From: Arcanobacterium pluranimalium | Lineage (GTDB): Bacteria > Actinomycetota > Actinomycetes > Actinomycetales > Actinomycetaceae | Assembly (NCBI RefSeq): GCF_016907845.1 | Contig: NZ_JAFBCS010000001.1 | Location: 1,674,001-1,738,000 of the forward strand | Length of the DNA: 64,000 nucleotides | Reading direction: 5' to 3' | Part shown: in pieces, positions 1-64,000 of the stretch | Layout of the letters: every line of letters starts with the position of its first letter | How positions within the stretch are numbered: the first letter of the stretch is position 1 | The notes under the pieces: model-generated | The model's database searches: none | What the model was told of the DNA's origin: nothing | The model's input: only the letters and a program-made list of their open reading frames with translations | Position numbers and translations under genes: made by a program

Positions 1-1661
1 ATCATCACACCGTCGCAATCTTGCCACAATTCGTGCCCACGACCAGCGATGAAAATGGTATCAGCGCTTTGCGCCCGGGCGATCACGCTAGCAATTGCCT
101 GTGAGCGGTCAGCGATTTCTTCGAAATCAGCGCCTGGTTTAATCCCAGCGATAATTTCCTCACGAATCTGAGCTGGATCCTCTGAATGTGGATCGTCATC
201 GGTGATCACCGTAAAATCTGCCAGCGCAGAGACGATCTCACCCATAAGCGGGCGCTTCGCTCTGTCGCGGTCTCCCGCAGAACCCGTGAGAACCACCAAC
301 TTTCCCGCAGTAGTAGGGCGAAGAGTGCTGATCGCTTTGGCTAATGCATCTGGATTATGTGCAAAATCTACGATGACGCGCGGCTGGCTCGAAATAAGTT
401 CCATCCGTCCTGGAACTCTCGGGAACAGCCCACCTTGTTCATACAGGACCTGCGAAATCTGCGCACAACTAATTCCCGAGTGGACGAGCATCGCGATTGC
501 CAAGGCGGCGTTATACACATTGAACTCTCCGGGCATACCCAAATGAACAGAGATTTTCTCCCCTTGCGGTGAGTACAGATCGAAATATGAACCGTCCGCG
601 TTCAAGGAGATATCCTCCACGTGCCAGCCAATTCTGCCATCAAGATCTGACTTCACAGCCAGCGCAACGCAGGACTCGGCTCGCTGACTTTGAGTTTCTT
701 CATAGAGCCTGCGGCCAAATTCATCGTCTGTCGAGATCACGCAAAAACGCGAGTTCTGAGGTTCAAACAGTTCTTTTTTCGCTGCGTAATAATCCTCGAA
801 CGTCTTGTGAAAATCAAGATGGTCTTGGGTGAGGTTTGTAAATCCAGCGACGTCAAAACAAATTGGCTTTGTGCGTTTTTGGGCGAGCGCGTGAGACGAC
901 ACTTCCATAACCAAAGAGTCCATACCGCGTTCGCGCATATTCGCAAGCATCGATTGTAATTCGACTGCCTGCGGAGTCGTCATCGAAGCGGGAATCTCTT
1001 GGTCGCCTACTTTCACGACGACGGTGCCTACCAGTCCCACCGTATGCCCAAGTGCCGAGAGCAGAGAGTCGAGAATATAACTGGTGGTCGTCTTGCCATT
1101 CGTGCCCGTAATTCCATAAGAAACAGTGGCACTACTGGGGTTTCCAAACACGTGGGCAGCCAAAAGACCTTGTATATCAACGATATTCGCCACCACCAGC
1201 ACCGGGATCGTCACTGTGCCATGACTGTTGATGAGCTCCCAACCTGCGCGATCGGTAATTACGGCTACAGCCCCTACCGCCTGGGCATCAGTAGCAAATT
1301 TTGCTCCATGTACGCGCTCTCCTGGCACAGCGAGAAAGACGTCGCCACAGATAATGTCTTTACTGCCTATAGCTAGGCCGTGCACATCAATCTGGGCAAA
1401 TTCCGAGTCTGCCAGTAGTTCTTGTTTGTGGGTGACGCGCTGGGCATTTGCTGCTTGCTGCGATTGTGGCGCACGCGCTGCTTGCTGCGTGCGCTGTGCA
1501 TGTGGCGATTGCTGCGTTTGTGGCGCATGCGCCTCACTTATCACACGCTCTATTCCGAGCGGGCGAGCTTGAACATAAATTTCTTCAAGCATCTGCTGTT
1601 CGAGAAGAAAATCAACGATGCCAGCAAGAGTTTCTTGTGGACTTTCTACGGGTCGTATCAT
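1..1661 (-). CDS. murE: MurE, UDP-MurNAc-tripeptide synthetase (C-terminus cut by window edge)
   Basis: Cytoplasmic ATP-dependent ligase adding the third stem-peptide residue to UDP-MurNAc-L-Ala-D-Glu. I translated the frame from ATG 1661, which overlaps the ftsI stop (TGATG). The ATP loop GITGTNGKTTTSY and the C-terminal ligase region are clear. The amino-acid specificity motif, DNPR in meso-DAP enzymes, reads TDDDPHSEDP here, so the DAP-binding Arg is His and Asn is Asp; this favours L-lysine (or ornithine). Residues about 44-79 are a Gln/Ala-rich insertion made of two 18-residue units, and the usual DSR motif of the N-terminal UDP-binding domain is replaced by IGSKDIICGDVF. About 553 residues are visible and the reading frame is open at base 1. 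It is the fifth gene of the mraZ-rsmH-ftsL-ftsI-murE unit; murF would be expected next. Confidence 0.95.
   Translation of the reverse strand, partial: MIRPVESPQETLAGIVDFLLEQQMLEEIYVQARPLGIERVISEAHAPQTQQSPHAQRTQQAARAPQSQQAANAQRVTHKQELLADSEFAQIDVHGLAIGSKDIICGDVFLAVPGERVHGAKFATDAQAVGAVAVITDRAGWELINSHGTVTIPVLVVANIVDIQGLLAAHVFGNPSSATVSYGITGTNGKTTTSYILDSLLSALGHTVGLVGTVVVKVGDQEIPASMTTPQAVELQSMLANMRERGMDSLVMEVSSHALAQKRTKPICFDVAGFTNLTQDHLDFHKTFEDYYAAKKELFEPQNSRFCVISTDDEFGRRLYEETQSQRAESCVALAVKSDLDGRIGWHVEDISLNADGSYFDLYSPQGEKISVHLGMPGEFNVYNAALAIAMLVHSGISCAQISQVLYEQGGLFPRVPGRMELISSQPRVIVDFAHNPDALAKAISTLRPTTAGKLVVLTGSAGDRDRAKRPLMGEIVSALADFTVITDDDPHSEDPAQIREEIIAGIKPGADFEEIADRSQAIASVIARAQSADTIFIAGRGHELWQDCDGVM
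1425..1532 (-). repeat. 54-bp in-frame imperfect duplication inside murE
   Basis: Two consecutive 54-bp units encode AHAPQTQQSPHAQRTQQA and ARAPQSQQAANAQRVTHK. It is a low-complexity Q/A/R-rich stretch in the N-terminal domain of MurE. Confidence 0.8.
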
Positions 1662-3553
1662 CACTTCCCCATTTCGGATTCGTACCACGGATACTTGTAC
1701 AAAGGCACGCTTGAAGGTGGAACTTTCATCTGTCGCATCGCAAATTCTCCAATATCGGCAAACACAGGAGCAGCGATAACACCACCAAATCCCGGCTCAT
1801 GCCCAGTGTAAATCACCACAGCCACCGCAATCTTCGGGTTTTCAGCCGGAATTAGACCGGTAAATGTGCCCACGAGAGCTGTAGTCTTGCCAGCTGAGTT
1901 GATAACTTGCGCGGTACCGGTCTTACCAGCAACATTGTAGCCAGCAACCGCTGCAAGCTGACCCGTTGAACCCTTTTGAGTCACGCCCTGCATCATTTTC
2001 AAGATGGTGTCCGACGTCTGCTCTGAGATCACTCGCTGCGGTTCTTTAACTACCGTTGGCTGGTATTTTCCGTTCTCGTCGAATGTTCCATCCACAATAT
2101 GGATCGGATTCTTCACACCTTTACTTCCCACAATCGACGCAATCTGCACCAACTGCACAGGAGTCACCGCATAAGCCTGGCCAAACATCGTAGTAAAACG
2201 CGATCGACGATCCCATTTGGTGTAGTCATCGAGCAAACCAGGCTCTTCAGCGGGCAATTCGATGCCAGTTTTGGCACCAATGCCAAATGCCTTCATATAA
2301 TCAAAACGCTTTTTATCATCAAGGAGCTGGCCGATTTGCACCAAACCAGTGTTATAAGACAGCGCGATGATTCCCGCGGCCGTCATGCGTGCGGTGGCGT
2401 GATTTTCGACGTCGTTAATAACCTCGCCTGTCGATGTCTTGTACTGCGAGGGAACGGAGAACACGCTGAGTGGAGAAATCTTTCCTTCGTTGATCGCCGC
2501 TGAATACGTGATGATTTTTCCCGTTGAACCAGGCTCAACAATACTGCTCACTGCGCGTGATCCCCAGTTTTTCGGATCGGTTTCGTTGAGCTTACCTGGG
2601 TTTGGGCTGGCACTGTCTGCCAAGGCGAGCACGCGTCCCGTACCGATTTCCACGACGACGGCGCTACCCCACTTTGCTCCAAAGCGCGATACCGACTTGT
2701 CTACCGCGTCTTGGGCAACTTTTTGCAGGTCTCTGTTGATCGTCAGCTTAACGTCGCGCCCATCTTTGGCCGGTGTATCGACGATCTCTCCTTGCGGGAA
2801 GATCGTGCCATCGGGCCCAACTTCCACTGTGAGCTGTCCATCGGTACCTTTAAGAACGTCATTGAGCGACTGTTCAACTCCCGCCCGGCCTTGCGGATGC
2901 GGATCTTGTTCAGTTTGCCCCACGTACCCGAGTATTGAGCCCGCGACCGTTCCATTTGGATAAACTCGCTGCATATACCGCTCTGGAAATATTCCGTGAA
3001 TATTCAGTTCGCTGATCTTGCGCCACTGATCAGGCGTGAGTCCAGATTTGACGAGTCCCCAATGGGATTTTTTCTCGCCACCTAGCAATCGCCCACCCAG
3101 CGAAGCTTGATCTTCGTTAATCACAGGTGCCAGCTCAGCTGCCGCAGCTGTGGCTCCAGTGCCAATGAGGTCACCGTCGTCGTTATAACGCTTGTAATTA
3201 GCAATCGCGACTTGATCGACTCGCACGTTGTAGCGAGGAACCGACGTGGCGAGCACGTCGCCATTGGAGTCGAGGATATCTCCACGCAGCGCTTCCTGGG
3301 TGTACGACCGGGTACGGAATTCGCGAGCCAACGAAGAAAGCTTATCTGCCTGAATTACCTGCAAAAACACCAAACGCCCAGAAAGTAAAACTGCCATCGC
3401 CAAAATGATGGCCATAATGGCACGCAAGCGTCGATTCGTGGTGACGCGGGCATAGCGCACCGAATCGATCTCAGGCACAGTACCGTGGTTTTCCCGCTGA
3501 GATTTTACGCCGGAGTGTGAGAGGCGTGAACGAAGATTCTCACGTTCCGTCAT
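1661..3553 (-). CDS. ftsI: FtsI / PBP3-type septal peptidoglycan transpeptidase
   Basis: Class B penicillin-binding protein that cross-links septal peptidoglycan in the divisome, acting outside the membrane. It has a short basic cytoplasmic N-terminus, one membrane segment at about residues 42-60, a PBP dimerisation domain, and a transpeptidase domain with the catalytic tetrad STGK (Ser343), the SYN motif (399-401) and the KTGT motif (544-547). At 630 residues it is normal length. ATG 3553 is preceded by AGGGATTGG. Its stop overlaps the murE start by one base, so the two are translationally coupled. FtsL-like 3562-3957 lies 8 bp upstream, as in the standard dcw order. Confidence 0.95.
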   Translation of the reverse strand: MTERENLRSRLSHSGVKSQRENHGTVPEIDSVRYARVTTNRRLRAIMAIILAMAVLLSGRLVFLQVIQADKLSSLAREFRTRSYTQEALRGDILDSNGDVLATSVPRYNVRVDQVAIANYKRYNDDGDLIGTGATAAAAELAPVINEDQASLGGRLLGGEKKSHWGLVKSGLTPDQWRKISELNIHGIFPERYMQRVYPNGTVAGSILGYVGQTEQDPHPQGRAGVEQSLNDVLKGTDGQLTVEVGPDGTIFPQGEIVDTPAKDGRDVKLTINRDLQKVAQDAVDKSVSRFGAKWGSAVVVEIGTGRVLALADSASPNPGKLNETDPKNWGSRAVSSIVEPGSTGKIITYSAAINEGKISPLSVFSVPSQYKTSTGEVINDVENHATARMTAAGIIALSYNTGLVQIGQLLDDKKRFDYMKAFGIGAKTGIELPAEEPGLLDDYTKWDRRSRFTTMFGQAYAVTPVQLVQIASIVGSKGVKNPIHIVDGTFDENGKYQPTVVKEPQRVISEQTSDTILKMMQGVTQKGSTGQLAAVAGYNVAGKTGTAQVINSAGKTTALVGTFTGLIPAENPKIAVAVVIYTGHEPGFGGVIAAPVFADIGEFAMRQMKVPPSSVPLYKYPWYESEMGK

Positions 3554-3561
3554 ACCAATCC

Positions 3562-3957
3562 CTACTTTTTATTGTTGCCTGCGATCGCTCCCGAAGCTAC
3601 GTCTATATGGCGCCATTCCGTGGCCGGCACCATTCCTAACTTCGTCGCGTTCTCACGCAATCGGTCAGGAGTGGAAAGCCCAACAACGTCCCCTTGCAGG
3701 GTGTCCATACGCGCTTCTACTTTACTTAGTTCAACTTTAATCGTCTTTAGTTCGTATGCACCTTGAACCATGCGCGTGTTGAGGTAAAAAGCGAGCGTGA
3801 TTGAAGCAACAAAGATTAGTAAGCAGGTGATTACTGTGGTGAACAATCCGCGCGCTGGGGCTGGACTGGGGACGACTTTAAGCCCAGGAGCAGCAATTAC
3901 TGGACGTGAGTGTGGTGATACAGCCCGGCGTGATACCGCGTAGTTAGCAGCGCTCAT
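3562..3957 (-). CDS. ftsL: FtsL-like cell-division membrane protein
   Basis: A small (131 aa) bitopic protein. It has a basic cytoplasmic tail of about 38 residues, one strong membrane helix (about 39-60, GLFTTVITCLLIFVASITLA) and an extracytoplasmic helical segment with heptad-like hydrophobics (LKTIKVELSKVEARMDTLQGDV). Position between rsmH and ftsI plus this topology identify it as the FtsL equivalent; primary sequence is poorly conserved in this family. FtsL forms a coiled-coil complex with FtsB/FtsQ that activates FtsWI. Its ATG overlaps the rsmH stop by 4 bp (ATGA). Confidence 0.8.
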   Translation of the reverse strand: MSAANYAVSRRAVSPHSRPVIAAPGLKVVPSPAPARGLFTTVITCLLIFVASITLAFYLNTRMVQGAYELKTIKVELSKVEARMDTLQGDVVGLSTPDRLRENATKLGMVPATEWRHIDVASGAIAGNNKK

Positions 3958-4991
3958 AAGGTGTCCCCTCGATAGTGTTCGGAATTAAAAAGGTGGTCTG
4001 GTGTAGATCGCAAGCGTTCCACTGCACGCAATCGGACAGAAGCGGCTCGCGAGTTGCGTGCCAGTTCGTCGTCGTCGGCTTTCATCGCCCCACGCACAAT
4101 CGCTTTGAGAAATGGCTTGTGGTCTTCGAGTTCCATCGGCAACCCAGCGGGAGTTGTGGCTTGTAGACCTTGTTTGAAGGCATCTTTGACGATGCGATCT
4201 TCGAGCGATTGATAGGATTCAACCACGAGCCGACCACCGATTCGAAGCGACTCAATGGCACGTGGCACTGCCTGTTCAAGCACTGAGAGTTCCGCATTTA
4301 CAGCGATACGAATTGCCTGGAAAGTACGCTTCGCCGGATTTCCGCCCGTTCGCTTTGCTGCCGCTGGTAGCGAGTCACGCACGATATCAACCAGTTCCGT
4401 CGTGGTCTCTAAAGCTTTAATTTCCCGACGACGAACGATTTCCTTCGCGATCTTTGGCGCAAATTTTTCTTCGCCATAGACGCGCAAAATGCGGGTCAAT
4501 TCGGCTGTATCGGCAGTGTTGAGCAGGTCTTTCGCCGAAGTTCCTTGCGTTGGGTTCATCCGCATATCAAGGGGCGCTTCATGCGCATAAGAAAAACCAC
4601 GTTCAACCGCATCAAGTTGAAGTGAGGAAACTCCAAGATCCATCAAAATCGCATCGACTTTGCCATCATGGCCGTACTTCGCAGCAACGCGGTCGACGTC
4701 GTCGTACGTTGTATGAACTGCTTGGAATCGCTCACCAAAGCGTTGTAGGCGCTGGGAGGCAAGTTCAATCGCTTGAGGGTCGCGATCTATTCCCACTACC
4801 GTCACGGACGGAAACTCAGTGAGGATCGCTTCGGTGTGACCGCCCATGCCAAGAGTGCAATCGATGACGACGCTCTGCTCGCTGTGAAGAGCAGGAGCCA
4901 TGAGATCTATGCAGGTGCGCAAAAGAACCGGGAGGTGAAGCGCATTATTTTCAGCATTCAATGCGTGGGCATCTGCTGTGTGCGTATTCAC
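3954..4991 (-). CDS. rsmH: RsmH, 16S rRNA m4C1402 N4-methyltransferase (MraW)
   Basis: SAM-dependent methyltransferase for C1402 of 16S rRNA. It starts with the typical HLPVLLRTCIDLMAP, then the SAM motif DCTLGMGGHTEAIL, MDLGVSSLQLD and RGFSYAHEAPLDMRM. The C-terminal RSLRAVERLR-like end is also present (RAASVRLRAVERLRSTP). At 345 aa it is normal to slightly long. It follows mraZ after a 144-bp gap that contains a 12-bp direct repeat pair, and it overlaps ftsL by 4 bp. Confidence 0.95.
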   Translation of the reverse strand: MNTHTADAHALNAENNALHLPVLLRTCIDLMAPALHSEQSVVIDCTLGMGGHTEAILTEFPSVTVVGIDRDPQAIELASQRLQRFGERFQAVHTTYDDVDRVAAKYGHDGKVDAILMDLGVSSLQLDAVERGFSYAHEAPLDMRMNPTQGTSAKDLLNTADTAELTRILRVYGEEKFAPKIAKEIVRRREIKALETTTELVDIVRDSLPAAAKRTGGNPAKRTFQAIRIAVNAELSVLEQAVPRAIESLRIGGRLVVESYQSLEDRIVKDAFKQGLQATTPAGLPMELEDHKPFLKAIVRGAMKADDDELARNSRAASVRLRAVERLRSTPDHLFNSEHYRGDTL

Positions 4992-5024
4992 ACCGGCTCC
5001 TTTCTGCTACTGCGTTTCTTGAGA

Positions 5025-5056
5025 GATACGTGACACTGTTTAGCGATACGTGACAC
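5025..5056. repeat. 12-bp direct repeat pair upstream of rsmH
   Basis: GATACGTGACAC occurs at 5025-5036 and 5045-5056, exactly 20 bp (two helical turns) apart, 34-65 bp before the rsmH start. It could be a regulator site; no known factor is assigned. Confidence 0.5.
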
Positions 5057-5135
5057 AACTGAGTTCATTTGGTTCCCCACCGCCGGCTTGAAGTTGGGGA
5101 ATTACCTCAAGACTGCGGTAGGAAGCCACCTAAAC

Positions 5136-5570
5136 TCAGAAGACTCCTGGGATTAGTTCATCTTCACGATCAGCAAATTCAGACTCGCTTCCCTCCAAAT
5201 AGGAGTTCCACGACTCCAGATCCCAGATTTCGACGTGACTGCCCGATCCGATCACAGCTAGTTCGCGATTTAGACTGGCGTATTCACGCAGATTCACAGG
5301 AATGTTGATACGCCCCTGCTTATCTGGAATTTGATCGTTTGCACCTGAAAGAAAAACGCGCGTGTATGTGCGTGCTTCTTTCGACGTGATTGGCGCTTGC
5401 TGGAGTTTTTCCAGGTGCTGTTCAAAATTCGCCATCGGGAACACATACAAACAGTGCTCTTGACCGCGGGTAATGACTAGCCCTCCAGCAAGTTGATCAC
5501 GAAATTTAGCAGGGAGAATCAGGCGTCCCTTGTCGTCCAAACGCGGTTCGTACGTTCCGAGAAACACCAT
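5136..5570 (-). CDS. mraZ: MraZ, transcriptional regulator of the dcw cluster
   Basis: DNA-binding repressor of its own operon, built of two SpoVT-AbrB-like halves. The chosen ATG 5570 gives the family-typical start [20 protein letters not shown] and is preceded by GGGAGGCTG; a longer reading from 5633 would run through the operator. The first DKGR motif is followed by the second-domain motif [16 protein letters not shown], both hallmarks of the family. It is 144 aa, normal. First gene of the mraZ-rsmH-ftsL-ftsI-murE unit; three 10-bp-spaced TGG repeats lie just upstream. Confidence 0.95.
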
Positions 5571-5595
5571 CAGCCTCCCTTCTATAGGTTCACGA

Positions 5596-5622
5596 CTCCA
5601 CTTTACTCCATTTCCAACCACA
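5596..5622 (-). promoter_or_regulatory. Probable MraZ operator (three 10-bp-spaced repeats)
   Basis: On the minus strand TGTGG, AATGG and AGTGG lie exactly 10 bp apart (CCA at 5598-5600, 5608-5610 and 5618-5620), 28-50 bp before the mraZ ATG. Known MraZ sites are arrays of TGG-containing repeats with 10-bp period upstream of mraZ. The match to that architecture is seen; binding is inferred. Confidence 0.7.
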
Positions 5623-5751
5623 TTCAAGTTCATTTTGGTATTTTACGGAAATCTTTTCAAGATATATCAACGAAAATTCGGTGGAGGGATTTTTGAGGTA
5701 TTGGCCTGCGATGGAGAACAAAATCCGAGTGGCTCGGCGGTGGCGGAAAAA

Positions 5752-5813
5752 TTTTGGGGCGATTGGCGCAACTTCTGCATATATATCGAGAAGTTGCGCC
5801 AATCACCCCAAAA
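5752..5813 (-). terminator. Long-stem terminator-like hairpin, second of a tandem pair
   Basis: Inverted repeat with 25-base arms (5752-5776 and 5789-5813; one mismatch at 5760/5805) and a 12-base loop. Read on the minus strand the stem ends in CCCCAAAA and is followed by TTTTTCC, as in a Rho-independent terminator. It lies downstream of the DUF3040 gene and its first terminator, and upstream of the mraZ operator. Confidence 0.65.
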
Positions 5814-5821
5814 AATCACCC

Positions 5822-5858
5822 CAAAAAATATAGAGGCGACGCTAAGCATCGCCTCTAT
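5822..5858 (-). terminator. Rho-independent terminator of the DUF3040 gene
   Basis: Minus-strand stem ATAGAGGCGA / TCGCCTCTAT (5830-5839 with 5849-5858) is followed by ATTTTTT. It begins 22 bp after the DUF3040 stop codon. Together with the MraZ operator and the second hairpin it accounts for the 310-bp gene-free stretch 5571-5880. Confidence 0.85.
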
Positions 5859-5880
5859 TCAAAATAAGACTATTTAATGT

Positions 5881-6276
5881 CTACTGTTGATCACCATTGC
5901 GCCGGCGCAACCATTCCTGCGCCTGCTTCTCCATAAAATTCATAGAATTGCGCGTTGACGATGAACCGTGGAGCGAAGTGGAGGAAATTTTTACCTGCCG
6001 TTGGGTGGTCCCATTTGTGAGGTACCACAACCCACCAAATACAATCACTACCCCAAGCACGCCCAGAGCTACGATCTCCATTGAAACACCGAGCAGTACA
6101 ACGCCTAAACCGAGAACTGCAATAATCAGGCCCCCAACCAAGTTTTTTGGAGAAATCGACAGCCGCTTCACGGTACCTTCATCTGATGCCAAAGTCTGCG
6201 CGAATTTTGGATCATCCCCACTGAGTTGGTTTTCCAGCTCCTCTAGCATTCGCCGTTCATAATCAGAAAGCGCCAT
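5881..6276 (-). CDS. DUF3040 family membrane protein
   Basis: Small actinobacterial protein of unknown function (131 aa). The N-terminus ALSDYERRMLEELENQLSGDDPKFA is the diagnostic DUF3040 sequence. Two adjacent membrane helices follow (about 49-90: VGGLIIAVLGLGVVLLGV and IVALGVLGVVIVFGGLWYL), with a short polar tail ending in WLRRRNGDQQ. Tandem ATGs exist; the second (6276) has the better spacing from GGAG. It is commonly found next to dinB in Actinobacteria, as here (94 bp downstream of the dinB stop), and is followed by a tandem terminator. Confidence 0.85.
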   Translation of the reverse strand: MALSDYERRMLEELENQLSGDDPKFAQTLASDEGTVKRLSISPKNLVGGLIIAVLGLGVVLLGVSMEIVALGVLGVVIVFGGLWYLTNGTTQRQVKISSTSLHGSSSTRNSMNFMEKQAQEWLRRRNGDQQ

Positions 6277-6369
6277 CATACTCTCCTAGCAGTTCGTACT
6301 CTCAATATTCCAGCCTATCGGAATGAACGCTCGAAAGGTAGTCAACACCTAAACTTCACTACCTATATG

Positions 6370-7617
6370 TCAGGGCTGAGATTGCGTGTTGTTGGCAGTT
6401 TTTCGTTGCACACTCCGCATCAAAGACGCAGGTAAAAGCGCCGAATCTCCATATTTCTCTTGCACAGCGTCCATCGCATTTTCAGCTTGCGCGCGCCTAC
6501 CGTCGTCGTCCAAAGCGATCTGTATCCCCTCACTCGCCTGCACAAACTGCTCAGCGCGCACCCCAACGAGCCGAACTCCCGACGTCGGAAGCTCAAGTTT
6601 GCTCATCAGCATCTTCACTGTATCAAAAATCTCCGCACCCACGTCCGTAGCAGAGCCCAATTTATGCGAACGATTGAGAGTCACAAAGTCACCAGAACGC
6701 ACTTTGATAGATACGGTACTTGCGAGATACCGATGACGCCGCAACCTGCGCGCAACCGCATACGACTGCCCGAGCATCACCTGCAAAATCTCTTGCGGAT
6801 CATGCAAAACATCAAAAAACGTCTGCTCCTTACTAATTGACTTATCAACAGACTCGATGGAAACCGGCCGAGCATCCTCATTCATCGCCAAAGCATATAG
6901 CCGTTGTCCTGCCGCCTGCCCCAGCATCTTGACCATGCGTTCTTCTCCGAGGCGTACGACGTCGATGACGTCCTCCACGCCCCGGCTCGCCAATTTTTCG
7001 CGCGTTTTCTCGCCAACGCCCCAGAGCGCTCCGACCGGCAAGGAATGAAGAAACTCTAGTGAATGCTCGTCGGGAATCAATAACAGACCATCGGGTTTCG
7101 CATGCGCAGAAGCTATCTTCGCCAAATGTTTAGTCGAAGCAATCCCAACTGAAGCCCCCACTCCGACCTGTGCATGGATTCTCTCCCTGATGAGCTGCCC
7201 AATCTGCTTCGGCGAGCCAAAAAGTCGACGCGCCCCACGCACATCAAGAAAAGCTTCATCGACTGAAACTTGCTCCACTTGCGGGGTAATATCGCGCAAA
7301 ATCTGCATGATTTCAGCAGAAACAGCGCGATAACGCTCCATATTTACCGGAAGAATAATCAACTCAGGGCATTTGCGTTTTGCCATTGCCACGGGCATTG
7401 CAGAATTAACTCCAAAGCGTCGAGCCTCGTAAGAAGCAGCAGAAATAACGCCGCGCTCAAGTCCGCCCACAGCAATCGGCTTACCGCGCAGATGCGGCTT
7501 ATCAAACAGCTCGACCGAGACGAAAAATGCGTCCATATCGACATGCAGAATCGGCGTGCATGAGTCGTCATCACCCCAGTCACGCCGCAAAGACGCATTT
7601 CTTGGTGCGCGAGACAT
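6370..7617 (-). CDS. dinB: DNA polymerase IV (Y-family translesion polymerase)
   Basis: Error-prone polymerase copying past lesions. Catalytic carboxylates are present: HVDMDAFFVSVE (Asp27, Asp29) and SVDEAFLDV (Asp120, Glu121); the fingers motif ASYEARRFGVNSAMP is intact. HhH region (SLPVGALWGVGEKT) and little-finger domain (ISKEQTFFDVL onward) are present. The C-terminus lacks an obvious QLxLF clamp motif. ATG 7617 is chosen because GAGG lies 5 bp upstream; a GTG two codons earlier is possible. I see no GAAC-N4-GTTC LexA box upstream, so SOS control is not evident here. Confidence 0.95.
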   Translation of the reverse strand: MSRAPRNASLRRDWGDDDSCTPILHVDMDAFFVSVELFDKPHLRGKPIAVGGLERGVISAASYEARRFGVNSAMPVAMAKRKCPELIILPVNMERYRAVSAEIMQILRDITPQVEQVSVDEAFLDVRGARRLFGSPKQIGQLIRERIHAQVGVGASVGIASTKHLAKIASAHAKPDGLLLIPDEHSLEFLHSLPVGALWGVGEKTREKLASRGVEDVIDVVRLGEERMVKMLGQAAGQRLYALAMNEDARPVSIESVDKSISKEQTFFDVLHDPQEILQVMLGQSYAVARRLRRHRYLASTVSIKVRSGDFVTLNRSHKLGSATDVGAEIFDTVKMLMSKLELPTSGVRLVGVRAEQFVQASEGIQIALDDDGRRAQAENAMDAVQEKYGDSALLPASLMRSVQRKTANNTQSQP

Positions 7618-7706
7618 AGTCACCTCACTGTTATTTGCTCATCCGCAAGAGCTTGCTTGAACGGGTTTATATTTCTTCTCACGCTCAGTCTATCCAGAAC
7701 TTCAGC

Positions 7707-7712
7707 TAGAAT
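7707..7712 (+). promoter_or_regulatory. -10 box of a probable leaderless promoter
   Basis: TAGAAT is followed by six bases and then the ATG at 7719, with no Shine-Dalgarno sequence. TANNNT six to seven bases before the start codon is the usual signature of leaderless transcripts in Actinobacteria. Confidence 0.55.
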
Positions 7713-7718
7713 TTCTCC

Positions 7719-8597
7719 ATGGCACAGCGCAACCAGCAAATATTTCCGCAGTCGATACAAACCGAGATGTCGAATTTGGAAGTTCGATCTCAGCCCGGCA
7801 ATCCAGATTTGCTCACTTTGTGGGTCGATGGCGTTGAATCTTCGGCGATCAAATTATCTGATGCGCATTTCTTAGAATTTGAATACATGGAACACATCCG
7901 AATCGCCATAGATTCGATGTATGCCCAGTGTGCACCTCTAAAAGTTCTCCACCTTGGAGGCGGCGGATGCGCATTAGCTCGCGCACTCCACGCTGACCGA
8001 CCCAAGTCTCGCCAGCTAGCGATCGAGATCGATCCACAACTAGCTGAATTCGCACGGCTTTGGTTCGATCTCCCACGCTCCCCGTCCTTGCGAATCCGCA
8101 GCCAAGACGCAAGAATCACACTCGACACGAACCAAGGACGCTGGGATGTGATCATTCGCGATGCGTTTTCCCAAGGCCAAGTTCCCGATCCGCTGCGGAC
8201 TGTAGAAGCGCATCAACGAGCGCAATCCATGCTCGGAGACGACGGTCTGTACTGCTTAAATATTGCGGGAAGCAAGGGTCTTGCCCAGTTTTTCGAAGAG
8301 GTTCAAGCTGTTGCGCAAAGTTTCAAACACCTCGCCGCAATTTCTGATCCAGCGATCTTTAAAAATCGGAGATTTGGCAATATCGTGCTTTTAGCCAGCA
8401 ACCGGGAGATAGACACAGACGAAATTTCCCGGCAAGTGCGTAAACTCCCGCTTCCTACCTCGGTCATCACCGAAGCAGTTTTGGATCGCGGCGCACAAAG
8501 CGCAAAAGCACTCACGGACGCGGATATTGGTTGGCTACCGTCACCACGCAGCGGCACGGCAAATAACACCAGCTCATCAGACTTAAGCGGAGAATAA
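7719..8597 (+). CDS. Spermidine synthase-like class I methyltransferase-fold protein
   Basis: 292-aa Rossmann-fold protein of the spermidine synthase family. The nucleotide-binding motif VLHLGGGGCALARAL (about residues 71-85) is followed by the acidic strand AIEIDPQLAEFARLW and the active-site region WDVIIRDAFSQGQVP, where the catalytic Asp of true spermidine synthases (DAF) is kept. The N-terminal part is short compared with polyamine enzymes, so the substrate is uncertain; many actinobacterial homologues are annotated only by fold. It is a single-gene unit convergent with the PAC2 gene across a 30-bp minisatellite. Confidence 0.8.
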   Translation: MAQRNQQIFPQSIQTEMSNLEVRSQPGNPDLLTLWVDGVESSAIKLSDAHFLEFEYMEHIRIAIDSMYAQCAPLKVLHLGGGGCALARALHADRPKSRQLAIEIDPQLAEFARLWFDLPRSPSLRIRSQDARITLDTNQGRWDVIIRDAFSQGQVPDPLRTVEAHQRAQSMLGDDGLYCLNIAGSKGLAQFFEEVQAVAQSFKHLAAISDPAIFKNRRFGNIVLLASNREIDTDEISRQVRKLPLPTSVITEAVLDRGAQSAKALTDADIGWLPSPRSGTANNTSSSDLSGE

Positions 8598-8610
8598 CTG
8601 CGCGGTCTAT

Positions 8611-8760
8611 GAAGCCTAGCGAGCCATGAGTGAGCATGCTATACGGGAGCAGTCGATAAGCACGCGCGCAATACATAGGCGACCGGCGAGTCAACGCACG
8701 ATACGCGAGCGACCACCGCGTCAACGCGCAGTACACAAGAGTGCATCAGCAAGCGCGCAT
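8611..8760. repeat. 30-bp degenerate tandem repeat (minisatellite), five units
   Basis: Units begin at 8611, 8641, 8671, 8701 and 8731. Units 3 and 4 share GCGACC, GTCAACGC and a leading ATAC. The array fills almost the whole gap between the two convergent genes. Either strand reads as degenerate 10-residue repeats, an effect of the 30-bp period and not a gene. Confidence 0.75.
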
Positions 8761-8777
8761 GAGCAAACATTTCGCTT

Positions 8778-9800
8778 TTACTGCCGACCCCGACGACGCC
8801 ACGCCCACCAGGATTTTCCGCTTCCTTCGTTGTCCGCATCGGAATGATCGCCAGACTTTGACTTAGACGGCGCCCGTTCACGATCGTGAGTAGGCCGCAC
8901 TTTACCTCGCAAATCCTCATCTTGCATCGCAAGAAACTCTTCAGCAGCTTTCCCGATTTCCTCTGAACTGGGGATTTCTGGCAGGGCTTCATCCGTCTTT
9001 GCGAAGCCAGCTTCTACGGAAGTCGCATCATATTCAAATTCAAGCTTTTGCAAAAGTTCTTCGAACTCAGCACCTTCAACCTGGAAACTGGCGATTTCTT
9101 CTTTCTGGCGGTCTTCGAGCTGCTCAAGATCGCCAAGTGGAAGCTTTGGTCCGCCGATTGTGGCAGTCATCTTAACCGCCGCGAGCGCACCTTGCACGAA
9201 AGGATGCGGACCTCGAGCCATATAAAAAGGTACTCGCACTCGTAAATTCGTCACGCAAATATCCGCTTTACCAGCAAAATACTCGAAAAAATCGGCAAGC
9301 GCACTGAAGTGTTCGGCTCGTCCTTGCACATATTGACCATCTTGCGCAGGCTGAGTGGTGCGAATGAGCATGTCAGCTGGCCGAGTATGCGGAACTGTAG
9401 CCGGCATTGCGGCGTAAGTAAGAACCTGTTCAACGCCAAATTTCTTTACGATATCGATAATGTCTTGAGTGATCGTATTCCAACGAAAATCTGGTTCTTG
9501 CCCACACAGATAAAGAAAATTCTTACCCGCAATATCAGTGACCAAATTGAGCTGCATTTGCGGAAAAGCGAGCTCATTGAGTTTTCCGTCAAGGTAGCTC
9601 ACGATTGGCCGCTGTGCGCGATAGTCATAGAGCAAATCTGAATCAAAAGTTGCAATATTAACTGCGTCTAAATCCGAAATCGTTGCATCAATAGCTTGCG
9701 AAATATCGCCTGCATCCACGAGTGGATCGATAAGGTTCATAACCAAATAAGGCACGCGAAGATCGGGGCGAGTTAGCTTGTACTCAATGAGTTCCGACAT
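8778..9800 (-). CDS. PAC2 family protein (proteasome assembly chaperone-like)
   Basis: 340-aa member of the PAC2/DUF75 family common in Actinobacteria. Typical elements are the N-terminal PYLVMNLIDPLVDAGDISQA, the YDYRAQRP motif, FLYLCGQEPDFRW, and YAAMPATVPHTRP. The C-terminal 60 residues are acidic and then charged/basic (EEFLAMQDEDLRGKVRP, ending KSWWAWRRRGRQ). Archaeal and eukaryotic relatives assist proteasome assembly; the bacterial role is not established, and no proteasome gene is in this window. It is transcribed alone and divergently from helR. Confidence 0.85.
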   Translation of the reverse strand: MSELIEYKLTRPDLRVPYLVMNLIDPLVDAGDISQAIDATISDLDAVNIATFDSDLLYDYRAQRPIVSYLDGKLNELAFPQMQLNLVTDIAGKNFLYLCGQEPDFRWNTITQDIIDIVKKFGVEQVLTYAAMPATVPHTRPADMLIRTTQPAQDGQYVQGRAEHFSALADFFEYFAGKADICVTNLRVRVPFYMARGPHPFVQGALAAVKMTATIGGPKLPLGDLEQLEDRQKEEIASFQVEGAEFEELLQKLEFEYDATSVEAGFAKTDEALPEIPSSEEIGKAAEEFLAMQDEDLRGKVRPTHDRERAPSKSKSGDHSDADNEGSGKSWWAWRRRGRQ

Positions 9801-10004
9801 CTACTTCCTCACTTAGTTGATGGATGGCACTGGTGAACAATTGTGTTTGAGCAACACTCTCAACAGCTAGTAGTTAATTCAACTTTGCCATATTCAACGC
9901 ACACTATCATCGTCTGGTTGCGTAGGATTGATCACCTCCAGATGGCGCTGCATATCTAAATAGTGGATAATTGTTTGGCTACATTTTTCGTGCAAGGAGT
10001 ATTC

Positions 10005-12269
10005 ATGGCAGCCGAATCGAACTCTGCGAACTCAAAGAGTTCAGAAGATAACGCACTCGCACGCGCGATTGCGCAAGAACAGCGATTCGCTAACCTCGCA
10101 TACGCCGCCCTCGACGAGCAGCGCGATTATTACACGCAGCAATTAAAAAAAGTTCGCTCTCAAGGTGGAACTGGCACTCCCAGCGCACGCAGTGAACGCG
10201 ACTCTTTCGCAGCTCATTACGAAGAAAACCTCACCAGGTTGCGCAATGTTGAAAACAGACTAGTTCTAGGCAGGCTCGATTCTAAATCTCAAAAAGTGAC
10301 CCATATTGGCCGGCTCACTTTGCGCGACGAAAATCAACACATCTTGCTCACCGATTGGCGCGCCCCTCAATCTGAACCGTTTTACCAGGCAACCGCAGCA
10401 GAACCGGGCGACGTCGTGCGCCGTCGTCATATTCAATTGCGTTTACGAGAAGTGACGAATGTTGAAGATGAGCTCCTCATTGCCGATTCACAGCAAGACT
10501 CGGAGCTCAACCTCACCGGCGAAGGCGCCCTTTTCGCAGCAATGAGCAAGGCACGCGATGGAAAAATGGGCGATATTGTAGCGACGATTCAAGCTGAGCA
10601 GGACGAAATCATTCGATCCCCCGCAAAAGGCGTGCTCGTCGTACAAGGTGGCCCCGGCACGGGAAAGACGGCGGTGGCTCTGCATCGCGCCGCATATCTG
10701 CTGTACACCCACCGCGAGCAGTTCAGCCATTCGGGCGTGCTGATCGTTGGACCTTCTCACTCTTTTTTGAGATACATCGATCAAGTTCTTCCCTCGCTGG
10801 GAGAATCCGACGTCGTGTCAACAACTCTCGATGATCTCCTCCCCTTTGTTCATGCCACGATTGAAGAAAGTGAAGAAGCTGCCCACCTAAAAGGAAGACT
10901 CATCTGGTCCGAGATCGTCAAACGGGCAGTGCGCCAGATTTTACAACGGCCGCTTTCGCAACCGAAAGTGTTCGTCGTCTCGGGCAAAAAGCTTCATCTC
11001 ACTCCAAAAGACGTGCACAATGCTCAACAAAAAGCTCACCGCAGTGGCAAACCGCATAACGAGGCCCGAGAGACTTACGCAAAATACCTCGTCAATGTGC
11101 TTGCTGAGCAACTAGCTGCGGCGCAGCACACCACTTTGACGGACAGCGATTGGCTCATCGCTGATGTGGCTTCGGATCCTGATGTGCGCCGCGAAATCAA
11201 CTTGCACTGGCTACCAGCTTCCCCGCAGTGGATTTTTGAGCATATATTGAAGTGGCCACAGCTGCTTGAAGAAATCGCACCTGAGCTCACGCCTTCCGAA
11301 CGCGCACTTTTGCACCGTGCGCCAGGATCGGGATTCACTAGAGCCGATATTGCAATATTGGACGAATTTGCCGAGCATCTTGGCGAATTCTTAACTGACG
11401 AACAACGCAAGCAACAAGCGGATGTTGCAGCGCAAAATCAGATGCTCTCCCAGTATGTAGAACAAACGATGTCCACCCTCAATCTCGGTTCAGGAATCGT
11501 CAATGCCGGGCACATGACTGAGCGATGGAGTCACTCAGATTCGGCAGATACGCTAGCAGATCGGGCAGCTCATGATCGTTCGTGGACGTACGGCCATATC
11601 GTCGTCGATGAAGCTCAGGAGTTATCGCCGATGCAGTGGCGAATGCTGGCGCGGCGCAACCCGAGCCGGTCGATGACTATTGTTGGCGATCTTGATCAAC
11701 GTCCATCAGGTGCGCCAGAAGGCGGATGGCCTGCCGCTTTAGGGAAACTCGCCGAGAATCACCGCGTCGCGATGCTCACTATCAGTTATCGAACGCCGGC
11801 AACTATTCTCGGCCACGCCACGCGCGCCATGGATGAAGCCGGTTATCCAGTACGGACGATTCGCGCTGCTCGCGATCTTCCCAATGCTTATACGTCGTTT
11901 TCCCTTCCCGACGACGATCTGCCGGGTTTCCTTGTAGACACAGTCATGGAGCAGTCGAAAATACTTGACGATAAGTATGGCAATGGCCTGGGAACTATCG
12001 CTGTGATCACCTCACTTTCCCAACGCCAATCGATTGCCGAGATTTTACTTAACTCAGAGGAAATTCCAGCCAATACAATCGATACCGAAGGCACTGGATT
12101 GGCGCGTCGCGTGCAGATTGTGGACGCGAGAATGGCGAAAGGTCTTGAGTACGACGTCGTTATTCTCGTTGCGCCAGACGAAATTTTGGCCGATGGACCA
12201 GGCGATTTATACGTTGCCATGACGCGTGCAACAGCCGCACTGGTCTCAATTCAACCGCAGCGTTCGTAA
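10005..12269 (+). CDS. helR: HelR/HelD-type RNA polymerase-recycling ATPase (UvrD-like helicase fold)
   Basis: 754-aa SF1-type motor. The N-terminal coiled-coil (LARAIAQEQRFANLAYAALDEQ onward) and the IGRLTLRDENQHILLTDWRA segment are characteristic of HelD/HelR, not of repair helicases. Walker A is QGGPGTGKTAVALHRAA, Walker B IVVDEAQELSPMQWRML; the C-terminal motor domain has VDARMAKGLEYDVVIL and YVAMTRA. ATG 10005 is chosen for AAGGAG five bases upstream; an upstream ATG at 9963 lacks a site. Known relatives release stalled RNA polymerase, and actinobacterial HelR can displace rifamycin from it. Monocistronic in appearance. Confidence 0.88.
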   Translation: MAAESNSANSKSSEDNALARAIAQEQRFANLAYAALDEQRDYYTQQLKKVRSQGGTGTPSARSERDSFAAHYEENLTRLRNVENRLVLGRLDSKSQKVTHIGRLTLRDENQHILLTDWRAPQSEPFYQATAAEPGDVVRRRHIQLRLREVTNVEDELLIADSQQDSELNLTGEGALFAAMSKARDGKMGDIVATIQAEQDEIIRSPAKGVLVVQGGPGTGKTAVALHRAAYLLYTHREQFSHSGVLIVGPSHSFLRYIDQVLPSLGESDVVSTTLDDLLPFVHATIEESEEAAHLKGRLIWSEIVKRAVRQILQRPLSQPKVFVVSGKKLHLTPKDVHNAQQKAHRSGKPHNEARETYAKYLVNVLAEQLAAAQHTTLTDSDWLIADVASDPDVRREINLHWLPASPQWIFEHILKWPQLLEEIAPELTPSERALLHRAPGSGFTRADIAILDEFAEHLGEFLTDEQRKQQADVAAQNQMLSQYVEQTMSTLNLGSGIVNAGHMTERWSHSDSADTLADRAAHDRSWTYGHIVVDEAQELSPMQWRMLARRNPSRSMTIVGDLDQRPSGAPEGGWPAALGKLAENHRVAMLTISYRTPATILGHATRAMDEAGYPVRTIRAARDLPNAYTSFSLPDDDLPGFLVDTVMEQSKILDDKYGNGLGTIAVITSLSQRQSIAEILLNSEEIPANTIDTEGTGLARRVQIVDARMAKGLEYDVVILVAPDEILADGPGDLYVAMTRATAALVSIQPQRS

Positions 12270-12388
12270 TTGGATTGTTATTGACTAGTTCGTTCTCCAT
12301 TTAATTTTTGACGGAACGTTTGGCTCAAAATCATTTCGCATCATGGTACTTGCTTGAAAAATAAGTAGATTCGCCACACAGTAGAGAT

Positions 12389-13597
12389 GTGACTAAGATA
12401 CTGCTGCTTGAGAACCCTCACACTTCTGCCGACGAGATTTTTCATAAACGCGGTTACGAAATTCGTAGAATTTCCGGCGCGCTCGACGAAGATGAACTTA
12501 TTGCTGCTCTAGACTGCGTTGACGTGCTCGGACTGCGTTCAAAAACTTTCGTTACTCAACGAGTAATCGAGTCTGCGCCATCGCTGACTGCAATCGGAGC
12601 ATTTTGCATCGGCACCAACCAAATAGATCTTCATGCAGCAAGTGAACATGGCATTGCCGTATTCAACGCTCCATATTCGAATACTCGATCAGTAGTCGAG
12701 ATGGTTATCGGCGAACTCATTGCCTTAACTCGGCAGATTCCGCAGCGCAATGACGCACTTCATCGAGGAATATGGGAAAAATCTGCCGATGGCTCTCACG
12801 AAGTTCGCGGTAAAACACTCGGAATTATTGGCTATGGGTCAATTGGATCTCAGCTTTCTGTGGTTGCCGAAGCAATAGGAATGAACGTCGTCTTTTACGA
12901 TATTGCTGAAAAACTTGCGCTCGGAAATGCACAGCGCACTCCCACGCTCGATGCCCTCTTAGCTCAGTCGGACGTGGTGAGCCTGCATATCGACGGGCGC
13001 GCATCAAATACGAATTTCTTCTCGCGCGCAATGTTCGACAAAATGAAGCGAGGTTCCGTATTCATCAATCTTTCCCGCGGTCATATCGTCGATCTTGAAG
13101 CTCTACGTGAAAAGCTTATCGACGGCACGATCGCAGGCGCTGGTATCGACGTCTTCCCAGAAGAACCAAATGCCAATGGTGACCATTTTGAGTCCTGCTT
13201 GGCAGAGTTCCCCAATGTGATTCTCACTCCGCATATTGGCGGATCGACGCTTGAAGCGCAGGAATCGATCGGACAGTTCGTATCGACGAAACTTGTGAAT
13301 TACCTGCATAAAGGCGAAACAGACATGTCTGTGAATCTACCTAATCTGGCTTCTTCGCCTGCTGAGGATGCTCTTTACAGGGTAGCTTGGGTACATCGCA
13401 ATACACCGGGCGCATTGGCACGGGTAAATCAGCTGTTCGCAAACGCAGGTGCAAATATCACTTATCAGTCCCTCGCTACTGAAGGTGAGTATGGTTACAT
13501 GGTCACTGACTCAACTACCGACATTCCTGAACTAGTCTTAGAAGAGCTTCAGCAATCGCCGATGCATGTTCGTCTCCGAGTCTTGCGAAAAGGATAG
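12389..13597 (+). CDS. serA: D-3-phosphoglycerate dehydrogenase
   Basis: First step of serine synthesis, NAD-dependent oxidation of 3-phosphoglycerate. NAD-binding motif LGIIGYGSIGSQLSVVAEAIGM; catalytic Arg in LRSKTFV region and INLSRGHIVDLEAL, Glu in GAGIDVFPEEP, His in ILTPHIGGSTLEAQ. A C-terminal ACT domain (HRNTPGALARVNQLFANAGANI) indicates serine feedback. The 402-aa architecture is that of the E. coli-type enzyme and not of the 530-aa form usual in many Actinobacteria. Start is GTG 12389; the ATG two bases earlier is out of frame and closed at once by TGA. It is followed by the acyl-CoA ligase gene. Confidence 0.93.
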   Translation: MTKILLLENPHTSADEIFHKRGYEIRRISGALDEDELIAALDCVDVLGLRSKTFVTQRVIESAPSLTAIGAFCIGTNQIDLHAASEHGIAVFNAPYSNTRSVVEMVIGELIALTRQIPQRNDALHRGIWEKSADGSHEVRGKTLGIIGYGSIGSQLSVVAEAIGMNVVFYDIAEKLALGNAQRTPTLDALLAQSDVVSLHIDGRASNTNFFSRAMFDKMKRGSVFINLSRGHIVDLEALREKLIDGTIAGAGIDVFPEEPNANGDHFESCLAEFPNVILTPHIGGSTLEAQESIGQFVSTKLVNYLHKGETDMSVNLPNLASSPAEDALYRVAWVHRNTPGALARVNQLFANAGANITYQSLATEGEYGYMVTDSTTDIPELVLEELQQSPMHVRLRVLRKG

Positions 13598-13650
13598 CCT
13601 ATTCCATAGCGAATAGAATAAACATCGCGTACTTCACGGCATTCATGCAG

Positions 13651-13697
13651 TGGACGATTTAATGATATTTGATTACAATTACGGCAATGTCCGTAAT
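13651..13697 (+). promoter_or_regulatory. Promoter with overlapping palindromic operator for the acyl-CoA ligase gene
   Basis: -35 TGGACG (13651-13656), 17-bp spacer, -10 TACAAT (13674-13679). A perfect 7-bp inverted repeat ATTACGG-N6-CCGTAAT (13678-13697) overlaps the -10 box and predicted start point, the usual position of a repressor site. The regulator is not identifiable from the window. Confidence 0.6.
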
Positions 13698-13717
13698 ACC
13701 AGGATGGAGATGCCATC

Positions 13718-15796
13718 GTGAACTCAGCTCAAGAACAAGCTTTTTCGCACTACAGTGACGGTGTTCAACGAAATATTGAACCTGTCACAGACACTCTCGA
13801 GAAAGCGCTCGATGCAGCGGTAGCAGATTTTCCTGACCGCGTAGCCGTTGATTTTCTCGGCCGTGAATACACCTATTCAGATATTCTCGACCAAGTAAAA
13901 CGCGCCGCAACTGTACTCACGATGTGCGGGGTTCGGCGAGGCGACGTCGTCTCACTTATTTTGCCAAACTGCCCTCAGCACTACGTCGCATTCTATGCAG
14001 CAACCTACCTGGGAGCTACCGTTTCTGAGCACAATCCTTTGGCTCCCCCAGCTCAGCTTCTTGAGCAGTTAAAATCCAACGGCGCGCGAATCGTCATCGC
14101 CTGGGAACAGACAGTTGAAAAGATCACCGCTGATTCTTCCCTGCACGGTTTTACGTATCTAGCAGTAGATATTACGCGGGCTCTTCCTCACAAATCGCAA
14201 ATTCTACTCAAACTCCCGCTCAAAGCAGCTCGTACGCAGAGGGCGAAACTGCGAGGCAAAGTACCTCCAGGAGTGCACTCTTGGGACAACCAGGTAGCTC
14301 ATGCAGCGCCGATGAACCTCGCCTCGCTCAATGGTCCAGCCTTAGACGACGTCGCCGTCCTTATTCAAACGGGCGGAACCACCGGCAGTCCAAAAGCTGT
14401 ACAGCTAACTCACCGCAATATCGTTTCCAATGCTCGACAAGTAGAGTATTGGATCACGGATTTCGAGCGCGGCGCGGAAACCGTAGCTGCTGTATTGCCT
14501 TTCTTCCACGCTTTCGGTCTCCAGCTTTCGTTGTCTGTGTGCGTAAGTATGGCTGCCACCCAAGTAATGACGCCAAGTTTTGATGTGGATATCTTGTTGG
14601 CTGCACATTCTCGCCATCCGATCACATTCTTTGGTGGCGTACCACCAATGTTCGACAAAATCCTCAAAGCGATTGAAAACAGACCGGAAGCAGATCTTAA
14701 GTCGATTCGGTTCTCGGTTAGTGGCGCCATGCCGCTAGCTCCTGAGCTTGCCACTCGCTGGGAAGAAGCTACCGGCGGATTCATGATTGAGGGCTATGGC
14801 ATGAGCGAAGCCAGCCCAGTGATTGCCGGATCGCCATATTCGAATCAGCGCCGCCCGTCAACCTTAGGGCTGCCTTTCCCGTCCACCGAAGTCATCATCG
14901 TCAATCCAGATGACCCGGATTCTGAGATGCCAGTTGGTGAGGTGGGCGAAATTCTCGTACGTGGACCACAGGTGTTTGTTGGCTACCACAACAATCCTGA
15001 AGAAACAGCCAATGTGCTGTGGAATGGCTGGCTTCGTACCGGAGATCTGGCTCGTTGGGACGACGGCTTCCTCGTCATGGCTGATCGTAAGAAAGAATTA
15101 ATCATCAATGGTGGCTTTAACGTCTACCCCTCCGAGGTTGAGTCAGCAGTACGCGACATGCCCGGCGTCGTAGATGTAGCTGTTATTGGCATGCCTGCTG
15201 ATTCTTTCGGCGAATCAGTTGTTGCTGCATTAGTGCTCGAACCTGGCGCGAAGGTGGATTTAGAATCAGTACGGCGTTGGACCGAAGGGAAACTTTCCCA
15301 TTACGCCATGCCAAAATCCATCGCGATTCTCGATGATTTGCCACGTTCACAGCTTGGTAAGGTCATGCGTAAGAGCGTCAAAGAACAACTTCAGCAATTC
15401 GAACTTTCCTCCGGGCAATGGCGTCAGAAACTCTCTGATGCTTCGTCAGCAGCCAGTGCACGCTTTGAAACCTATTTGCAGTCGATTCATTCCTTAAGTG
15501 GCGCCACCCAAGACCAGCTTAAGGCTTGGAGTGAAGCCAATAGTGCCCAGCTTGATCGAATTAAAACATGGGTGAATGACCATACGCCGACGACGGAAGA
15601 AATACGTTCTTTTGCAGAGAGCAATGGCATCACAGTCGACAATTTCAAGACTTGGATCGCTCAGTTCACTGCGGCTAAGTCTGCAGACGATGTCGATTCA
15701 CCCGCGGACGAAAGCGACGAAAAAGCCGAAGCTGATCAAACAGCCGAAAAGACTGAAAAGATCGAAAGCGACGAAAAAGACGGCGAGACCAAGTAG
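13718..15796 (+). CDS. fadD: Long-chain fatty-acyl-CoA synthetase (AMP-forming) with unusual C-terminal extension
   Basis: Adenylate-forming enzyme that activates fatty acids with ATP and CoA. P-loop-like motif IQTGGTTGSPKAVQLTHRN (about 212-230), YGMSEASP (A5), RTGDLARWDDGFLVMADRKK (A7/A8) and the catalytic Lys in RSQLGKVMRK (A10). Normal enzymes end near residue 560. This protein continues for about 130 residues with two related segments (QLKAWSEANSAQLDRIKTW and EIRSFAESNGITVDNFKTW) and then a Glu/Asp/Lys-rich tail. GTG 13718 has GGAG upstream. No beta-oxidation genes are adjacent, so lipid assembly from exogenous fatty acid is as likely as degradation. Confidence 0.9.
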   Translation: MNSAQEQAFSHYSDGVQRNIEPVTDTLEKALDAAVADFPDRVAVDFLGREYTYSDILDQVKRAATVLTMCGVRRGDVVSLILPNCPQHYVAFYAATYLGATVSEHNPLAPPAQLLEQLKSNGARIVIAWEQTVEKITADSSLHGFTYLAVDITRALPHKSQILLKLPLKAARTQRAKLRGKVPPGVHSWDNQVAHAAPMNLASLNGPALDDVAVLIQTGGTTGSPKAVQLTHRNIVSNARQVEYWITDFERGAETVAAVLPFFHAFGLQLSLSVCVSMAATQVMTPSFDVDILLAAHSRHPITFFGGVPPMFDKILKAIENRPEADLKSIRFSVSGAMPLAPELATRWEEATGGFMIEGYGMSEASPVIAGSPYSNQRRPSTLGLPFPSTEVIIVNPDDPDSEMPVGEVGEILVRGPQVFVGYHNNPEETANVLWNGWLRTGDLARWDDGFLVMADRKKELIINGGFNVYPSEVESAVRDMPGVVDVAVIGMPADSFGESVVAALVLEPGAKVDLESVRRWTEGKLSHYAMPKSIAILDDLPRSQLGKVMRKSVKEQLQQFELSSGQWRQKLSDASSAASARFETYLQSIHSLSGATQDQLKAWSEANSAQLDRIKTWVNDHTPTTEEIRSFAESNGITVDNFKTWIAQFTAAKSADDVDSPADESDEKAEADQTAEKTEKIESDEKDGETK

Positions 15797-15840
15797 TCGA
15801 GCTGCTCAATTATCGAATTGACTTAGTGGAACTAGTGAAA

Positions 15841-16296
15841 CTATTGCGCGGCTGATTCTTGACGCAATTCGCTGATGGCATGCTCGAAATCTTCAAGTGT
15901 GTCAAAACTCGAATACACCGAAGCAAATCGCAAGTAGGCGATTTGATCAAGTTCGCGCAATGGTTCCAAAATTGCGAGTCCGATATCGTGCGCTTCTATC
16001 TGTGAAACGCCATTCAAGCGAACCGTCTCTTCAACTTGCTGTGCGAGCACAGCAAGTTGATCTTCAGTAACTGGTCGCCCTTGGCAAGCCTTTCCAACTC
16101 CCGACATAATTTTTTCTCGACTAAACGGCTCGCTCGCACCAGAACGCTTAATGACCGTCAGTGATGCAGTCTCAGTTGTAGAAAACCGGCGTTTACATTC
16201 GAGACACTCCCGCCTACGGCGAATGGTAAATCCATCATCGCTGGTACGAGTATCAATAACGCGAGAGTCGGGGTGGCGACAAAATGGGCAATGCAT
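15841..16296 (-). CDS. nrdR: NrdR, ribonucleotide reductase repressor
   Basis: Represses nrd genes in response to ATP/dATP. The zinc ribbon has Cys3, Cys6, Cys31 and Cys34 ([30 protein letters not shown]), followed by an ATP-cone domain ([20 protein letters not shown]). At 151 aa it is standard. It lies 56 bp downstream of the SOS-controlled gene on the same strand, so part of its transcription may come from that promoter, the same order as Rv2718c-Rv2719c-lexA in M. tuberculosis. Confidence 0.96.
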
Positions 16297-16352
16297 ACGC
16301 CCAAAATAGTGCCATTCAGCTGTAAAGGCAAGTTAGATGAAACTCAATAAGC

Positions 16353-17162
16353 CTAGTTCAGTGAATTTCCGATTCCCGCAGATAGGCTTCCCGGCGCATA
16401 ATCAGCTGAATAGCCAGCCGCATAGGAAGTCACATTTTCCCCAGTTTGAGCAAATAGACTTCCGTTTGCCACTCCTATTCCAAGGATCGTTGCAGTGAAT
16501 ACACCGAAAAATAGTACGAAGAATGCGAAGATCTTCAAAAGATTCTCACCATAAACGGCAGAGCCGCTGATTAACCGCTCTGACGCGCTTGAAGCAGCCG
16601 CATACGCACCTGTTCGTGCAATCCGCGTACTTCTGAACTGCGCACTTTGTTGCGCCGCACCCTCGTGTTGCCCTATTGCCACTGACAAACGATGAGAAGC
16701 CATCTTGCGAGCTCGGGCTTGTCCATTTCTCCGCTGTGGAAACGCCTGCTTTTTCTTCGGCTGCACTTCTACCCAAGTTTCCGACTCTTCGCCCAATTCT
16801 GCAGCTGAGTAAGGAGTCGGAACAGCATATACGTGAACGCCACCTGAAGAACGCGGACGATCAGGGCGAACAATCGAACTGCTTACCGCAGGATTTTGGG
16901 CATATCCCACACCCCGTGCCGCCGCTGTCCGAGACTTTGTGGACTGCACATCAGGATTACCCTCAATATCAGAAGTCGGCACAACTGAAAGTTTTGGTCG
17001 GGATTTTGCACGAGGGTTTATGCCCAGTGAACTGCTGCGCATTTCGCGCACCGCACCTGTAGACCCAGCACCACGATCCGCGGAAACAGCACGTACAAGA
17101 CGCTTTCCTTGAGATGCGTGCGCTTGATCGCCAACCATCGAAAATGCTTTCACTGTAGACAT
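16353..17162 (-). CDS. SOS-controlled single-pass membrane protein, positional counterpart of DivS/Rv2719c
   Basis: 269-aa protein with a long basic, low-complexity cytoplasmic part (about residues 1-205), one membrane helix (about 208-232, LLKIFAFFVLFFGVFTATIL) and a 37-residue Ser/Gly/Tyr-rich outer tail. I recognise no domain; the LysM domain of DivS/YneA/Rv2719c-type proteins is absent. Four LexA boxes (three perfect GAAC-N4-GTTC, one ending GTTT) and a RecA-NDp-like promoter lie upstream. It is divergent from lexA and followed by nrdR, exactly the place of the SOS division inhibitor in Corynebacterium and Mycobacterium. ATG 17162 has GGAGGAAAAT before it; a longer start at 17216 would put boxes 1 and 2 inside the gene. 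A damage-induced division inhibitor is the best inference. Confidence 0.75.
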   Translation of the reverse strand: MSTVKAFSMVGDQAHASQGKRLVRAVSADRGAGSTGAVREMRSSSLGINPRAKSRPKLSVVPTSDIEGNPDVQSTKSRTAAARGVGYAQNPAVSSSIVRPDRPRSSGGVHVYAVPTPYSAAELGEESETWVEVQPKKKQAFPQRRNGQARARKMASHRLSVAIGQHEGAAQQSAQFRSTRIARTGAYAAASSASERLISGSAVYGENLLKIFAFFVLFFGVFTATILGIGVANGSLFAQTGENVTSYAAGYSADYAPGSLSAGIGNSLN

Positions 17163-17174
17163 ATTTTCCTCCTC

Positions 17175-17186
17175 GAACAAACGTTC
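17175..17186. promoter_or_regulatory. LexA box 1 (SOS operator)
   Basis: GAACAAACGTTC, perfect GAAC-N4-GTTC half-sites, 13 bp before the start of the membrane-protein gene. Confidence 0.85.
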
Positions 17187-17189
17187 GTC

Positions 17190-17201
17190 GAACATCTGTT
17201 C
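17190..17201. promoter_or_regulatory. LexA box 2 (SOS operator)
   Basis: GAACATCTGTTC. Spacing to box 1 is 15 bp between starts. A candidate -10 TATTGT (minus strand) lies next to it, with TGGACA 17 bp further upstream. Confidence 0.85.
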
Positions 17202-17233
17202 TAAACAATAATACATTCATATCAAGATGTCCA

Positions 17234-17245
17234 GAACACGCGTTC
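17234..17245. promoter_or_regulatory. LexA box 3 (SOS operator)
   Basis: GAACACGCGTTC. It abuts the candidate -35 TGGACA of the LexA-type promoter of the minus-strand gene. Confidence 0.85.
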
Positions 17246-17254
17246 GAATTTTCC

Positions 17255-17266
17255 GAACAAATGTTT
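17255..17266. promoter_or_regulatory. Degenerate LexA box 4
   Basis: GAACAAATGTTT matches seven of the eight fixed positions. It lies 206 bp before lexA, too far for classical repression of the lexA start. Confidence 0.55.
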
Positions 17267-17302
17267 GATATATAGTTCTCTTTCAATTACCCTTGTATCT
17301 AG

Positions 17303-17338
17303 AAGCTAACAAACACCTCCTGCCAAAAATCGTTGCCG
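17303..17338 (-). promoter_or_regulatory. RecA-NDp-like promoter (copy A), towards the SOS-controlled gene
   Basis: Minus strand: CGGCAAC then GATTTTTGGCAGGA (17338-17318), 9 bp, then TAGCTT (17308-17303). The 21-bp element is identical to the recA copy, while flanking sequence differs. The leader would be about 135 bases and run through the four LexA boxes. Confidence 0.65.
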
Positions 17339-17418
17339 GTTGTGTCACCAGCTAAAACGAACTACTACCCGCCGCTTGCGGGCGTCCAATACGAATGTCG
17401 CGATGCTAATCCGAGAGC

Positions 17419-17439
17419 TAGTAGTAAATAGAACTACTA
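17419..17439. promoter_or_regulatory. Inverted repeat in the lexA promoter region
   Basis: TAGTAGT-N7-ACTACTA, perfect 7-bp arms, 33 bp before the lexA ATG. GAACTACTA also occurs as a direct repeat near 17359. There is no GAAC-N4-GTTC box between here and lexA, so this could be the element that controls lexA. Rest of 17340-17471: a small CCCGC-N5-GCGGG stem near 17369 and the GAGGAGA ribosome site. Confidence 0.4.
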
Positions 17440-17471
17440 ATCAATAGGGCTAGTTACGAAGAGGAGAGATA

Positions 17472-18212
17472 ATGAGCAACTCACATGTCTATCTAACCGA
17501 GCGTCAACGTGACATTTTTGAAAATATCTGGGACGGGATCAACTCTCACGGCTACCCGCCCACGGTGCGTGAGCTGTGCGACGCGGTGGGTCTGGCATCG
17601 ACGTCGTCAGTAAAATATCAACTCGACCTCATCGAAAAACAAGGCCTCATCGCACGCGACCCGCGTCGTTCCAGAACAATCGAGATCACCGAGCTCGGCG
17701 ACTCCTACATTCGGCAAATTCGCAGCCTTGATGAAGGTAGCGACGAACCGGCGGATCCCAATCTCGCCAACGACGATGCAGCTAAGGTAACCGTCCTCAA
17801 GCCCAGCTCAGATACCGACTCGAGCTACGACGTCGATTCCGCCGTTCAGGTCCCACTTGTTGGCAGGATCGCGGCGGGCGCGCCAATTTTGGCTGAGCAA
17901 CATGTTGAAGAAGTATTTCCGCTCCCCCGGCAGCTCACCGGCACAGGAGATCTCTTCATGCTCCTCGTCAGCGGAGATTCGATGATCGATGCAGCAATTT
18001 GCGACGGCGATTGGGTTGTGGTGCGTCGTCAGCCAGTTGCCGAAAACGGCGAAATCGTCGCAGCTGTCATAGACGGCGAAGCCACGGTGAAAGTATTCCA
18101 AAAGCGTGACGGCCACATATGGCTCTTGCCACGGAATGCCGATTATGCCCCAATTCCAGGTGATGATGCTCAAATCGTTGGAAAAGTCGTCAGCGTTCTG
18201 CGCGCTTTGTGA
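17472..18212 (+). CDS. lexA: LexA, SOS repressor
   Basis: Represses DNA-damage genes and self-cleaves when bound by RecA filaments. Winged-helix domain ([20 protein letters not shown], then the recognition helix around [20 protein letters not shown]). An acidic linker (about 85-122) joins it to the protease domain with the Ala135-Gly136 cleavage site ([11 protein letters not shown]), catalytic Ser170 ([11 protein letters not shown]) and Lys207 (GEATVKVF). ATG 17472 is preceded by GAGGAGAGATA. At 246 aa it matches actinobacterial LexA. Divergent from the SOS-controlled membrane gene and convergent with the DinG-like helicase. Confidence 0.97.
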
Positions 18213-18269
18213 GTACAACACCAGCTGGCGAGCATGCCACAATTGTGCAAATTCCGAAAACTTCGTTGA

Positions 18270-20258
18270 TCAGTTATCGTCGCTAGACTCGTAGGCATTG
18301 CGCTGTAAGACGCCACGCACGACTTCCCTATCCAAAGTACGCCACATCTGCGGCATAGATTCAAGTAAGAATCCAGCGTAGCGCGCAGTTTTTAATCGCG
18401 GATCTAACACAGCCACCACACCGCGATCATCTATTCTGCGCAACAATCTGCCTGCGCCTTGCGCCAGGAGCAAAGCGGCCTGCGTAGCAGCAACTGCCAT
18501 AAAACCATTTCTGCCACTGCTCGAAATGGCTTCAGATCGCGCCTGCGCGAGTGGATCATCAGGGCGCGGAAATGGAATTCGATCAATGATCACAAGGCGA
18601 CTCGTATGCCCCGGAATATCAACGCCCTGCCAAAGCGACATCGTGCCGAATAACGAAGCTGAGTCGTCAGCTGCAAATATTTCCACCAATGTTGATAGCT
18701 GATCGTCGCCTTGGCAAAGAATTGGAAGATCAGTGCGCTCACGAACATATTGAGCTGCGCGTTCAGCCGCCGCACGCGACGTAAATAGCCCCAGCGCTCC
18801 CCCATGTGAAGCCTCAATCAGCTCCAAGATTTCTGCGAGATGTTCCTCGCCGTAACCTTGTTTTCCTGGGATAGGCAAATGCGAAGCGACGTACAATACA
18901 CCCTGTGTTTGCGGCGAAAATGGGCTTCCGACGTCGACTCCGCGCCACGATTCGCTTCCACCTAAAGAAAACCCAACCCGATTGGCCATCGCATCAAAAG
19001 AGGTACCCAATTTCAATGTAGCAGACGTCAGCACCACTGGATTTTCATCAAATAGAGAGCTAGCAATCGAACGCGACACGTCGAGCGGCGCTAAATGAAA
19101 AGCACTTCGCCCTTCACCAAATTCAGACTTCCAGGCCACAAGCGTTCCAACCGAGATGGCATCACCAAGAATACTTTGCGCAATATCCGAAAGCTCCTGC
19201 AAACGCGCCCTCAATATCTGCTTTGCAGTAGCTTGTTCCTCATTTTTGGAGCTCAGCTCCGAAACATTCTCGCCAGCAACCTGGATTTTTCCAAGCAAGC
19301 GAGCAACGGCATCTGAAAAATCCTGCGGCAGTTCAAGAATCCGCCCTTGTGGTATGTCCGATAGCGCTTCATCAAATTCTTCTGCACTGGCGTCAAGGTC
19401 GGCGTCGTCAAGGCCATTTTGCCGCATCAGTCGTGCCAAAGAACTCATATCAAATCTCGACAGAGTACTTGTAAGCTGTGAGGTTACCCGCTCTACCAGG
19501 TCGTGAGCCTCGTCGATAATATAGGCATCTGCAGGTGGCAATACAGGCGTTTGGCTCGCCTGCACTCCGAGCATCGCATGATTCGTCACCACGATGTCTG
19601 CATCTTCGGCTTCGTTGCGGGCAATATTTGCAAAACATGAGCCACGCACCGGACAAGATTCCCCAATGCACTCCCGCTTGGGCAACGACACCTGTGCCCA
19701 TGCCCGGTCACTCACACCTGGCACTAAGTCATCGCGATCGCCGGATTCCGTGACCATCGCCCATTCTCGAGCGCGCACAACTTCTTCACCGGTAGCACTA
19801 GCACCATACTCTCCCTCCGCACGCGAAAGTAATGCGCCCTCCTCCGGGTATCCGCCAGCAGCTTTTCTCAAACACACATAGTTGTTCCACCCTTTCAGGA
19901 GCGCCACCTTAGGGCGCACACCTGTGAGTTCATGTACAACATCAGAGATAAGCGGCGCATCATGGCGGATAATCTGACGTTGCAGTGCAAGAGTCGCGGT
20001 GGAGATAATCGTCTTCTCTTGCGCATTAACTGCCTGCATGAATGCCGGGATGAGGTAACCGAATGACTTCCCAGTGCCCGTTCCTGCCTGCACCATAAGA
20101 TGCTCACTTTGCTCCAGCGCATGCGAAACTTCTTCAACCATATTGATCTGTCCGGCGCGTGGATGCCCACCAATTTTCTTGACGACGGCGTGCAGTACCG
20201 TTTCAGCGTCAACTTCATTACCGTCGTCTATAGGAGAAAAACTCTTCACTGGGGTCAC
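18270..20258 (-). CDS. DinG-like ATP-dependent DNA helicase (Fe-S, SF2/XPD family)
   Basis: 662-aa 5'-3' helicase of the DinG/YoaA group. Walker A MVQAGTGTGKSFGYLIPA, DEAH box YIIDEAHDLVERV, C-terminal motifs MSLWQGVDIPG and RLVIIDRIPFPRPDDP with final QGAGRLLRR. A cluster of cysteines between the motifs (CLRKAAGG, then CIGESCPVRGSC) is the expected 4Fe-4S site. Such helicases unwind R-loops or forked DNA. Start GTG 20258 overlaps the hflX stop (TAGTG), so it is coupled to hflX. Next to lexA in many Actinobacteria; no LexA box of its own is visible. Confidence 0.9.
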   Translation of the reverse strand: MTPVKSFSPIDDGNEVDAETVLHAVVKKIGGHPRAGQINMVEEVSHALEQSEHLMVQAGTGTGKSFGYLIPAFMQAVNAQEKTIISTATLALQRQIIRHDAPLISDVVHELTGVRPKVALLKGWNNYVCLRKAAGGYPEEGALLSRAEGEYGASATGEEVVRAREWAMVTESGDRDDLVPGVSDRAWAQVSLPKRECIGESCPVRGSCFANIARNEAEDADIVVTNHAMLGVQASQTPVLPPADAYIIDEAHDLVERVTSQLTSTLSRFDMSSLARLMRQNGLDDADLDASAEEFDEALSDIPQGRILELPQDFSDAVARLLGKIQVAGENVSELSSKNEEQATAKQILRARLQELSDIAQSILGDAISVGTLVAWKSEFGEGRSAFHLAPLDVSRSIASSLFDENPVVLTSATLKLGTSFDAMANRVGFSLGGSESWRGVDVGSPFSPQTQGVLYVASHLPIPGKQGYGEEHLAEILELIEASHGGALGLFTSRAAAERAAQYVRERTDLPILCQGDDQLSTLVEIFAADDSASLFGTMSLWQGVDIPGHTSRLVIIDRIPFPRPDDPLAQARSEAISSSGRNGFMAVAATQAALLLAQGAGRLLRRIDDRGVVAVLDPRLKTARYAGFLLESMPQMWRTLDREVVRGVLQRNAYESSDDN

Positions 20259-21802
20259 TAGTTCGACGCTCGCTTCAACTCGATGCCAGCCTCTTGCATG
20301 TGAGCAGCAATTTCATTGGTAATTCGAGCCACAATCCGAGTTCCCTCGGCGGTGAATTCTTCATCGAGAATCTCACCATCGGCGTGAATCTGGGATACCA
20401 AATCTCCGCGGGTATATGGAATGACTGCGTCAATGTGAATTGCTGGCCGTGGCAGCATCTCCTCGATTCGAGTTTTGAGCGCTTCAATTCCTTCACCCGT
20501 CACCGAGCTAATTGCCACCGACTGCGGGAACTGTGAACGCAACGCGGCGATAGCGACGTCGTCGGCTAGATCGCATTTAGACAAAACGATCAACTCCGGC
20601 AAATCAAGCGCCCCCTCGACGTCGCGCAAGACGTCATGAACCGCCTGGACTTGACCACGCGGATCCGCATGCGAAGCATCAACGACGTGAAGAATGAGGT
20701 CGGCTTGCGCGACCTCTTCCAAGGTGGAGCGGAATGCTTCAACGAGCTGGGTTGGCAACGAACGCACGAAGCCGACCGTATCAGTCAACGTATATTCGCG
20801 GCCGTCGCTCGTTTGGGTGCGTCGAACAGTGGGATCCAAAGTCGCAAACAGCGCATTTTCGACGAGCACCCTTGCATCGGTCAAAACGTTCATCAGCGAA
20901 GATTTTCCCGCATTGGTGTATCCCACAACCACAACTGCTGGAACTTTATTACGACGCCGGGTGCTTCGGCGTGTTTCTCGCCCCGGACGCATATTTGCAA
21001 TATCTTTGCGCAGTTTCGCCATGCGGGTGCGAATTCGGCGACGATCAAGTTCGATTTTGGTTTCTCCTGGACCTCTCGAACCGATACCTGCACCGCCTGC
21101 AACTCGTCCACCTGCCTGACGGGACATCGACTCACCCCAACCACGCAAGCGCGGCAACAAGTATTCGAGCTGAGCTAATTCGACTTGCGCCTTTCCTTCG
21201 CGGGATTTGGCATGTTGAGCGAAGATATCAAGAATCAAAGCGGTACGATCAATGACCTTAACTTTCACGATGTCTTCGAGGGCGCGTCGTTGAGAGGGAG
21301 CCAGCTCAGAATCGACGATTACAGTATCGGCGCCAGTATTGGCCACGATTTCTCCCAGCTCTTTTGCTTTACCTGAACCAAGGAACGTTGCAGGGTCTGG
21401 CAGCTGCCGGTGCTGGATGAGACCATCCATAACTTGCGAGCCAGCAGTTTCAGCTAAAGCTGCAAGTTCTCGCAGCGAATCCTCCGCTGCTTCGAGAGTT
21501 CCATCTAACCACAGTCCAGCTAACACAACCTTTTCCAGACGAAGCTGCCGATATTCGATATCAACGAGTTCTTCACGCTCTGAGGCAACATCGACTACTC
21601 GCTTAAGAGAACTCCTTACACCACGCTCAAAATCGTCTCCTGCCCACGAACCGTCATACGCCGGATCAGCTTGCAAAGCAGTGCCTTTATGAGTGTCTAG
21701 TTCTAGGGAACGACCAGTGTTTTCGCTAGGATTCGTGTTAATGATGAAGCTCCATTCTCTTTCCTTTATTCTCTCATGCTCGGCTCTGTTTTGGCACCGC
21801 AA
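20258..21802 (-). CDS. hflX: HflX, ribosome-associated GTPase
   Basis: GTPase that splits stalled ribosomes under stress. N-terminal HflX domain (EYRQLRLEKVVLAGLWLDG, GSGKAKELGEIV, DSELAPSQRRALEDI), helical linker with glycine-rich GRVAGGAGIGSRGPGETKIE, and G domain (G1 VVVGYTNAGKSSLMN, G3 DTVGFVRSLPTQLVEAFRST, G4 LSKCDLAD). 514 aa from TTG 21802. That start lacks a good ribosome site; a GGAG lies 7 bases before an in-frame ATT (codon 22), so the true N-terminus may be shorter. The variable N-terminus does not affect the call. Confidence 0.93.
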   Translation of the reverse strand: MRCQNRAEHERIKEREWSFIINTNPSENTGRSLELDTHKGTALQADPAYDGSWAGDDFERGVRSSLKRVVDVASEREELVDIEYRQLRLEKVVLAGLWLDGTLEAAEDSLRELAALAETAGSQVMDGLIQHRQLPDPATFLGSGKAKELGEIVANTGADTVIVDSELAPSQRRALEDIVKVKVIDRTALILDIFAQHAKSREGKAQVELAQLEYLLPRLRGWGESMSRQAGGRVAGGAGIGSRGPGETKIELDRRRIRTRMAKLRKDIANMRPGRETRRSTRRRNKVPAVVVVGYTNAGKSSLMNVLTDARVLVENALFATLDPTVRRTQTSDGREYTLTDTVGFVRSLPTQLVEAFRSTLEEVAQADLILHVVDASHADPRGQVQAVHDVLRDVEGALDLPELIVLSKCDLADDVAIAALRSQFPQSVAISSVTGEGIEALKTRIEEMLPRPAIHIDAVIPYTRGDLVSQIHADGEILDEEFTAEGTRIVARITNEIAAHMQEAGIELKRASN

Positions 21803-21854
21803 CGTCCGGTTTTAGTGGCGTGAATTCCGACGTCTTTATGGCACGACGCCGAGC

Positions 21855-21956
21855 GGTTGCTTTAGCTTGCGGGTTGGTTTCGTTCGTAGGCTGGTTTCGT
21901 TTGTGAGTAGCGACAGCTTGTGGGTTGCGAGAACTTGTGGGCAACTTTAGCTCGTG
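21855..21956. repeat. 17-bp degenerate tandem repeat, six units
   Basis: Units start at 21855, 21872, 21889, 21906, 21923 and 21940. Units 2 and 3 share GGTTTCGTT; units 4 and 5 share ACTTGTG/GCTTGTG ends and unit 6 ends GCTCGTG. Lies between divergent hflX and the RsmC-like gene. Confidence 0.7.
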
Positions 21957-22029
21957 GACAACAGACGTCTCGCAATGGACTGTGACGTCTCTAATGCCCT
22001 CTTTTGTGCCGCGCGGTCAAGGCGCACGG

Positions 22030-22035
22030 TATCCT
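22030..22035 (+). promoter_or_regulatory. -10 box of a probable leaderless promoter
   Basis: TATCCT followed by six bases and GTG 22042, with no Shine-Dalgarno sequence. It supports the short start of the methyltransferase gene. Confidence 0.45.
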
Positions 22036-22041
22036 GATGGA

Positions 22042-22665
22042 GTGAACGACCATTATTTTTCTGCGCAGCCGCAAAAGATCGCTACGGATCACCGATTCGA
22101 GGTCAATATCCGCGGGCAAGTATTTCAAGTTCATACTCAAGATGGTGTGTTCTCAACGCACGGGTTAGATAAAGGCAGTGCTGTTTTTCTTTCAAAAGTT
22201 CCTCAGCCCGATTTGCCACCCAATTCCTTGGCTGTTGACTTCGGCTGTGGCTGGGGGCCAATCACCCTCGCGTTGGCGGCAGAGGCGCCGGCATCTTGTG
22301 TGCTGGGAGTCGACATAAATGAACGCTCCCTCGAACTCGCCCGTGAAAATGCAGCTTCAGCCCAACTCAACAACGTAACCATTGAAGAGTCCACGGCCGC
22401 ACTGGCAAGGCTGCGCGCTGAGGGAAAAACCATTGATCTATTATGGTCTAATCCCCCAATACGGATCGGAAAAGCAGAATTGCACAACCTATTGATGGAC
22501 TGGTTTTCCCTGCTCAGCCCGCAAGGAGCAGCTTTTATTGTGGTTCAAAAAAATCTTGGTGCTGATTCGCTGGCAAGTTGGATCTCAGGGCAAGGCTTTT
22601 CCGTTCAAAAAGTCGGATCATCCAAGGGATTTCGCGTATTCAAGATCGCGCATGCTGATTTGTAA
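22042..22665 (+). CDS. RsmC/RlmG-like class I SAM-dependent methyltransferase
   Basis: Probably modifies a guanine N2 in rRNA, like RsmC (G1207 of 16S rRNA). It starts with the family-typical DHYFSAQP, has GVFSTHGLDKGSAVFL, SAM motif I AVDFGCGWGPITLALA, acidic VLGVDINERSLELA and the catalytic motif WSNPPIRIGKAEL (NPPxRxGK). At 207 aa it corresponds to the C-terminal catalytic half of E. coli RsmC, the common actinobacterial form. GTG 22042 is chosen because similarity begins there; the open frame extends back to TTG 21925, inside the 17-bp repeat array. Convergent with miaA. Confidence 0.85.
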   Translation: MNDHYFSAQPQKIATDHRFEVNIRGQVFQVHTQDGVFSTHGLDKGSAVFLSKVPQPDLPPNSLAVDFGCGWGPITLALAAEAPASCVLGVDINERSLELARENAASAQLNNVTIEESTAALARLRAEGKTIDLLWSNPPIRIGKAELHNLLMDWFSLLSPQGAAFIVVQKNLGADSLASWISGQGFSVQKVGSSKGFRVFKIAHADL

Positions 22666-22673
22666 GCACGCCG

Positions 22674-22727
22674 ACATGTAAACATGCCGATCGATATTCG
22701 AGCATTGCCACATGTAAACATGTCGAT
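22674..22727. repeat. Pair of 18-bp direct repeats in the convergent gap
   Basis: ACATGTAAACATG[C/T]CGAT at 22674-22691 and 22710-22727 (36 bp apart). Each contains an ACATGT palindrome. Function unknown. Confidence 0.6.
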
Positions 22728-22777
22728 ATGAAATTCGCGGTTGAGAAACGCTAAAAGTTAAGCTCTCAAGTTTGAGG

Positions 22778-23770
22778 CTATAAACCTCGAGCCCTTGACG
22801 ATCTTTCAATCGTTTGATGAGCAATATTCTTTCCAAGCTCGCTGAGCTGCTTTTTTGCTTCAACTGCATTCTGCGCGTCAACACTTTGCCACGTAATACG
22901 CGCATCCGCTCCGAACCAGGTGCGCTGTTTTTTGGCAAGACGACGCGTGCCAAATGCAATATTGGATATTGCTTCTTCTTTGCTCACTCGTCCGCGCAGA
23001 AAATCAATGGTCTGCGCATAGCCGGTAGCTTTACCTGCGGTTGGTGATTCCTCGAGTCCGCACTCCATCAATTTTTCTGTTTCGGCAACTAATCCATTTG
23101 CAAACATATCTTGAACGCGATCTTCGATGCGCTGATCGAGAATCGCTTTTGGAACGTCGATTCCGAAAAAATGCGTTTGCGGAAAGTGTCGAGTGTGGCG
23201 AGGAAATTCAGGAGTGTAGGATTTGCCAGTGATTAGTACTACTTCGAGCGCCCGAATTACCCTGCGGGGATTGGCCAAGTCAATGATCTGGGCAGTTTTT
23301 GGATCACGCTGCGAGAGTTCAGCAATCAGCGATCCAAGTCCCTCATTCTGAGCCCTCTGTTCGAGCTCACGTCGAATTTCAGGATTCGTGCCTGGAAAAT
23401 TGAGTTCATCTAACAACCCAGACACATATAGTCCTGATCCGCCGACGACGATCGGGATCTTTCCCCGCCGTCGTATACCGTCCAAATCACGACGAGCGTA
23501 TCGTTGGTACGCGGCTACCGAAGCTTCTTCGCTAATATCCAGCACATCCAGCTGATGATGCGCAATACCGCGTCGTTCTTCGGGAGAAATTTTCGCTGTG
23601 CCAATATCCATTCCTCGATACAATTGCATAGCATCTGCCGAGATAATTTCAGCATATTCGCTACCGCCGAGGTTAGCCGCGATTTCAAGCGAAAGAAATG
23701 TTTTTCCACTGGCTGTGGCACCAACCACCGCAATGATTGGGATTTCTTGTGCTACGACGTCGAAGCCCAC
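22778..23770 (-). CDS. miaA: MiaA, tRNA dimethylallyltransferase
   Basis: Transfers the dimethylallyl group to N6 of A37 in tRNAs reading UNN codons. P-loop VVGATASGKTFLSLEIA, DAMQLYRGMDIGTAKISPEERRGIAHHQLDV, VVGGSGLYVSGLLD, and the C-terminal tRNA-binding motif TRRLAKKQRTWFG. 330 aa, slightly long. The loop is GATASGKT where most enzymes have GPTASGKS. It follows miaB on the same strand by 15 bp, so both i6A37 modification steps are made from one transcript. Confidence 0.95.
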   Translation of the reverse strand: MGFDVVAQEIPIIAVVGATASGKTFLSLEIAANLGGSEYAEIISADAMQLYRGMDIGTAKISPEERRGIAHHQLDVLDISEEASVAAYQRYARRDLDGIRRRGKIPIVVGGSGLYVSGLLDELNFPGTNPEIRRELEQRAQNEGLGSLIAELSQRDPKTAQIIDLANPRRVIRALEVVLITGKSYTPEFPRHTRHFPQTHFFGIDVPKAILDQRIEDRVQDMFANGLVAETEKLMECGLEESPTAGKATGYAQTIDFLRGRVSKEEAISNIAFGTRRLAKKQRTWFGADARITWQSVDAQNAVEAKKQLSELGKNIAHQTIERSSRARGL

Positions 23771-23785
23771 GTTCGCCTCGAGCTC

Positions 23786-25336
23786 TCAGCTGAGCGGACG
23801 TAATCCGATAGTAGGAATACCAAGCTTGACTGGTGCTTGGCCTGCCGCTTCGCGAAGTAACTCTTCTTTTCGCTGCTCAGAACGCTCCCACGCATCTCCC
23901 GCACGAGTTCTTGTGACCTCAAATAGACCACCATTCAAGGCAGAGTCGGCAACAAGGTGGAATGGCGCACCGTGGGTAACCGTTGCAGTCACGATGTCAC
24001 CAGGGCGCGGTTGTAACGAAAGATGTGATGGCAAAGCCACATGCACTAAGCGATTGTCTTCTGCTCGACCCGTAATTCGCGCGGTTTCTTCGTCTTTACG
24101 TCCCTCACCGCTTGATACGAGCACTTTTACAGTGCTGCCTTCCAGTTTCTGATTTTCCTCGGTAGAAATACGCTTTTGAAGGTCAAGGAGACGCTGGAAT
24201 CGCTCATTAGCAACCTCAGCTGGAACTTGATCATCCATATCTGCTGCAGGAGTTCCTGGTCTTGGCGAATACAAGAAAGTAAAAGCCGAACTGAATCGTG
24301 ATGCTTCAACCACATCGAGAGTTGCTTGAAAATCTTCTTCAGTCTCTCCAGGGAATCCCACGATAATATCCGTAGTGATCGCAGCGTGCGGAATCTGCTC
24401 GCGGACTCGTTCTAGAATGCCAAGGAATTTTGTAGATCTGTAAGATCTTCTCATAAGTCGAAGAATACGATCTGAACCTGATTGTAACGGCATATGTAAA
24501 GATGGCATTACATTGTGAGTCTGAGCCATAGCGTCAATAACGTCATCAGTGAAGGCGGCAGGATGTGGCGAGGTAAAACGCACTCGTTGTAAGCCCTCAA
24601 TATCACCTGTTGCGCGCAATAATTTGGCAAATGCGCCACGATCGCCAAAGCTCACTCCGTATGAGTTTACGTTTTGACCTAAAAGGGTGACTTCGATGGC
24701 TCCTTCGGCCACCACTGCCTCAATTTCGGCCAAAACCTCACCCGGACGTCGATCGTTTTCTTTTCCACGCAGGTGCGGAACGATGCAGAAAGTGCAGGTG
24801 TTATTACAGCCAACAGAGATCGAGACCCAAGCAGCCGAAGTAGACTCACGACGAGTAGGAAGAGTGGAGGGAAATACTTTCAACGACTCTTCAATTTCGA
24901 CGGCAGCCTCTTTGTTATGACGCGCACGTTCTAAGAGCACCGGAAGCACGTCAAGGTTATGAGTTCCCAGCACAACATCAACCCAAGGAGCTTTTTCAAC
25001 GATGCCGTCGCGCAACTGTTGTGCCAAACACCCCGCCACTGCAATCTGCATATCTGGCCGCTCACGTTTCACCTCTGCAAGTTGCCCGAGATTACCAAAT
25101 AGCTTTGTAGCAGCATTTTCACGTACTGAACAGGTGTTGATCACCAATACGTCAGCACCCTGATCGCCCGCTTCGGTAGCGCGTTCGGCCTTTTGCGGCA
25201 CTAGCTCCACCGGCACATATCCAGCTTGATCCAAAAGTCCAGCTAGGCGCTCTGAATCATGCACGTTCATCTGGCAACCCAGCGTACGAAGTGCATAAGT
25301 TTTAGGAAGTTGTTGTTCGATCATCTGTTCACTCAT
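23786..25336 (-). CDS. miaB: MiaB, tRNA-2-methylthio-N6-dimethylallyladenosine synthase
   Basis: Radical-SAM methylthiotransferase that converts i6A37 to ms2i6A37. N-terminal cluster cysteines in [25 protein letters not shown] and AGCLAQQ; the radical-SAM triad [18 protein letters not shown]-terminal TRAM domain ([19 protein letters not shown]). The C-terminus extends about 45 residues past the TRAM domain. ATG 25336 gives a family-like start; no ribosome site is visible at any candidate (GTG 25384, ATG 25336, ATG 25324), and a -10-like TAGAAT sits eight bases before 25336. Confidence 0.93.
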
Positions 25337-25436
25337 CGCGGTAAATTCTAATGCAGACTTAACAAAGATAGCGATTCTTAGCACGAGATATACAGCGCAT
25401 TACTCACGCCGCTTATCGAGTTATCGATATATTCGT

Positions 25437-26033
25437 CTACCAGGAAGCACCATCTTCATCCGTATGGTTGACAGAATCCATCGCTTTTCCAATGACGTCA
25501 GGAGAAAATCCGCGCCGCGCAAGCGCACCATAAATACGCCGCCGTGCTACTTCTTGATCAAGTCGCGCATTTGCACGCATTTTTTTGCGCACAAATTGCA
25601 CAGCGCTGTGGTATTCATCCGAATCCGACACTTGGGTCAGTGCTTGTTCAGCTAAATCGCCAGTTATTCCACGATTTCTTAACTCTTCACGAAGCTTCCG
25701 CCGCGACGTACTCTTCTCAGCAAAACGTAAACGCACAAATGACTGTGCATATTTCGAATCGTTGATCAGATCAGCTTCCAAAAATCGGGCAATCGTAGTA
25801 TCGATAACTTCAGCTGGCACATCTCGCCTCGCTAAGGCGTCTCGAAGCTGCTTTTCTGAGCGGTCTGCCATTCCAAGTTGCCGATACACGATATCTCTGG
25901 CCAAAGAATGCCACTCTTCTTCTGTGCGAGCTTCATTTCTCGCACGACGCCGCTCCTGGGCTTCCTGCGGGGAAAGCCGCTTTTTACGGCGCTTTCCCCG
26001 CAGGAAATCTGCTTCTTCAGCATAATTAACCAT
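25437..26033 (-). CDS. recX: RecX, RecA modulator
   Basis: Small basic, helical protein that inhibits RecA filament extension. 198 aa with the three-helix repeats of the family (ARDIVYRQLGMADRSEKQLRDALARR, FLEADLINDSKYAQSFVRLR, IYGALARRGFSPDVIGKAM). The N-terminal 40 residues are strongly charged (GKRRKKRLSPQEAQERRRARNEA written in parts: GKRRKKRLS, PQEAQERRRAR). It starts 5 bp after the recA stop. A 16-bp perfect stem lies within its first codons and probably lowers its expression relative to recA. Confidence 0.93.
   Translation of the reverse strand: MVNYAEEADFLRGKRRKKRLSPQEAQERRRARNEARTEEEWHSLARDIVYRQLGMADRSEKQLRDALARRDVPAEVIDTTIARFLEADLINDSKYAQSFVRLRFAEKSTSRRKLREELRNRGITGDLAEQALTQVSDSDEYHSAVQFVRKKMRANARLDQEVARRRIYGALARRGFSPDVIGKAMDSVNHTDEDGASW
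25962..26006 (-). promoter_or_regulatory. Stem-loop inside the first codons of recX
   Basis: Perfect 16-bp inverted repeat: 25962-25977 pairs with 25991-26006, 13-base loop. On the mRNA it begins 27 bases after the recX start codon and about 33 after the recA stop. There is no U-run, so it is not a standard terminator; an attenuating or translation-damping structure is inferred. Confidence 0.65.
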
Positions 26034-26038
26034 AGTGT

Positions 26039-27073
26039 TTATTCAGCAGCTTCTGATGCCGAATCAGCTTCCGCTCCCAAACCGAGCTTAGTTTTGACCT
26101 TAGCTTCAATTTCTTCAGCGATTTCTGGATTGTCTCTGAGGAACTGGCGGGCTTTTTCTTTACCCTGCCCAAGTTGGTCTCCCTCATAGGTATACCAAGC
26201 TCCAGAACGGTTAACGACGCCGGTATCTACAGCCATATCGATGATTCCACCTTCGATAGAGATACCTTGGCCGTAGAGAATATCAAATTCTGCCTGCTTA
26301 AAAGGCGGAGCCATCTTATTTTTGACGACCTTAACTCGAGTGCGGTTACCCACGGGATTAGAACCCTCTTTGAGTGTCTCCACTCGGCGCACGTCTAGAC
26401 GAACAGAGGAATAGAACTTCAGCGCTTTACCACCAGTGGTTGTTTCAGGATTGCCATAAAAAACGCCAATCTTCTCTCGCAGCTGATTAATAAAGATCGC
26501 CGTAGTTCCTGAGGCTGAGAGTGCTCCGGTGATCTTACGAAGCGCCTGCGACATCAAACGAGCTTGCAAGCCAACGTGCGAATCTCCCATTTCACCCTCA
26601 ATTTCTGCTTTGGGAACCAAGGCTGCCACTGAGTCGATCACAATAATATCGAGCGCACCTGAGCGGATCAGCATATCGGCAATTTCGAGAGCCTGCTCGC
26701 CAGTATCAGGCTGCGCCACAACTAGGGCATCAGTATCTACTCCAAGTTTCTTGGCATATTCTGGATCAAGCGCATGCTCTGCGTCGATAAAAGCAGCAAT
26801 TCCGCCCTCGCGTTGTGCACTTGCCACGGCATGAAGTGCAACAGTAGTTTTTCCAGAGGATTCAGGACCGTAAATCTCAATAATGCGACCACGCGGCAAT
26901 CCGCCAATGCCTAAAGCTATATCAAGTGCAAGAGAACCGGTAGGAATAACTTTTACTTGCTGTGGCGGCGTGTCACCTAACCGCATCGCTGAACCTTTGC
27001 CGAATTGACGGTCAATTTGCCCTAAAGCGACTTCTAGAGCTTTAGAGCGATCTTCAGTTTTCTTTGCAACCAT
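26039..27073 (-). CDS. recA: RecA recombinase
   Basis: Strand-exchange ATPase and SOS co-protease. 344 aa, intein-free. Walker A GPESSGKT (69-76), the motif [23 protein letters not shown] (in parts: [23 protein letters not shown]) covering L2, Walker [14 protein letters not shown], and the acidic C-terminal tail. ATG 27073 is preceded by AAAAGGAAAATC; the open frame upstream runs through the promoter region and is not coding. Two promoters are suggested: one with a LexA box at 27245-27256 and one RecA-NDp-like at 27156-27191, the same dual design as in M. tuberculosis recA. Confidence 0.98.
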
Positions 27074-27155
27074 GATTTTCCTTTTACTAGGCATACTGAG
27101 CGGATAGAACAGGTCTTGATGGAGCTCGCTCTCTCCGAACGACTTTCCATGTACT

Positions 27156-27191
27156 ACGTTAAGCCCGACCTCCTGCCAAAAATCGTTGCCG
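27156..27191 (-). promoter_or_regulatory. RecA-NDp-like promoter (copy B) of recA
   Basis: Minus strand: CGGCAAC then GATTTTTGGCAGGA (27191-27171), 9 bp, then TAACGT (27161-27156). Predicted leader about 75 bases. The core TTGGCAGGA resembles the mycobacterial TTGTCRGTG element, which is followed by TANNNT. Confidence 0.7.
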
Positions 27192-27244
27192 ATTCCATTT
27201 GTGGAAAACGTTGACGATTTCCGAAGTACAGGAAAAGCGTATCC

Positions 27245-27256
27245 GAACATTCGTTC
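27245..27256. promoter_or_regulatory. LexA box of recA
   Basis: GAACATTCGTTC, perfect half-sites within CGAAC-N4-GTTCG, 172 bp before the recA start. With the NDp-like promoter and the terminator below it explains the 374-bp gene-free stretch 27074-27447. Confidence 0.85.
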
Positions 27257-27385
27257 GAATAAAATTCGACACGCTCAAAATATCAACTAGCCACCAAACA
27301 CTCCCACAATTTCACAAAGACCCCCATTTTCTTACGCAAAGCACGCCCACATTTTCTGCCACAAAGAACTCCCGTATGTTCATGC

Positions 27386-27424
27386 GAAAAAGGTATGGAG
27401 AGCATTTCAACACTCTCCACACCT
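27386..27424 (-). terminator. Terminator after the DUF3046 gene
   Basis: Minus-strand 12-bp stem (27413-27424 with 27391-27402, one G-U pair), 10-base loop, followed by TTTTTCGC. It separates the clgR-DUF3046 unit from recA. Confidence 0.8.
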
Positions 27425-27447
27425 TTTCGTTCTATCAAGGAATAGAG

Positions 27448-27690
27448 CTACTTAGCTCTGACATTACGTTCATCTTTAGGATCGATCCTATGCAGATAAA
27501 CGAACGATTCTGGCAGATCCATCGCAAGAACTATTGCTTTCCAAATCTTCAATGGACTAACACCAGCAGCTAGCGCTTCTTGGGCAGTCACATTACCAAG
27601 ATCGACCAAAACCAAGTCTTGAACGAGGGAACGTCCACGCCCATCCGGAAAGGCACGATCCAGAACTGCCCAAAATTCAGTATGTTTCAT
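27448..27690 (-). CDS. DUF3046 family protein
   Basis: 80-aa actinobacterial protein of unknown function, nearly always found between clgR and recA. Typical pattern KHTEFWAVLDRAF at the start, then LVLVDLGNVTAQEALAAGVSPLKIWKAIV. No membrane segment or signal. Its ATG overlaps the clgR stop (TAATG). It may influence ClgR or RecA by context only. Confidence 0.88.
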   Translation of the reverse strand: MKHTEFWAVLDRAFPDGRGRSLVQDLVLVDLGNVTAQEALAAGVSPLKIWKAIVLAMDLPESFVYLHRIDPKDERNVRAK

Positions 27691-28058
27691 TAGCCCCGCA
27701 TAGCAGCGAGTTCAGCTGCAACCAACGATTCTGGAACCGAGTCTGGAATCTGAACAGCTGGTTGCGGGCGACGCATAATTGGAGGAATGCGACCCTCTAC
27801 CCGATCTACTCGGTCAGCAACCAGTCGAAGCACATGGCTCAGAGGAACGTTAAGCGCATGGCAGATCGAATCCAACAATTCCGACGAAGCCTCTTTTTGC
27901 CCACGCTCAACCTCAGAAAGATATCCGAGCGATACACGTGCATCGGAAGATACCTCACGAAGGGTGCGACCTTGACGCTGACGATACTCGCGCAATACAT
28001 CACCCAGCTCACGACGAAGCAGTGCTGACTCGTTACGCATTTCCGAATTCATTGTCAT
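27690..28058 (-). CDS. clgR: ClgR-type helix-turn-helix transcriptional activator
   Basis: XRE-family regulator of the ClgR/PopR group, which activates clp protease and some DNA-repair genes in Actinobacteria. HTH in [20 protein letters not shown] then [21 protein letters not shown]-terminal part [22 protein letters not shown]. In relatives ClgR is degraded by ClpP through its C-terminal residues; here the tail is [11 protein letters not shown], hydrophobic and compatible with that. Start ATG 28058 (122 aa) is chosen on family length and GGAAGAG upstream; the frame is open to ATG 28127. Confidence 0.88.
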
Positions 28059-28177
28059 TTCGTTCACTCTTCCTAGATCCGCTACGCGAGAAGATCTCGC
28101 TTCACACTTTCTATAACGTTCTGACATGAGTTATATTCCCACTCTAAGCTGTAAATTGTCTGTGAATGAGAAAAATT

Positions 28178-28765
28178 TCAAGAGAAAAATTTACCATTTC
28201 CTTGAAATTCAGCCGATAAAGCCTTAAGTCCCACCCAAACTGTGACATCTCTCACATATTTTCGATTTCCTGAAATGCTTCCTTGCCAGTATGCCCTCCG
28301 ATCAGGTGTTTTAATGCCGATAAAAACCGTTCCAGCAGGTTTCCCTTCTGCTGGTCCCGGTCCCGCAACACCCGTCGTCGCAATCGAAAAATCAGCGCAA
28401 TAAATCCGACTCGCACCTGCGGCCATTTGCATCGCAACCACTGCGTCAACAGCGCCACGACTTTTCAAAAGATCCGAATCTACACCTAAAATCTGTGCTT
28501 TTGCCTCACTCGCATAGGTCACAGCAGATCCGCGAAAAACTGCCGATGCTCCCGGCACACTCACAAAAGCATCGGCAAGACGCCCGCCCGTCAGCGATTC
28601 TGCGCAAGCAATCGAGACGCCGAAACGCTGCGCTTGCACAAGTACCTGCTGCGCAAGACTCCGAGACTGTTCGCGCACGTCAAAGCCCGCTTCGCATACG
28701 CCTTTCTCCGCACAGAGCAAAGCATCTATTTCGGGGAGAAAAATACGATCGTCGCTCATCATCAC
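28178..28765 (-). CDS. pncC: CinA-family nicotinamide-nucleotide amidohydrolase (PncC-type)
   Basis: Deamidates NMN to NaMN, recycling NMN from DNA ligase. 195 aa, only the CinA C-terminal domain. Motifs SIACAESLTGGRLADAFVSV, GSAVTYASEAKAQILGV, AVVAMQMAAGASRIYCADFS and IATTGVAGPGPAEGKPAGTVF. The N-terminal 35 residues are unrelated to the domain. Starts 16 bp after pgsA; typical pgsA-cinA-clgR-recA order. Confidence 0.9.
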   Translation of the reverse strand: MMMSDDRIFLPEIDALLCAEKGVCEAGFDVREQSRSLAQQVLVQAQRFGVSIACAESLTGGRLADAFVSVPGASAVFRGSAVTYASEAKAQILGVDSDLLKSRGAVDAVVAMQMAAGASRIYCADFSIATTGVAGPGPAEGKPAGTVFIGIKTPDRRAYWQGSISGNRKYVRDVTVWVGLKALSAEFQGNGKFFS

Positions 28766-28781
28766 TTACTAAGCCACAAAG

Positions 28782-29375
28782 TCACTTGCTCAGCCGCGAA
28801 AGCCGCATTGCTTCTCGAATATATTCAACTGCCGACGTAATCGCAAAGACCATAGCGATAGCTAGCAGTCCATAGCTCACATAAATGAGAGTCTGGGCAA
28901 TCGGCCCCTCAATCGGCCCGATACTTTGCCACGGAATCAGTAGACCTGCAATCCCAAACGACTGCGCGACCATCTTAATTTTTCCGCCCTGCCCTGCAGC
29001 CATCACTTTAATCTTGCGCATCATCATGCGCATCAAAGTAATGCCTAGCTCACGCACGATGAAAACAATCGTGACCCACCACCACAAATAACCGTGCCAA
29101 GACAGCAGGATCAACGCCGAAATAATCAGCGCTTTATCCGCGATAGAATCAGCGAGCTTCCCAAAATCAGTAATGAGATTACGCGAGCGCGCATAGTAAC
29201 CATCAAGTTTGTCGGTAATCGCCGCAATAGCAAAAACTACATATGCGATCCACCTATCAGACGTGGAATCTTGCCAAAACACAAAAATGAACACCGGCAC
29301 TAACACCAACCTGATCACAGTCAGTGCATTTGCAAGATTCACCACCGGAACATTATTGTTTTGCTTCTTTACCAC
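28782..29375 (-). CDS. pgsA: PgsA, CDP-diacylglycerol-glycerol-3-phosphate phosphatidyltransferase
   Basis: Integral membrane enzyme of phosphatidylglycerol synthesis. The CDP-alcohol phosphotransferase signature D-x2-DG-x2-AR-x8-G-x3-D-x3-D is complete (DKLDGYYARSR, then DFGKLADSIADKALI). About five to six membrane helices, 197 aa. Located between ftsK and cinA in the same direction, 88 bp after the ftsK stop. Confidence 0.92.
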   Translation of the reverse strand: MVKKQNNNVPVVNLANALTVIRLVLVPVFIFVFWQDSTSDRWIAYVVFAIAAITDKLDGYYARSRNLITDFGKLADSIADKALIISALILLSWHGYLWWWVTIVFIVRELGITLMRMMMRKIKVMAAGQGGKIKMVAQSFGIAGLLIPWQSIGPIEGPIAQTLIYVSYGLLAIAMVFAITSAVEYIREAMRLSRLSK

Positions 29376-29463
29376 ATCTATAAGGTTAGTCTAATTATTG
29401 CGTAACGTCACATAGGCACAGGCAAAAATTTTATAACTTCCAAGATCACAGCTATCAAGGAGT

Positions 29464-32175
29464 CTAGCTACGGCCAGTAAGTTGCCAAGCATCTTCCCCA
29501 GATTCGCCTTCAGGATCGTCGTCGTCATAATAATTTGCAACGATTGTCTTTTCATTCTCAGCCAATGGATCGTGAGCGTAGCGATCATCAGTTTGATAAA
29601 CCACCGTGCGCGATTCTTCTGAATCCCAGTCCTCTTCCCCCGAGGCAAGGTCTTGCGCCACGTCAATGCCTGCATGGCCAGCACTGAATGGTTTGACCTC
29701 CGCATCGGCTTCGCGCGCCACATCAACATCTCCAAAGTCGGCATCTGCGTACCGGTCTTCGGAGTCTGCAGCGGTCGCTTCACCGTGCAGTTGAACATCT
29801 TCGCCTTTAATCAGCGCCAATACATCTGGTAATTGCTCCGGAGTCACCAGCACATCACGCGCCTTAGACCCTTCAGAAGGGCCAACAATCTCACGTGATT
29901 CGAGCAGATCCATCATACGGCCAGCTTTCGCAAAGCCGATGCGCAATTTGCGCTGAAGCATCGAAGTTGATCCAAACTGGGTGTTAACAACAATTTCCGC
30001 AGCTTGCAGCAGCGTTTCGAGATCGTCGCCGATCTCTTCATCAATCTTCTTCTTTTCCGCTTTCGGAATGACGTCATCTCGATATACCGGCTGCATCTGT
30101 GCTTTAACGTGAGTTACCACCGCTTCGATCTCATCTTCATTCACCCAAGCACCCTGCACACGAATCGGCTTCGAAGTGCCCATTGGCATGAACAATGCAT
30201 CACCCATGCCAATGAGCTTTTCAGCTCCCGAAGCGTCCAAAATAACTCGTGAATCGGCCAACGACGAAGTCATAAAGGCAAGACGAGACGGAATATTGGC
30301 TTTGATCAATCCTGTGACGACGTCCACCGACGGCCGCTGGGTAGCAATAACGAGATGGATTCCAGCAGCACGCGCCAGCTGCGTCAATCGTTGAATTGAG
30401 GACTCCACATCGCGCGGAGCAACCATCATCATATCCGCCAACTCGTCAATCACCACAAGGAGGTACGGATATGGCGTAAGTTTGCGTTCAGATCCCTCTT
30501 TAGACGTCACTTTTCCATCGCGAATCGCCTGGTTAAAGTCACTAATATTCTTGTACCCATACGAGGCTAAGTCGTCATAACGCGCATCCATCTCACGCAC
30601 AACCCATTCGAGCGCTTCAGCGGCCTTCTTTGGGTTCGTGATAATAGGCGTAATGAGATGCGGAATTCCAGCATATATGGTCAATTCAACGCGTTTTGGA
30701 TCAACTAAGATCATTCGAACTTGATCCGGTGTAGATCGCATCATAATCGACGTGATCATCGAGTTGATGAATGAGGATTTACCTGCACCTGTAGCGCCGG
30801 CAACCAGCAAATGTGGCATCTTGGCAAGATTCGCCACCACGTATTGGCCGCCGACGTTCTTTCCAATTCCGACGACGAGCGGGTGCGTCTGTTTTCTAGC
30901 CGCCGGCGAACGCAGTACGTCGCCAATCATCACAGTTTCTCGGTCAGCGTTTGGAATCTCAATACCGATAGCTGATTTTCCTGGAATAGGCGAAAGTATT
31001 CGCACGTCAGCAGAAGCTACCGAATAAGCAATATTCTTCGACAGCTGTGTAATACGATCAACTTTCACGCCTGGCCCAAGCTCAACTTCATATTGAGTCA
31101 CCGTTGGTCCACGCGAGAATCCAACCACTTGCGCATCAACGTTGAATTCCGAAAAAACGCGCGTCAAGGCGTCAACCACATCGTCATTCACTTTCGACCG
31201 CTCAAGATGTGGCGGTCCTTCAACCAGCATGTCTAATGATGGAAGAGTGTAAGTGATATTTGAAGACAGTTCCATTTGCTCAGCTGGAGCTGGAACTGGT
31301 TCAGGTTTCGGTGCGCGCAATTCTTTCTTTACTGGCGACGCCGCTACCCGCGTTGGCACCGGAGCGCTCGCTTGCGGAATAGATGTAGCGACTACGGTCG
31401 GCTCTGGAGTTTGAACGACAGTAGCTGCAGCGTCGTCGTCCGCAGGTGCGTCTTGATTCTCAAGTTCAACCTGCGCCCGCCGACCGCGCCGCGGGCGTCG
31501 TGGCTGCTCAGAGACAGCCTCATCAGCAGGTTGATCTGCAGGCTCTTCCGCTTCACTAGCTGAAGATTGTGATTCTGGCTTCTTAGCTTTTGCCCAATCA
31601 ATCAAGTCTCGCACCGAGGTTTCAGTGGCATAAAGCATCGAGTACAAAGCCAGAAGAACGAGAATCGGCACTGCGCCCCAAATCGAGACCAGAACGGCCA
31701 GGCCACCGCCCACAACCCATCCGAGGAGACCACCGCCACCCTCGATAGCTGCAAAGGACGCTGTAGGATCAGGGCAGTCAAATGCGATATGCAAAATACC
31801 TGAAATCGCCACCACGATAAGCGTCAAGGCCAAGGAGAACCGCCGATTATTTCGCGATGTAGCGCGTCTAAAAAGCTTGACGGCCATGCCTACCAAAATA
31901 ATCGGAATAAAGACGGCTAAAACTCCCAGTAAACCAGCCACCACATGATGCAATACATCGAGCAGTAGACCGTCAAGCGCAAACCATTCGCGCAAGGCAA
32001 TAACAATAGCCAGACCAATAAGAACTATTGCCAGTCCATCGTGAGAACGCGGCGAGTCAAAATCCAGCTCCGTTTGCTTTGATGCGCTGGACGACGCCGC
32101 TGCAGACGCTGCGTTGTTACGCTTGCGTCCGCCGTCGTTCTCGTGGGATTGCCCCTTATTGCGTTGCCGAGCCAA
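29464..32175 (-). CDS. ftsK: FtsK/SpoIIIE DNA translocase
   Basis: Pumps chromosome ends through the septum and activates XerCD dimer resolution. N-terminal four membrane helices (about 48-190), a long acidic/Pro-Ala linker (about 200-320), motor domain with Walker A VAGATGAGKSSFINSMI and Walker B LLVVIDELADMMM, and a C-terminal gamma winged helix (GSTSMLQRKLRIGFAKAGRM) that reads KOPS-like sites; an acidic 100-residue tail follows. TTG 32175 has AAGGAG seven bases upstream. It carries the same NDp-like promoter element as recA, suggesting induction by DNA damage. Confidence 0.95.
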   Translation of the reverse strand: MARQRNKGQSHENDGGRKRNNAASAAASSSASKQTELDFDSPRSHDGLAIVLIGLAIVIALREWFALDGLLLDVLHHVVAGLLGVLAVFIPIILVGMAVKLFRRATSRNNRRFSLALTLIVVAISGILHIAFDCPDPTASFAAIEGGGGLLGWVVGGGLAVLVSIWGAVPILVLLALYSMLYATETSVRDLIDWAKAKKPESQSSASEAEEPADQPADEAVSEQPRRPRRGRRAQVELENQDAPADDDAAATVVQTPEPTVVATSIPQASAPVPTRVAASPVKKELRAPKPEPVPAPAEQMELSSNITYTLPSLDMLVEGPPHLERSKVNDDVVDALTRVFSEFNVDAQVVGFSRGPTVTQYEVELGPGVKVDRITQLSKNIAYSVASADVRILSPIPGKSAIGIEIPNADRETVMIGDVLRSPAARKQTHPLVVGIGKNVGGQYVVANLAKMPHLLVAGATGAGKSSFINSMITSIMMRSTPDQVRMILVDPKRVELTIYAGIPHLITPIITNPKKAAEALEWVVREMDARYDDLASYGYKNISDFNQAIRDGKVTSKEGSERKLTPYPYLLVVIDELADMMMVAPRDVESSIQRLTQLARAAGIHLVIATQRPSVDVVTGLIKANIPSRLAFMTSSLADSRVILDASGAEKLIGMGDALFMPMGTSKPIRVQGAWVNEDEIEAVVTHVKAQMQPVYRDDVIPKAEKKKIDEEIGDDLETLLQAAEIVVNTQFGSTSMLQRKLRIGFAKAGRMMDLLESREIVGPSEGSKARDVLVTPEQLPDVLALIKGEDVQLHGEATAADSEDRYADADFGDVDVAREADAEVKPFSAGHAGIDVAQDLASGEEDWDSEESRTVVYQTDDRYAHDPLAENEKTIVANYYDDDDPEGESGEDAWQLTGRS

Positions 32176-32220
32176 GTTTAACTCCTTGTGTAAATGCTGC
32201 TATCCGGTATGGGCATAACT

Positions 32221-32256
32221 ACTCTACAGCCTAAGTCCTGCCAAAAATCCTTGCCG
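32221..32256 (-). promoter_or_regulatory. RecA-NDp-like promoter (copy C) of ftsK
   Basis: Minus strand: CGGCAAG then GATTTTTGGCAGGA (32256-32236), 9 bp, then TAGAGT (32226-32221); 20 of 21 bases equal the recA copy. Predicted leader about 40 bases. The rest of 32260-32460 holds only a GCCTGC/GCAGGC stem near 32411-32434 downstream of rnj. Confidence 0.65.
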
Positions 32257-32460
32257 GATCACCACGCCGAAACGCTCAAGATCGGACGATTTCACATTTA
32301 GTTAAATGAGTCCGCAGCCGATTGAGAGTTCGTCTCATCGCGAGCCAATCTGCCCAACCATGAGTGTACGGAGCAGATTTAGCCTGCTCAGATGGGTCGT
32401 CAATAGCCGCCTGCACAAGCATTGCAGCAGGCACACCAAATCACCCCAAATTCAAAGCGT

Positions 32461-34137
32461 TCAGGCTTCAATGACAGTTGGAATAATCATTGGAGAGCGC
32501 CGCAGTTTCCGCGCAGCCCACCGGCCAATTACTCGGCGCATCGCCTGCTGCATCTGATAAGCATCTGCACTCTCGTTTTGAACGGCCTTCTCAAGCGCAT
32601 CTTTAACATCAGGTAAGATCTCATCAAATACCGAGTCGTCCTCAGCCATACCGCGCGCCTGAATATGCGGACCGGTAATCACCGTTCGCTCTTGCGCGTC
32701 AACGACAGCGAAAATCGCAATAAAACCCTCCTGGCCGAGCGTGCGACGATCAGTGAGCTCGGCTTCGCCAATTTCGCCCACCGAAGAACCGTCCACAAAC
32801 ACATAACCACACGGAACTTTGCCCACAACGTGCGCTACGCCGTCGTGAAGATCAATGACGCTACCGTCCTCACACAATAGTACGTTCTCAGCCGGAACTC
32901 CGGTCTTCACCGCCAAAGACCCGTTTGCTACCAGATGGCGCGCCTCACCATGAATCGGCATGACGTTAACCGGTTCGACGATATTATAGGCGTAAAGCAA
33001 CTCCCCCTGCGCCGAGTGACCCGATACATGCACAGCAGCATTACCTTGATGAACCACTCGCGCACCGAGTTTCGTCAAGCCATTAATCAGCCGGAACACA
33101 GAGTTTTCGTTTCCTGGAATGAGCGACGACGCGAAAATCACCGTATCGCCTGGGCCGACGCCGATACGCTTGTGCGTTCCAGAGGCAATACGCGCCAAAA
33201 CAGCCATCGGTTCGCCTTGCGATCCAGTGGACATAAAAACTCGCTGATGATCAGGAACAGATTCGATATCTTTCATATCGATCAAGGTTTGCGGCGGCAC
33301 GGTGAGGTAGCCAAGCTCAGCTGCAATACCCATATTTCGAACCATGGAACGACCCACAAAGCAGACTTTGCGATGATACTTCGCAGCCGCGTCAAGCACC
33401 TGCTGAACCCGGTGCACATGCGAAGCGAAAGATGCAACCACAATCTGCCCAGTAGCCTGCGCAAACACCGACTCCAGAACTGGTCCAATTTCTCCTTCAG
33501 AGCGCACAAACCCTGGGACTTCCGCATTCGTAGAGTCCACCATGAAAAGATCCACGCCCTCTTCACCTGCACGCGCAAAAGCTCGCAAATCGGTGATACG
33601 CCCATCAAGCGGCAATTGATCCATTTTGAAATCGCCCGTAATCAAAATATTGCCACCTGCAGAACGCATAAACACTGCTAAGGCGTCCGGAATCGAGTGA
33701 TTCACCGCAATGAACTCACATTCAAATGCGCCAATTTGCTCAATATCGCCTTCTTTAACCACCATCGAAAAAGGCGTAATGCGATGCTCAGCTAATTTTG
33801 CTTCGACTAAAGCAATCGTCAGCTGCGAGCCAATAATCGGAATATCTTTGCGCAAACGCAGTAAATACGGCACTGCACCGATATGATCCTCATGACCGTG
33901 AGTCAAAATAATACCATCGACGTCGTCTAATCGATCTTCGATGTACTCAAAATCTGGAAGAATCAGATCCACTCCTGGCTGGTTCTCCTCAGGAAAAAGC
34001 ACTCCACAATCAACAATGAGTAGGCGTCCGTTACATTCGAATACGGTCATGTTGCGACCGATATCTCCCAGCCCACCTAAAGGGACGATTCGTACTGTAT
34101 CCGGCTTAATTTCTGGAGGCGTATTTTGTTTACTCAC
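32461..34137 (-). CDS. rnj: Ribonuclease J
   Basis: Metallo-beta-lactamase/beta-CASP ribonuclease acting as 5' exonuclease and endonuclease in mRNA decay and rRNA maturation. Zinc motif LTHGHEDHIGAVPYLL (HxHxDH), GDFKMDQ, DSTNAE, the beta-CASP core FASHVHRVQQVLDAA and HVSGHSAQGELLYA. 558 aa, normal; the C-terminal domain ends KLRRSPMIIPTVIEA. GTG 34137 directly follows AAAAAGG, so initiation may be inefficient or leaderless. Downstream of dapA after a gap with tandem repeats. Confidence 0.95.
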   Translation of the reverse strand: MSKQNTPPEIKPDTVRIVPLGGLGDIGRNMTVFECNGRLLIVDCGVLFPEENQPGVDLILPDFEYIEDRLDDVDGIILTHGHEDHIGAVPYLLRLRKDIPIIGSQLTIALVEAKLAEHRITPFSMVVKEGDIEQIGAFECEFIAVNHSIPDALAVFMRSAGGNILITGDFKMDQLPLDGRITDLRAFARAGEEGVDLFMVDSTNAEVPGFVRSEGEIGPVLESVFAQATGQIVVASFASHVHRVQQVLDAAAKYHRKVCFVGRSMVRNMGIAAELGYLTVPPQTLIDMKDIESVPDHQRVFMSTGSQGEPMAVLARIASGTHKRIGVGPGDTVIFASSLIPGNENSVFRLINGLTKLGARVVHQGNAAVHVSGHSAQGELLYAYNIVEPVNVMPIHGEARHLVANGSLAVKTGVPAENVLLCEDGSVIDLHDGVAHVVGKVPCGYVFVDGSSVGEIGEAELTDRRTLGQEGFIAIFAVVDAQERTVITGPHIQARGMAEDDSVFDEILPDVKDALEKAVQNESADAYQMQQAMRRVIGRWAARKLRRSPMIIPTVIEA

Positions 34138-34218
34138 CTTTTTATTATCTCACAATGCCGATTGCACACATAGCTCAGGCAGAAGAAAATCGGCAACACA
34201 CTAACCGATCCTCTACCG

Positions 34219-34289
34219 AAGAAATATCTCTATCTAAGAAATACCTCTACCCAAGAGCAGCCGAGGCGTCAAGAGCAGCTGAGATATCT
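34219..34289. repeat. Degenerate 17-19-bp tandem repeat after dapA
   Basis: Four units: two related AAGAAATA[T/C]CTCTA[T/C]C copies (34219, 34236) and two related AAGAGCAGC[C/T]GAG copies (34253, 34271). The last unit overlaps the dapA stop codon. Confidence 0.6.
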
Positions 34290-35196
34290 AGTCACTGAGC
34301 AGACCGGCAGTCACCAGAGCCCGGCGAAGTTCCTGGCGTTGCTGCTCTGAAGCCCGCACCAAAGGCAATCGCAAGCTTGGACTCTCAATAACGCCGAGCA
34401 TTGCCATTGCCTCTTTAGCCATCACGGCTCCTTGCCCGGCTCCCATGATGGCATCGACAAGCGGCATATGCTTTGTGAATTCCGCCCGAGCTGCTGGAAG
34501 ATCACCAGAATCTACTTCACTCACCAGCGCTCGCAAACTACGTGCAATGATATGCCCAGCAACCGAAACCACACCAGAAGCTCCGTGCGCAAGCCAAGCA
34601 AAATTGAGCGAATCGTCTCCTGAATAGTAGGCCAAACCAGTTTCGGCCATTTTCTTAAATCCGGCAGCTACATCGCCCGTCGCATCTTTCACTGCCAGCA
34701 CCTGTTCGTGCTGAGCCAAGCGCAGAAGGGTGTCGTTGTCGATCTTCACCCCAGTTCGCCCCGGTATGTCGTAGAGCATCACCGGCAATTGTGTAGCTTG
34801 TGTAACGCTCAGGATGTGCTGGTAAACACCCTCTTGTGAGGGACGATTGTAGTATGGCGCCACAACGAGTAAGCCATCTGCCCCCGATTTTGCCGCACCT
34901 TGGGCAATACGTACCGCATGAGCAGTGTCGTTAGAGCCTGCCCCGCATATGATCATGGCACGATCCCCAACGGCGTCTTTGACTTCCCGTACCAGGACGT
35001 CCTTTTCTGGCTGATGAGTAGTTGGTGATTCACCAGTAGTTCCGGAGAGAACGAGCGCATCACAACCGTCGTCGACCAACTTCACCGCAAGTTTTTGCGC
35101 AGAAACTACATCGATCGAACCGTCGTCGTGAAACGGCGTAACCATCGCAACGGAAACTGAACCGAAAGGCCGCTGAGGCAAAGAATTGTGTTCCAT
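34288..35196 (-). CDS. dapA: DapA, 4-hydroxy-tetrahydrodipicolinate synthase
   Basis: Condenses pyruvate and aspartate semialdehyde, first committed step to DAP/lysine. TIM-barrel with GTTGESPTTHQPEK, the tyrosine motif APYYNRPSQEGVYQH, YDIPGRTGVKI and the Schiff-base lysine in LAVKDATGD. 302 aa, normal. dapB is close by (36023) but separated by a GNAT gene on the other strand. If MurE adds lysine, as its motif suggests, this pathway supplies wall lysine. Confidence 0.95.
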   Translation of the reverse strand: MEHNSLPQRPFGSVSVAMVTPFHDDGSIDVVSAQKLAVKLVDDGCDALVLSGTTGESPTTHQPEKDVLVREVKDAVGDRAMIICGAGSNDTAHAVRIAQGAAKSGADGLLVVAPYYNRPSQEGVYQHILSVTQATQLPVMLYDIPGRTGVKIDNDTLLRLAQHEQVLAVKDATGDVAAGFKKMAETGLAYYSGDDSLNFAWLAHGASGVVSVAGHIIARSLRALVSEVDSGDLPAARAEFTKHMPLVDAIMGAGQGAVMAKEAMAMLGVIESPSLRLPLVRASEQQRQELRRALVTAGLLSD

Positions 35197-35273
35197 ATCA
35201 TCACTTTAACGGGCGTAAACCACAATTGCGATGATCTTTCGATATGTGGGACGCCTTCTGCGAGAATGGATAT

Positions 35274-35858
35274 GTGAATGACACCTTAAAATCTGTTCGT
35301 CCAGCGCACGAAAGCGATGTGGCCGAAATTGGACGTATCCAAGCACAGTCCATGCACGAGTCGCTGGTGCGCGCACTCGAAGGTCCGCTCACTGTGGCTA
35401 CCACCGCGCAGTTCGATTCGCAGGCTTTCGCGCAAGCATGGTTGAACAGCATCCAAAATCTGCCTTCACCACAGCATCATGTGGTCGTCGCAACAGATGG
35501 CGAGGACGTGTGCGGATTTGCCGCATTCGCTCCCACCGAGCCCATCGATTTGCCCGATGACCAGCGTTTCGCTCCCGATGCAGAGTTTTTTGATCGCGAA
35601 CGCAGCGCCTATGAAATTCTCAACTTCGATGTCGACTCAGGTGCAAATGACCCCGATCATGGTGCTCGCCTCCTCGCCGCCGTCACCGATATTGTGGCAA
35701 ACTCGCAGGGTAATGAGATCTATTTATGGGTATTTCCTACCGACGACACCCTCACCCGAATGCTTGATGGCGCAGGTTTCGCACCGCGCGGTTTGCGCCG
35801 CAATTTCGAGGTGGATGCCAAAGAGGTAACACAACATTTGTGGTGGACTACGCTCTAA
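35274..35858 (+). CDS. GNAT-family N-acetyltransferase, substrate unknown
   Basis: About 194 aa with the GNAT layout: N-terminal SVRPAHESDVAEIGRIQAQSM, central strand HVVVATDGEDVCGFAAF, and late IYLWVFPTDDTLTRMLDGAGF. The acetyl-CoA loop (usually QxxGxG/A) is weak here (DHGARLLAAVTD), so activity is not assured. GTG 35274 gives the usual N-terminus; ATG 35244 is an alternative without a ribosome site. Lies alone between dapA and dapB on the opposite strand. Confidence 0.75.
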   Translation: MNDTLKSVRPAHESDVAEIGRIQAQSMHESLVRALEGPLTVATTAQFDSQAFAQAWLNSIQNLPSPQHHVVVATDGEDVCGFAAFAPTEPIDLPDDQRFAPDAEFFDRERSAYEILNFDVDSGANDPDHGARLLAAVTDIVANSQGNEIYLWVFPTDDTLTRMLDGAGFAPRGLRRNFEVDAKEVTQHLWWTTL

Positions 35859-36022
35859 CTAGCAGTATTCACTCTCGATACATTCGCAATGATCGCTCTC
35901 AATCCGTCGATGCTGCGACGTATCAACGATGCGACCTATCAGTGTTGCAGAGTCGGCGCTACAGTATCAGTCTCACAATATTAACGCCGCACGACGAGCC
36001 TTGGAGCTTCGCACATCTGCAC

Positions 36023-36763
36023 TCATTTCAAATTGAGATAAGATTCAAGTCCAAAGGTCAGACCCGCCTCATTGCCAACCTTGCGCACTGCTAACAGTAC
36101 GCCCGGCATAAATGACTCACGATCAAAAGAGTCTTGCCGCAAGACAAGTTGCTCACCTGGATTACCAAAAATGACTTCTTCATGTGCGTTCAGGCCACGT
36201 AAGCGAACTGCATGAACGTTTATTCCATCGACGACGGCGCCCCGCGCACCGAGCGCATCATCTTCTGTTGCATCCGGGCAAGGCGGAAGTTGCGCTGCTG
36301 CTCTCGCCTGAGCAATACCAGCAGCGGTAGACATAGCCGTACCAGAGGGTGCATCCACCTTGTTTGGATGATGTAGTTCGATAATCTCTACCGATTCGAA
36401 AAGCGCTGCCGCCTGCTTCGAAAAATGCATCACCAAAACAGCCGAGATCGAAAAATTGGGCGCTATCAATACGCCTTTTCCAAGGCGCTGAGCGTGTTCA
36501 TCAACGTGCGCCAGGCGTTCCGGAGTCCAGCCAGTGGTTCCTACCACTACGTGTACGCCAGCGTCTAGAAGCGCATGGACGTTATCGTCTGTTTGGGATG
36601 GAACAGTAAATTCTACTGCTACCTCCGCTCCATTGAGAGTCTGCGCGCTTATTGTGTCTGCGGCATCGAGCTGTGCCACAAGTTCAAGATCAGGGGCATT
36701 TTCAACTGCCTGCACCACGGTGGCGCCCATCCGTCCGCGTGCTCCAACTACTGCAACTTTCAT
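36023..36763 (-). CDS. dapB: DapB, 4-hydroxy-tetrahydrodipicolinate reductase
   Basis: NAD(P)H-dependent second step of the branch to DAP/lysine. Rossmann start KVAVVGARGRMGATVVQAVE, EFTVPSQTDDNVHALLDAGVHVVVGTTGW (in parts: EFTVPSQTDDNV, VVVGTTGW), the catalytic IIELHHPNKVDAPSGTA with its His-His and Lys, and GEQLVLRQDSFDRESFMPG at the end. 246 aa. 16 bp downstream of the M16 protease gene. Confidence 0.95.
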   Translation of the reverse strand: MKVAVVGARGRMGATVVQAVENAPDLELVAQLDAADTISAQTLNGAEVAVEFTVPSQTDDNVHALLDAGVHVVVGTTGWTPERLAHVDEHAQRLGKGVLIAPNFSISAVLVMHFSKQAAALFESVEIIELHHPNKVDAPSGTAMSTAAGIAQARAAAQLPPCPDATEDDALGARGAVVDGINVHAVRLRGLNAHEEVIFGNPGEQLVLRQDSFDRESFMPGVLLAVRKVGNEAGLTFGLESYLNLK

Positions 36764-36779
36764 GACACGAGCCTAACTC

Positions 36780-38093
36780 TTAGGAATCTGATCCGCAGAT
36801 TACGACAGATCGTGGACCGCCACATAATTTTTGCGCCAATGCTTGGATATCGTCAGCAGTCACCTCACGTGAGCGGCGCAAGGATTCTTCAATCGACCAA
36901 ATCTCACCTCGCACAAGCTCTGCCTGACCGAGTCTATTCTTACGAAAACCGTTGGTTTCGGCAGAAAATACCAGTTGGGCGCGGCGTTGGTTATAGGCAG
37001 TATCTACTTCTTGTTGAGATACCCCATCATTGGCTATCTGCTCGAGGCAATTTTGCATAATGCTGGCCACAGTGCTGGTGTGTTCCGGTGAACAAGCTGC
37101 TTCAAGCGCAAATACTCCCCCTTCTTGCCAATTCAAACACCACGAATAAGTCGAATATGCCAGCCCGCGCTGCTCACGTACTTCTTGGAACAAACGCGAG
37201 GACGTGCCTCCACCCAAAATCGAATCAAGTGCCATAAGCGTAATTTCTTCGTCATGGCCAGCGTAGAGACCAGGCATACCCACCACAACAGCACTTTGGT
37301 GACTTGGGTGAGCGATAAATGAAGTGCCCGAGGAGCCATACACGACGTCTCCCGCACGCCTGCGCCCGCTAGGAAGAACATCCGCATCGAGATTCCAACC
37401 GCGTGAGTCGAGCAAGGCCAAGACCATCGCACACAGTTCTTCGTGATTGACGTCCCCAGCAGCCGTCACCACAAGCTCGCGAGAATTGTAGTACTCCCGA
37501 TAATGCTCAAGCATATGAGAGTGATCTAATGCCAAGACAGTCTCGCGCGTTCCTCCAACCGGTCGGGCAAGTGGATGCTCACCAAACACCATTGGAAGTA
37601 GCGCCGTCTGCGCAACGTCGCTAACGTCGTCTTCCGCAGCAGCGAGCTCTTCGAGAATAACTCCTCGTTCAGTCTCCATCTGTTCAGGATCGAGCACTGA
37701 ATCCGTAACCATATCCACCAGCAACTCGAGCAATTGTGGCATATCAGCTGCAAAAACGCGCCCATAATAACAGGTGTATTGACGCGATGTTGCCGCATTA
37801 ATAGCTCCACCAAGAAAATCAGACATTTGCGAGATTTCCAGGGAACTGCGCGTTGAGGTGCCCTTAAAAAGCATGTGTTCAAGAAAATGAGTCGACCCCT
37901 CGCGGCCGCTCAGTTCATCGCGCGATCCTGCACCGATCCAAAAAGATAGCGAAACTGACCGCTGACCAGGAATCTTTTCGGTTAATACTCGGATTCCTCC
38001 CGGCAAAATCGACCGTTGCCCCAAAATTCCATCCTCTTCAAAGACGACCGAAGCACACTTATCGAGCGGCAAATCTATTCGCGCGTACGCCAT
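36780..38093 (-). CDS. M16-family zinc metallopeptidase (PqqL/YmxG-like)
   Basis: Cytoplasmic processing-peptidase-like protease. Inverted zinc motif HFLEH (69-73, STHFLEHMLFKGT) with the distal Glu in GVILEELAAAEDD; the second half is an inactive M16 domain with R/Y-type motif (REQRGLAYSTYSW). 437 aa from ATG 38093, chosen because AGGA lies 7 bases upstream. In Actinobacteria and Bacillus this gene regularly follows pnp, as here; its natural substrate is not known. Confidence 0.9.
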   Translation of the reverse strand: MAYARIDLPLDKCASVVFEEDGILGQRSILPGGIRVLTEKIPGQRSVSLSFWIGAGSRDELSGREGSTHFLEHMLFKGTSTRSSLEISQMSDFLGGAINAATSRQYTCYYGRVFAADMPQLLELLVDMVTDSVLDPEQMETERGVILEELAAAEDDVSDVAQTALLPMVFGEHPLARPVGGTRETVLALDHSHMLEHYREYYNSRELVVTAAGDVNHEELCAMVLALLDSRGWNLDADVLPSGRRRAGDVVYGSSGTSFIAHPSHQSAVVVGMPGLYAGHDEEITLMALDSILGGGTSSRLFQEVREQRGLAYSTYSWCLNWQEGGVFALEAACSPEHTSTVASIMQNCLEQIANDGVSQQEVDTAYNQRRAQLVFSAETNGFRKNRLGQAELVRGEIWSIEESLRRSREVTADDIQALAQKLCGGPRSVVICGSDS

Positions 38094-38179
38094 CACCACA
38101 TCCTTTTCGTGGAAAACAGAACTTTTCGTAATACGGTTGAGGGACTTCACCCAAGCAACAAATCATAACTATATCAAGC

Positions 38180-38227
38180 AAAATCGCTCCCTATGGTTCT
38201 ACTCTTCAGTAGAACCATAGGGAGCGA
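38180..38227 (-). terminator. Strong Rho-independent terminator of pnp
   Basis: Perfect 20-bp inverted repeat (38184-38203 with 38208-38227), 4-base loop, followed on the minus strand by TTTTGC. It lies 43 bp after the pnp stop and before the M16 gene. Confidence 0.9.
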
Positions 38228-38269
38228 AATTTAGGCTTATAACCTGCACAATTAATGCAAGATTAGCAC

Positions 38270-40675
38270 TCACTCATCTTCAGAAGTGGTTTCCTGCGCT
38301 GAATCGTCATTGGATTGTGCGCTTTCGCCCTGCTCAGAAGAGCGAGTACGACGACGTTCGCGTGGGCGGCGTTCCCGACGCTCACCACGCTCACCACGTT
38401 CACTGCGCTCGCCGCGCTCACCACGGTCAGAACGCTCACGGTTGCCACGGCGCTCTTTGTTCTCTTCCTCAGCAGCTTTCTCGGCCTCAAGCTGCTCTTC
38501 AGTAAGAACAGCGTGCAAGGAGAGCTTTCCACGTGGATCGATTTCAGCGAGTTCGACTTCCACCTTATCGCCCACATTGAGAACGTCCTCAACGTTTTCG
38601 ACGCGTTTTCCACCGATGAGACGGCGAATCTGCGAAATGTGCAGCAAGCCGTCCTTACCTGGCGAAAGCGAAATGAAAGCACCGAAAGTCGCCGTCTTAA
38701 CAACGGTTCCTACGAAGCGCTCGCCCACTTCTGGCATCTGTGGATTGGCAATCGAGTTAATCGTCTGGCGTGCAGCTTCAGCAGCACTACCATTCGTTGC
38801 ACCAATAAATACTGTGCCGTCATCCTCAATGGAGATATCGGCACCCGTATCTTCTTGGATCTGGTTGATCATCTTGCCTTTTGGCCCAATGACTTCACCA
38901 ATCTTGTCTACCGGGATCTTCACAGTGATGATACGTGGCGCGGTCTCTGCCATTTCTTCAACCTCAGGAACTGCTTCCTCAATGAGATCGAGAATTGCGA
39001 AACGAGCGTCACGCGCTTGGGAAAGCGCCGCAGCAAGTACCTGAGCTGGGATTCCATCGAGCTTGGTATCAAGCTGAAGTGCCGTCACAAATTCGCGCGT
39101 TCCTGCAACCTTGAAGTCCATATCTCCGAGTGCGTCTTCAGCACCGAGGATATCGGTCAAGGCAACGAAACGCTGTTCGCCGTCGATCTCACCTGAGATC
39201 AGACCCATCGCGATTCCTGCCACTGGAGCAATCAATGGCACACCAGCATTGAGAAGCGAGAGCGTTGATGCACATACCGAACCCATCGACGTCGAACCAT
39301 TTGATCCGAGCGCTTCTGAAACTTGACGGATTGCGTATGGAAAATCTTCGCGAGCTGGGAGCACTGGCACGAGTGCACGCTCAGCGAGCATACCGTGGCC
39401 AATTTCGCGGCGCTTTGGCGAACCCACGCGACCAACTTCGCCAGTCGAGTATGGCGGGAAGTTGTAATGGTGGATGTAACGCTTAGCCGTCACTGGGGAG
39501 AGGTTGTCGAGCTGCTGCTCCATCTTGAGCATGTTCAGCGTAGTCACACCCATAATCTGGGTTTCACCGCGCTGGAACAAAGCCGAACCGTGCACACGTG
39601 GAAGAATTCCTGCTTCTGCCGTGATTGTACGGATTTCCACTGGAGTACGGCCATCCATACGAATTCCCTCAGTGAGAACCCGATTGCGCATCTCTTTCTT
39701 CCAATGCGCATTAACAGCCAAAGCAAGTGGCTGCTCACGCTCTGGGAATTGCTCTGCTAGCTCAGCAACGATAGCTTCAGTAACTTCGTTGAGCTTATCG
39801 TCACGCTCGTGCTTGTCAATAATGCCGTGCAATGGCGCAAAACGATCGCCGATCTGTGCCCCAACAGCCTCGTATTCCTCATCTTCATAGGATGGGAACA
39901 GTGGGTACTCTTGAGTCTCCTTGGCTGCTTGACGTGCCAAATCAGCCTGTGCTTCACACAGCACGCGGATGAATTTCTTCGCAGCCTCGAGGCCTTCCGC
40001 TACTACTTCTTCGGTTGGCACAGTGCCGCCCTTAGCGATATTCGCAACGACGTTCTCGCCACCTTCTGCTTCCACCATCATAATCGCGATGTCGTCTTCA
40101 ACGATACGACCAGCCACTACCATAGTGAATGTAGCCTTAGGCTCCTCAGAATAACGTGGGAAAGCAACCCATTGGCCGTCAATGAGCGAGATGCGCACGC
40201 CACCGATTGGGCCAGAGAATGGCAAGCCAGACAGCTGTGTAGACATCGACGCAGCGTTGATTGCCACGACGTCGTAGGCGTCGTCTGGATGAATCGCAAG
40301 TACAGTTGCCACAACTTGTACTTCGTTACGCAGACCTTTAACAAATGCTGGACGCAAAGGACGATCAATCAAACGTGCAGCAAGAATAGCTTCCGTACCT
40401 GGACGACCTTCACGGCGGAAGAACGATCCTGGAATGCGGCCAGCTGCATACGAACGCTCTTCAACGTCCACCGTCAATGGGAAGAAATCGAAGTGTTCTT
40501 TTGGCTGAGCTGAAACAGCAGTTGCCGAAAGCACCACGGTTTCGCCGTCAAGGTATGCAAGTGCACAACCGGAAGCTTGACGTGCAAGCAACCCAGTTTC
40601 AAAACGAATAGTACGGGTACCGAACTTACCATTGTCAATGGTTGCTTCGGCAAATTTAACATCAGGACCCTCCAT
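38270..40675 (-). CDS. pnp: Polynucleotide phosphorylase
   Basis: 3'-5' phosphorolytic exoribonuclease. Two RNase PH domains ([18 protein letters not shown] and EILPR-like [20 protein letters not shown] in two parts: [20 protein letters not shown]), the helical domain between them, a KH domain ([18 protein letters not shown]) and an S1 domain ([21 protein letters not shown]). The last about 70 residues are a Glu/Arg/Gly tail with repeated RGERGER units, beyond the normal end. ATG 40675 has GAGGAGG. Follows rpsO, the conserved order. Confidence 0.97.
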
Positions 40676-40813
40676 GGGACCTCCTCTTTCATTTGCCCCG
40701 CCCGATACGGCCGTCGATTATCATGCTCGGTAACATCGAGAAACCGCTCACCACAACCGAAGACCGAATCCAAAGGCGAAGGTCTTCTTCTATTTACTTT
40801 TGATGTTATGACA

Positions 40814-40841
40814 ATCGGCCCGGACCAAAGCCCGGGCCGAT
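40814..40841 (-). terminator. GC-rich hairpin between rpsO and pnp
   Basis: Stem ATCGGCCCGG / CCGGGCCGAT (40814-40823 with 40832-40841), 8-base loop, 6 bp after the rpsO stop. There is no clear U-run, so partial termination or an RNase processing site is likely, as known between rpsO and pnp in other bacteria. Confidence 0.65.
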
Positions 40842-40847
40842 CTGACG

Positions 40848-41117
40848 TCAGCGGCGAAGGCCGAGACGTGAAATCAGGGAGCGGTAACGCTCAATATCCT
40901 CAGCAGCGAGGTAAGCGAGCAGACGCTTGCGCTTACCAATGAGAAGCATCAAACCGCGACGGGAGTGATGATCATGCTTGTGAGTGCGGAAGTGCTCAGT
41001 CAGCTCCTTGATACGAGCTGAAAGCAGTGCAACTTGAACTTCAGGGGAACCAGTGTCGCCCTCGTGTGTTGCGTATTCCTTGATGATTTCATCTTTGATC
41101 TCTTTAGAGAGAGCCAT
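40848..41117 (-). CDS. rpsO: Ribosomal protein S15
   Basis: 89-aa primary 16S rRNA-binding protein of the small-subunit platform. Typical [22 protein letters not shown] and [20 protein letters not shown], ending [16 protein letters not shown] 41117 with AGAAGGAG upstream. Conserved neighbour order ribF-rpsO-pnp. Confidence 0.98.
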
Positions 41118-41278
41118 ACGATTCTCCTTCTTTCTCGTTGCACAGAGCTCAGGGCATATTCTCCTGAGCGATGACGTTCCGTGGCCGATCTAACGGCTTC
41201 ACTACTCTACCATGCGAAGCAAATGAGCTTCGAGTTTAAAATCGGTGACCTCAAACTCATCTACAAACTCATCTCCCG

Positions 41279-42289
41279 CTAGAATCGCTCAGCTTCAATA
41301 CCAGCTTTCACCGACGACGGATCCACCCGGCGTGCCACCGGCACTCCTAAAACTTCTGCACTGCGCCGCAGATCTTCATCCATCTGCTCAAGAAGCTCAT
41401 CAACTGACTCACAACGCACCATAGGCCGCAGCCACTGAATAAAATCAATCGCAATTTCTTCACCGTAGAGATCAAGGTCGCTACGCCCGAGCACATGAGC
41501 TTCAACAGTGCGCTGCTGTCCATTGAACTGCGGATTGTTTCCAATCGATATAGCAGCAGGTAAATGCACCGTTGCAGCAGTACCAGGAACAGTGCGCACG
41601 AGCCAACCGGCATAAACACCCTCAGCAGGCACTTCACCTAACTGATTTCCAGTTAAATTAGCCGTTGGAAAACCAAGTTCACGCCCGCGCTTAAAACCGT
41701 GCTGAACGACTCCCCGAATACGATGAGGACGCCCCAAAACTTTCGCTGCACCAGCCACATCACCTTTGCTCAGCAGCTCACGCACCCACGTCGAGGACCA
41801 ACGCCGCCCGTCGTCGTCACACAAATCGTCGAGAAGATATACGGCGAAACCTAACTCCTCACCGACCTCCCGCAAGAACGCGCCGTCGCCGCTGTTGTGC
41901 AGACCGAACCGCACGTCTTCCCCTACCACAACGCTACCTGCATGTAACTGCCCAACCAGCTGCTTTTCGATAAAATCACGTGGTGTGAGCGCCGCATAGT
42001 CGAGATCATAATGCTGCACATACACTGCATCAATGCCGGCTGATTCTAAACGCTGTAGCCGATCTTCAAGGGACGTCACCAAATTGAGATCTGACTGCGG
42101 ATTGTGTACCAGCCGCGGATGCGGATCAAAAGTCAAAGCGATAGAAATCGCCCCATTTTTCTGTGCCACTTCCACAGTCTTAGCAAGTACCGCATGATGC
42201 CCGCGGTGCACGCCGTCGAAAATCCCGATCGTAACTACGGTATTGTTCAGCTCTTGAGGTACGTCAGCAGGGCTTTTCCAAACTTCCAT
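41279..42289 (-). CDS. ribF: RibF, bifunctional riboflavin kinase / FMN adenylyltransferase
   Basis: Makes FMN and FAD from riboflavin. N-terminal nucleotidyltransferase domain with VVTIGIFDGVHRGHHAVLAK and the ISSTRIR-like region replaced by RRWSSTWVRELLSKGDV; C-terminal kinase domain with GFKRGRELGFPTANLTGNQL and SIGNNPQFNG. 336 aa. Its ATG directly abuts the stop (TAG) of the Cys/His-rich gene upstream, so the two are translationally linked. Confidence 0.93.
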   Translation of the reverse strand: MEVWKSPADVPQELNNTVVTIGIFDGVHRGHHAVLAKTVEVAQKNGAISIALTFDPHPRLVHNPQSDLNLVTSLEDRLQRLESAGIDAVYVQHYDLDYAALTPRDFIEKQLVGQLHAGSVVVGEDVRFGLHNSGDGAFLREVGEELGFAVYLLDDLCDDDGRRWSSTWVRELLSKGDVAGAAKVLGRPHRIRGVVQHGFKRGRELGFPTANLTGNQLGEVPAEGVYAGWLVRTVPGTAATVHLPAAISIGNNPQFNGQQRTVEAHVLGRSDLDLYGEEIAIDFIQWLRPMVRCESVDELLEQMDEDLRRSAEVLGVPVARRVDPSSVKAGIEAERF

Positions 42290-42565
42290 CTACTTGCCAC
42301 GCAGCCCTAGCTGCGTACGTCCACCGGAAATATCTGCAGGCGCATTTGCCGGTGTAGCTTCAGTATGCATACCAGCGCGTTTGCCTTTGCCACCGCAACC
42401 ACATCGGCCGCCGCCACAGCCACCGTGACCGCCGTGTCCATGACCACCGTGCCCGTGAGCACCGCCGTGCGCTTCCTGAGCAGATTGTTCTTTTTGCACT
42501 GCATTCTGTGCATGTCCGTGTCCACCACAGCCACAGCCATGCTTAACTTCTTGTGTATTGTCCAT
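42290..42565 (-). CDS. Small Gly/His/Cys-rich protein, probable metal binder
   Basis: 91 aa with ten His, five Cys and many Gly. Two CxC motifs (HGCGCGGHGH near the start, GRCGCGGKGK in the middle) flank the His-Gly stretch HGGAHGHGGHGHGGHGG; the C-terminal third is plain (ending RTQLGLRGK). I do not recognise a family. The composition suggests binding of Zn, Ni or Cu; this is inferred. Its stop abuts the ribF ATG. The ATG lacks a ribosome site but has -10 TAAACT seven bases upstream, so it may be leaderless, and a GCCGC-N3-GCGGC palindrome overlaps the promoter. Confidence 0.65.
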   Translation of the reverse strand: MDNTQEVKHGCGCGGHGHAQNAVQKEQSAQEAHGGAHGHGGHGHGGHGGCGGGRCGCGGKGKRAGMHTEATPANAPADISGGRTQLGLRGK

Positions 42566-42572
42566 AGCTACT

Positions 42573-42592
42573 AGTTTAAGCCGCTAGGCGGC
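42573..42592 (-). promoter_or_regulatory. Leaderless -10 box with overlapping palindrome
   Basis: Minus strand -10 TAAACT (42578-42573), seven bases before the ATG of the Cys/His-rich gene. A perfect GCCGC-CTA-GCGGC palindrome (42580-42592) lies just upstream in the spacer, a plausible operator. Confidence 0.45.
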
Positions 42593-42733
42593 CTAATTCT
42601 TGCTGAAAGTCCCGCAAAAGTTGAGAGTTCTATCAAAATCGCTCAAAGATCGCCAGCCGGCCGGCTTCGATTGCACGCCTGCTCTCAATCTGTTTCGCGT
42701 CACAAAACCATAGGCACTGCTCGCACATGTCAT

Positions 42734-42742
42734 TGTTATAAT
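42734..42742 (+). promoter_or_regulatory. Extended -10 promoter of the DUF421 gene
   Basis: TGTTATAAT gives a consensus TATAAT (42737-42742) with the TGN extension. No good -35 is seen. Predicted leader about 115 bases, containing repeated ATACTTTGG and CACAAAG words (42750-42797) of unknown role. Confidence 0.6.
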
Positions 42743-42863
42743 CGACTGGCACAAAGAGATACTTTGGAGCGAATGAATACTTTGGCACAAAGCAACATTC
42801 GATGCATTAACACCGCACTAACGCTGCATTGCCACAAAGAGATCCGCAGAGGAGAGGAGAAGA

Positions 42864-43457
42864 ATGTCATATCCACACGGATTAGACGCTTGGCTTGGAA
42901 TCACTTGGGAAGGAGCCTTTGCCGCAATCGTATCTACGGTGGTGATATACGCCGTCTTCCTCATTGTGATCCGCATTCTCGGCCAGCGACTACTTGCTGG
43001 ATTGACCACATTCGACACTCTGATGGTTCTGCTTTTCGGATCCATAGTGGCGCGTACTGCGCTAGGACCCGTGCCTACGCTCACCACAGGCATGATCACT
43101 TTTTCCACGCTTTTACTTCTCCACTATTCGGTGGGCCGACTCGCCAACTACCAGTATGGAGATCGCATGATTAACCGGCCAGCAATCGTACTTATGGCCG
43201 GTGAAAACATTCTTGAATCAAATCTTAAGAGCACCCACACCACTCGATCAGAACTCTTCTCACAACTACGTGAACACGGAATCCACTCCCCTGCACTCGT
43301 CGCTGCCGTCATACTCGAACCGTCCGGGCGACTGTCGATTTTAACTCGCTCGCACTTGATCACATCGAGTTTGCTCGAGGGAGTGCGCGATGCGCATCTC
43401 ATTCCGCGCGAATTTCTTGATCTCAGCTCAGAAATATCATCGCCGCAAGTTAGCTGA
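42864..43457 (+). CDS. DUF421 (YetF-like) membrane protein
   Basis: 197 aa. Three N-terminal membrane helices (about residues 15-95: WEGAFAAIVSTVVIYAVFLI, LMVLLFGSIVARTAL, TLTTGMITFSTLLLLHY) and a cytoplasmic DUF421 domain with RPAIVLMAGENILESNLKST and LFSQLREHGI. Bacillus homologues are implicated in spore or envelope functions, but the molecular role is unknown. GAGGAGAGGAG precedes ATG 42864. It stands alone on the plus strand inside the truB-ribF gene order, ending at a hexanucleotide repeat. Confidence 0.88.
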   Translation: MSYPHGLDAWLGITWEGAFAAIVSTVVIYAVFLIVIRILGQRLLAGLTTFDTLMVLLFGSIVARTALGPVPTLTTGMITFSTLLLLHYSVGRLANYQYGDRMINRPAIVLMAGENILESNLKSTHTTRSELFSQLREHGIHSPALVAAVILEPSGRLSILTRSHLITSSLLEGVRDAHLIPREFLDLSSEISSPQVS

Positions 43458-43463
43458 GCATTA

Positions 43464-43517
<54 letters not shown>

Positions 43518-43518
43518 C

Positions 43519-44661
43519 TTACTGTTCGGCAAATACCACTGCAGGTCGCGTCTTTTTCCCGTGTTTAACGCCAATAGCTACCAATTCATCGCCGCAGATC
43601 AGAGCCACAGGATATTCGGTTGCAGGCGTTTCAATAAATTGCCCGTAGGTCAGCGCCGAACGCTGCTGCGGCGTAATCTCTATCCACGGCATATTCTTCG
43701 CCGCTTGCGCCAACGGAATGACTGGCACGTTTCGTCCAGTATCAATTCCAGCAGCTATCTGCCGCACCGGATTGGCCTCCGACACCTCAAAATCGCCCAC
43801 CCGAGTGCGGCGCAACATGGTGATATGAGCATCGACTCCCAGCTGAACACCAAAATCACGAGCTAATGCCCGAATATAGGTTCCAGCCGAACACTTCACC
43901 ACCGCATCAATTTCGAGTGTTTGCACTTCGACACCCTCTACGCGCAGCCTTTTTCCTAATCGGAGCGGCGAAGTAAAATCAAAGTTGTAAACGGTAACAT
44001 CTCGAGCAGGAATTTCAACGTCGACTCCTGCACGCACCAACTCATGTGCGCGCTTTCCATTGATTTTTATTGCCGAAACAGCGGATGGAACCTGTTTGAT
44101 CTTACCGGTGAGCGCTATTCGTGCTCGATCAAGTTCGACCTGCACAGTTGCATCTAACACACCATTTTTTTCATCAGATTCGACGACGGCGCCCGCGCAT
44201 CCATCGCTGCCTGCCATGCGCGTGTGCGTTTGGAGCGTCTCAATAGTTTTGCCAAATTTTTGCACAAATTCTGGCCCACGATCTGTTCGTGGCACACCTT
44301 GTGCATCTTCCGTTGACGTGGATACTCCGAGGCAAATCGTGGTGCGGTACGTCTTATCGCAGCCCGACAAATAGTTCAGAAAACGCGTAGCTTTACCAAT
44401 TCCAATGGTCAGCAGTCCAGTTGCCATTGGATCGAGAGTTCCAGCATGACCCACCTTGCGAGTTTTAGCAAGCCGGCGCATCGCTCCAACTACATCGTGT
44501 GATGTAACATTCTGGTCTTTGTCGATGAGCACAATTCCATCCGGCGCAGGCGAAATTCCCTGGGGCAGATCTCCCCAGGGCATTTGCCGCTTTTCGCGTT
44601 GTTCACGCCCCTCATTTGTTTTTTTTGAGTTGCGTGAGCGGCTGTGCGAACTAGAGCTCAT
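43519..44661 (-). CDS. truB: TruB, tRNA pseudouridine-55 synthase
   Basis: Isomerises U55 in the T-loop of tRNAs. Catalytic Asp in VGHAGTLDPMATGLLTIGIGKATR (in parts: VGHAGTLDPMATG, LLTIGIGKATR), GIVLIDKDQNVTSHDVV at the domain start, and VKCSAGTYIRALARDFG. It has an added C-terminal PUA-like segment (QQRSALTYGQFIETP). The first 40 residues are polar and poorly conserved. ATG 44661 overlaps the rbfA end by 11 bp; ATG 44583 is another candidate. 380 aa, long for the family. Confidence 0.93.
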   Translation of the reverse strand: MSSSSHSRSRNSKKTNEGREQREKRQMPWGDLPQGISPAPDGIVLIDKDQNVTSHDVVGAMRRLAKTRKVGHAGTLDPMATGLLTIGIGKATRFLNYLSGCDKTYRTTICLGVSTSTEDAQGVPRTDRGPEFVQKFGKTIETLQTHTRMAGSDGCAGAVVESDEKNGVLDATVQVELDRARIALTGKIKQVPSAVSAIKINGKRAHELVRAGVDVEIPARDVTVYNFDFTSPLRLGKRLRVEGVEVQTLEIDAVVKCSAGTYIRALARDFGVQLGVDAHITMLRRTRVGDFEVSEANPVRQIAAGIDTGRNVPVIPLAQAAKNMPWIEITPQQRSALTYGQFIETPATEYPVALICGDELVAIGVKHGKKTRPAVVFAEQ

Positions 44662-45127
44662 CGTCGTCTTCAGAATCGGACGCAACTACAGCGGCGTCGT
44701 CTTCATCTATCTCTTTCGGCTTGCGATACGGATCCTCACCGGCAACTGGCGTAGCTCCCTCGGCAAGCTTACGAACCTGCTCATCGTGGAATTTTGCCGC
44801 CACAAGCGCGTCTTCAATTGAGCGTGCAGTCTCAGGCAAAGCGTCAAGTACGAATTCGATGCTCGGCGTCAAACGAAGTCCAAGCTGCCCACCGACTGTA
44901 GAACGAATCATTCCTTTCGCGGACTCCAAAGCAGAAGCAGATTTACGGCGATCCGTATCCGAACCATAAACCGTATAGAAAACCGTTGCATGCTGCAAAT
45001 CTCCGCTAACACGCACGTCAGTAATCGTGACCATGCCCAGGCGCGGATCTTTGAGTTTCCCATCGATCATGCGCGCCACGATTTGTTTAATTTGGTCAGC
45101 TACCCGAGCTGCTCGTGGATTAGCCAT
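44651..45127 (-). CDS. rbfA: RbfA, 30S ribosome-binding factor
   Basis: Cold-shock factor for late 30S maturation. KH-like fold with RAARVADQIKQIVARMID, DPRLGMVTITDVRVSGDLQH and LGLRLTPSIEFVLDALPETA. 158 aa with an acidic C-terminal tail (ending DSEDDDEL). Between infB and truB, the standard order; a stem-loop separates it from infB. Confidence 0.95.
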   Translation of the reverse strand: MANPRAARVADQIKQIVARMIDGKLKDPRLGMVTITDVRVSGDLQHATVFYTVYGSDTDRRKSASALESAKGMIRSTVGGQLGLRLTPSIEFVLDALPETARSIEDALVAAKFHDEQVRKLAEGATPVAGEDPYRKPKEIDEDDAAVVASDSEDDDEL

Positions 45128-45165
45128 TTCGCTAACTCCCCTTAAAAATTAGTTCTTTTATGGCG

Positions 45166-45195
45166 GCGGGGTGCCCGCAATATTGGACACCCCGC
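45166..45195 (-). terminator. Stem-loop between infB and rbfA
   Basis: 11-bp stem (45166-45176 with 45185-45195, one G-U pair) with loop GCAATATT, 17 bp after the infB stop. No U-run follows, so it may attenuate or mark an RNA-processing site. Confidence 0.55.
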
Positions 45196-45211
45196 TGCAG
45201 CTAGAAGATGA

Positions 45212-48157
45212 TTAGTCGCGAGGTTTTTCGCGCATCTCCCATGTTTCAATAATATCGCCCTCGCGAATGTCCTTGTGGCCGAGCGTGATACCACATTCGT
45301 AGCCTTCACGAACCTCGGTCACATCGTCCTTTTCACGTCGCAAGGAGATAATCTCCAGATCAGGAGCGACCACCGAGCCGTCACGCACGAGGCGTGCCTT
45401 CGTGTGACGCTTGATCGTGCCAGAGCGAACAATCGAACCAGCGATATTGCCAAACTTTCCAGACTTGAATACCTGGCGAATCTCTGCAGTTCCAAGCTCC
45501 ACCTCTTCGTAAATCGGCTTGAGCTTGCCCTTGAGAGCATCTTCAACATCGTTGATCGCGTCGTAGATCACTGAGTAGAACTTCATCTCTACGCCTTCAC
45601 GATCAGCGAGTTCGGAGACTCGTTCTGCTGGTCGCACGTTGTAGCCGATAATGACGGCGTTATCCACGGTTGCGAGGTCAACATCGGATTGCGTAATAGC
45701 ACCAACGCCACGATGAATAACGTTGAGCTGTACCTCATCGCCGCCAACCTCGATCTCGAGCAACGACGATTCGAGTGCTTCAACTGAACCTGAAGAGTCA
45801 CCCTTGATGATGAGGTTAAGATTTTCAACCTTACCCTCTTCAATTGCGGCAGTGAGATCTTCGAGCGAGATACGCTTGCGGCGTTTAGCGAGCGTAGCGG
45901 CGCGCTTGGCAGCTTCACGACGCTCTGCAATCTGACGAGCCGTACGATCATCTTCAGCTACGATGAGCTGGTCACCTGCACCTGGAACTGAGGTCAGACC
46001 CAGTACCTGTACAGGCCGCGATGGACCAGCTGATTCCACACGCTCACCGTGTTCATCAACCATAGCGCGGACGCGACCATAAGCCGTTCCTACCACGATT
46101 GAGTCACCGATGCGCAGGGTGCCATCTTGGATCAATGCGGTAATAACGGAACCGCGCCCTTGATCGAGCTTCGCTTCAATCGCCACACCACGTGCAGCTT
46201 TATCAGCATTAGCGGATGGAGCAACCAAGATATCGGACGTCGCCACGATTGTTTCGAGCAATTCGGCGATATTGATACGCTGTTTTGCCGAAATATCAAC
46301 AAAGGCAACGTCGCCGCCGTACTCTTCAGCAACAAGACCGTATTCAGTGAGCTGAGCACGCACTTTACCAGGGTTAGCACCCTCGACGTCAATCTTATTG
46401 ACTGCCACAACGATTGGAACGCCAGCGGCTTTGACGTGGTTGATTGCTTCTACAGTCTGAGGCATAACGCCGTCATTTGCAGCAACAACCAGCACAGCGA
46501 CGTCGGTAACGTCCGCACCACGAGCACGCATCTGTGTGAAGGCCTCGTGACCAGGGGTATCAATAAAGGTGATACGGCGCTCGTCGCCATCAATAGTTAA
46601 ACGAGTCTGGTAGGCGCCGATATTCTGCGTGATGCCACCAGCTTCTCCTTCGACGACGTCCGCGTTGCGAATCGCGTCAAGAAGTTTCGTCTTACCGTGG
46701 TCAACGTGTCCCATAACGGTGACGACGGGTGGGCGCGGGGTGCGATCCTCATCGGACTCACCGGCACGCTCAGCAGCGATATCGATGTCGAATGCTTCGA
46801 GGATCTCGCGATCTTCGTCCTCAGCACTCATGATCTTGATGTCATAGCCGAGTTCAGAACCGAGCAGCTGGAACGTGTCTTCGTCAAGTGACTGGTTCGC
46901 CGTCGCCATTTCGCCCATTCGGAACAAAACGGTAACGAGAGCTGCTGGATCAGCACCAATCTTCTCAGCAAAATCAGCCAAGGATGCACCTGCACGCACG
47001 CGCACAACGGTAGAACCGTCACCGCGTGGTACCTGTACGCCAGCGAGCATTGGAGACTGCTGCTCTTCGAACTCATTGCGCTTGGAGCGACGCGATTTGC
47101 GATTGCCGCCACCTTGACGTCCGAACGCACCTGCAGTCGATCCACCACGAGCTTTACCACCCGAACGGGTGAAACCGCCTCCGCGAGCTGGACCATTCTG
47201 CCCGCCACGGAAACCGCCCTGACCACCACGACCGCCGCGGCCACCGCGGCTTTCAGTAGGTGGCTGGATCTGGTCTGGCATCATATTTGGTGATGGACGC
47301 GCTGCAGAACGAGTTGGACGCGCCGAATCATTCTTGCGCGAGCCACCAGCTCCACCGCGGTTATTTGGACGCGATTCTGCGTTTTCAGCGCGACGATTCA
47401 TACCTTGCTGGTTAGCGAAAGGCGAATTGCCTGGACGTGGGCCACGTCCTTGACCGCCGCCCTGCTGCCCACCATTGCGCCCCATTCCTTGACGCGAAGA
47501 GAATGGCGAATTGCCTGGACGAGGCATGCCTTTCTTTCCACCACGCGCTTGTGGGCGTGGTGGAGCCGATTCGCGTGCCACGTCTGCGCTGCGCTTGGCC
47601 TCACCAGGAGTGGCCATAGTACGCTGTGGGCGCGGTGGCTTCGGAGCTGCAGGCGTTGCAGCTTTTTGCTCAGCATCCGAAGCAGCTTTAGCAGTTTTCT
47701 CACCTGAATCAGTTGAGGCGGGCTTCGGTTTTACTTCTTTTTCAACAGCTTTTGTCTCAGCTTTTACTTCACCGGGCTTTGTACCAGGCTTGGCGATATC
47801 CGCCCCTGGTTTTGCTGCAGATGGTTTCTTTGCTGCCGGTTTTGGCGCAGCACTCTGTGCACGAGCATCTGGCTGTTCAGCAGCTACAGCTTTCTTAGCT
47901 GCACCGGGCTTAGCAGCTGGTTTCTTTGCAGAATCGCTCTTTGCAGTATCAGTTGCCCCGGAAGTTGAGCCCTTAGCAGTTGCGGGCAATTCTTCAGGGT
48001 GTTTTTCAAAATATTCACGTGCACGACGCACGACTGGCGCTTCAATTGTTGAAGACGCCGATTTGACGAATTCGCCATTTTCTTTGAGAGTTTCAAGCAA
48101 CTTCTTGCTGGTAATTCCCAGTTCTTTAGCGAGTTCATGGACGCGGACCTTGGCCAC
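45212..48157 (-). CDS. infB: Translation initiation factor IF-2
   Basis: GTPase delivering fMet-tRNA to the 30S subunit. N-terminal IF2N domain ([20 protein letters not shown]), a long Ala/Lys/Pro-rich and Arg/Gly-rich linker (about 65-390), then the G domain (G1 [18 protein letters not shown]3 [19 protein letters not shown]4 [11 protein letters not shown]), and the C-terminal domains ending [14 protein letters not shown] 48157 has GGAG five bases upstream, and the frame continues beyond without support. 981 aa. Downstream of nusA and ylxR. Confidence 0.96.
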
Positions 48158-48249
48158 AGTTCTCCTTCGGTTTGGTCCGCGCTGCAAGCGTCAGACCATT
48201 GTTAGTTGGCAGCTCATCGCTGGGTACTCATCGGGTGCCCATCGGCTTT

Positions 48250-48588
48250 CTACCCGCTTTCATTGTTCGTTGAAATCTGACAGTTAAATACGTTCGTAAG
48301 CTCGCAAATATCTATTCCCGACGACGCACGAAAAGCAGCCGAGAATGCTCGGCGTTTCGAAGCCTGCGTGAAACACTCCAAATTATTGTGGATCCACGCG
48401 CCACGCCCGGCAATTTGCGAATGATGATCAATCCGTATGCACAACTGCGCACCAGATTGAACCGCTTTCAAACGAAGCATTTGTGACGATACGTCTTTCT
48501 TCCTGCACCCGATACACGTGCGCACTGCTTGGGAAACTCTCGAGTTCCCCACCTCAACCGCTCGCGTAGCGCTCAGAAATTTAGACAT
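48250..48588 (-). CDS. ylxR: YlxR (DUF448) RNA-binding protein
   Basis: 112 aa with the diagnostic VRTCIGCRKKDVSSQMLRL, and GRGAWIHNNLECFTQASKRRAF. YlxR-type proteins bind RNA and in Bacillus alter global transcription and RNase P activity. Between nusA and infB, conserved order. The N-terminal 20 residues before the domain are non-conserved. Confidence 0.9.
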   Translation of the reverse strand: MSKFLSATRAVEVGNSRVSQAVRTCIGCRKKDVSSQMLRLKAVQSGAQLCIRIDHHSQIAGRGAWIHNNLECFTQASKRRAFSAAFRASSGIDICELTNVFNCQISTNNESG

Positions 48589-48668
48589 ACAGTATTAGAC
48601 TACCCGATATTTGGGATAATTCCTTCACACAATGCCCAAAAACAGAGGGTGAATACGCTCACTACCTC

Positions 48669-49655
48669 TTATCGACGTGGATCTTCTGATTCTTTCCGGA
48701 TATCAATAGACCAAGAAGTGAGCTTCGCAGCCAGACGTACATTCTGTGCTTCCTTGCCAATCGCCAAGGACGCCTGATCATCTGGAACAATCGCCAACGC
48801 CTGTCGCATATCCTTGTTCAGAATATCAACGCGAATCACTTTCGCAGGAGAAAGTGCCGCTGCAATGAAAGCTGCCGGATCGTCGTCGTACTCCACGACG
48901 TCGATCTTCTCGCCATTCAATTCCTGGGTCACGGCGCGCACGCGCTGCGCATTGTGCCCAATCGCAGCACCTTTTGCGGCAACGTTCGGATCCGCAGACC
49001 ACACCGCCACTTTCGAACGATGCCCGGCCTCACGAGCCAATGCCACGATTTCAACCGTGCCTTTTGCGATTTCTGGAACTTCTGTCTCGAAAAGCTGACG
49101 CACAAAATCAGGATGCGAACGCGAAAGACGAATCGAAGCTCCACGCGGGCCAACGGAAATATCAAGCACGAGCGCGCGTATCAAATCACCATGCCGGTAG
49201 CGTTCCGATGGCACTTGCTCCTCAGCACGCAAGATTCCACGATTTTCACCAAGCTCAACGAAAATATCACGCGATTCTTCACCGCCGACGCTTCCCTCGA
49301 CGACACCCGACACGATCTGCCCTTGTTTGCCCTGGAAGCTGCCCAAAATACGGGCGCTTTCTGCGTCACGCAAACGCTGAGCGATGATCGAACGTGCGGT
49401 AGCAGTGGCAATGCGCCCAAAATCGTTTGGGGTATCGTCGAATTCGCCAACTACGTTGTTATTTTCGTCAAGCTCCGGAGCAAAAACAGTAACTTGACCA
49501 GTGGTACGGTTCAATTCCACTCGCGATCCGCGAATAGCTCCTGGCACACGCTGGTATGCATGAAGAAGTGCGTCCTCAATCGCTTCGATCAGCACGCCCA
49601 AATCAATACCGAGTTCAGATTCAACAATCCGAAGCTCACTCATCGAGATATCCAT
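48669..49655 (-). CDS. nusA: Transcription factor NusA
   Basis: Pausing/termination factor. N-terminal RNAP-binding domain (LGVLIEAIEDALLHAYQRVPGA), S1 domain (GQIVSGVVEGSVGG), two KH domains (VAAKGAAIGHNAQRVRAV and SLAIGKEAQNVRLAAKLTSW). At 328 aa it lacks the C-terminal acidic repeats of E. coli, as usual in Actinobacteria. ATG 49655 directly follows the rimP TAA. Confidence 0.96.
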   Translation of the reverse strand: MDISMSELRIVESELGIDLGVLIEAIEDALLHAYQRVPGAIRGSRVELNRTTGQVTVFAPELDENNNVVGEFDDTPNDFGRIATATARSIIAQRLRDAESARILGSFQGKQGQIVSGVVEGSVGGEESRDIFVELGENRGILRAEEQVPSERYRHGDLIRALVLDISVGPRGASIRLSRSHPDFVRQLFETEVPEIAKGTVEIVALAREAGHRSKVAVWSADPNVAAKGAAIGHNAQRVRAVTQELNGEKIDVVEYDDDPAAFIAAALSPAKVIRVDILNKDMRQALAIVPDDQASLAIGKEAQNVRLAAKLTSWSIDIRKESEDPRR

Positions 49656-50177
49656 TTACAGCTCCTCTTCCCCAGCTTCAATTTTCTTAAGCTCAACAAC
49701 AACCTGAGCTCGCTGAATGTGATCGAACGCTATTTCGCATTCGACTCCGTCCACAACTTGTTTGTTCTTCTTTACCTGTGGAATCACTCTAAGTTGTGCA
49801 CCATCAATTTCTTTAAGTCGAGCAGTGATCTCGGTTCCGTCCTCGAGACGGAAGTTGATTAAGCGTCCGATCACACGCTCGTAATGGCGCAATTCTACCA
49901 GCGGACGATCAGTGCCCGGAGTGGAAACTTCAAGGCTATAAGCTCCAGCAATAGGATCTGCCTCATCGAGAACAGCAGAAACTTCACGCGATACATCAGC
50001 TAGCAGTGCAGAGTCGACGCCGCCAGTACCAGTCTCGAGGTCAACGATCACACGCACAACCGTGTGTTTTCCAGCGCGGATCACTTTCACATCTTCAAGA
50101 TAGAGGTCAAAGCTAGATACCACCGGCCGGAGCATATCTGCGATAGTATCAGCGTTTGATTGATTCATTTCTGCCAT
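49656..50177 (-). CDS. rimP: RimP, ribosome maturation factor
   Basis: Assists 30S assembly (S12 region). Two-domain protein: DLYLEDVKVIRAGKHTVVRVIVD, the AYSLEVSTPGTDRPL motif and the SH3-like C-terminal part (RLKEIDGAQLRVIPQVK, IAFDHIQRAQVVVEL). 173 aa. First gene of the rimP-nusA-ylxR-infB-rbfA-truB run. Divergent from the next plus-strand gene. Confidence 0.94.
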   Translation of the reverse strand: MAEMNQSNADTIADMLRPVVSSFDLYLEDVKVIRAGKHTVVRVIVDLETGTGGVDSALLADVSREVSAVLDEADPIAGAYSLEVSTPGTDRPLVELRHYERVIGRLINFRLEDGTEITARLKEIDGAQLRVIPQVKKNKQVVDGVECEIAFDHIQRAQVVVELKKIEAGEEEL

Positions 50178-50285
50178 ATATCTAGATTACCTTTGTCTTG
50201 CCCTAGTGTCACAGCCGGATCAGTAACTTTGGCAAATATGATTAAGATATTCACATATAGCGATTTTGAACAACGAAAGAAGTAG

Positions 50286-51179
50286 ATGAACGAGACTGGC
50301 TCAAAATCAACCTCATCCTTTGTCTCTCGACTCAAATTTGTGTTGAGTCTCGTTGTGGCAATTGCCCTGTTTGCCTTGGGTCTTTTTGTCATGGAAACTC
50401 GGTGGGAAAACGCTTCACCCACAGCTCCTACACCAGATGCTGCAGAAGTTTCTCGCCAGGAATTGGCCATAGAGACTGGGCGTTTAATGAGTGCTGCTCA
50501 AGCAAACCCGCAGTTCCAGAGCCTTACTCCCCTTGCCTCAACGTGGCAAGAGCTGCTCGGAGGAATTTGGATTCCTTGGAAAGAAGAAGTTCCGCAGGGT
50601 CAAGAAAATCCCGTTATTGACACCGCCGCTACCGCTCACGATGCCCAATCGCTCGTGAACGAGCTAAACAAGTTTTCACTCGATGTTCATAAAATAGGCG
50701 ACGACGGCGCACAAGCACAGCTCACCACGTCAATAAGCGCCAGCACACAGATCCTAGCAGCGCGCCTAGCTGCCAATACAGGCGTTCCATTGAGTATCTC
50801 TACCCCGATCCCGACGACGATCTCCCAGCTAGTTCCCGATGCGGAAAGTTTGAAGAGGATCGAAATGGCGCGGCAATGGATCGAATTAAAGACGGCGCAA
50901 ACCCCGGCGCCTGCCCGCGGTAGCTTGCCAGAAGTTATCGCATTTCTCGATCAAGTAATTTCGCTCGCGATTGACCGCGGAGTTCCCGATTCACGCCCGG
51001 CTTTGACCTTGCCTGCCGCCAATACCGAAGCAGCAGAACTCCTTGCCAAGGAATTCATCTCGATGAGCGCAAATGCGAACCTGGAACAGCGTCAGGCGCT
51101 CAGTTTAACGATCGCGTATATTTACGCAATAACCAGCGCTGAAACTCCGAGTACGCCTGGCTATATCGCCACTCGTTGA
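50286..51179 (+). CDS. Membrane-anchored extracytoplasmic protein, unknown (DUF4439-like by position)
   Basis: 298 aa. One N-terminal membrane segment (about 17-36, LSLVVAIALFALGLFVM), probably an uncleaved anchor, then a helical outer domain rich in Ala/Gln. TWQELLGGIWIPWKEEVP and the two long helix pairs recall ferritin-like DUF4439 proteins, which often sit beside rimP in Actinobacteria, but I cannot confirm the family. Convergent with proS, with a nested hairpin between. Confidence 0.6.
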   Translation: MNETGSKSTSSFVSRLKFVLSLVVAIALFALGLFVMETRWENASPTAPTPDAAEVSRQELAIETGRLMSAAQANPQFQSLTPLASTWQELLGGIWIPWKEEVPQGQENPVIDTAATAHDAQSLVNELNKFSLDVHKIGDDGAQAQLTTSISASTQILAARLAANTGVPLSISTPIPTTISQLVPDAESLKRIEMARQWIELKTAQTPAPARGSLPEVIAFLDQVISLAIDRGVPDSRPALTLPAANTEAAELLAKEFISMSANANLEQRQALSLTIAYIYAITSAETPSTPGYIATR

Positions 51180-51199
51180 ACTCATTAGTACCACTTTAA

Positions 51200-51259
51200 C
51201 GCAGTGCTCCCGAGATGTGCAGGGCTGTTGTACAGCCCCATGATCTTGGGAGCACTGCG
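51200..51259. terminator. Nested inverted repeat between convergent genes
   Basis: Outer arms 51200-51216 and 51243-51259 (17 bp, one mismatch); inner perfect arms 51222-51228 and 51232-51238 (GGGCTGT/ACAGCCC, 3-base loop). It is symmetric for both strands, without U-runs, between the stop at 51179 and the proS stop at 51295. A bidirectional terminator is the simplest reading. Confidence 0.65.
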
Positions 51260-51294
51260 AAATGAAGCGCGAGTCTTATAGCACGCTGACTTAT

Positions 51295-53091
51295 TTAGCT
51301 TTGCATCACTTTGGCGAGCTCGGAATAGACATCGCCCAGCTCAACCTCAATGGCATCACCGGTTCTGCGATTGCGAATCTCCGCCTTGCCATCCTTAAAG
51401 CCGCGTCCTATGACGACCGCGTAAGGCACACCGATCAACTCATAATCGGCAAACTTCACACCGGCCGAGACTTTCTGCCGATCGTCATACAGCACATCGT
51501 GGCCTTGATCAGCCAAATTCTGCGCTATATCGGCGGCTGCCGCAAAGAGATCGTCTCCCTTTCCAGTCGCGATTACCTGCACCTGAGCAGGGGCAAGAGC
51601 CGCGGGCCACATCATGCCACGCTCGTCGTGGTACAGCTCAACGAGCGAAGCGAGCACACGCGAGACTCCAATACCATACGAGCCCATCGTCACGACTTCA
51701 GTCTTTCCGTTCTGATCGAGAACTTTCAGATCCAAAGCCTTGGCATATTTGCGTCCCAGCTGGAAGATATGCCCAATTTCGATGCCACGTTCGATCGACA
51801 GCTCACCACTGCCATCAGGAGCGAGATCGCCAGCTCGAACTTCAACCGCCTCAATAAAACCATCAGCTTCAAAATCACGGCCGTACACGCTGTAGAACAC
51901 GTGCTTCTCTACAGCATTAGCACCGGTAATCCAAGCAGAACCACGCGCTACATGCGGATCGAGCAAATAGCGCACCGAACCAGTGAGCGAACCGTCGTCG
52001 TTCACCTTGCGAGCAGGAGAATTTGGCCCCAAGACGTCCGGGCCAATATATCCAGGAACCAGCTCCGGATGCGCCTTGAGATCCTCTGGGGTTGCCATTT
52101 CAATCTCAGCAGGAGCCATATTAGCCTCCACACGCTTGAGGTCAACCTCGCGATCTCCAGGAACGCCGACGACGAATACCTCGCGAGTTCCATCAGGATG
52201 CGTTGCAGCCAAAACCACGTTCTTCAAGGTATCAGCAGCTTCCCAAGGGCGATCTGCGCGTTTGACGAGATCATTGGCAACCGCCACTAAGGCCTCAATC
52301 GTGGTCGCAGCAGGGGTAGCATGAACAACCGATTCCGGAGTAGTAGAGAAATCGACGTCCTGTAGCGGCGGCGTCGTCACTGCTTCGGTATTTGCGGCAT
52401 ATCCACCTGGTGAGGAAACGAAAGTGTCCTCACCAATGGCGCATGGGAAGAGGAACTCCTCTGAGCGTGAACCACCCATCGCACCCGACGTCGCCGAACA
52501 GATCACAAATGGCAGCCCTAACCGCGTGAAAATCTTTTGGTAGGCGCTACGCATGATTTCATAGGAGCGATTCAAACCGGCGTCGTCGATATCGAAAGAA
52601 TAAGCATCTTTCATGAGGAACTCGCGAGTGCGGATAATACCTGCACGCGGACGAGCTTCGTCGCGATACTTCGTCTGAATTTGATACAGCGTCACTGGCA
52701 AATCTTTGTATGAGGAATACATGTCCTTGACAGCCAAGGTGAACATTTCCTCATGGGTTGGCGCGAGCAAGTAGTCGTTATCGCGGCGATCGCGTAACCG
52801 GAAAAGGTTAGCGCCGTATTCTTCCCAACGATTTGTAGCCTCATACGGCTCACGCGGCAAAAGGGCAGGAAGAAGCACTTCTTGAGCACCTGCAGCGTCC
52901 ATTTCTTCACGAACAATGCGCTCTACCTTGCGCAAAACCTTCAAACCGAGCGGAAGCCAGGTGTAGATACCTGGCGAAACGCGGCGCACATAACCAGCGC
53001 GAACGAGCAACTTATGGGAATCAACTTCCGCATCTGCGGGATCTTCGCGCAGAGTGCGGACAAACAGTTCAGACATTTTTAACACAGTCAT
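51295..53091 (-). CDS. proS: Prolyl-tRNA synthetase
   Basis: Charges tRNA-Pro. Class II motif 1 [19 protein letters not shown], motif 2 [20 protein letters not shown], motif 3 [14 protein letters not shown]. The INS editing domain ([35 protein letters not shown]) is present, so it is the bacterial type with proofreading. 598 aa. ATG 53091 has GAGGAATG upstream; ATG 53076 is an alternative. The gene upstream is the GNAT at 53278. Confidence 0.96.
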
Positions 53092-53277
53092 AGCTTACAT
53101 TCCTCAAGCAAAACAAGTGAAGTTCAAGCCCAGAGTGCACAAAAAATGAGACGCTCAGGTGCTACCAGCGAATTTTTCCTCGCTCGCGGCAATAGGAACA
53201 CATACCAATGTATAGCTCGAAAACCTATATAATTTGCTGCTACGCGCACGGCACAGCTAGGTGATAATACTGTGAAT

Positions 53278-54174
53278 TCACAACAACACAGTGGCAAATT
53301 CGCCCACGGTAGCAAAACCAATTTTTTCGTAAACGCGAATTGCTCCGAGATTGTAGTCGTTGACGTAAAGAGAGATAGTCGAGGCCATATCCTGGCCGAT
53401 CATGCCAAGCACCTGTGTCAATGCTGAAGTTGCAATACCACAACCTCGCAGGTCTGGCGCCGTCCAGACCCCCTGTAATTGCGCTACCCCACCAGCCAAA
53501 ATACCGATGTCAGCTTTGAATTCAACGCGTGGCAAGCCAAAAGGATCTCGCCCGATCTGCACGAAAGTTCGCCCTTGCCGCAGCAACTGCTTCACACGCT
53601 GAGGATAAACATCGCCTGCAGTAGATGGATCATAGCCAACCTCTTCGATAAACATCGCAACCGAAGCAGGATACACAATGTCGAAGTCCGTGATCTGTGC
53701 TCGTCGTACTGTTGCTTTGGAAGAATTCTTCACAGACCATGACGATCCTGCTCCAATCGCAAAACGCGAGTCAACGCCTTGAAAAACCATCGACAACTGG
53801 TGTGGTCGCACATCGCGTGGAGTAGGAAATCGCCACTTAATCTTCTCCCATAACCCCATCACTTGATCTGCTGGACCAACGATCGAATTAGCAAAAATCG
53901 TCTCCTTGCTCAAATATTTCGCCAGCTGATCAAGGCCGTTGCTATCAAAGCCCCACGGAGCAAGATTAGCTCCCTGCCAACACAGGGAGCTCAGGGCTCC
54001 GGCGTCGTCGCGATATGCCAAAAAGTGACCGTTTCGAAAAGAGCGCTCCTCCCAAGCCGACCGAAGAAAAATACTCGACACCGGATCGCGCTCCAATATC
54101 GCAGCAGCTTGACTATAAAAATGCCGAGAAAGGCGGGCAATCTGCCCGTTGCGCGCACGATGCCATAGACGCAT
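53278..54174 (-). CDS. GNAT acetyltransferase with N-terminal DUF4081 domain
   Basis: 298 aa. The N-terminal half (ILERDPVSSIFLRSAWEE, SLCWQGANLAPWG) is DUF4081; the C-terminal half is a GNAT domain with GGVAQLQGVWTAPDLRGCGI (acetyl-CoA loop RGCGIA) and LYVNDYNLGAIRVYEKIGF. In Actinobacteria this gene typically follows ispG, as here (10 bp). Substrate unknown. Confidence 0.85.
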   Translation of the reverse strand: MRLWHRARNGQIARLSRHFYSQAAAILERDPVSSIFLRSAWEERSFRNGHFLAYRDDAGALSSLCWQGANLAPWGFDSNGLDQLAKYLSKETIFANSIVGPADQVMGLWEKIKWRFPTPRDVRPHQLSMVFQGVDSRFAIGAGSSWSVKNSSKATVRRAQITDFDIVYPASVAMFIEEVGYDPSTAGDVYPQRVKQLLRQGRTFVQIGRDPFGLPRVEFKADIGILAGGVAQLQGVWTAPDLRGCGIATSALTQVLGMIGQDMASTISLYVNDYNLGAIRVYEKIGFATVGEFATVLL

Positions 54175-54184
54175 TAGCGCAACG

Positions 54185-55354
54185 TTACACGATCACTTCG
54201 GGTGAAGAATCCGGAGTAGATTCCAATCCCATTTCTTCAGCGACGACGCGAGCGCGAGCAATGAGCGTATCGACGATATCTTCCTCTGGCACAGTATCGA
54301 CTACCTGGCCACGCACAAAAATCTGCCCTTTGCCGTTCCCCGAGGCTACACCCAGATCAGCTTCACGAGCCTCACCTGGTCCATTCACGACGCAGCCCAT
54401 CACGGCAACACGCAGTGGGAACTTCACATCTTTCAAGCCCTCGGTCACCTTATTAGCCAGCTCATAGACGTTCACCTGCGCACGCCCACACGACGGGCAC
54501 GAGACGATCTCAAGCTGCTTGGGGCGCAAGTTCAGCGAACGCAAAATCTGCTCGCCAACCTTGACTTCCTCAACCGGCGGAGCCGAAAGCGAAACCCTGA
54601 TAGTATCGCCAATTCCTTGAGAAAGCAGCGCGCCAAAAGCCACAGAGGATTTAATCGTGCCCTGGAACGCTGGACCGGCCTCAGTAACACCCAAATGAAG
54701 TGGCCAATCCCCGGCTTCGGACAGCAATTGATAGGCACGCACCATCACCACAGGATCGTGATGCTTAACGGAAATTGCGAAGTCATAAAAACCGGCTTCT
54801 TCGAAAAGGCGCGCCTCGGAAATAGCAGATTCTACGAGTGCTTCCGGCGTCGCTTTGCCATACTTTTTCAAGAGCCGAGGATCTAGAGATCCTGCATTGA
54901 TGCCAATGCGCATCGCAGTGCCATTAGCGCGCGCTGCAGCTGCGATTTCTGGGATTTTATCGTCGAATTTCTTGATGTTTCCTGGATTCACGCGCACGCC
55001 ACACCCAGCTTCAATCGCTGCAAAAACATAGCGCGGCTGGAAATGAATATCGGCTACCACAGGAATATTCGACTGTTGGGTAATAATTGGCAGCGCATCG
55101 GCGTCTTTATCTGTTGGGCACGCAACGCGCACAATATCGCACCCTGCGGCAGTCAATTCAGCTATCTGCTGCAGTGTGGCACCGATATCGTGAGTTTTGG
55201 TGGTGGTCATCGACTGCACGCTCACCGGCGCACCACCGCCAACGAGCACATCACCGACCTTAATCTGGCGAGTCTTTTTACGTGGGGCAATGAGCATCGG
55301 CTCGTCCGCCACAGACGGCATCCCCAAAGAAACAACATTATTCACATCCACCAT
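54185..55354 (-). CDS. ispG: IspG, HMBPP synthase (flavodoxin-dependent)
   Basis: Fe-S enzyme of the MEP isoprenoid pathway, converting MEcPP to HMBPP. TIM-barrel N-terminus ([32 protein letters not shown]), and the cluster cysteines in [13 protein letters not shown] and [11 protein letters not shown]. 389 aa, normal for the bacterial two-domain form. With dxr nearby it shows the MEP pathway is used. Downstream of the M50 protease gene. Confidence 0.95.
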
Positions 55355-55396
55355 TATTACACCTCTTCTTCTCTACTACAGCTTAAGGCATGCCAC

Positions 55397-56668
55397 TTAT
55401 CGGATCGGATTTACGATATCTGCCACTACAAGAAGCAGCGTCATTCCCAAGAAAAATGCGATCACCACATTACTCAGTGGCAGCAAACGTGCAGTATCGA
55501 AAGCACCCTGATCGGGTTTGCCACGCAAGCGAGCACTGTGGCGGCGAATTCCCTCGATTATGGCGCCAAGAATGTGCCCTCCATCAAGTGGTAACAGCGG
55601 AAGCATATTGAAAATGAACAACGACATATTCAATGAGCCCATGAGCAGCAGCATATCGCCAAGTCGATCGACGAAACTGTAACTTTCTGCCTTGGTTGCG
55701 GTAATAGAACCAGCCAGATCAGCGATTCCAACGATCCCGACCACGCCTTGTGGATCACGCGCTTGCCCGGTGAACAGACTTTGCCCAGTTTCCCAAAGCT
55801 TAACTGGCAATGCCACCACTATTTTGGTGGTTTGCCAGGCCAAATCAACTGTGCGTCCTGGCAGCTCCGTCAAAGATCGACGCTCTTTGACGATCAGCGG
55901 AGAAATTCCGACGTACGGTCGCGAATTTTTCTCCTGCCTACCTGCTTTCGTCTGTTTTCCAGAGGTTTGAGGCTTTTCAACTGGAGTAACGCTCAACGTG
56001 AGCTTACGTCCGTCACGCACGACGCCGACGTCGTACGGACGTAAATCGCTTTGCCCAATCGCCTCATAGAGTTCCGCCCAATTCTCAACCGGAGTGTCTC
56101 CCCAGGTCAACACCGTATCCCCTGATTGTAGTCCGGCGCGGAAAGCTGGACTTTGCTCAGAGGTTTCACAACTGCTCTCCCCAGTGACGCACTTGGCCAC
56201 CTGGGAAATCGTCGTGGACGGAACCGGCGTTCCAATAACCGAAAACACGGTGCCAAGGCAGATAACAGCCAAAACGAGGTTGACGAATGGCCCACCAAAC
56301 ATCACCACAAGTTTTTTGCGAGCAGGCAATTTCCAAAACGCTCGGTGTTCTTCACCAGGTTCGAGCTCAGCAGCCGATTCTCGCCGAGCCTCCTCCGCTA
56401 GAGTTAAGCTTCCGTCCTTATTATGAATTTTCGTGCCAGCCTTGGCCGGTGCGAGCATTCCAGCTAACGAGACGTAACCGCCAAGCAAGATTGCTTTTAT
56501 TCCGTATTCGGTTCCATTGACCCGCCGTGACCACAAAGTCGGCCCAAAACCAATAAAATATTGCGGTACTTTTACACCAAATTTTTTCGCTGGCCAAAGA
56601 TGACCCAATTCATGCAAACCAACTGTTACCAGCAAGCCAAAAATAAAAATCAGAATTCCAAGAACCAC
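55397..56668 (-). CDS. rip: RseP-like site-2 protease (M50)
   Basis: Intramembrane zinc protease (Rip1/RseP family). HELGH (19-23) in TM1, a central PDZ domain (AFRAGLQSGDTVLTWGD), and the second zinc-ligand motif MLPLLPLDGGHILGAI; C-terminal TM with RLLPLSNVVIAFFLGM. About 423 aa from GTG 56668, which has GAGG upstream and follows the dxr stop by one base; TTG 56689 would overlap dxr. Rip1 homologues cleave anti-sigma factors and FtsI-related clients; the clients here are unknown. Confidence 0.93.
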   Translation of the reverse strand: MVLGILIFIFGLLVTVGLHELGHLWPAKKFGVKVPQYFIGFGPTLWSRRVNGTEYGIKAILLGGYVSLAGMLAPAKAGTKIHNKDGSLTLAEEARRESAAELEPGEEHRAFWKLPARKKLVVMFGGPFVNLVLAVICLGTVFSVIGTPVPSTTISQVAKCVTGESSCETSEQSPAFRAGLQSGDTVLTWGDTPVENWAELYEAIGQSDLRPYDVGVVRDGRKLTLSVTPVEKPQTSGKQTKAGRQEKNSRPYVGISPLIVKERRSLTELPGRTVDLAWQTTKIVVALPVKLWETGQSLFTGQARDPQGVVGIVGIADLAGSITATKAESYSFVDRLGDMLLLMGSLNMSLFIFNMLPLLPLDGGHILGAIIEGIRRHSARLRGKPDQGAFDTARLLPLSNVVIAFFLGMTLLLVVADIVNPIR

Positions 56669-56669
56669 G

Positions 56670-57884
56670 CTATTTACCTCGACGTGCAATCAGTTCACGG
56701 GCTTGTGTGCGCGCCCATCGCTCTGTTTGCCCTACAATCTCCAAGCTCACATGCTCCTGTGCTTCAAAAGAGTCGAGCACTTCGCGCACCACATCGACGA
56801 TGTCCAAATATGGCAAAGCGCCTGCTAAAAATGCCGCCACGCACTCTTCATTAGCGGCATTCATCACTGCAGGGTGCAGCGAGGACTGCGCCACCGCCAT
56901 GCGCGCTATCTCAATTGCAGGGAAAGTCTCGTGATCCAATGGCTCAAAAGTCCACGTTTGTGCTCCATCCCATGCACACGGTTGAGCCACCGCCTCTAAA
57001 CGCTGTGGCCATGAGAGTCCTAGCGCAATTGGAAGTTTCATATCCGGAGGTGAAGCCTGCGCGATAGTCGACCCATCGTGGAATTCCACCATTGAATGCA
57101 CTATCGACTGCGGGTGCACAACGGGCACAATATCTTGTGGCGCGATATCAAATAAATATGCGGCTTCAATGAGTTCGAGCGCTTTGTTCATCAGCGTCGA
57201 GGAATTTATCGTCACTACTGGCCCCATCGCCCAAGTGGGATGATTTAAGGCTTGTTCTGGAGAAACAGCAGCTAGATCGGCACGTTTCTTCCCGCGGAAA
57301 GGCCCGCCGGAAGCGGTCAAAATCAGACGACGCACATTCGATTCGCCGTCGAGGTTCAGGCTCGTGAGCCCGCGGTTATGAACTCCAGAGCTGAGTGCTT
57401 GAGCTAGGGCTGAGTGCTCGGAATCTACCGGCACAATTTGCCCTGGACGACGCATTGCCCCGCTGATGAGGCCGCCACCAGCAACCAGGGATTCCTTATT
57501 TGCCAACGCAAGTGTAGCACCGCTTTCCAAGGCGGCGAGAGTCGGCTTCAAACCCACCGATCCAGTTATTCCATTGAGGACGACGCCCTCACACCTTGCA
57601 CTTCGCGCGAGCTGAGCCATCGCGTCGTCGCCCTCAAAAACTTCCGGCTGTTGCTTTTTAGGCGTGATTTGCGCAAAAACCTCAAGAAATGCCGGTATTT
57701 TCCCAAGCTGTGCGATCGCGACGTACGGAACATCGAATTCATAAGCCTGCTGCGCGAGCAATGTGAGGTTCTGCCCACCAGCACCGAGTCCATCTATCTG
57801 GTAGGTGTGTGGATGTTCGCGTACGACGTCGAGCGCCTGCGTTCCGATTGAACCTGTGGATCCCAGAATAATGACGTGTTTCAT
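56670..57884 (-). CDS. dxr: 1-deoxy-D-xylulose-5-phosphate reductoisomerase
   Basis: Second MEP-pathway step, NADPH-dependent. NADPH motif VIILGSTGSIGTQALDVV, LANKESLVAGG with the metal-binding VDSEHSALAQAL, ILTASGGPFRG, HPTWAMGPVVTINSSTLMNK and the C-terminal AANEECVAAFL. 404 aa. Between the DivIVA-like gene (6 bp) and the M50 gene (1 bp), one transcription unit. Confidence 0.96.
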   Translation of the reverse strand: MKHVIILGSTGSIGTQALDVVREHPHTYQIDGLGAGGQNLTLLAQQAYEFDVPYVAIAQLGKIPAFLEVFAQITPKKQQPEVFEGDDAMAQLARSARCEGVVLNGITGSVGLKPTLAALESGATLALANKESLVAGGGLISGAMRRPGQIVPVDSEHSALAQALSSGVHNRGLTSLNLDGESNVRRLILTASGGPFRGKKRADLAAVSPEQALNHPTWAMGPVVTINSSTLMNKALELIEAAYLFDIAPQDIVPVVHPQSIVHSMVEFHDGSTIAQASPPDMKLPIALGLSWPQRLEAVAQPCAWDGAQTWTFEPLDHETFPAIEIARMAVAQSSLHPAVMNAANEECVAAFLAGALPYLDIVDVVREVLDSFEAQEHVSLEIVGQTERWARTQARELIARRGK

Positions 57885-57890
57885 CTGCGA

Positions 57891-58463
57891 TTATTCAACT
57901 GCCATGAGAACTGATACAACACGATCAAGATAAACATCTACTACCGATTCGTCATAAGCATCGGCACCAGAAGCCGAATGAAAATGAGTGCGGCGAACTT
58001 CTTTCGAAGCCAGGTTAGCTTTTCCATCAAAATAGGCTGCAATTCGGTCCAAGAATTCATCAACTTCCGATTTGGCATATCCACGCCCATCAGCATCAGC
58101 AAAGCGTTCCCCCTCTGGGCGCAGCATGCGCGGATACAACGTAGTTGCTGAATTATAAGTCTGTTCGAGCCATGCTTGCTCTCCAGCGGTATACATAACG
58201 CCAGCTCGGCGCCGTTGAATGAACGCTGCTTCTAAACGGTCAAGAGCCGCATCTACCTGCACTGGATTATAGCCATTTCGGCTCCACGAGAACGAAGCAT
58301 TGCGAACCGTCGTCTCATCAATGGCAGGAGTATCCGCGCTCTGTTCAGCGCCTTCATGAGAGAAATTGGCATAAGCCGCTTTTGCCTCACGCAAAAAGCT
58401 ATCTACTTCTTCGCAGTCGTATCCAGAGTGAAGCCGACCCACACGTTCAAAAGTACTGCTCAT
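57891..58463 (-). CDS. DivIVA-domain-like protein with repeated motifs
   Basis: 190 aa. Four degenerate DivIVA-type motifs of the form F-x-R/aromatic-GYxxxxVDxxLDR: FERVGRLHSGYDCEEVDSFL, FSWSRNGYNPVQVDAALDRL, GRGYAKSEVDEFLDRI and GADAYDESVVDVYLDRVV. There is no long coiled-coil tail, unlike Wag31. Known DivIVA proteins sense curved membrane at poles and septa; a small accessory role is inferred. Overlaps rlmN by 4 bp (ATGA) and sits next to dxr. Confidence 0.75.
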   Translation of the reverse strand: MSSTFERVGRLHSGYDCEEVDSFLREAKAAYANFSHEGAEQSADTPAIDETTVRNASFSWSRNGYNPVQVDAALDRLEAAFIQRRRAGVMYTAGEQAWLEQTYNSATTLYPRMLRPEGERFADADGRGYAKSEVDEFLDRIAAYFDGKANLASKEVRRTHFHSASGADAYDESVVDVYLDRVVSVLMAVE

Positions 58464-59737
58464 GATTCATCCTCTTCTTCGTTTATTATTGGCTCGCTGA
58501 GAATCTGTTGTAAATTATCGGGAGCTTTTCTGTGTTCAGCAATCCGAGCTTCTACCGCTTGTTGTGCTTTAGCAGCTCGCTTGGCCACATGATCAGGATC
58601 CACGACTTCAGCAGCTAGTTGCCCGCAGGCACCGTCAATATCTGAACCGCGAGTATCGCGAACAGTTGTGGCAATACCTGCCTTCAATAGTGTATCAACG
58701 AATTTCTTTTCAGCAGATTTTGTGGCGGCAGTCCAAATACTTCCCGGAGTGGGATTCAATGGGATGGGATTGACGTGCACCCAGCCCTTGCCACGTGCGT
58801 TGAGCTCGTGTGCGAGAAGCTCAGCGCGCCACTGATGGTCATTCATATCTTTAATGAGCGCGTACTCAATCGACACACGCCGACCAGTTTTGAGGAAATA
58901 TCGCCGCGCCGCATCCAATAATTCTTTCACTTTGAAACGGGAATTGATTGGAATGAGATCGTCTCGCAGCGAATCATCTGGCGCATGCAAAGACACTGCT
59001 AATGTAACGGGGAATCCTTCGTCTGCAAGCCGGTCAATCGCAGGAACCATCCCGACCGTCGAAACGGTAATATTGCGCGCAGAAATGCCAAATCCGTGTG
59101 GAGAGGGTTCGATCATCCGATGCAATGCGCCGATCACAGACTTGTAGTTAGCTAATGGCTCCCCCATACCCATAAATACGATATTGGATATACGCACTGG
59201 TTCGCCAAATACTCCCGAGTGCGCAGTTACCATATTCATACGAAGCTGTTCGATAATCTCCGCTGTGCTGAGATTTCGCTGCAAACCCGCTTGCCCGGTA
59301 GCGCAGAAAGGACATGCCATTCCACAACCAGCCTGCGAGGATATGCACAACGTAGCGCGATCAGCGTATTTCATCAAAACAGATTCAACTACAGCACCGT
59401 CAAATAACCTCCACAAAGTTTTGATGGTTTTGCCTTGATCGGCAATTTGATCGTGAATCTTCGTCACGAGCTGTGGGAACATTTTCTCGCATAAATCAGC
59501 ACGTTGATCGGCTGGTAAATCAGTCATATCAGCTGCATCAACAGTCAAATGCTCAAAATAGTGGTTCGAAAGTTGATCTGCTCTAAACCCACGGTAACCG
59601 AAATCCTCCACCACGGCGCGGCGAGTGGCTCGATCTAGATCAGCGAGATGCTGTGGAGCTTTACCGAAGCGCTTCTCGGTAAAACTCAACGAGGGGCGTG
59701 GACCTTGCTCCACTTTTGGAAGAACCTGTTTTTTCAT
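58460..59737 (-). CDS. rlmN: RlmN, 23S rRNA m2A2503 / tRNA m2A37 methyltransferase
   Basis: Radical-SAM dual-specificity methyltransferase. Radical-SAM cysteines CGMACPFCATGQAGLQRNLS, resolving Cys in the C-terminal TRGSDIDGACGQLA, and FRADQLSNHYFEH at the accessory domain. 425 aa with an acidic C-terminal tail (IINEEEDES). ATG 59737. Between cdsA and the DivIVA-like gene. Confidence 0.95.
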   Translation of the reverse strand: MKKQVLPKVEQGPRPSLSFTEKRFGKAPQHLADLDRATRRAVVEDFGYRGFRADQLSNHYFEHLTVDAADMTDLPADQRADLCEKMFPQLVTKIHDQIADQGKTIKTLWRLFDGAVVESVLMKYADRATLCISSQAGCGMACPFCATGQAGLQRNLSTAEIIEQLRMNMVTAHSGVFGEPVRISNIVFMGMGEPLANYKSVIGALHRMIEPSPHGFGISARNITVSTVGMVPAIDRLADEGFPVTLAVSLHAPDDSLRDDLIPINSRFKVKELLDAARRYFLKTGRRVSIEYALIKDMNDHQWRAELLAHELNARGKGWVHVNPIPLNPTPGSIWTAATKSAEKKFVDTLLKAGIATTVRDTRGSDIDGACGQLAAEVVDPDHVAKRAAKAQQAVEARIAEHRKAPDNLQQILSEPIINEEEDES

Positions 59738-59770
59738 CTCACACCAATCCGTAATAAATGCTCATCAAGC

Positions 59771-60673
59771 CTACAGCGTCCCTAAACCAATCGAGAAGAG
59801 AAAATAAAAGGTTGGTGCACAAAATAACAAGGAATCAAGGCGATCCAACATTCCCCCATGACCAGGGAAAATAGAACCCATATCTTTGATGCCTAAATCG
59901 CGTTTCAACATCGATTCGGAGAAGTCACCCGCGGTTGCAATGATCGGGGTAATCACGCCGAAAGCAACGACCCAACCAGCTGATAGACCTGCCCCAATTC
60001 CCACTGTTAGCCACGCTACCAATAAGCTCAGGAGCAGCGACCCAATAAATCCCTCCCAAGATTTTTTGGGTGAAATCTTAGGAGCGATTGGGTGCTTGCC
60101 AAAGAGAATTCCCGCAAGCCAACCTCCAGTATCATTGGCCACCGGGAGCAAGATTAAGGAAATGAGCAGCGCACGCGCATGGGGAAAATCTGCCAGCCCA
60201 ACTGCAAAGCACCCCGACAATCCAATCCAAGCGAGCGCAAAGGATCCGGCAATAGCATCTTTAAAATTGCGGTCGACGCCGTTGGCCTGGCCTAGTCCCC
60301 AAAGCATCGCTATACCTGTGGCAAACAAGAACAGCAACAGACCGACGCCAATTCCGAAGAACCACGTTCCTAGCAGCGTCACTAACTGGCCAATCGAGAG
60401 CGCAATAAGCGGAATACGAATATTGCGCGCCATAAAAGCTCCAGTGATTTCCCACATTCCTATCGTGAGGAACACGATCACCAGCACAAGGAATAGCTCA
60501 AGCCGAAATACTAACGACAGCGCAACAAGACTCAACAGTATAACAGCTGTTGCTATCGCAGCCGGCAAATTTCTCCCAGCACGCGAATGTGACTCAACTG
60601 GTGGCTTCGGTGGATGCGGGGCAAACCTCGACCATATGGTCGAGGTTTGCCCCGCATCATAAAACTGACTCAT
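59771..60673 (-). CDS. cdsA: CdsA, phosphatidate cytidylyltransferase
   Basis: Membrane enzyme making CDP-diacylglycerol for phospholipid synthesis; feeds PgsA. About eight membrane helices and the signature region KISPKKSWEGFIGS, SMLKRDLGIKDMGS then FPGHGGMLDRLDSLL. 300 aa. ATG 60673 has GAGGATAAAG upstream, but the first 20 codons contain a 46-bp perfect palindrome, and a TTG at 60568 (GGGAG upstream) would skip it. Follows frr by 25 bp. Confidence 0.93.
   Translation of the reverse strand: MSQFYDAGQTSTIWSRFAPHPPKPPVESHSRAGRNLPAAIATAVILLSLVALSLVFRLELFLVLVIVFLTIGMWEITGAFMARNIRIPLIALSIGQLVTLLGTWFFGIGVGLLLFLFATGIAMLWGLGQANGVDRNFKDAIAGSFALAWIGLSGCFAVGLADFPHARALLISLILLPVANDTGGWLAGILFGKHPIAPKISPKKSWEGFIGSLLLSLLVAWLTVGIGAGLSAGWVVAFGVITPIIATAGDFSESMLKRDLGIKDMGSIFPGHGGMLDRLDSLLFCAPTFYFLFSIGLGTL
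60613..60658. repeat. 46-bp perfect palindrome inside the first codons of cdsA
   Basis: Every base pairs from 60613/60658 to the centre 60635/60636 (ACCAT|ATGGT), with outer GATGCGGGGC and inner CCTCGACC arms. It begins 15 bases after the cdsA ATG. No U-run follows on either strand. Confidence 0.95.
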
Positions 60674-60698
60674 TCTTTATCCTCAATGCAAAAAAGAA

Positions 60699-61256
60699 TC
60701 ACATCTCCATGAGTTCTTTTTCTTTACCTTCGAGCATTGAGTCAATACGATCGACGTATTTCTTCGTGAGCGCTTCAAGTTCTTTTTCAGCGCGATCGAC
60801 TTCATCTTCGCCAGCTTCGCCGTCTTTCTTAATACGGTCTAAAGCGTCCTTGGCCTTGCGTCGCACTGAACGAGCCGAGACGCGAGCTTCTTCAGCCTTT
60901 GCCTTTGCTAACTTGACGTAATCGCGGCGTCGTTCTTCGGTCAGTACTGGCATATTAATACGGAGCACTTGACCGTCGTCGGTAGGATTAAGACCGAGAT
61001 CAGACTCGCTGATCGCCCGCTCAATATCGCGCATCGCCGAACGGTCATAAGGCGAGATAATCACTGTGCGTGCTTCAGGAATCGACACTGTTGCAAGCTG
61101 CTGGAGCGGCGTCGGCGCACCGTAGTACTCCACCATGAGCGATGTGAACAGCTCCGGGTTTGCACGTCCGGAACGGATCTTCGAAAAGTCATTTTGAGCA
61201 ACTTCAATGACCTTATCCATCTTTTCTTCTGCTTCGAGCATTACTTCATCAATCAT
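60699..61256 (-). CDS. frr: Ribosome recycling factor
   Basis: Splits the post-termination ribosome with EF-G. 185 aa, typical FSKIRSGRANPELFTSLMVE, YYGAPTPLQQLATVSIPEAR, SDLGLNPTDDGQVLRINMP and the C-terminal KELEALTKKYVDRIDSML. ATG 61256. Follows pyrH by 9 bp; cdsA follows. Confidence 0.97.
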   Translation of the reverse strand: MIDEVMLEAEEKMDKVIEVAQNDFSKIRSGRANPELFTSLMVEYYGAPTPLQQLATVSIPEARTVIISPYDRSAMRDIERAISESDLGLNPTDDGQVLRINMPVLTEERRRDYVKLAKAKAEEARVSARSVRRKAKDALDRIKKDGEAGEDEVDRAEKELEALTKKYVDRIDSMLEGKEKELMEM

Positions 61257-61265
61257 GGCAATTCC

Positions 61266-62024
61266 TTAATCCTGCAAGTCCTGATTAGTTACAAGAGTAC
61301 CGATTTTTTCTCCGCGGAGCGCACGCGTCACGTTACCGGGCGTGCCCATACCAAATACCCGCATCGTCAAACCATTATCTTGGCACAGCGAGAATGCTGC
61401 AGCGTCAACCACTCGCAGTCCTTCCCGCAGTGCTTCGTCGTACGTTACTGTGTCAAGTTTAACAGCTTCGGGATTAGTGCGAGGATCAGCTGTGTAAACG
61501 CCGTCCACACCGTTTTTCCCAACTAATAGTTCATCGCAACGCAGTTCAAGGGCACGCTGCGCCGAGACGGTATCGGTGGAGAAGAATGGCATTCCCGCAC
61601 CCGCACCAAAAATAACGACGCGACCTTTTTCCAGATGTCGAATCGCACGAAGCGGAATATATGCCTCTGCTACCTGCGCCATTGTGATAGCTGTTTGCAC
61701 GCGCGTCGGCACCCCCGCTTTCTCGAGGAAATCTTGCAATGCTACGGCGTTGATCACTGTGCCGAGCATGCCCATGTAGTCTGCACGTGCACGGTCCATT
61801 CCGTTCTCTTGCAGTTCCACCCCGCGGAAGAAATTACCTCCACCAACTACGACTCCAACCTGCACGCCATCGTTGACAGCAGCCGCAATCTCTTGACTTA
61901 TTCGGGTGAGTACGGCCGTATCGAGGCCAACAGCTCCACCGCCAAATAGTTCTCCAGAAAGTTTCAACAATACTCGACGCTGGTGGTCTTTATTCCAATC
62001 TCCAGCACAATGCTCCGATTGCAT
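61266..62024 (-). CDS. pyrH: Uridylate kinase
   Basis: UMP kinase of pyrimidine synthesis. [15 protein letters not shown] start, [35 protein letters not shown] (parts: [17 protein letters not shown]), [16 protein letters not shown] and [18 protein letters not shown]. 252 aa from ATG 62024 with AAAGGA upstream. The usual upstream gene tsf is absent; a divergent MFS gene lies there. Confidence 0.95.
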
Positions 62025-62166
62025 TAGCATTCCTTTCAGCAAAATCACTCATGAAAAGTCTACCCTAGCAAGGACCAAATCACCGCGATCTCCAACTAGT
62101 TTCACTCCCAACGTCACACTATTCAACATTCATTAACTCGCTTTAATTCGATAGTATTTTCCTACG

Positions 62167-62192
62167 ACGCCGTTTTCCGGCGTTTCTTTTTT
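62167..62192 (+). terminator. Terminator-like hairpin in the leader of the MFS gene
   Basis: ACGCCG-TTTTC-CGGCGT (62167-62183) followed by TTCTTTTTT. Plus-strand orientation, 72 bp before the MFS start, and no plus-strand gene lies before it. Either an attenuator of the MFS gene or the end of a short unannotated transcript. Confidence 0.6.
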
Positions 62193-62194
62193 AT

Positions 62195-62235
62195 GTTCCG
62201 ATTGCGTTCCGATTGCGTACCAATTGTGTTCCGAG
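62195..62235. repeat. 11-bp tandem repeat before the MFS gene
   Basis: GTTCCGATTGC at 62195 and 62206, GTACCAATTGT at 62217 and a partial GTTCCGAG at 62228. The 11-bp period matches one helical turn. Confidence 0.7.
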
Positions 62236-62263
62236 ATTAATAGAAGGATTGCGAAACTGTTTT

Positions 62264-63907
62264 ATGCCTGATGCGAGTACACCCAACGATCGCCTTAAAA
62301 ACTCTCGATACATAAAAGTCGACGGTTCAAAGCGCGTATACGACCGCAATAGAATCCTGATCGTGCTGCTGGTCTCGCTCATGATGTCGCTGCTCCAAGT
62401 TTCGTCGGTAAATACAGCTCTCGCAGCAATGCAAGAGTCTCTCAAAGCTACTGACTCACAGTTGCAGTGGGTGCTATCTGGCTACACCTTGGCGATAGGA
62501 ATTACCCTCGTGCCAGCCGGCCGGCTCGGTGACATGCTCGGCCGCTCCTTCATGTTTTCGCTGGGTTTGGCAATCTTTACGGTTTCGTCTTTGGCATTAG
62601 GTTTTGCCAACTCAGCTGTAGAACTCAATCTTTTGCGCTTTGTACAAGGACTCGCTTCAGGTATTTTTTCACCTCAAATCACCGGTTTGATCATCCAGTA
62701 TTTTAATGGTCGGAGCAGAGCCAAAGCCTTTGCGTACTTCGGACTCGTCGTCTCGATGTCTGTAGCTGCTGGACCAGTGCTTTCTGGCCTTTTTATCGCA
62801 TTTTTCGGCGCCGATATGGGCTGGCGGCTCTCATTCGCATTCAATGCCCCGCTCGGGATTATTGGGCTACTCTTAGCTCTTTATTGGCTTCCTTTTAAGA
62901 CCGAAAGAAAGCTCTTTAGCCGCAAGTCGAAAACCCCGCAGCGCTCGCCTAAGGGCAATGAGAAAGCCATTCCTGAACAACCAGCAAAATCTACACATGA
63001 AAGCACAAAGCATCGCAACAAAATCGATCTTGACCCGGTGGGAATGTGCTTACTGGGAATCGCCGTGCTCGCCATCATGTTGCCATTTATGGTCAAAGCA
63101 CCCGGCTGGAAATGGTTCATTATCGTCGCTGGATTCGCTCTTCTTGGATTGTGGTCAGCTTGGGAGCACTATTACAAGAAACGCGGAAATTTGCCGATGG
63201 TGGATCTTGATCTCTTCCGGATTAAGTCTTTTTCCTATTCGACCGGCATTTCTGCCTTGCAATTTCTTGGCGCTCCATCAATGTTCGTGGTTTTGGCAAT
63301 CTTTTTACAAGACGGACTCGGCGTATCTGCCCTCGCCTCGGGGCTGGTGACGCTTCCCAACGCATTGATTTCAGCGTACGCAGCCATGTGGGCTGGGAAA
63401 CGCTCTTATGATCACGGGCGCGGAATTCAAGCTATTGCCATTGCTTTGATTTTATTTGGAGCTCTCGGGATGGTCATTGTGGTGTGGAGCGTACACCACG
63501 GCGCATCGTTTTGGTGGTTTGCACTCCCCCTTGTCTTTACTGGATTTGGCGGAGGCGCCATGGGCTCGGCAAACCAAACACAAGCTATGATCGACGTGCC
63601 AGCGAGCTATGGCGGTACCGCCGGCGGAGTAATCCAAACAGCTCAGCGCATGGCAACGGCAATCGGAACCGCACTCGTCACTGCGATATTCTTTGCAACT
63701 CGCGGCACGCCGGCCAATATCAATTGGTACTTCGGCATTGCTACAGCTTATGTAGTTATCGCCATGATATTTATCGCAGCCTTGGTTCTGTCGTTTATAT
63801 TCTGGCGCGATGGCTATCATGATCGCCATGCTATTGAACACAAGCGTTTAGCGCACGCACCAACATTTTCCCGCACTCGTGTTTTGCGCAAAAGGCGATC
63901 AAAGTAG
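62264..63907 (+). CDS. MFS exporter, DHA2 (EmrB/QacA) family
   Basis: About 547 aa with fourteen predicted membrane helices, the 14-TM drug:H+ antiporter layout. Motif A-like GRLGDMLGRSFMFSLGLAIF (after loop 2), VNTALAAMQESLKATDSQLQ with SGYTLAIGITLVPAGRLGD after TM1, and a charged cytoplasmic loop (about 240-270) containing KTPQRSPKGNEKAIPEQ. Substrate unknown; drug or toxin export is the family role. ATG 62264 lacks a strong ribosome site; frame is open upstream from TTG 62213. A weak AGCTT/AAGCT stem with TTTTT follows at 63923-63956. Confidence 0.85.
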   Translation: MPDASTPNDRLKNSRYIKVDGSKRVYDRNRILIVLLVSLMMSLLQVSSVNTALAAMQESLKATDSQLQWVLSGYTLAIGITLVPAGRLGDMLGRSFMFSLGLAIFTVSSLALGFANSAVELNLLRFVQGLASGIFSPQITGLIIQYFNGRSRAKAFAYFGLVVSMSVAAGPVLSGLFIAFFGADMGWRLSFAFNAPLGIIGLLLALYWLPFKTERKLFSRKSKTPQRSPKGNEKAIPEQPAKSTHESTKHRNKIDLDPVGMCLLGIAVLAIMLPFMVKAPGWKWFIIVAGFALLGLWSAWEHYYKKRGNLPMVDLDLFRIKSFSYSTGISALQFLGAPSMFVVLAIFLQDGLGVSALASGLVTLPNALISAYAAMWAGKRSYDHGRGIQAIAIALILFGALGMVIVVWSVHHGASFWWFALPLVFTGFGGGAMGSANQTQAMIDVPASYGGTAGGVIQTAQRMATAIGTALVTAIFFATRGTPANINWYFGIATAYVVIAMIFIAALVLSFIFWRDGYHDRHAIEHKRLAHAPTFSRTRVLRKRRSK

Positions 63908-64000
63908 CAAGTCTCGAAATAGTTGGAGCTTCTTGAGCAAGCTTAGAGTTTTTCTCATATAATTTACGCATTAGCTTTATATGATGTCACTAAAATTTCG

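Follow-up and report, generated by a model that had tools for sequence, protein, structure and literature searches.

Both Cys-rich small proteins and leaderless ORFs coupled to a downstream gene are known kinds of element. The locus described here appears to join the two with a movable LGLR motif and a fixed position before ribF, and it is this combination that is new in the literature searched: nothing in the open papers searched was recognised as this ribF-linked gene, and a movable LGLR together with fixed ribF linkage was not found there. The gene lies in Arcanobacterium pluranimalium, in a stretch of 64,000 nucleotides (the window; positions 1,674,001-1,738,000 of the 2.10-Mb genome).

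With respect to leaderless ORFs, a polycysteine attenuator is reportedly the subject of a 2020 paper by Canestrari. Mycobacteria provide a precedent for small proteins that start leaderless and are coupled to the gene behind them (PMC4633059, in excerpt). Actinobacteria often have leaderless genes: nearly one quarter of mycobacterial transcripts are leaderless (PMC4633059, in excerpt), and in C. diphtheriae leaderless genes make up 20% (PMC5784534, in excerpt). The leaderless, Cys-rich mycobacterial uORFs (PMC4633059, in excerpt) resemble the small ORF of the window, which is likewise Cys-rich, is probably a leaderless first cistron and has adjoining stop and start codons. The small ORF differs from them, however, in its protein conservation outside the Cys residues and in its position before ribF. 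In addition, the cysteines of its family are spaced as CxC in a Gly-rich context, rather than being encoded by the consecutive Cys codons that mark Cys-responsive uORFs.

Bacterial metallothioneins such as SmtA and MymT are small and Cys-rich, contain CxC motifs and have no predicted fold, all of which is true of the small protein as well. The small protein differs from metallothioneins in lacking a Pfam or NCBIfam match, in its high Gly content and in its conserved Cys-free tail, and a classical metallothionein has more Cys than the four to six found in 46 of 61 members of the family. The Helicobacter nickel proteins Hpn and Hpn-like are small and His-rich, as is the window protein, but high His content is not conserved in our family, 22 of its 61 members having two His or fewer. 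In composition, the Gly-Cys and Gly-His runs of the tail of E. coli SlyD presumably resemble those of the small protein. This C-terminal metal-binding tail is His/Cys-rich, like the small protein, and unstructured (PMC7055735, in excerpt), as the small protein may be. The latter stands alone without an FKBP-type PPIase domain (it has no Pfam domain) and has a conserved LGLR tail and ribF linkage. Finally, the Cys modules of two distant members are weakly similar to DUF7196 (PF23826; E 0.07, below cut-off), to which the window protein has no match at E up to 1.

A small gene before ribF

The locus consists of the following features, given in window coordinates.

41279..42289, minus strand: ribF, bifunctional riboflavin kinase/FAD synthetase (Pfam FAD_syn and Flavokinase, NCBIfam PRK05627), probably coupled to the small ORF
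42290..42565, minus strand: small Cys/His/Gly-rich ORF upstream of ribF, 91 aa plus stop TAG
42521..42538, minus strand: first Cys module GCGCGG, residues 10-15; C11 and C13 unchanged throughout an alignment of 19 sequences that includes the window
42419..42469, minus strand: His-Gly run, residues 33-49, variable among relatives
42389..42418, minus strand: second Cys module CGGGRCGCGG, residues 50-59; C55, C57 and G59 unchanged throughout the same 19-sequence alignment
42293..42388, minus strand: conserved Cys-free tail KGKRAGMHTEATPANAPADISGGRTQLGLRGK, residues 60-91
42299..42328, minus strand: core motif SGGRTQLGLR, residues 80-89, common to distant members

The product contains 10 His, 5 Cys and 27 Gly residues, and the first two counts, recomputed from the ORF, are those of an initial annotation that had described a Gly-rich protein at 42290-42592. 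The coding part of that range stands but stops at 42565, the remainder being promoter DNA. Other elements of the same description were recovered as stated: CxC motifs at residues 11-13 and 55-57 lie on both sides of the His-Gly run, the TAG stop (42290-42292) directly abuts the ribF ATG at 42289 in the same frame, and no Shine-Dalgarno (SD) sequence was found ahead of the small ORF.

The initial annotation knew of no family for the protein, and our searches agree. Neither Pfam nor NCBIfam returned a family for the window protein at E up to 1, PHROG models gave no match, and eight distant members scanned against models gave none above cut-off. PDB yielded one composition match to the window protein, which was weak (E 0.47), and none to profile A2, which comprises the last 37 residues and was built from close relatives; a plasmid search at E up to 0.01 found no match. 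Two g24 members, L160 (a 122-aa protein, G113) and L139, carry an extra Ala-rich C-terminal stretch, and that of L160 has a very weak likeness to the IF3 N-terminal domain (E 0.21).

A search of whole genomes for homologues, as proposed in the initial annotation, located orthologues beside ribF. Profile A2 matched better than 1e-12 in 22 of 213 Actinomycetaceae genomes, all of them in genera g1, g25 and g27, and ribF adjoins the match in all 22 (85 nt apart in G004). Across the phylum, weak matches (E up to 0.01) occurred in 13 of 396 genomes besides the window's own, none better than 4e-4, and in a sample of 297 genomes of the order none outside the family was better than 2e-3; the weak out-of-family matches that became loci had no ribF alongside. 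Because A2 was built from close relatives, distant members unlinked to ribF could be missed by it. A single-sequence search of 200 family genomes gave matches in 88 of them at E up to 0.1, which reflected mostly Gly-rich composition and were not used for counts. The small protein of Trueperella bonasi (L088) is identical to that of L020 in g27, a genus that is probably Trueperella, and the Arcanobacterium phocae protein (L087) is the same as that of L021 in g25.

The region upstream of ribF was then surveyed in 94 Actinomycetaceae genomes, made up of 34 with hits (window included) and 60 that cover genera without strong hits, and the family proved wider than the sequence searches had indicated. 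Under a strict rule, which asks for at least two CxC and LG[LVI][RKT] within an ORF whose end lies -350 to +40 nt from the start of ribF, the gene is present in 55/94 genomes and 15/30 genera, the window protein included. By route of entry, these are all 34 of the genomes pre-selected by hits and 21 of the other 60 (27/60 with additions made by eye). A relaxed count reaches 61/94 genomes and 16 genera by adding six loci judged by eye (L120, L121, L125, L126, L157 and L162); L141, which looks like a degenerate member, was kept out of the counts. The strict rule found nothing on opposite strands (0/94) or in other families of the order (0/40 genomes, among which L206 holds only ~300 nt upstream), and it found 2/1880 in shuffles of single bases within 50-nt blocks. 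Judged from sequence comparison, the small proteins form a family restricted to this lineage, and none of the libraries searched has a model for it.

No small gene precedes ribF in 33 of the 94 surveyed genomes under the relaxed count (39 under the strict one), including 2/10 genomes of the window's genus and 5/5 examined in g10, and the gene is therefore dispensable.

Within the 19-sequence set of close relatives, which includes the window and omits three near-duplicates (L011, L015 and L022), pN was below pS in 136/136 pairs of 17 tails, with mean pN 0.20 and mean pS 0.76; L007 and L019 were left out of this count for indels. Since homologues occupy the same place in many genera and are under purifying selection, the ORF goes beyond chance, and it is a real gene. 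One could still imagine a chance ORF of low complexity that shadows some other signal, given the Gly/His content and a His run that varies freely. Same-place homologues in 15 genera, against 0/40 genomes outside the family and 2/1880 shuffles, together with purifying selection and a conserved -10 box, refute this scenario.

Conserved parts of the family

Comparison across the 61 members indicates which parts of the protein are retained; for distant members the start codons are guessed, so that lengths and residue counts are approximate. The number of Cys ranges from 3 to 17, with at least four in 56/61 members, four to six in 46/61 and only three in 5/61, and at least two CxC motifs, the number in the window protein, are present in 56/61. 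His ranges from 0 to 16, with 0-2 His in 22/61 and none at all in many; the 16-His extreme and the 297-aa length extreme both come from a single guessed-start ORF, L104. What stays constant is the CxC/CGCGG modules and a short, movable GRxxLGLR motif. The His run does not, and the emphasis that the initial annotation placed on it is thus not borne out.

The LGLR motif is C-terminal in 49/61 members and N-terminal or mid in 11/61 by a scripted count. In g24 it was judged by eye to be N-terminal in 5/5, one of which the script labels mid; in g8, g23 and one g11 genome it lies inside the protein and is followed by another Cys cluster; and g12 and g28 have an additional, weaker copy (LGV or MGV) ahead of LGLR. 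The changing order of parts suggests that GRxxLGLR is a short binding motif set beside metal-binding modules, rather than part of a folded domain.

The CxC motifs make metal binding by the small protein plausible, although the five members with three Cys and the many that lack His speak against it. Because the number of His varies from 0 to 16 while Cys is at least four in nearly all members, the likely ligands are the cysteines, and the chemistry of Cys ligands points to Zn(II) or Cu(I) as the predicted metal and not to Ni, which His-rich proteins prefer. AlphaFold produced no fold for the small protein alone (mean pLDDT 50, 8 alignment rows), a result that fits a metal-free thiolate peptide and would, at 8 rows, equally fit any low-complexity protein. 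A cytosolic location seems likely, as no hydrophobic N-terminus was apparent by eye.

A terminal arrest peptide, in which the conserved tail would act by ending at the stop, was also considered. It was rejected for the family as a whole, since in g8, g23, g24, the single g4 member and a g11 genome LGLR is N-terminal or internal; within the genus of the window it is still conceivable.

The start of the small ORF and its probable coupling to ribF

The DNA ahead of the small ORF contains three further features.

42573..42578, minus strand: -10 box TAAACT, 7 nt before the ATG, candidate promoter for a leaderless start; TANNNT in 19/19
42580..42592, no strand assigned: palindrome GCCGCCTAGCGGC, overlapping the promoter, not conserved
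42593..42607, minus strand: upstream element TTCAGCAAGAATTAG, shared unaltered by L004 and with a single change by L003

TANNNT lies 6-7 nt before the ATG in 19/19 close relatives, window included, compared with a background of 2.8% of positions further upstream at a slightly wider spacing of 5-8 nt. For L016 and L024 an upstream in-frame ATG was chosen to fit the box, and without these two the count is 17/17. The box thus sits where the leaderless -10 of the initial annotation would require it, and the small ORF probably starts leaderless in Arcanobacterium and its nearest relatives. Beyond them, g22 has TAGACT at leaderless spacing in 6/6, and in members of g5, g17, g19 and g30 some ATG or GTG has such a box under a looser test that tries every ATG/GTG of the ORF. 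Trying every ATG/GTG found no such box in g8, g11, g12, g16, g23, g24, g28 and the single g4 member, so the family does not start leaderless throughout. A stricter scan over 42200-42900, which required paired -35/-10 sigma-70 hexamers, found 0 promoters (shuffles 0.7), and the -10 box is therefore the one feature that supports the start.

The palindrome that had been reported here is present and overlaps the promoter, as claimed; a role as a control site did not survive. It was rejected as an operator because L003 and L004, the closest relatives, do not retain it, and because its pattern GCCGCNNNGCGGC occurs at 2 genomic places versus 6 for a reversed control. The window holds one full-length match, and the palindrome scores as terminator-like on the plus strand (2 such sites; shuffles 0.8). 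The adjoining TTCAGCAAGAATTAG is kept while the spacer between it and the -10 box differs, and may be a regulator site; elsewhere in the window it has five matches with 2-3 mismatches, where 1.9 were expected in all.

At the other end of the small ORF, the stop lies at most 12 nt ahead of the ribF start or at most 7 nt beyond it in 45/61 members, distances being measured to a ribF start extrapolated from alignment. The remaining 16/61 leave a gap of more than 12 nt, and of up to 331 nt, between the ORF and ribF, and tight coupling is therefore not universal. When the two genes adjoin, an SD is mostly absent before ribF: a match of at least 4 nt in the region 18 to 4 nt upstream of its start is present in 12/45 genomes with an adjacent gene, versus 24/31 without the gene (31 of the 33 gene-less genomes have an assigned start). 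The Fisher p value of 1.8e-5 for this difference is uncorrected for relatedness and for coding constraint on the stretch, and part of the difference may come from such constraint. This pattern of missing ribosome sites suggests that ribF translation is probably coupled to the small ORF where the two are adjacent.

The same arrangement would be expected if the ORF were mainly a cis-acting, leaderless regulatory element like the polycysteine leaderless ORFs of mycobacteria, with its translation (slowed by a shortage of Cys or Gly, or by the nascent chain) setting ribF expression and the peptide itself having little function. The placement of the -10 box, the stop/start adjacency, the weak ribF SD and the presence of Cys codons all accord with such an element, and Cys-rich leaderless uORFs have been proposed as attenuators (PMC4633059, in excerpt). 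However, the products are of protein length, at 36 aa and more (with distant starts guessed), and conservation at the amino-acid level extends into the Cys-free tail. Moreover, LGLR changes place in 11/61 members, the ORF ends ~50-330 nt ahead of ribF in several genera, and the cysteines are spread out instead of forming runs. We consider a mainly cis-acting role unlikely, while giving it more weight than the other alternatives discussed here.

Flavin synthesis and a model for the small protein

The initial annotation suggested a link to flavin synthesis. The link is seen in gene order and in the probable translational coupling. No association with RibB emerged: RibB (PF00926) is present in 11/55 strict members versus 8/39 others (14/61 versus 5/33 under the relaxed count). 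A connection with riboflavin prototrophy was rejected on these figures, RibB being the one marker looked at.

As the window's genome has no RibB (PF00926) match, riboflavin uptake by the host is probable, and FAD synthetase would be expected to be essential in such a host. RibB matches are found in 54/213 family genomes, and riboflavin auxotrophy is probably widespread in Actinomycetaceae.

A direct role in flavin cofactor synthesis can be envisaged if the protein were an adaptor with structural zinc that used its LGLR motif to bind RibF or a flavoprotein, thereby channelling or regulating that synthesis. The linkage to ribF across 15 genera and the conserved, docking-like, Cys-free motif would be explained in this way. 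Against an adaptor are the lack of RibB association and the 39/94 genomes (strict) in which RibF does without the small gene. In addition, when the small protein and RibF were modelled by AlphaFold as one read-through chain, pLDDT was below 50 at nearly all small-protein residues. That model is weak (12 rows, overall mean pLDDT 53, the RibF part itself poor) and was read for pLDDT only, with no contacts, and it leaves room for binding between the small protein and RibF. On balance an adaptor seems improbable.

Our preferred explanation, to which we give about an even chance, is that the product is a small protein that binds metal through thiolates and that the gene at the same time serves as a translational coupler, being the leaderless first cistron of the ribF operon. 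The protein would be a probably disordered, cytosolic metal-thiolate, acting as a zinc or copper buffer or chaperone. Its CxC/CGCGG modules would hold the metal, with His-Gly runs as accessory sites in some species, and the short GRxxLGLR motif would dock it to a putative partner. The small gene would be transcribed from its own leaderless promoter; ribosomes would load on the 5′ AUG, terminate at a stop that overlaps or adjoins the start of ribF, and reinitiate at that point. RibF output would then follow translation of the small ORF.

A more elaborate version is that metal loading or Cys supply of the nascent chain gates the arrival of ribosomes at ribF, and that the mature protein then uses GRxxLGLR to attach to RibF or a flavoprotein. 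We regard such gating as quite improbable, more so than the adaptor. If it were true, flavin cofactor supply would track metal or thiol status across much of Actinomycetaceae.

With regard to significance, the locus adds a family without a Pfam or NCBIfam model that is conserved in position across 15 of the 30 Actinomycetaceae genera examined. It suggests that a leaderless first cistron can be the ribosome entry for an FAD synthetase gene, and it offers a compact case for studying how operons come to retain small leaderless proteins.

Several observations concern the neighbouring DNA. Near ribF, only two Rfam matches were obtained at E up to 1, both below gathering scores: an Actino-pnp RNA and an S15 leader, at 40706-40768 and 41061-41174 on the minus strand, at or immediately ahead of the pnp and rpsO starts. 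Ribosomal protein S15 (40848-41117, minus strand), encoded next to ribF, ends in RLGLRR and thus has LGLR in common with the small-protein motif; this may be coincidence, or possibly a shared rRNA-binding or helix-capping element. Finally, a perfect 9-copy repeat of the hexamer GCACAG occupies 43464-43517, between a convergent DUF421 gene and truB, and is a possible variable-length or strain-typing site.
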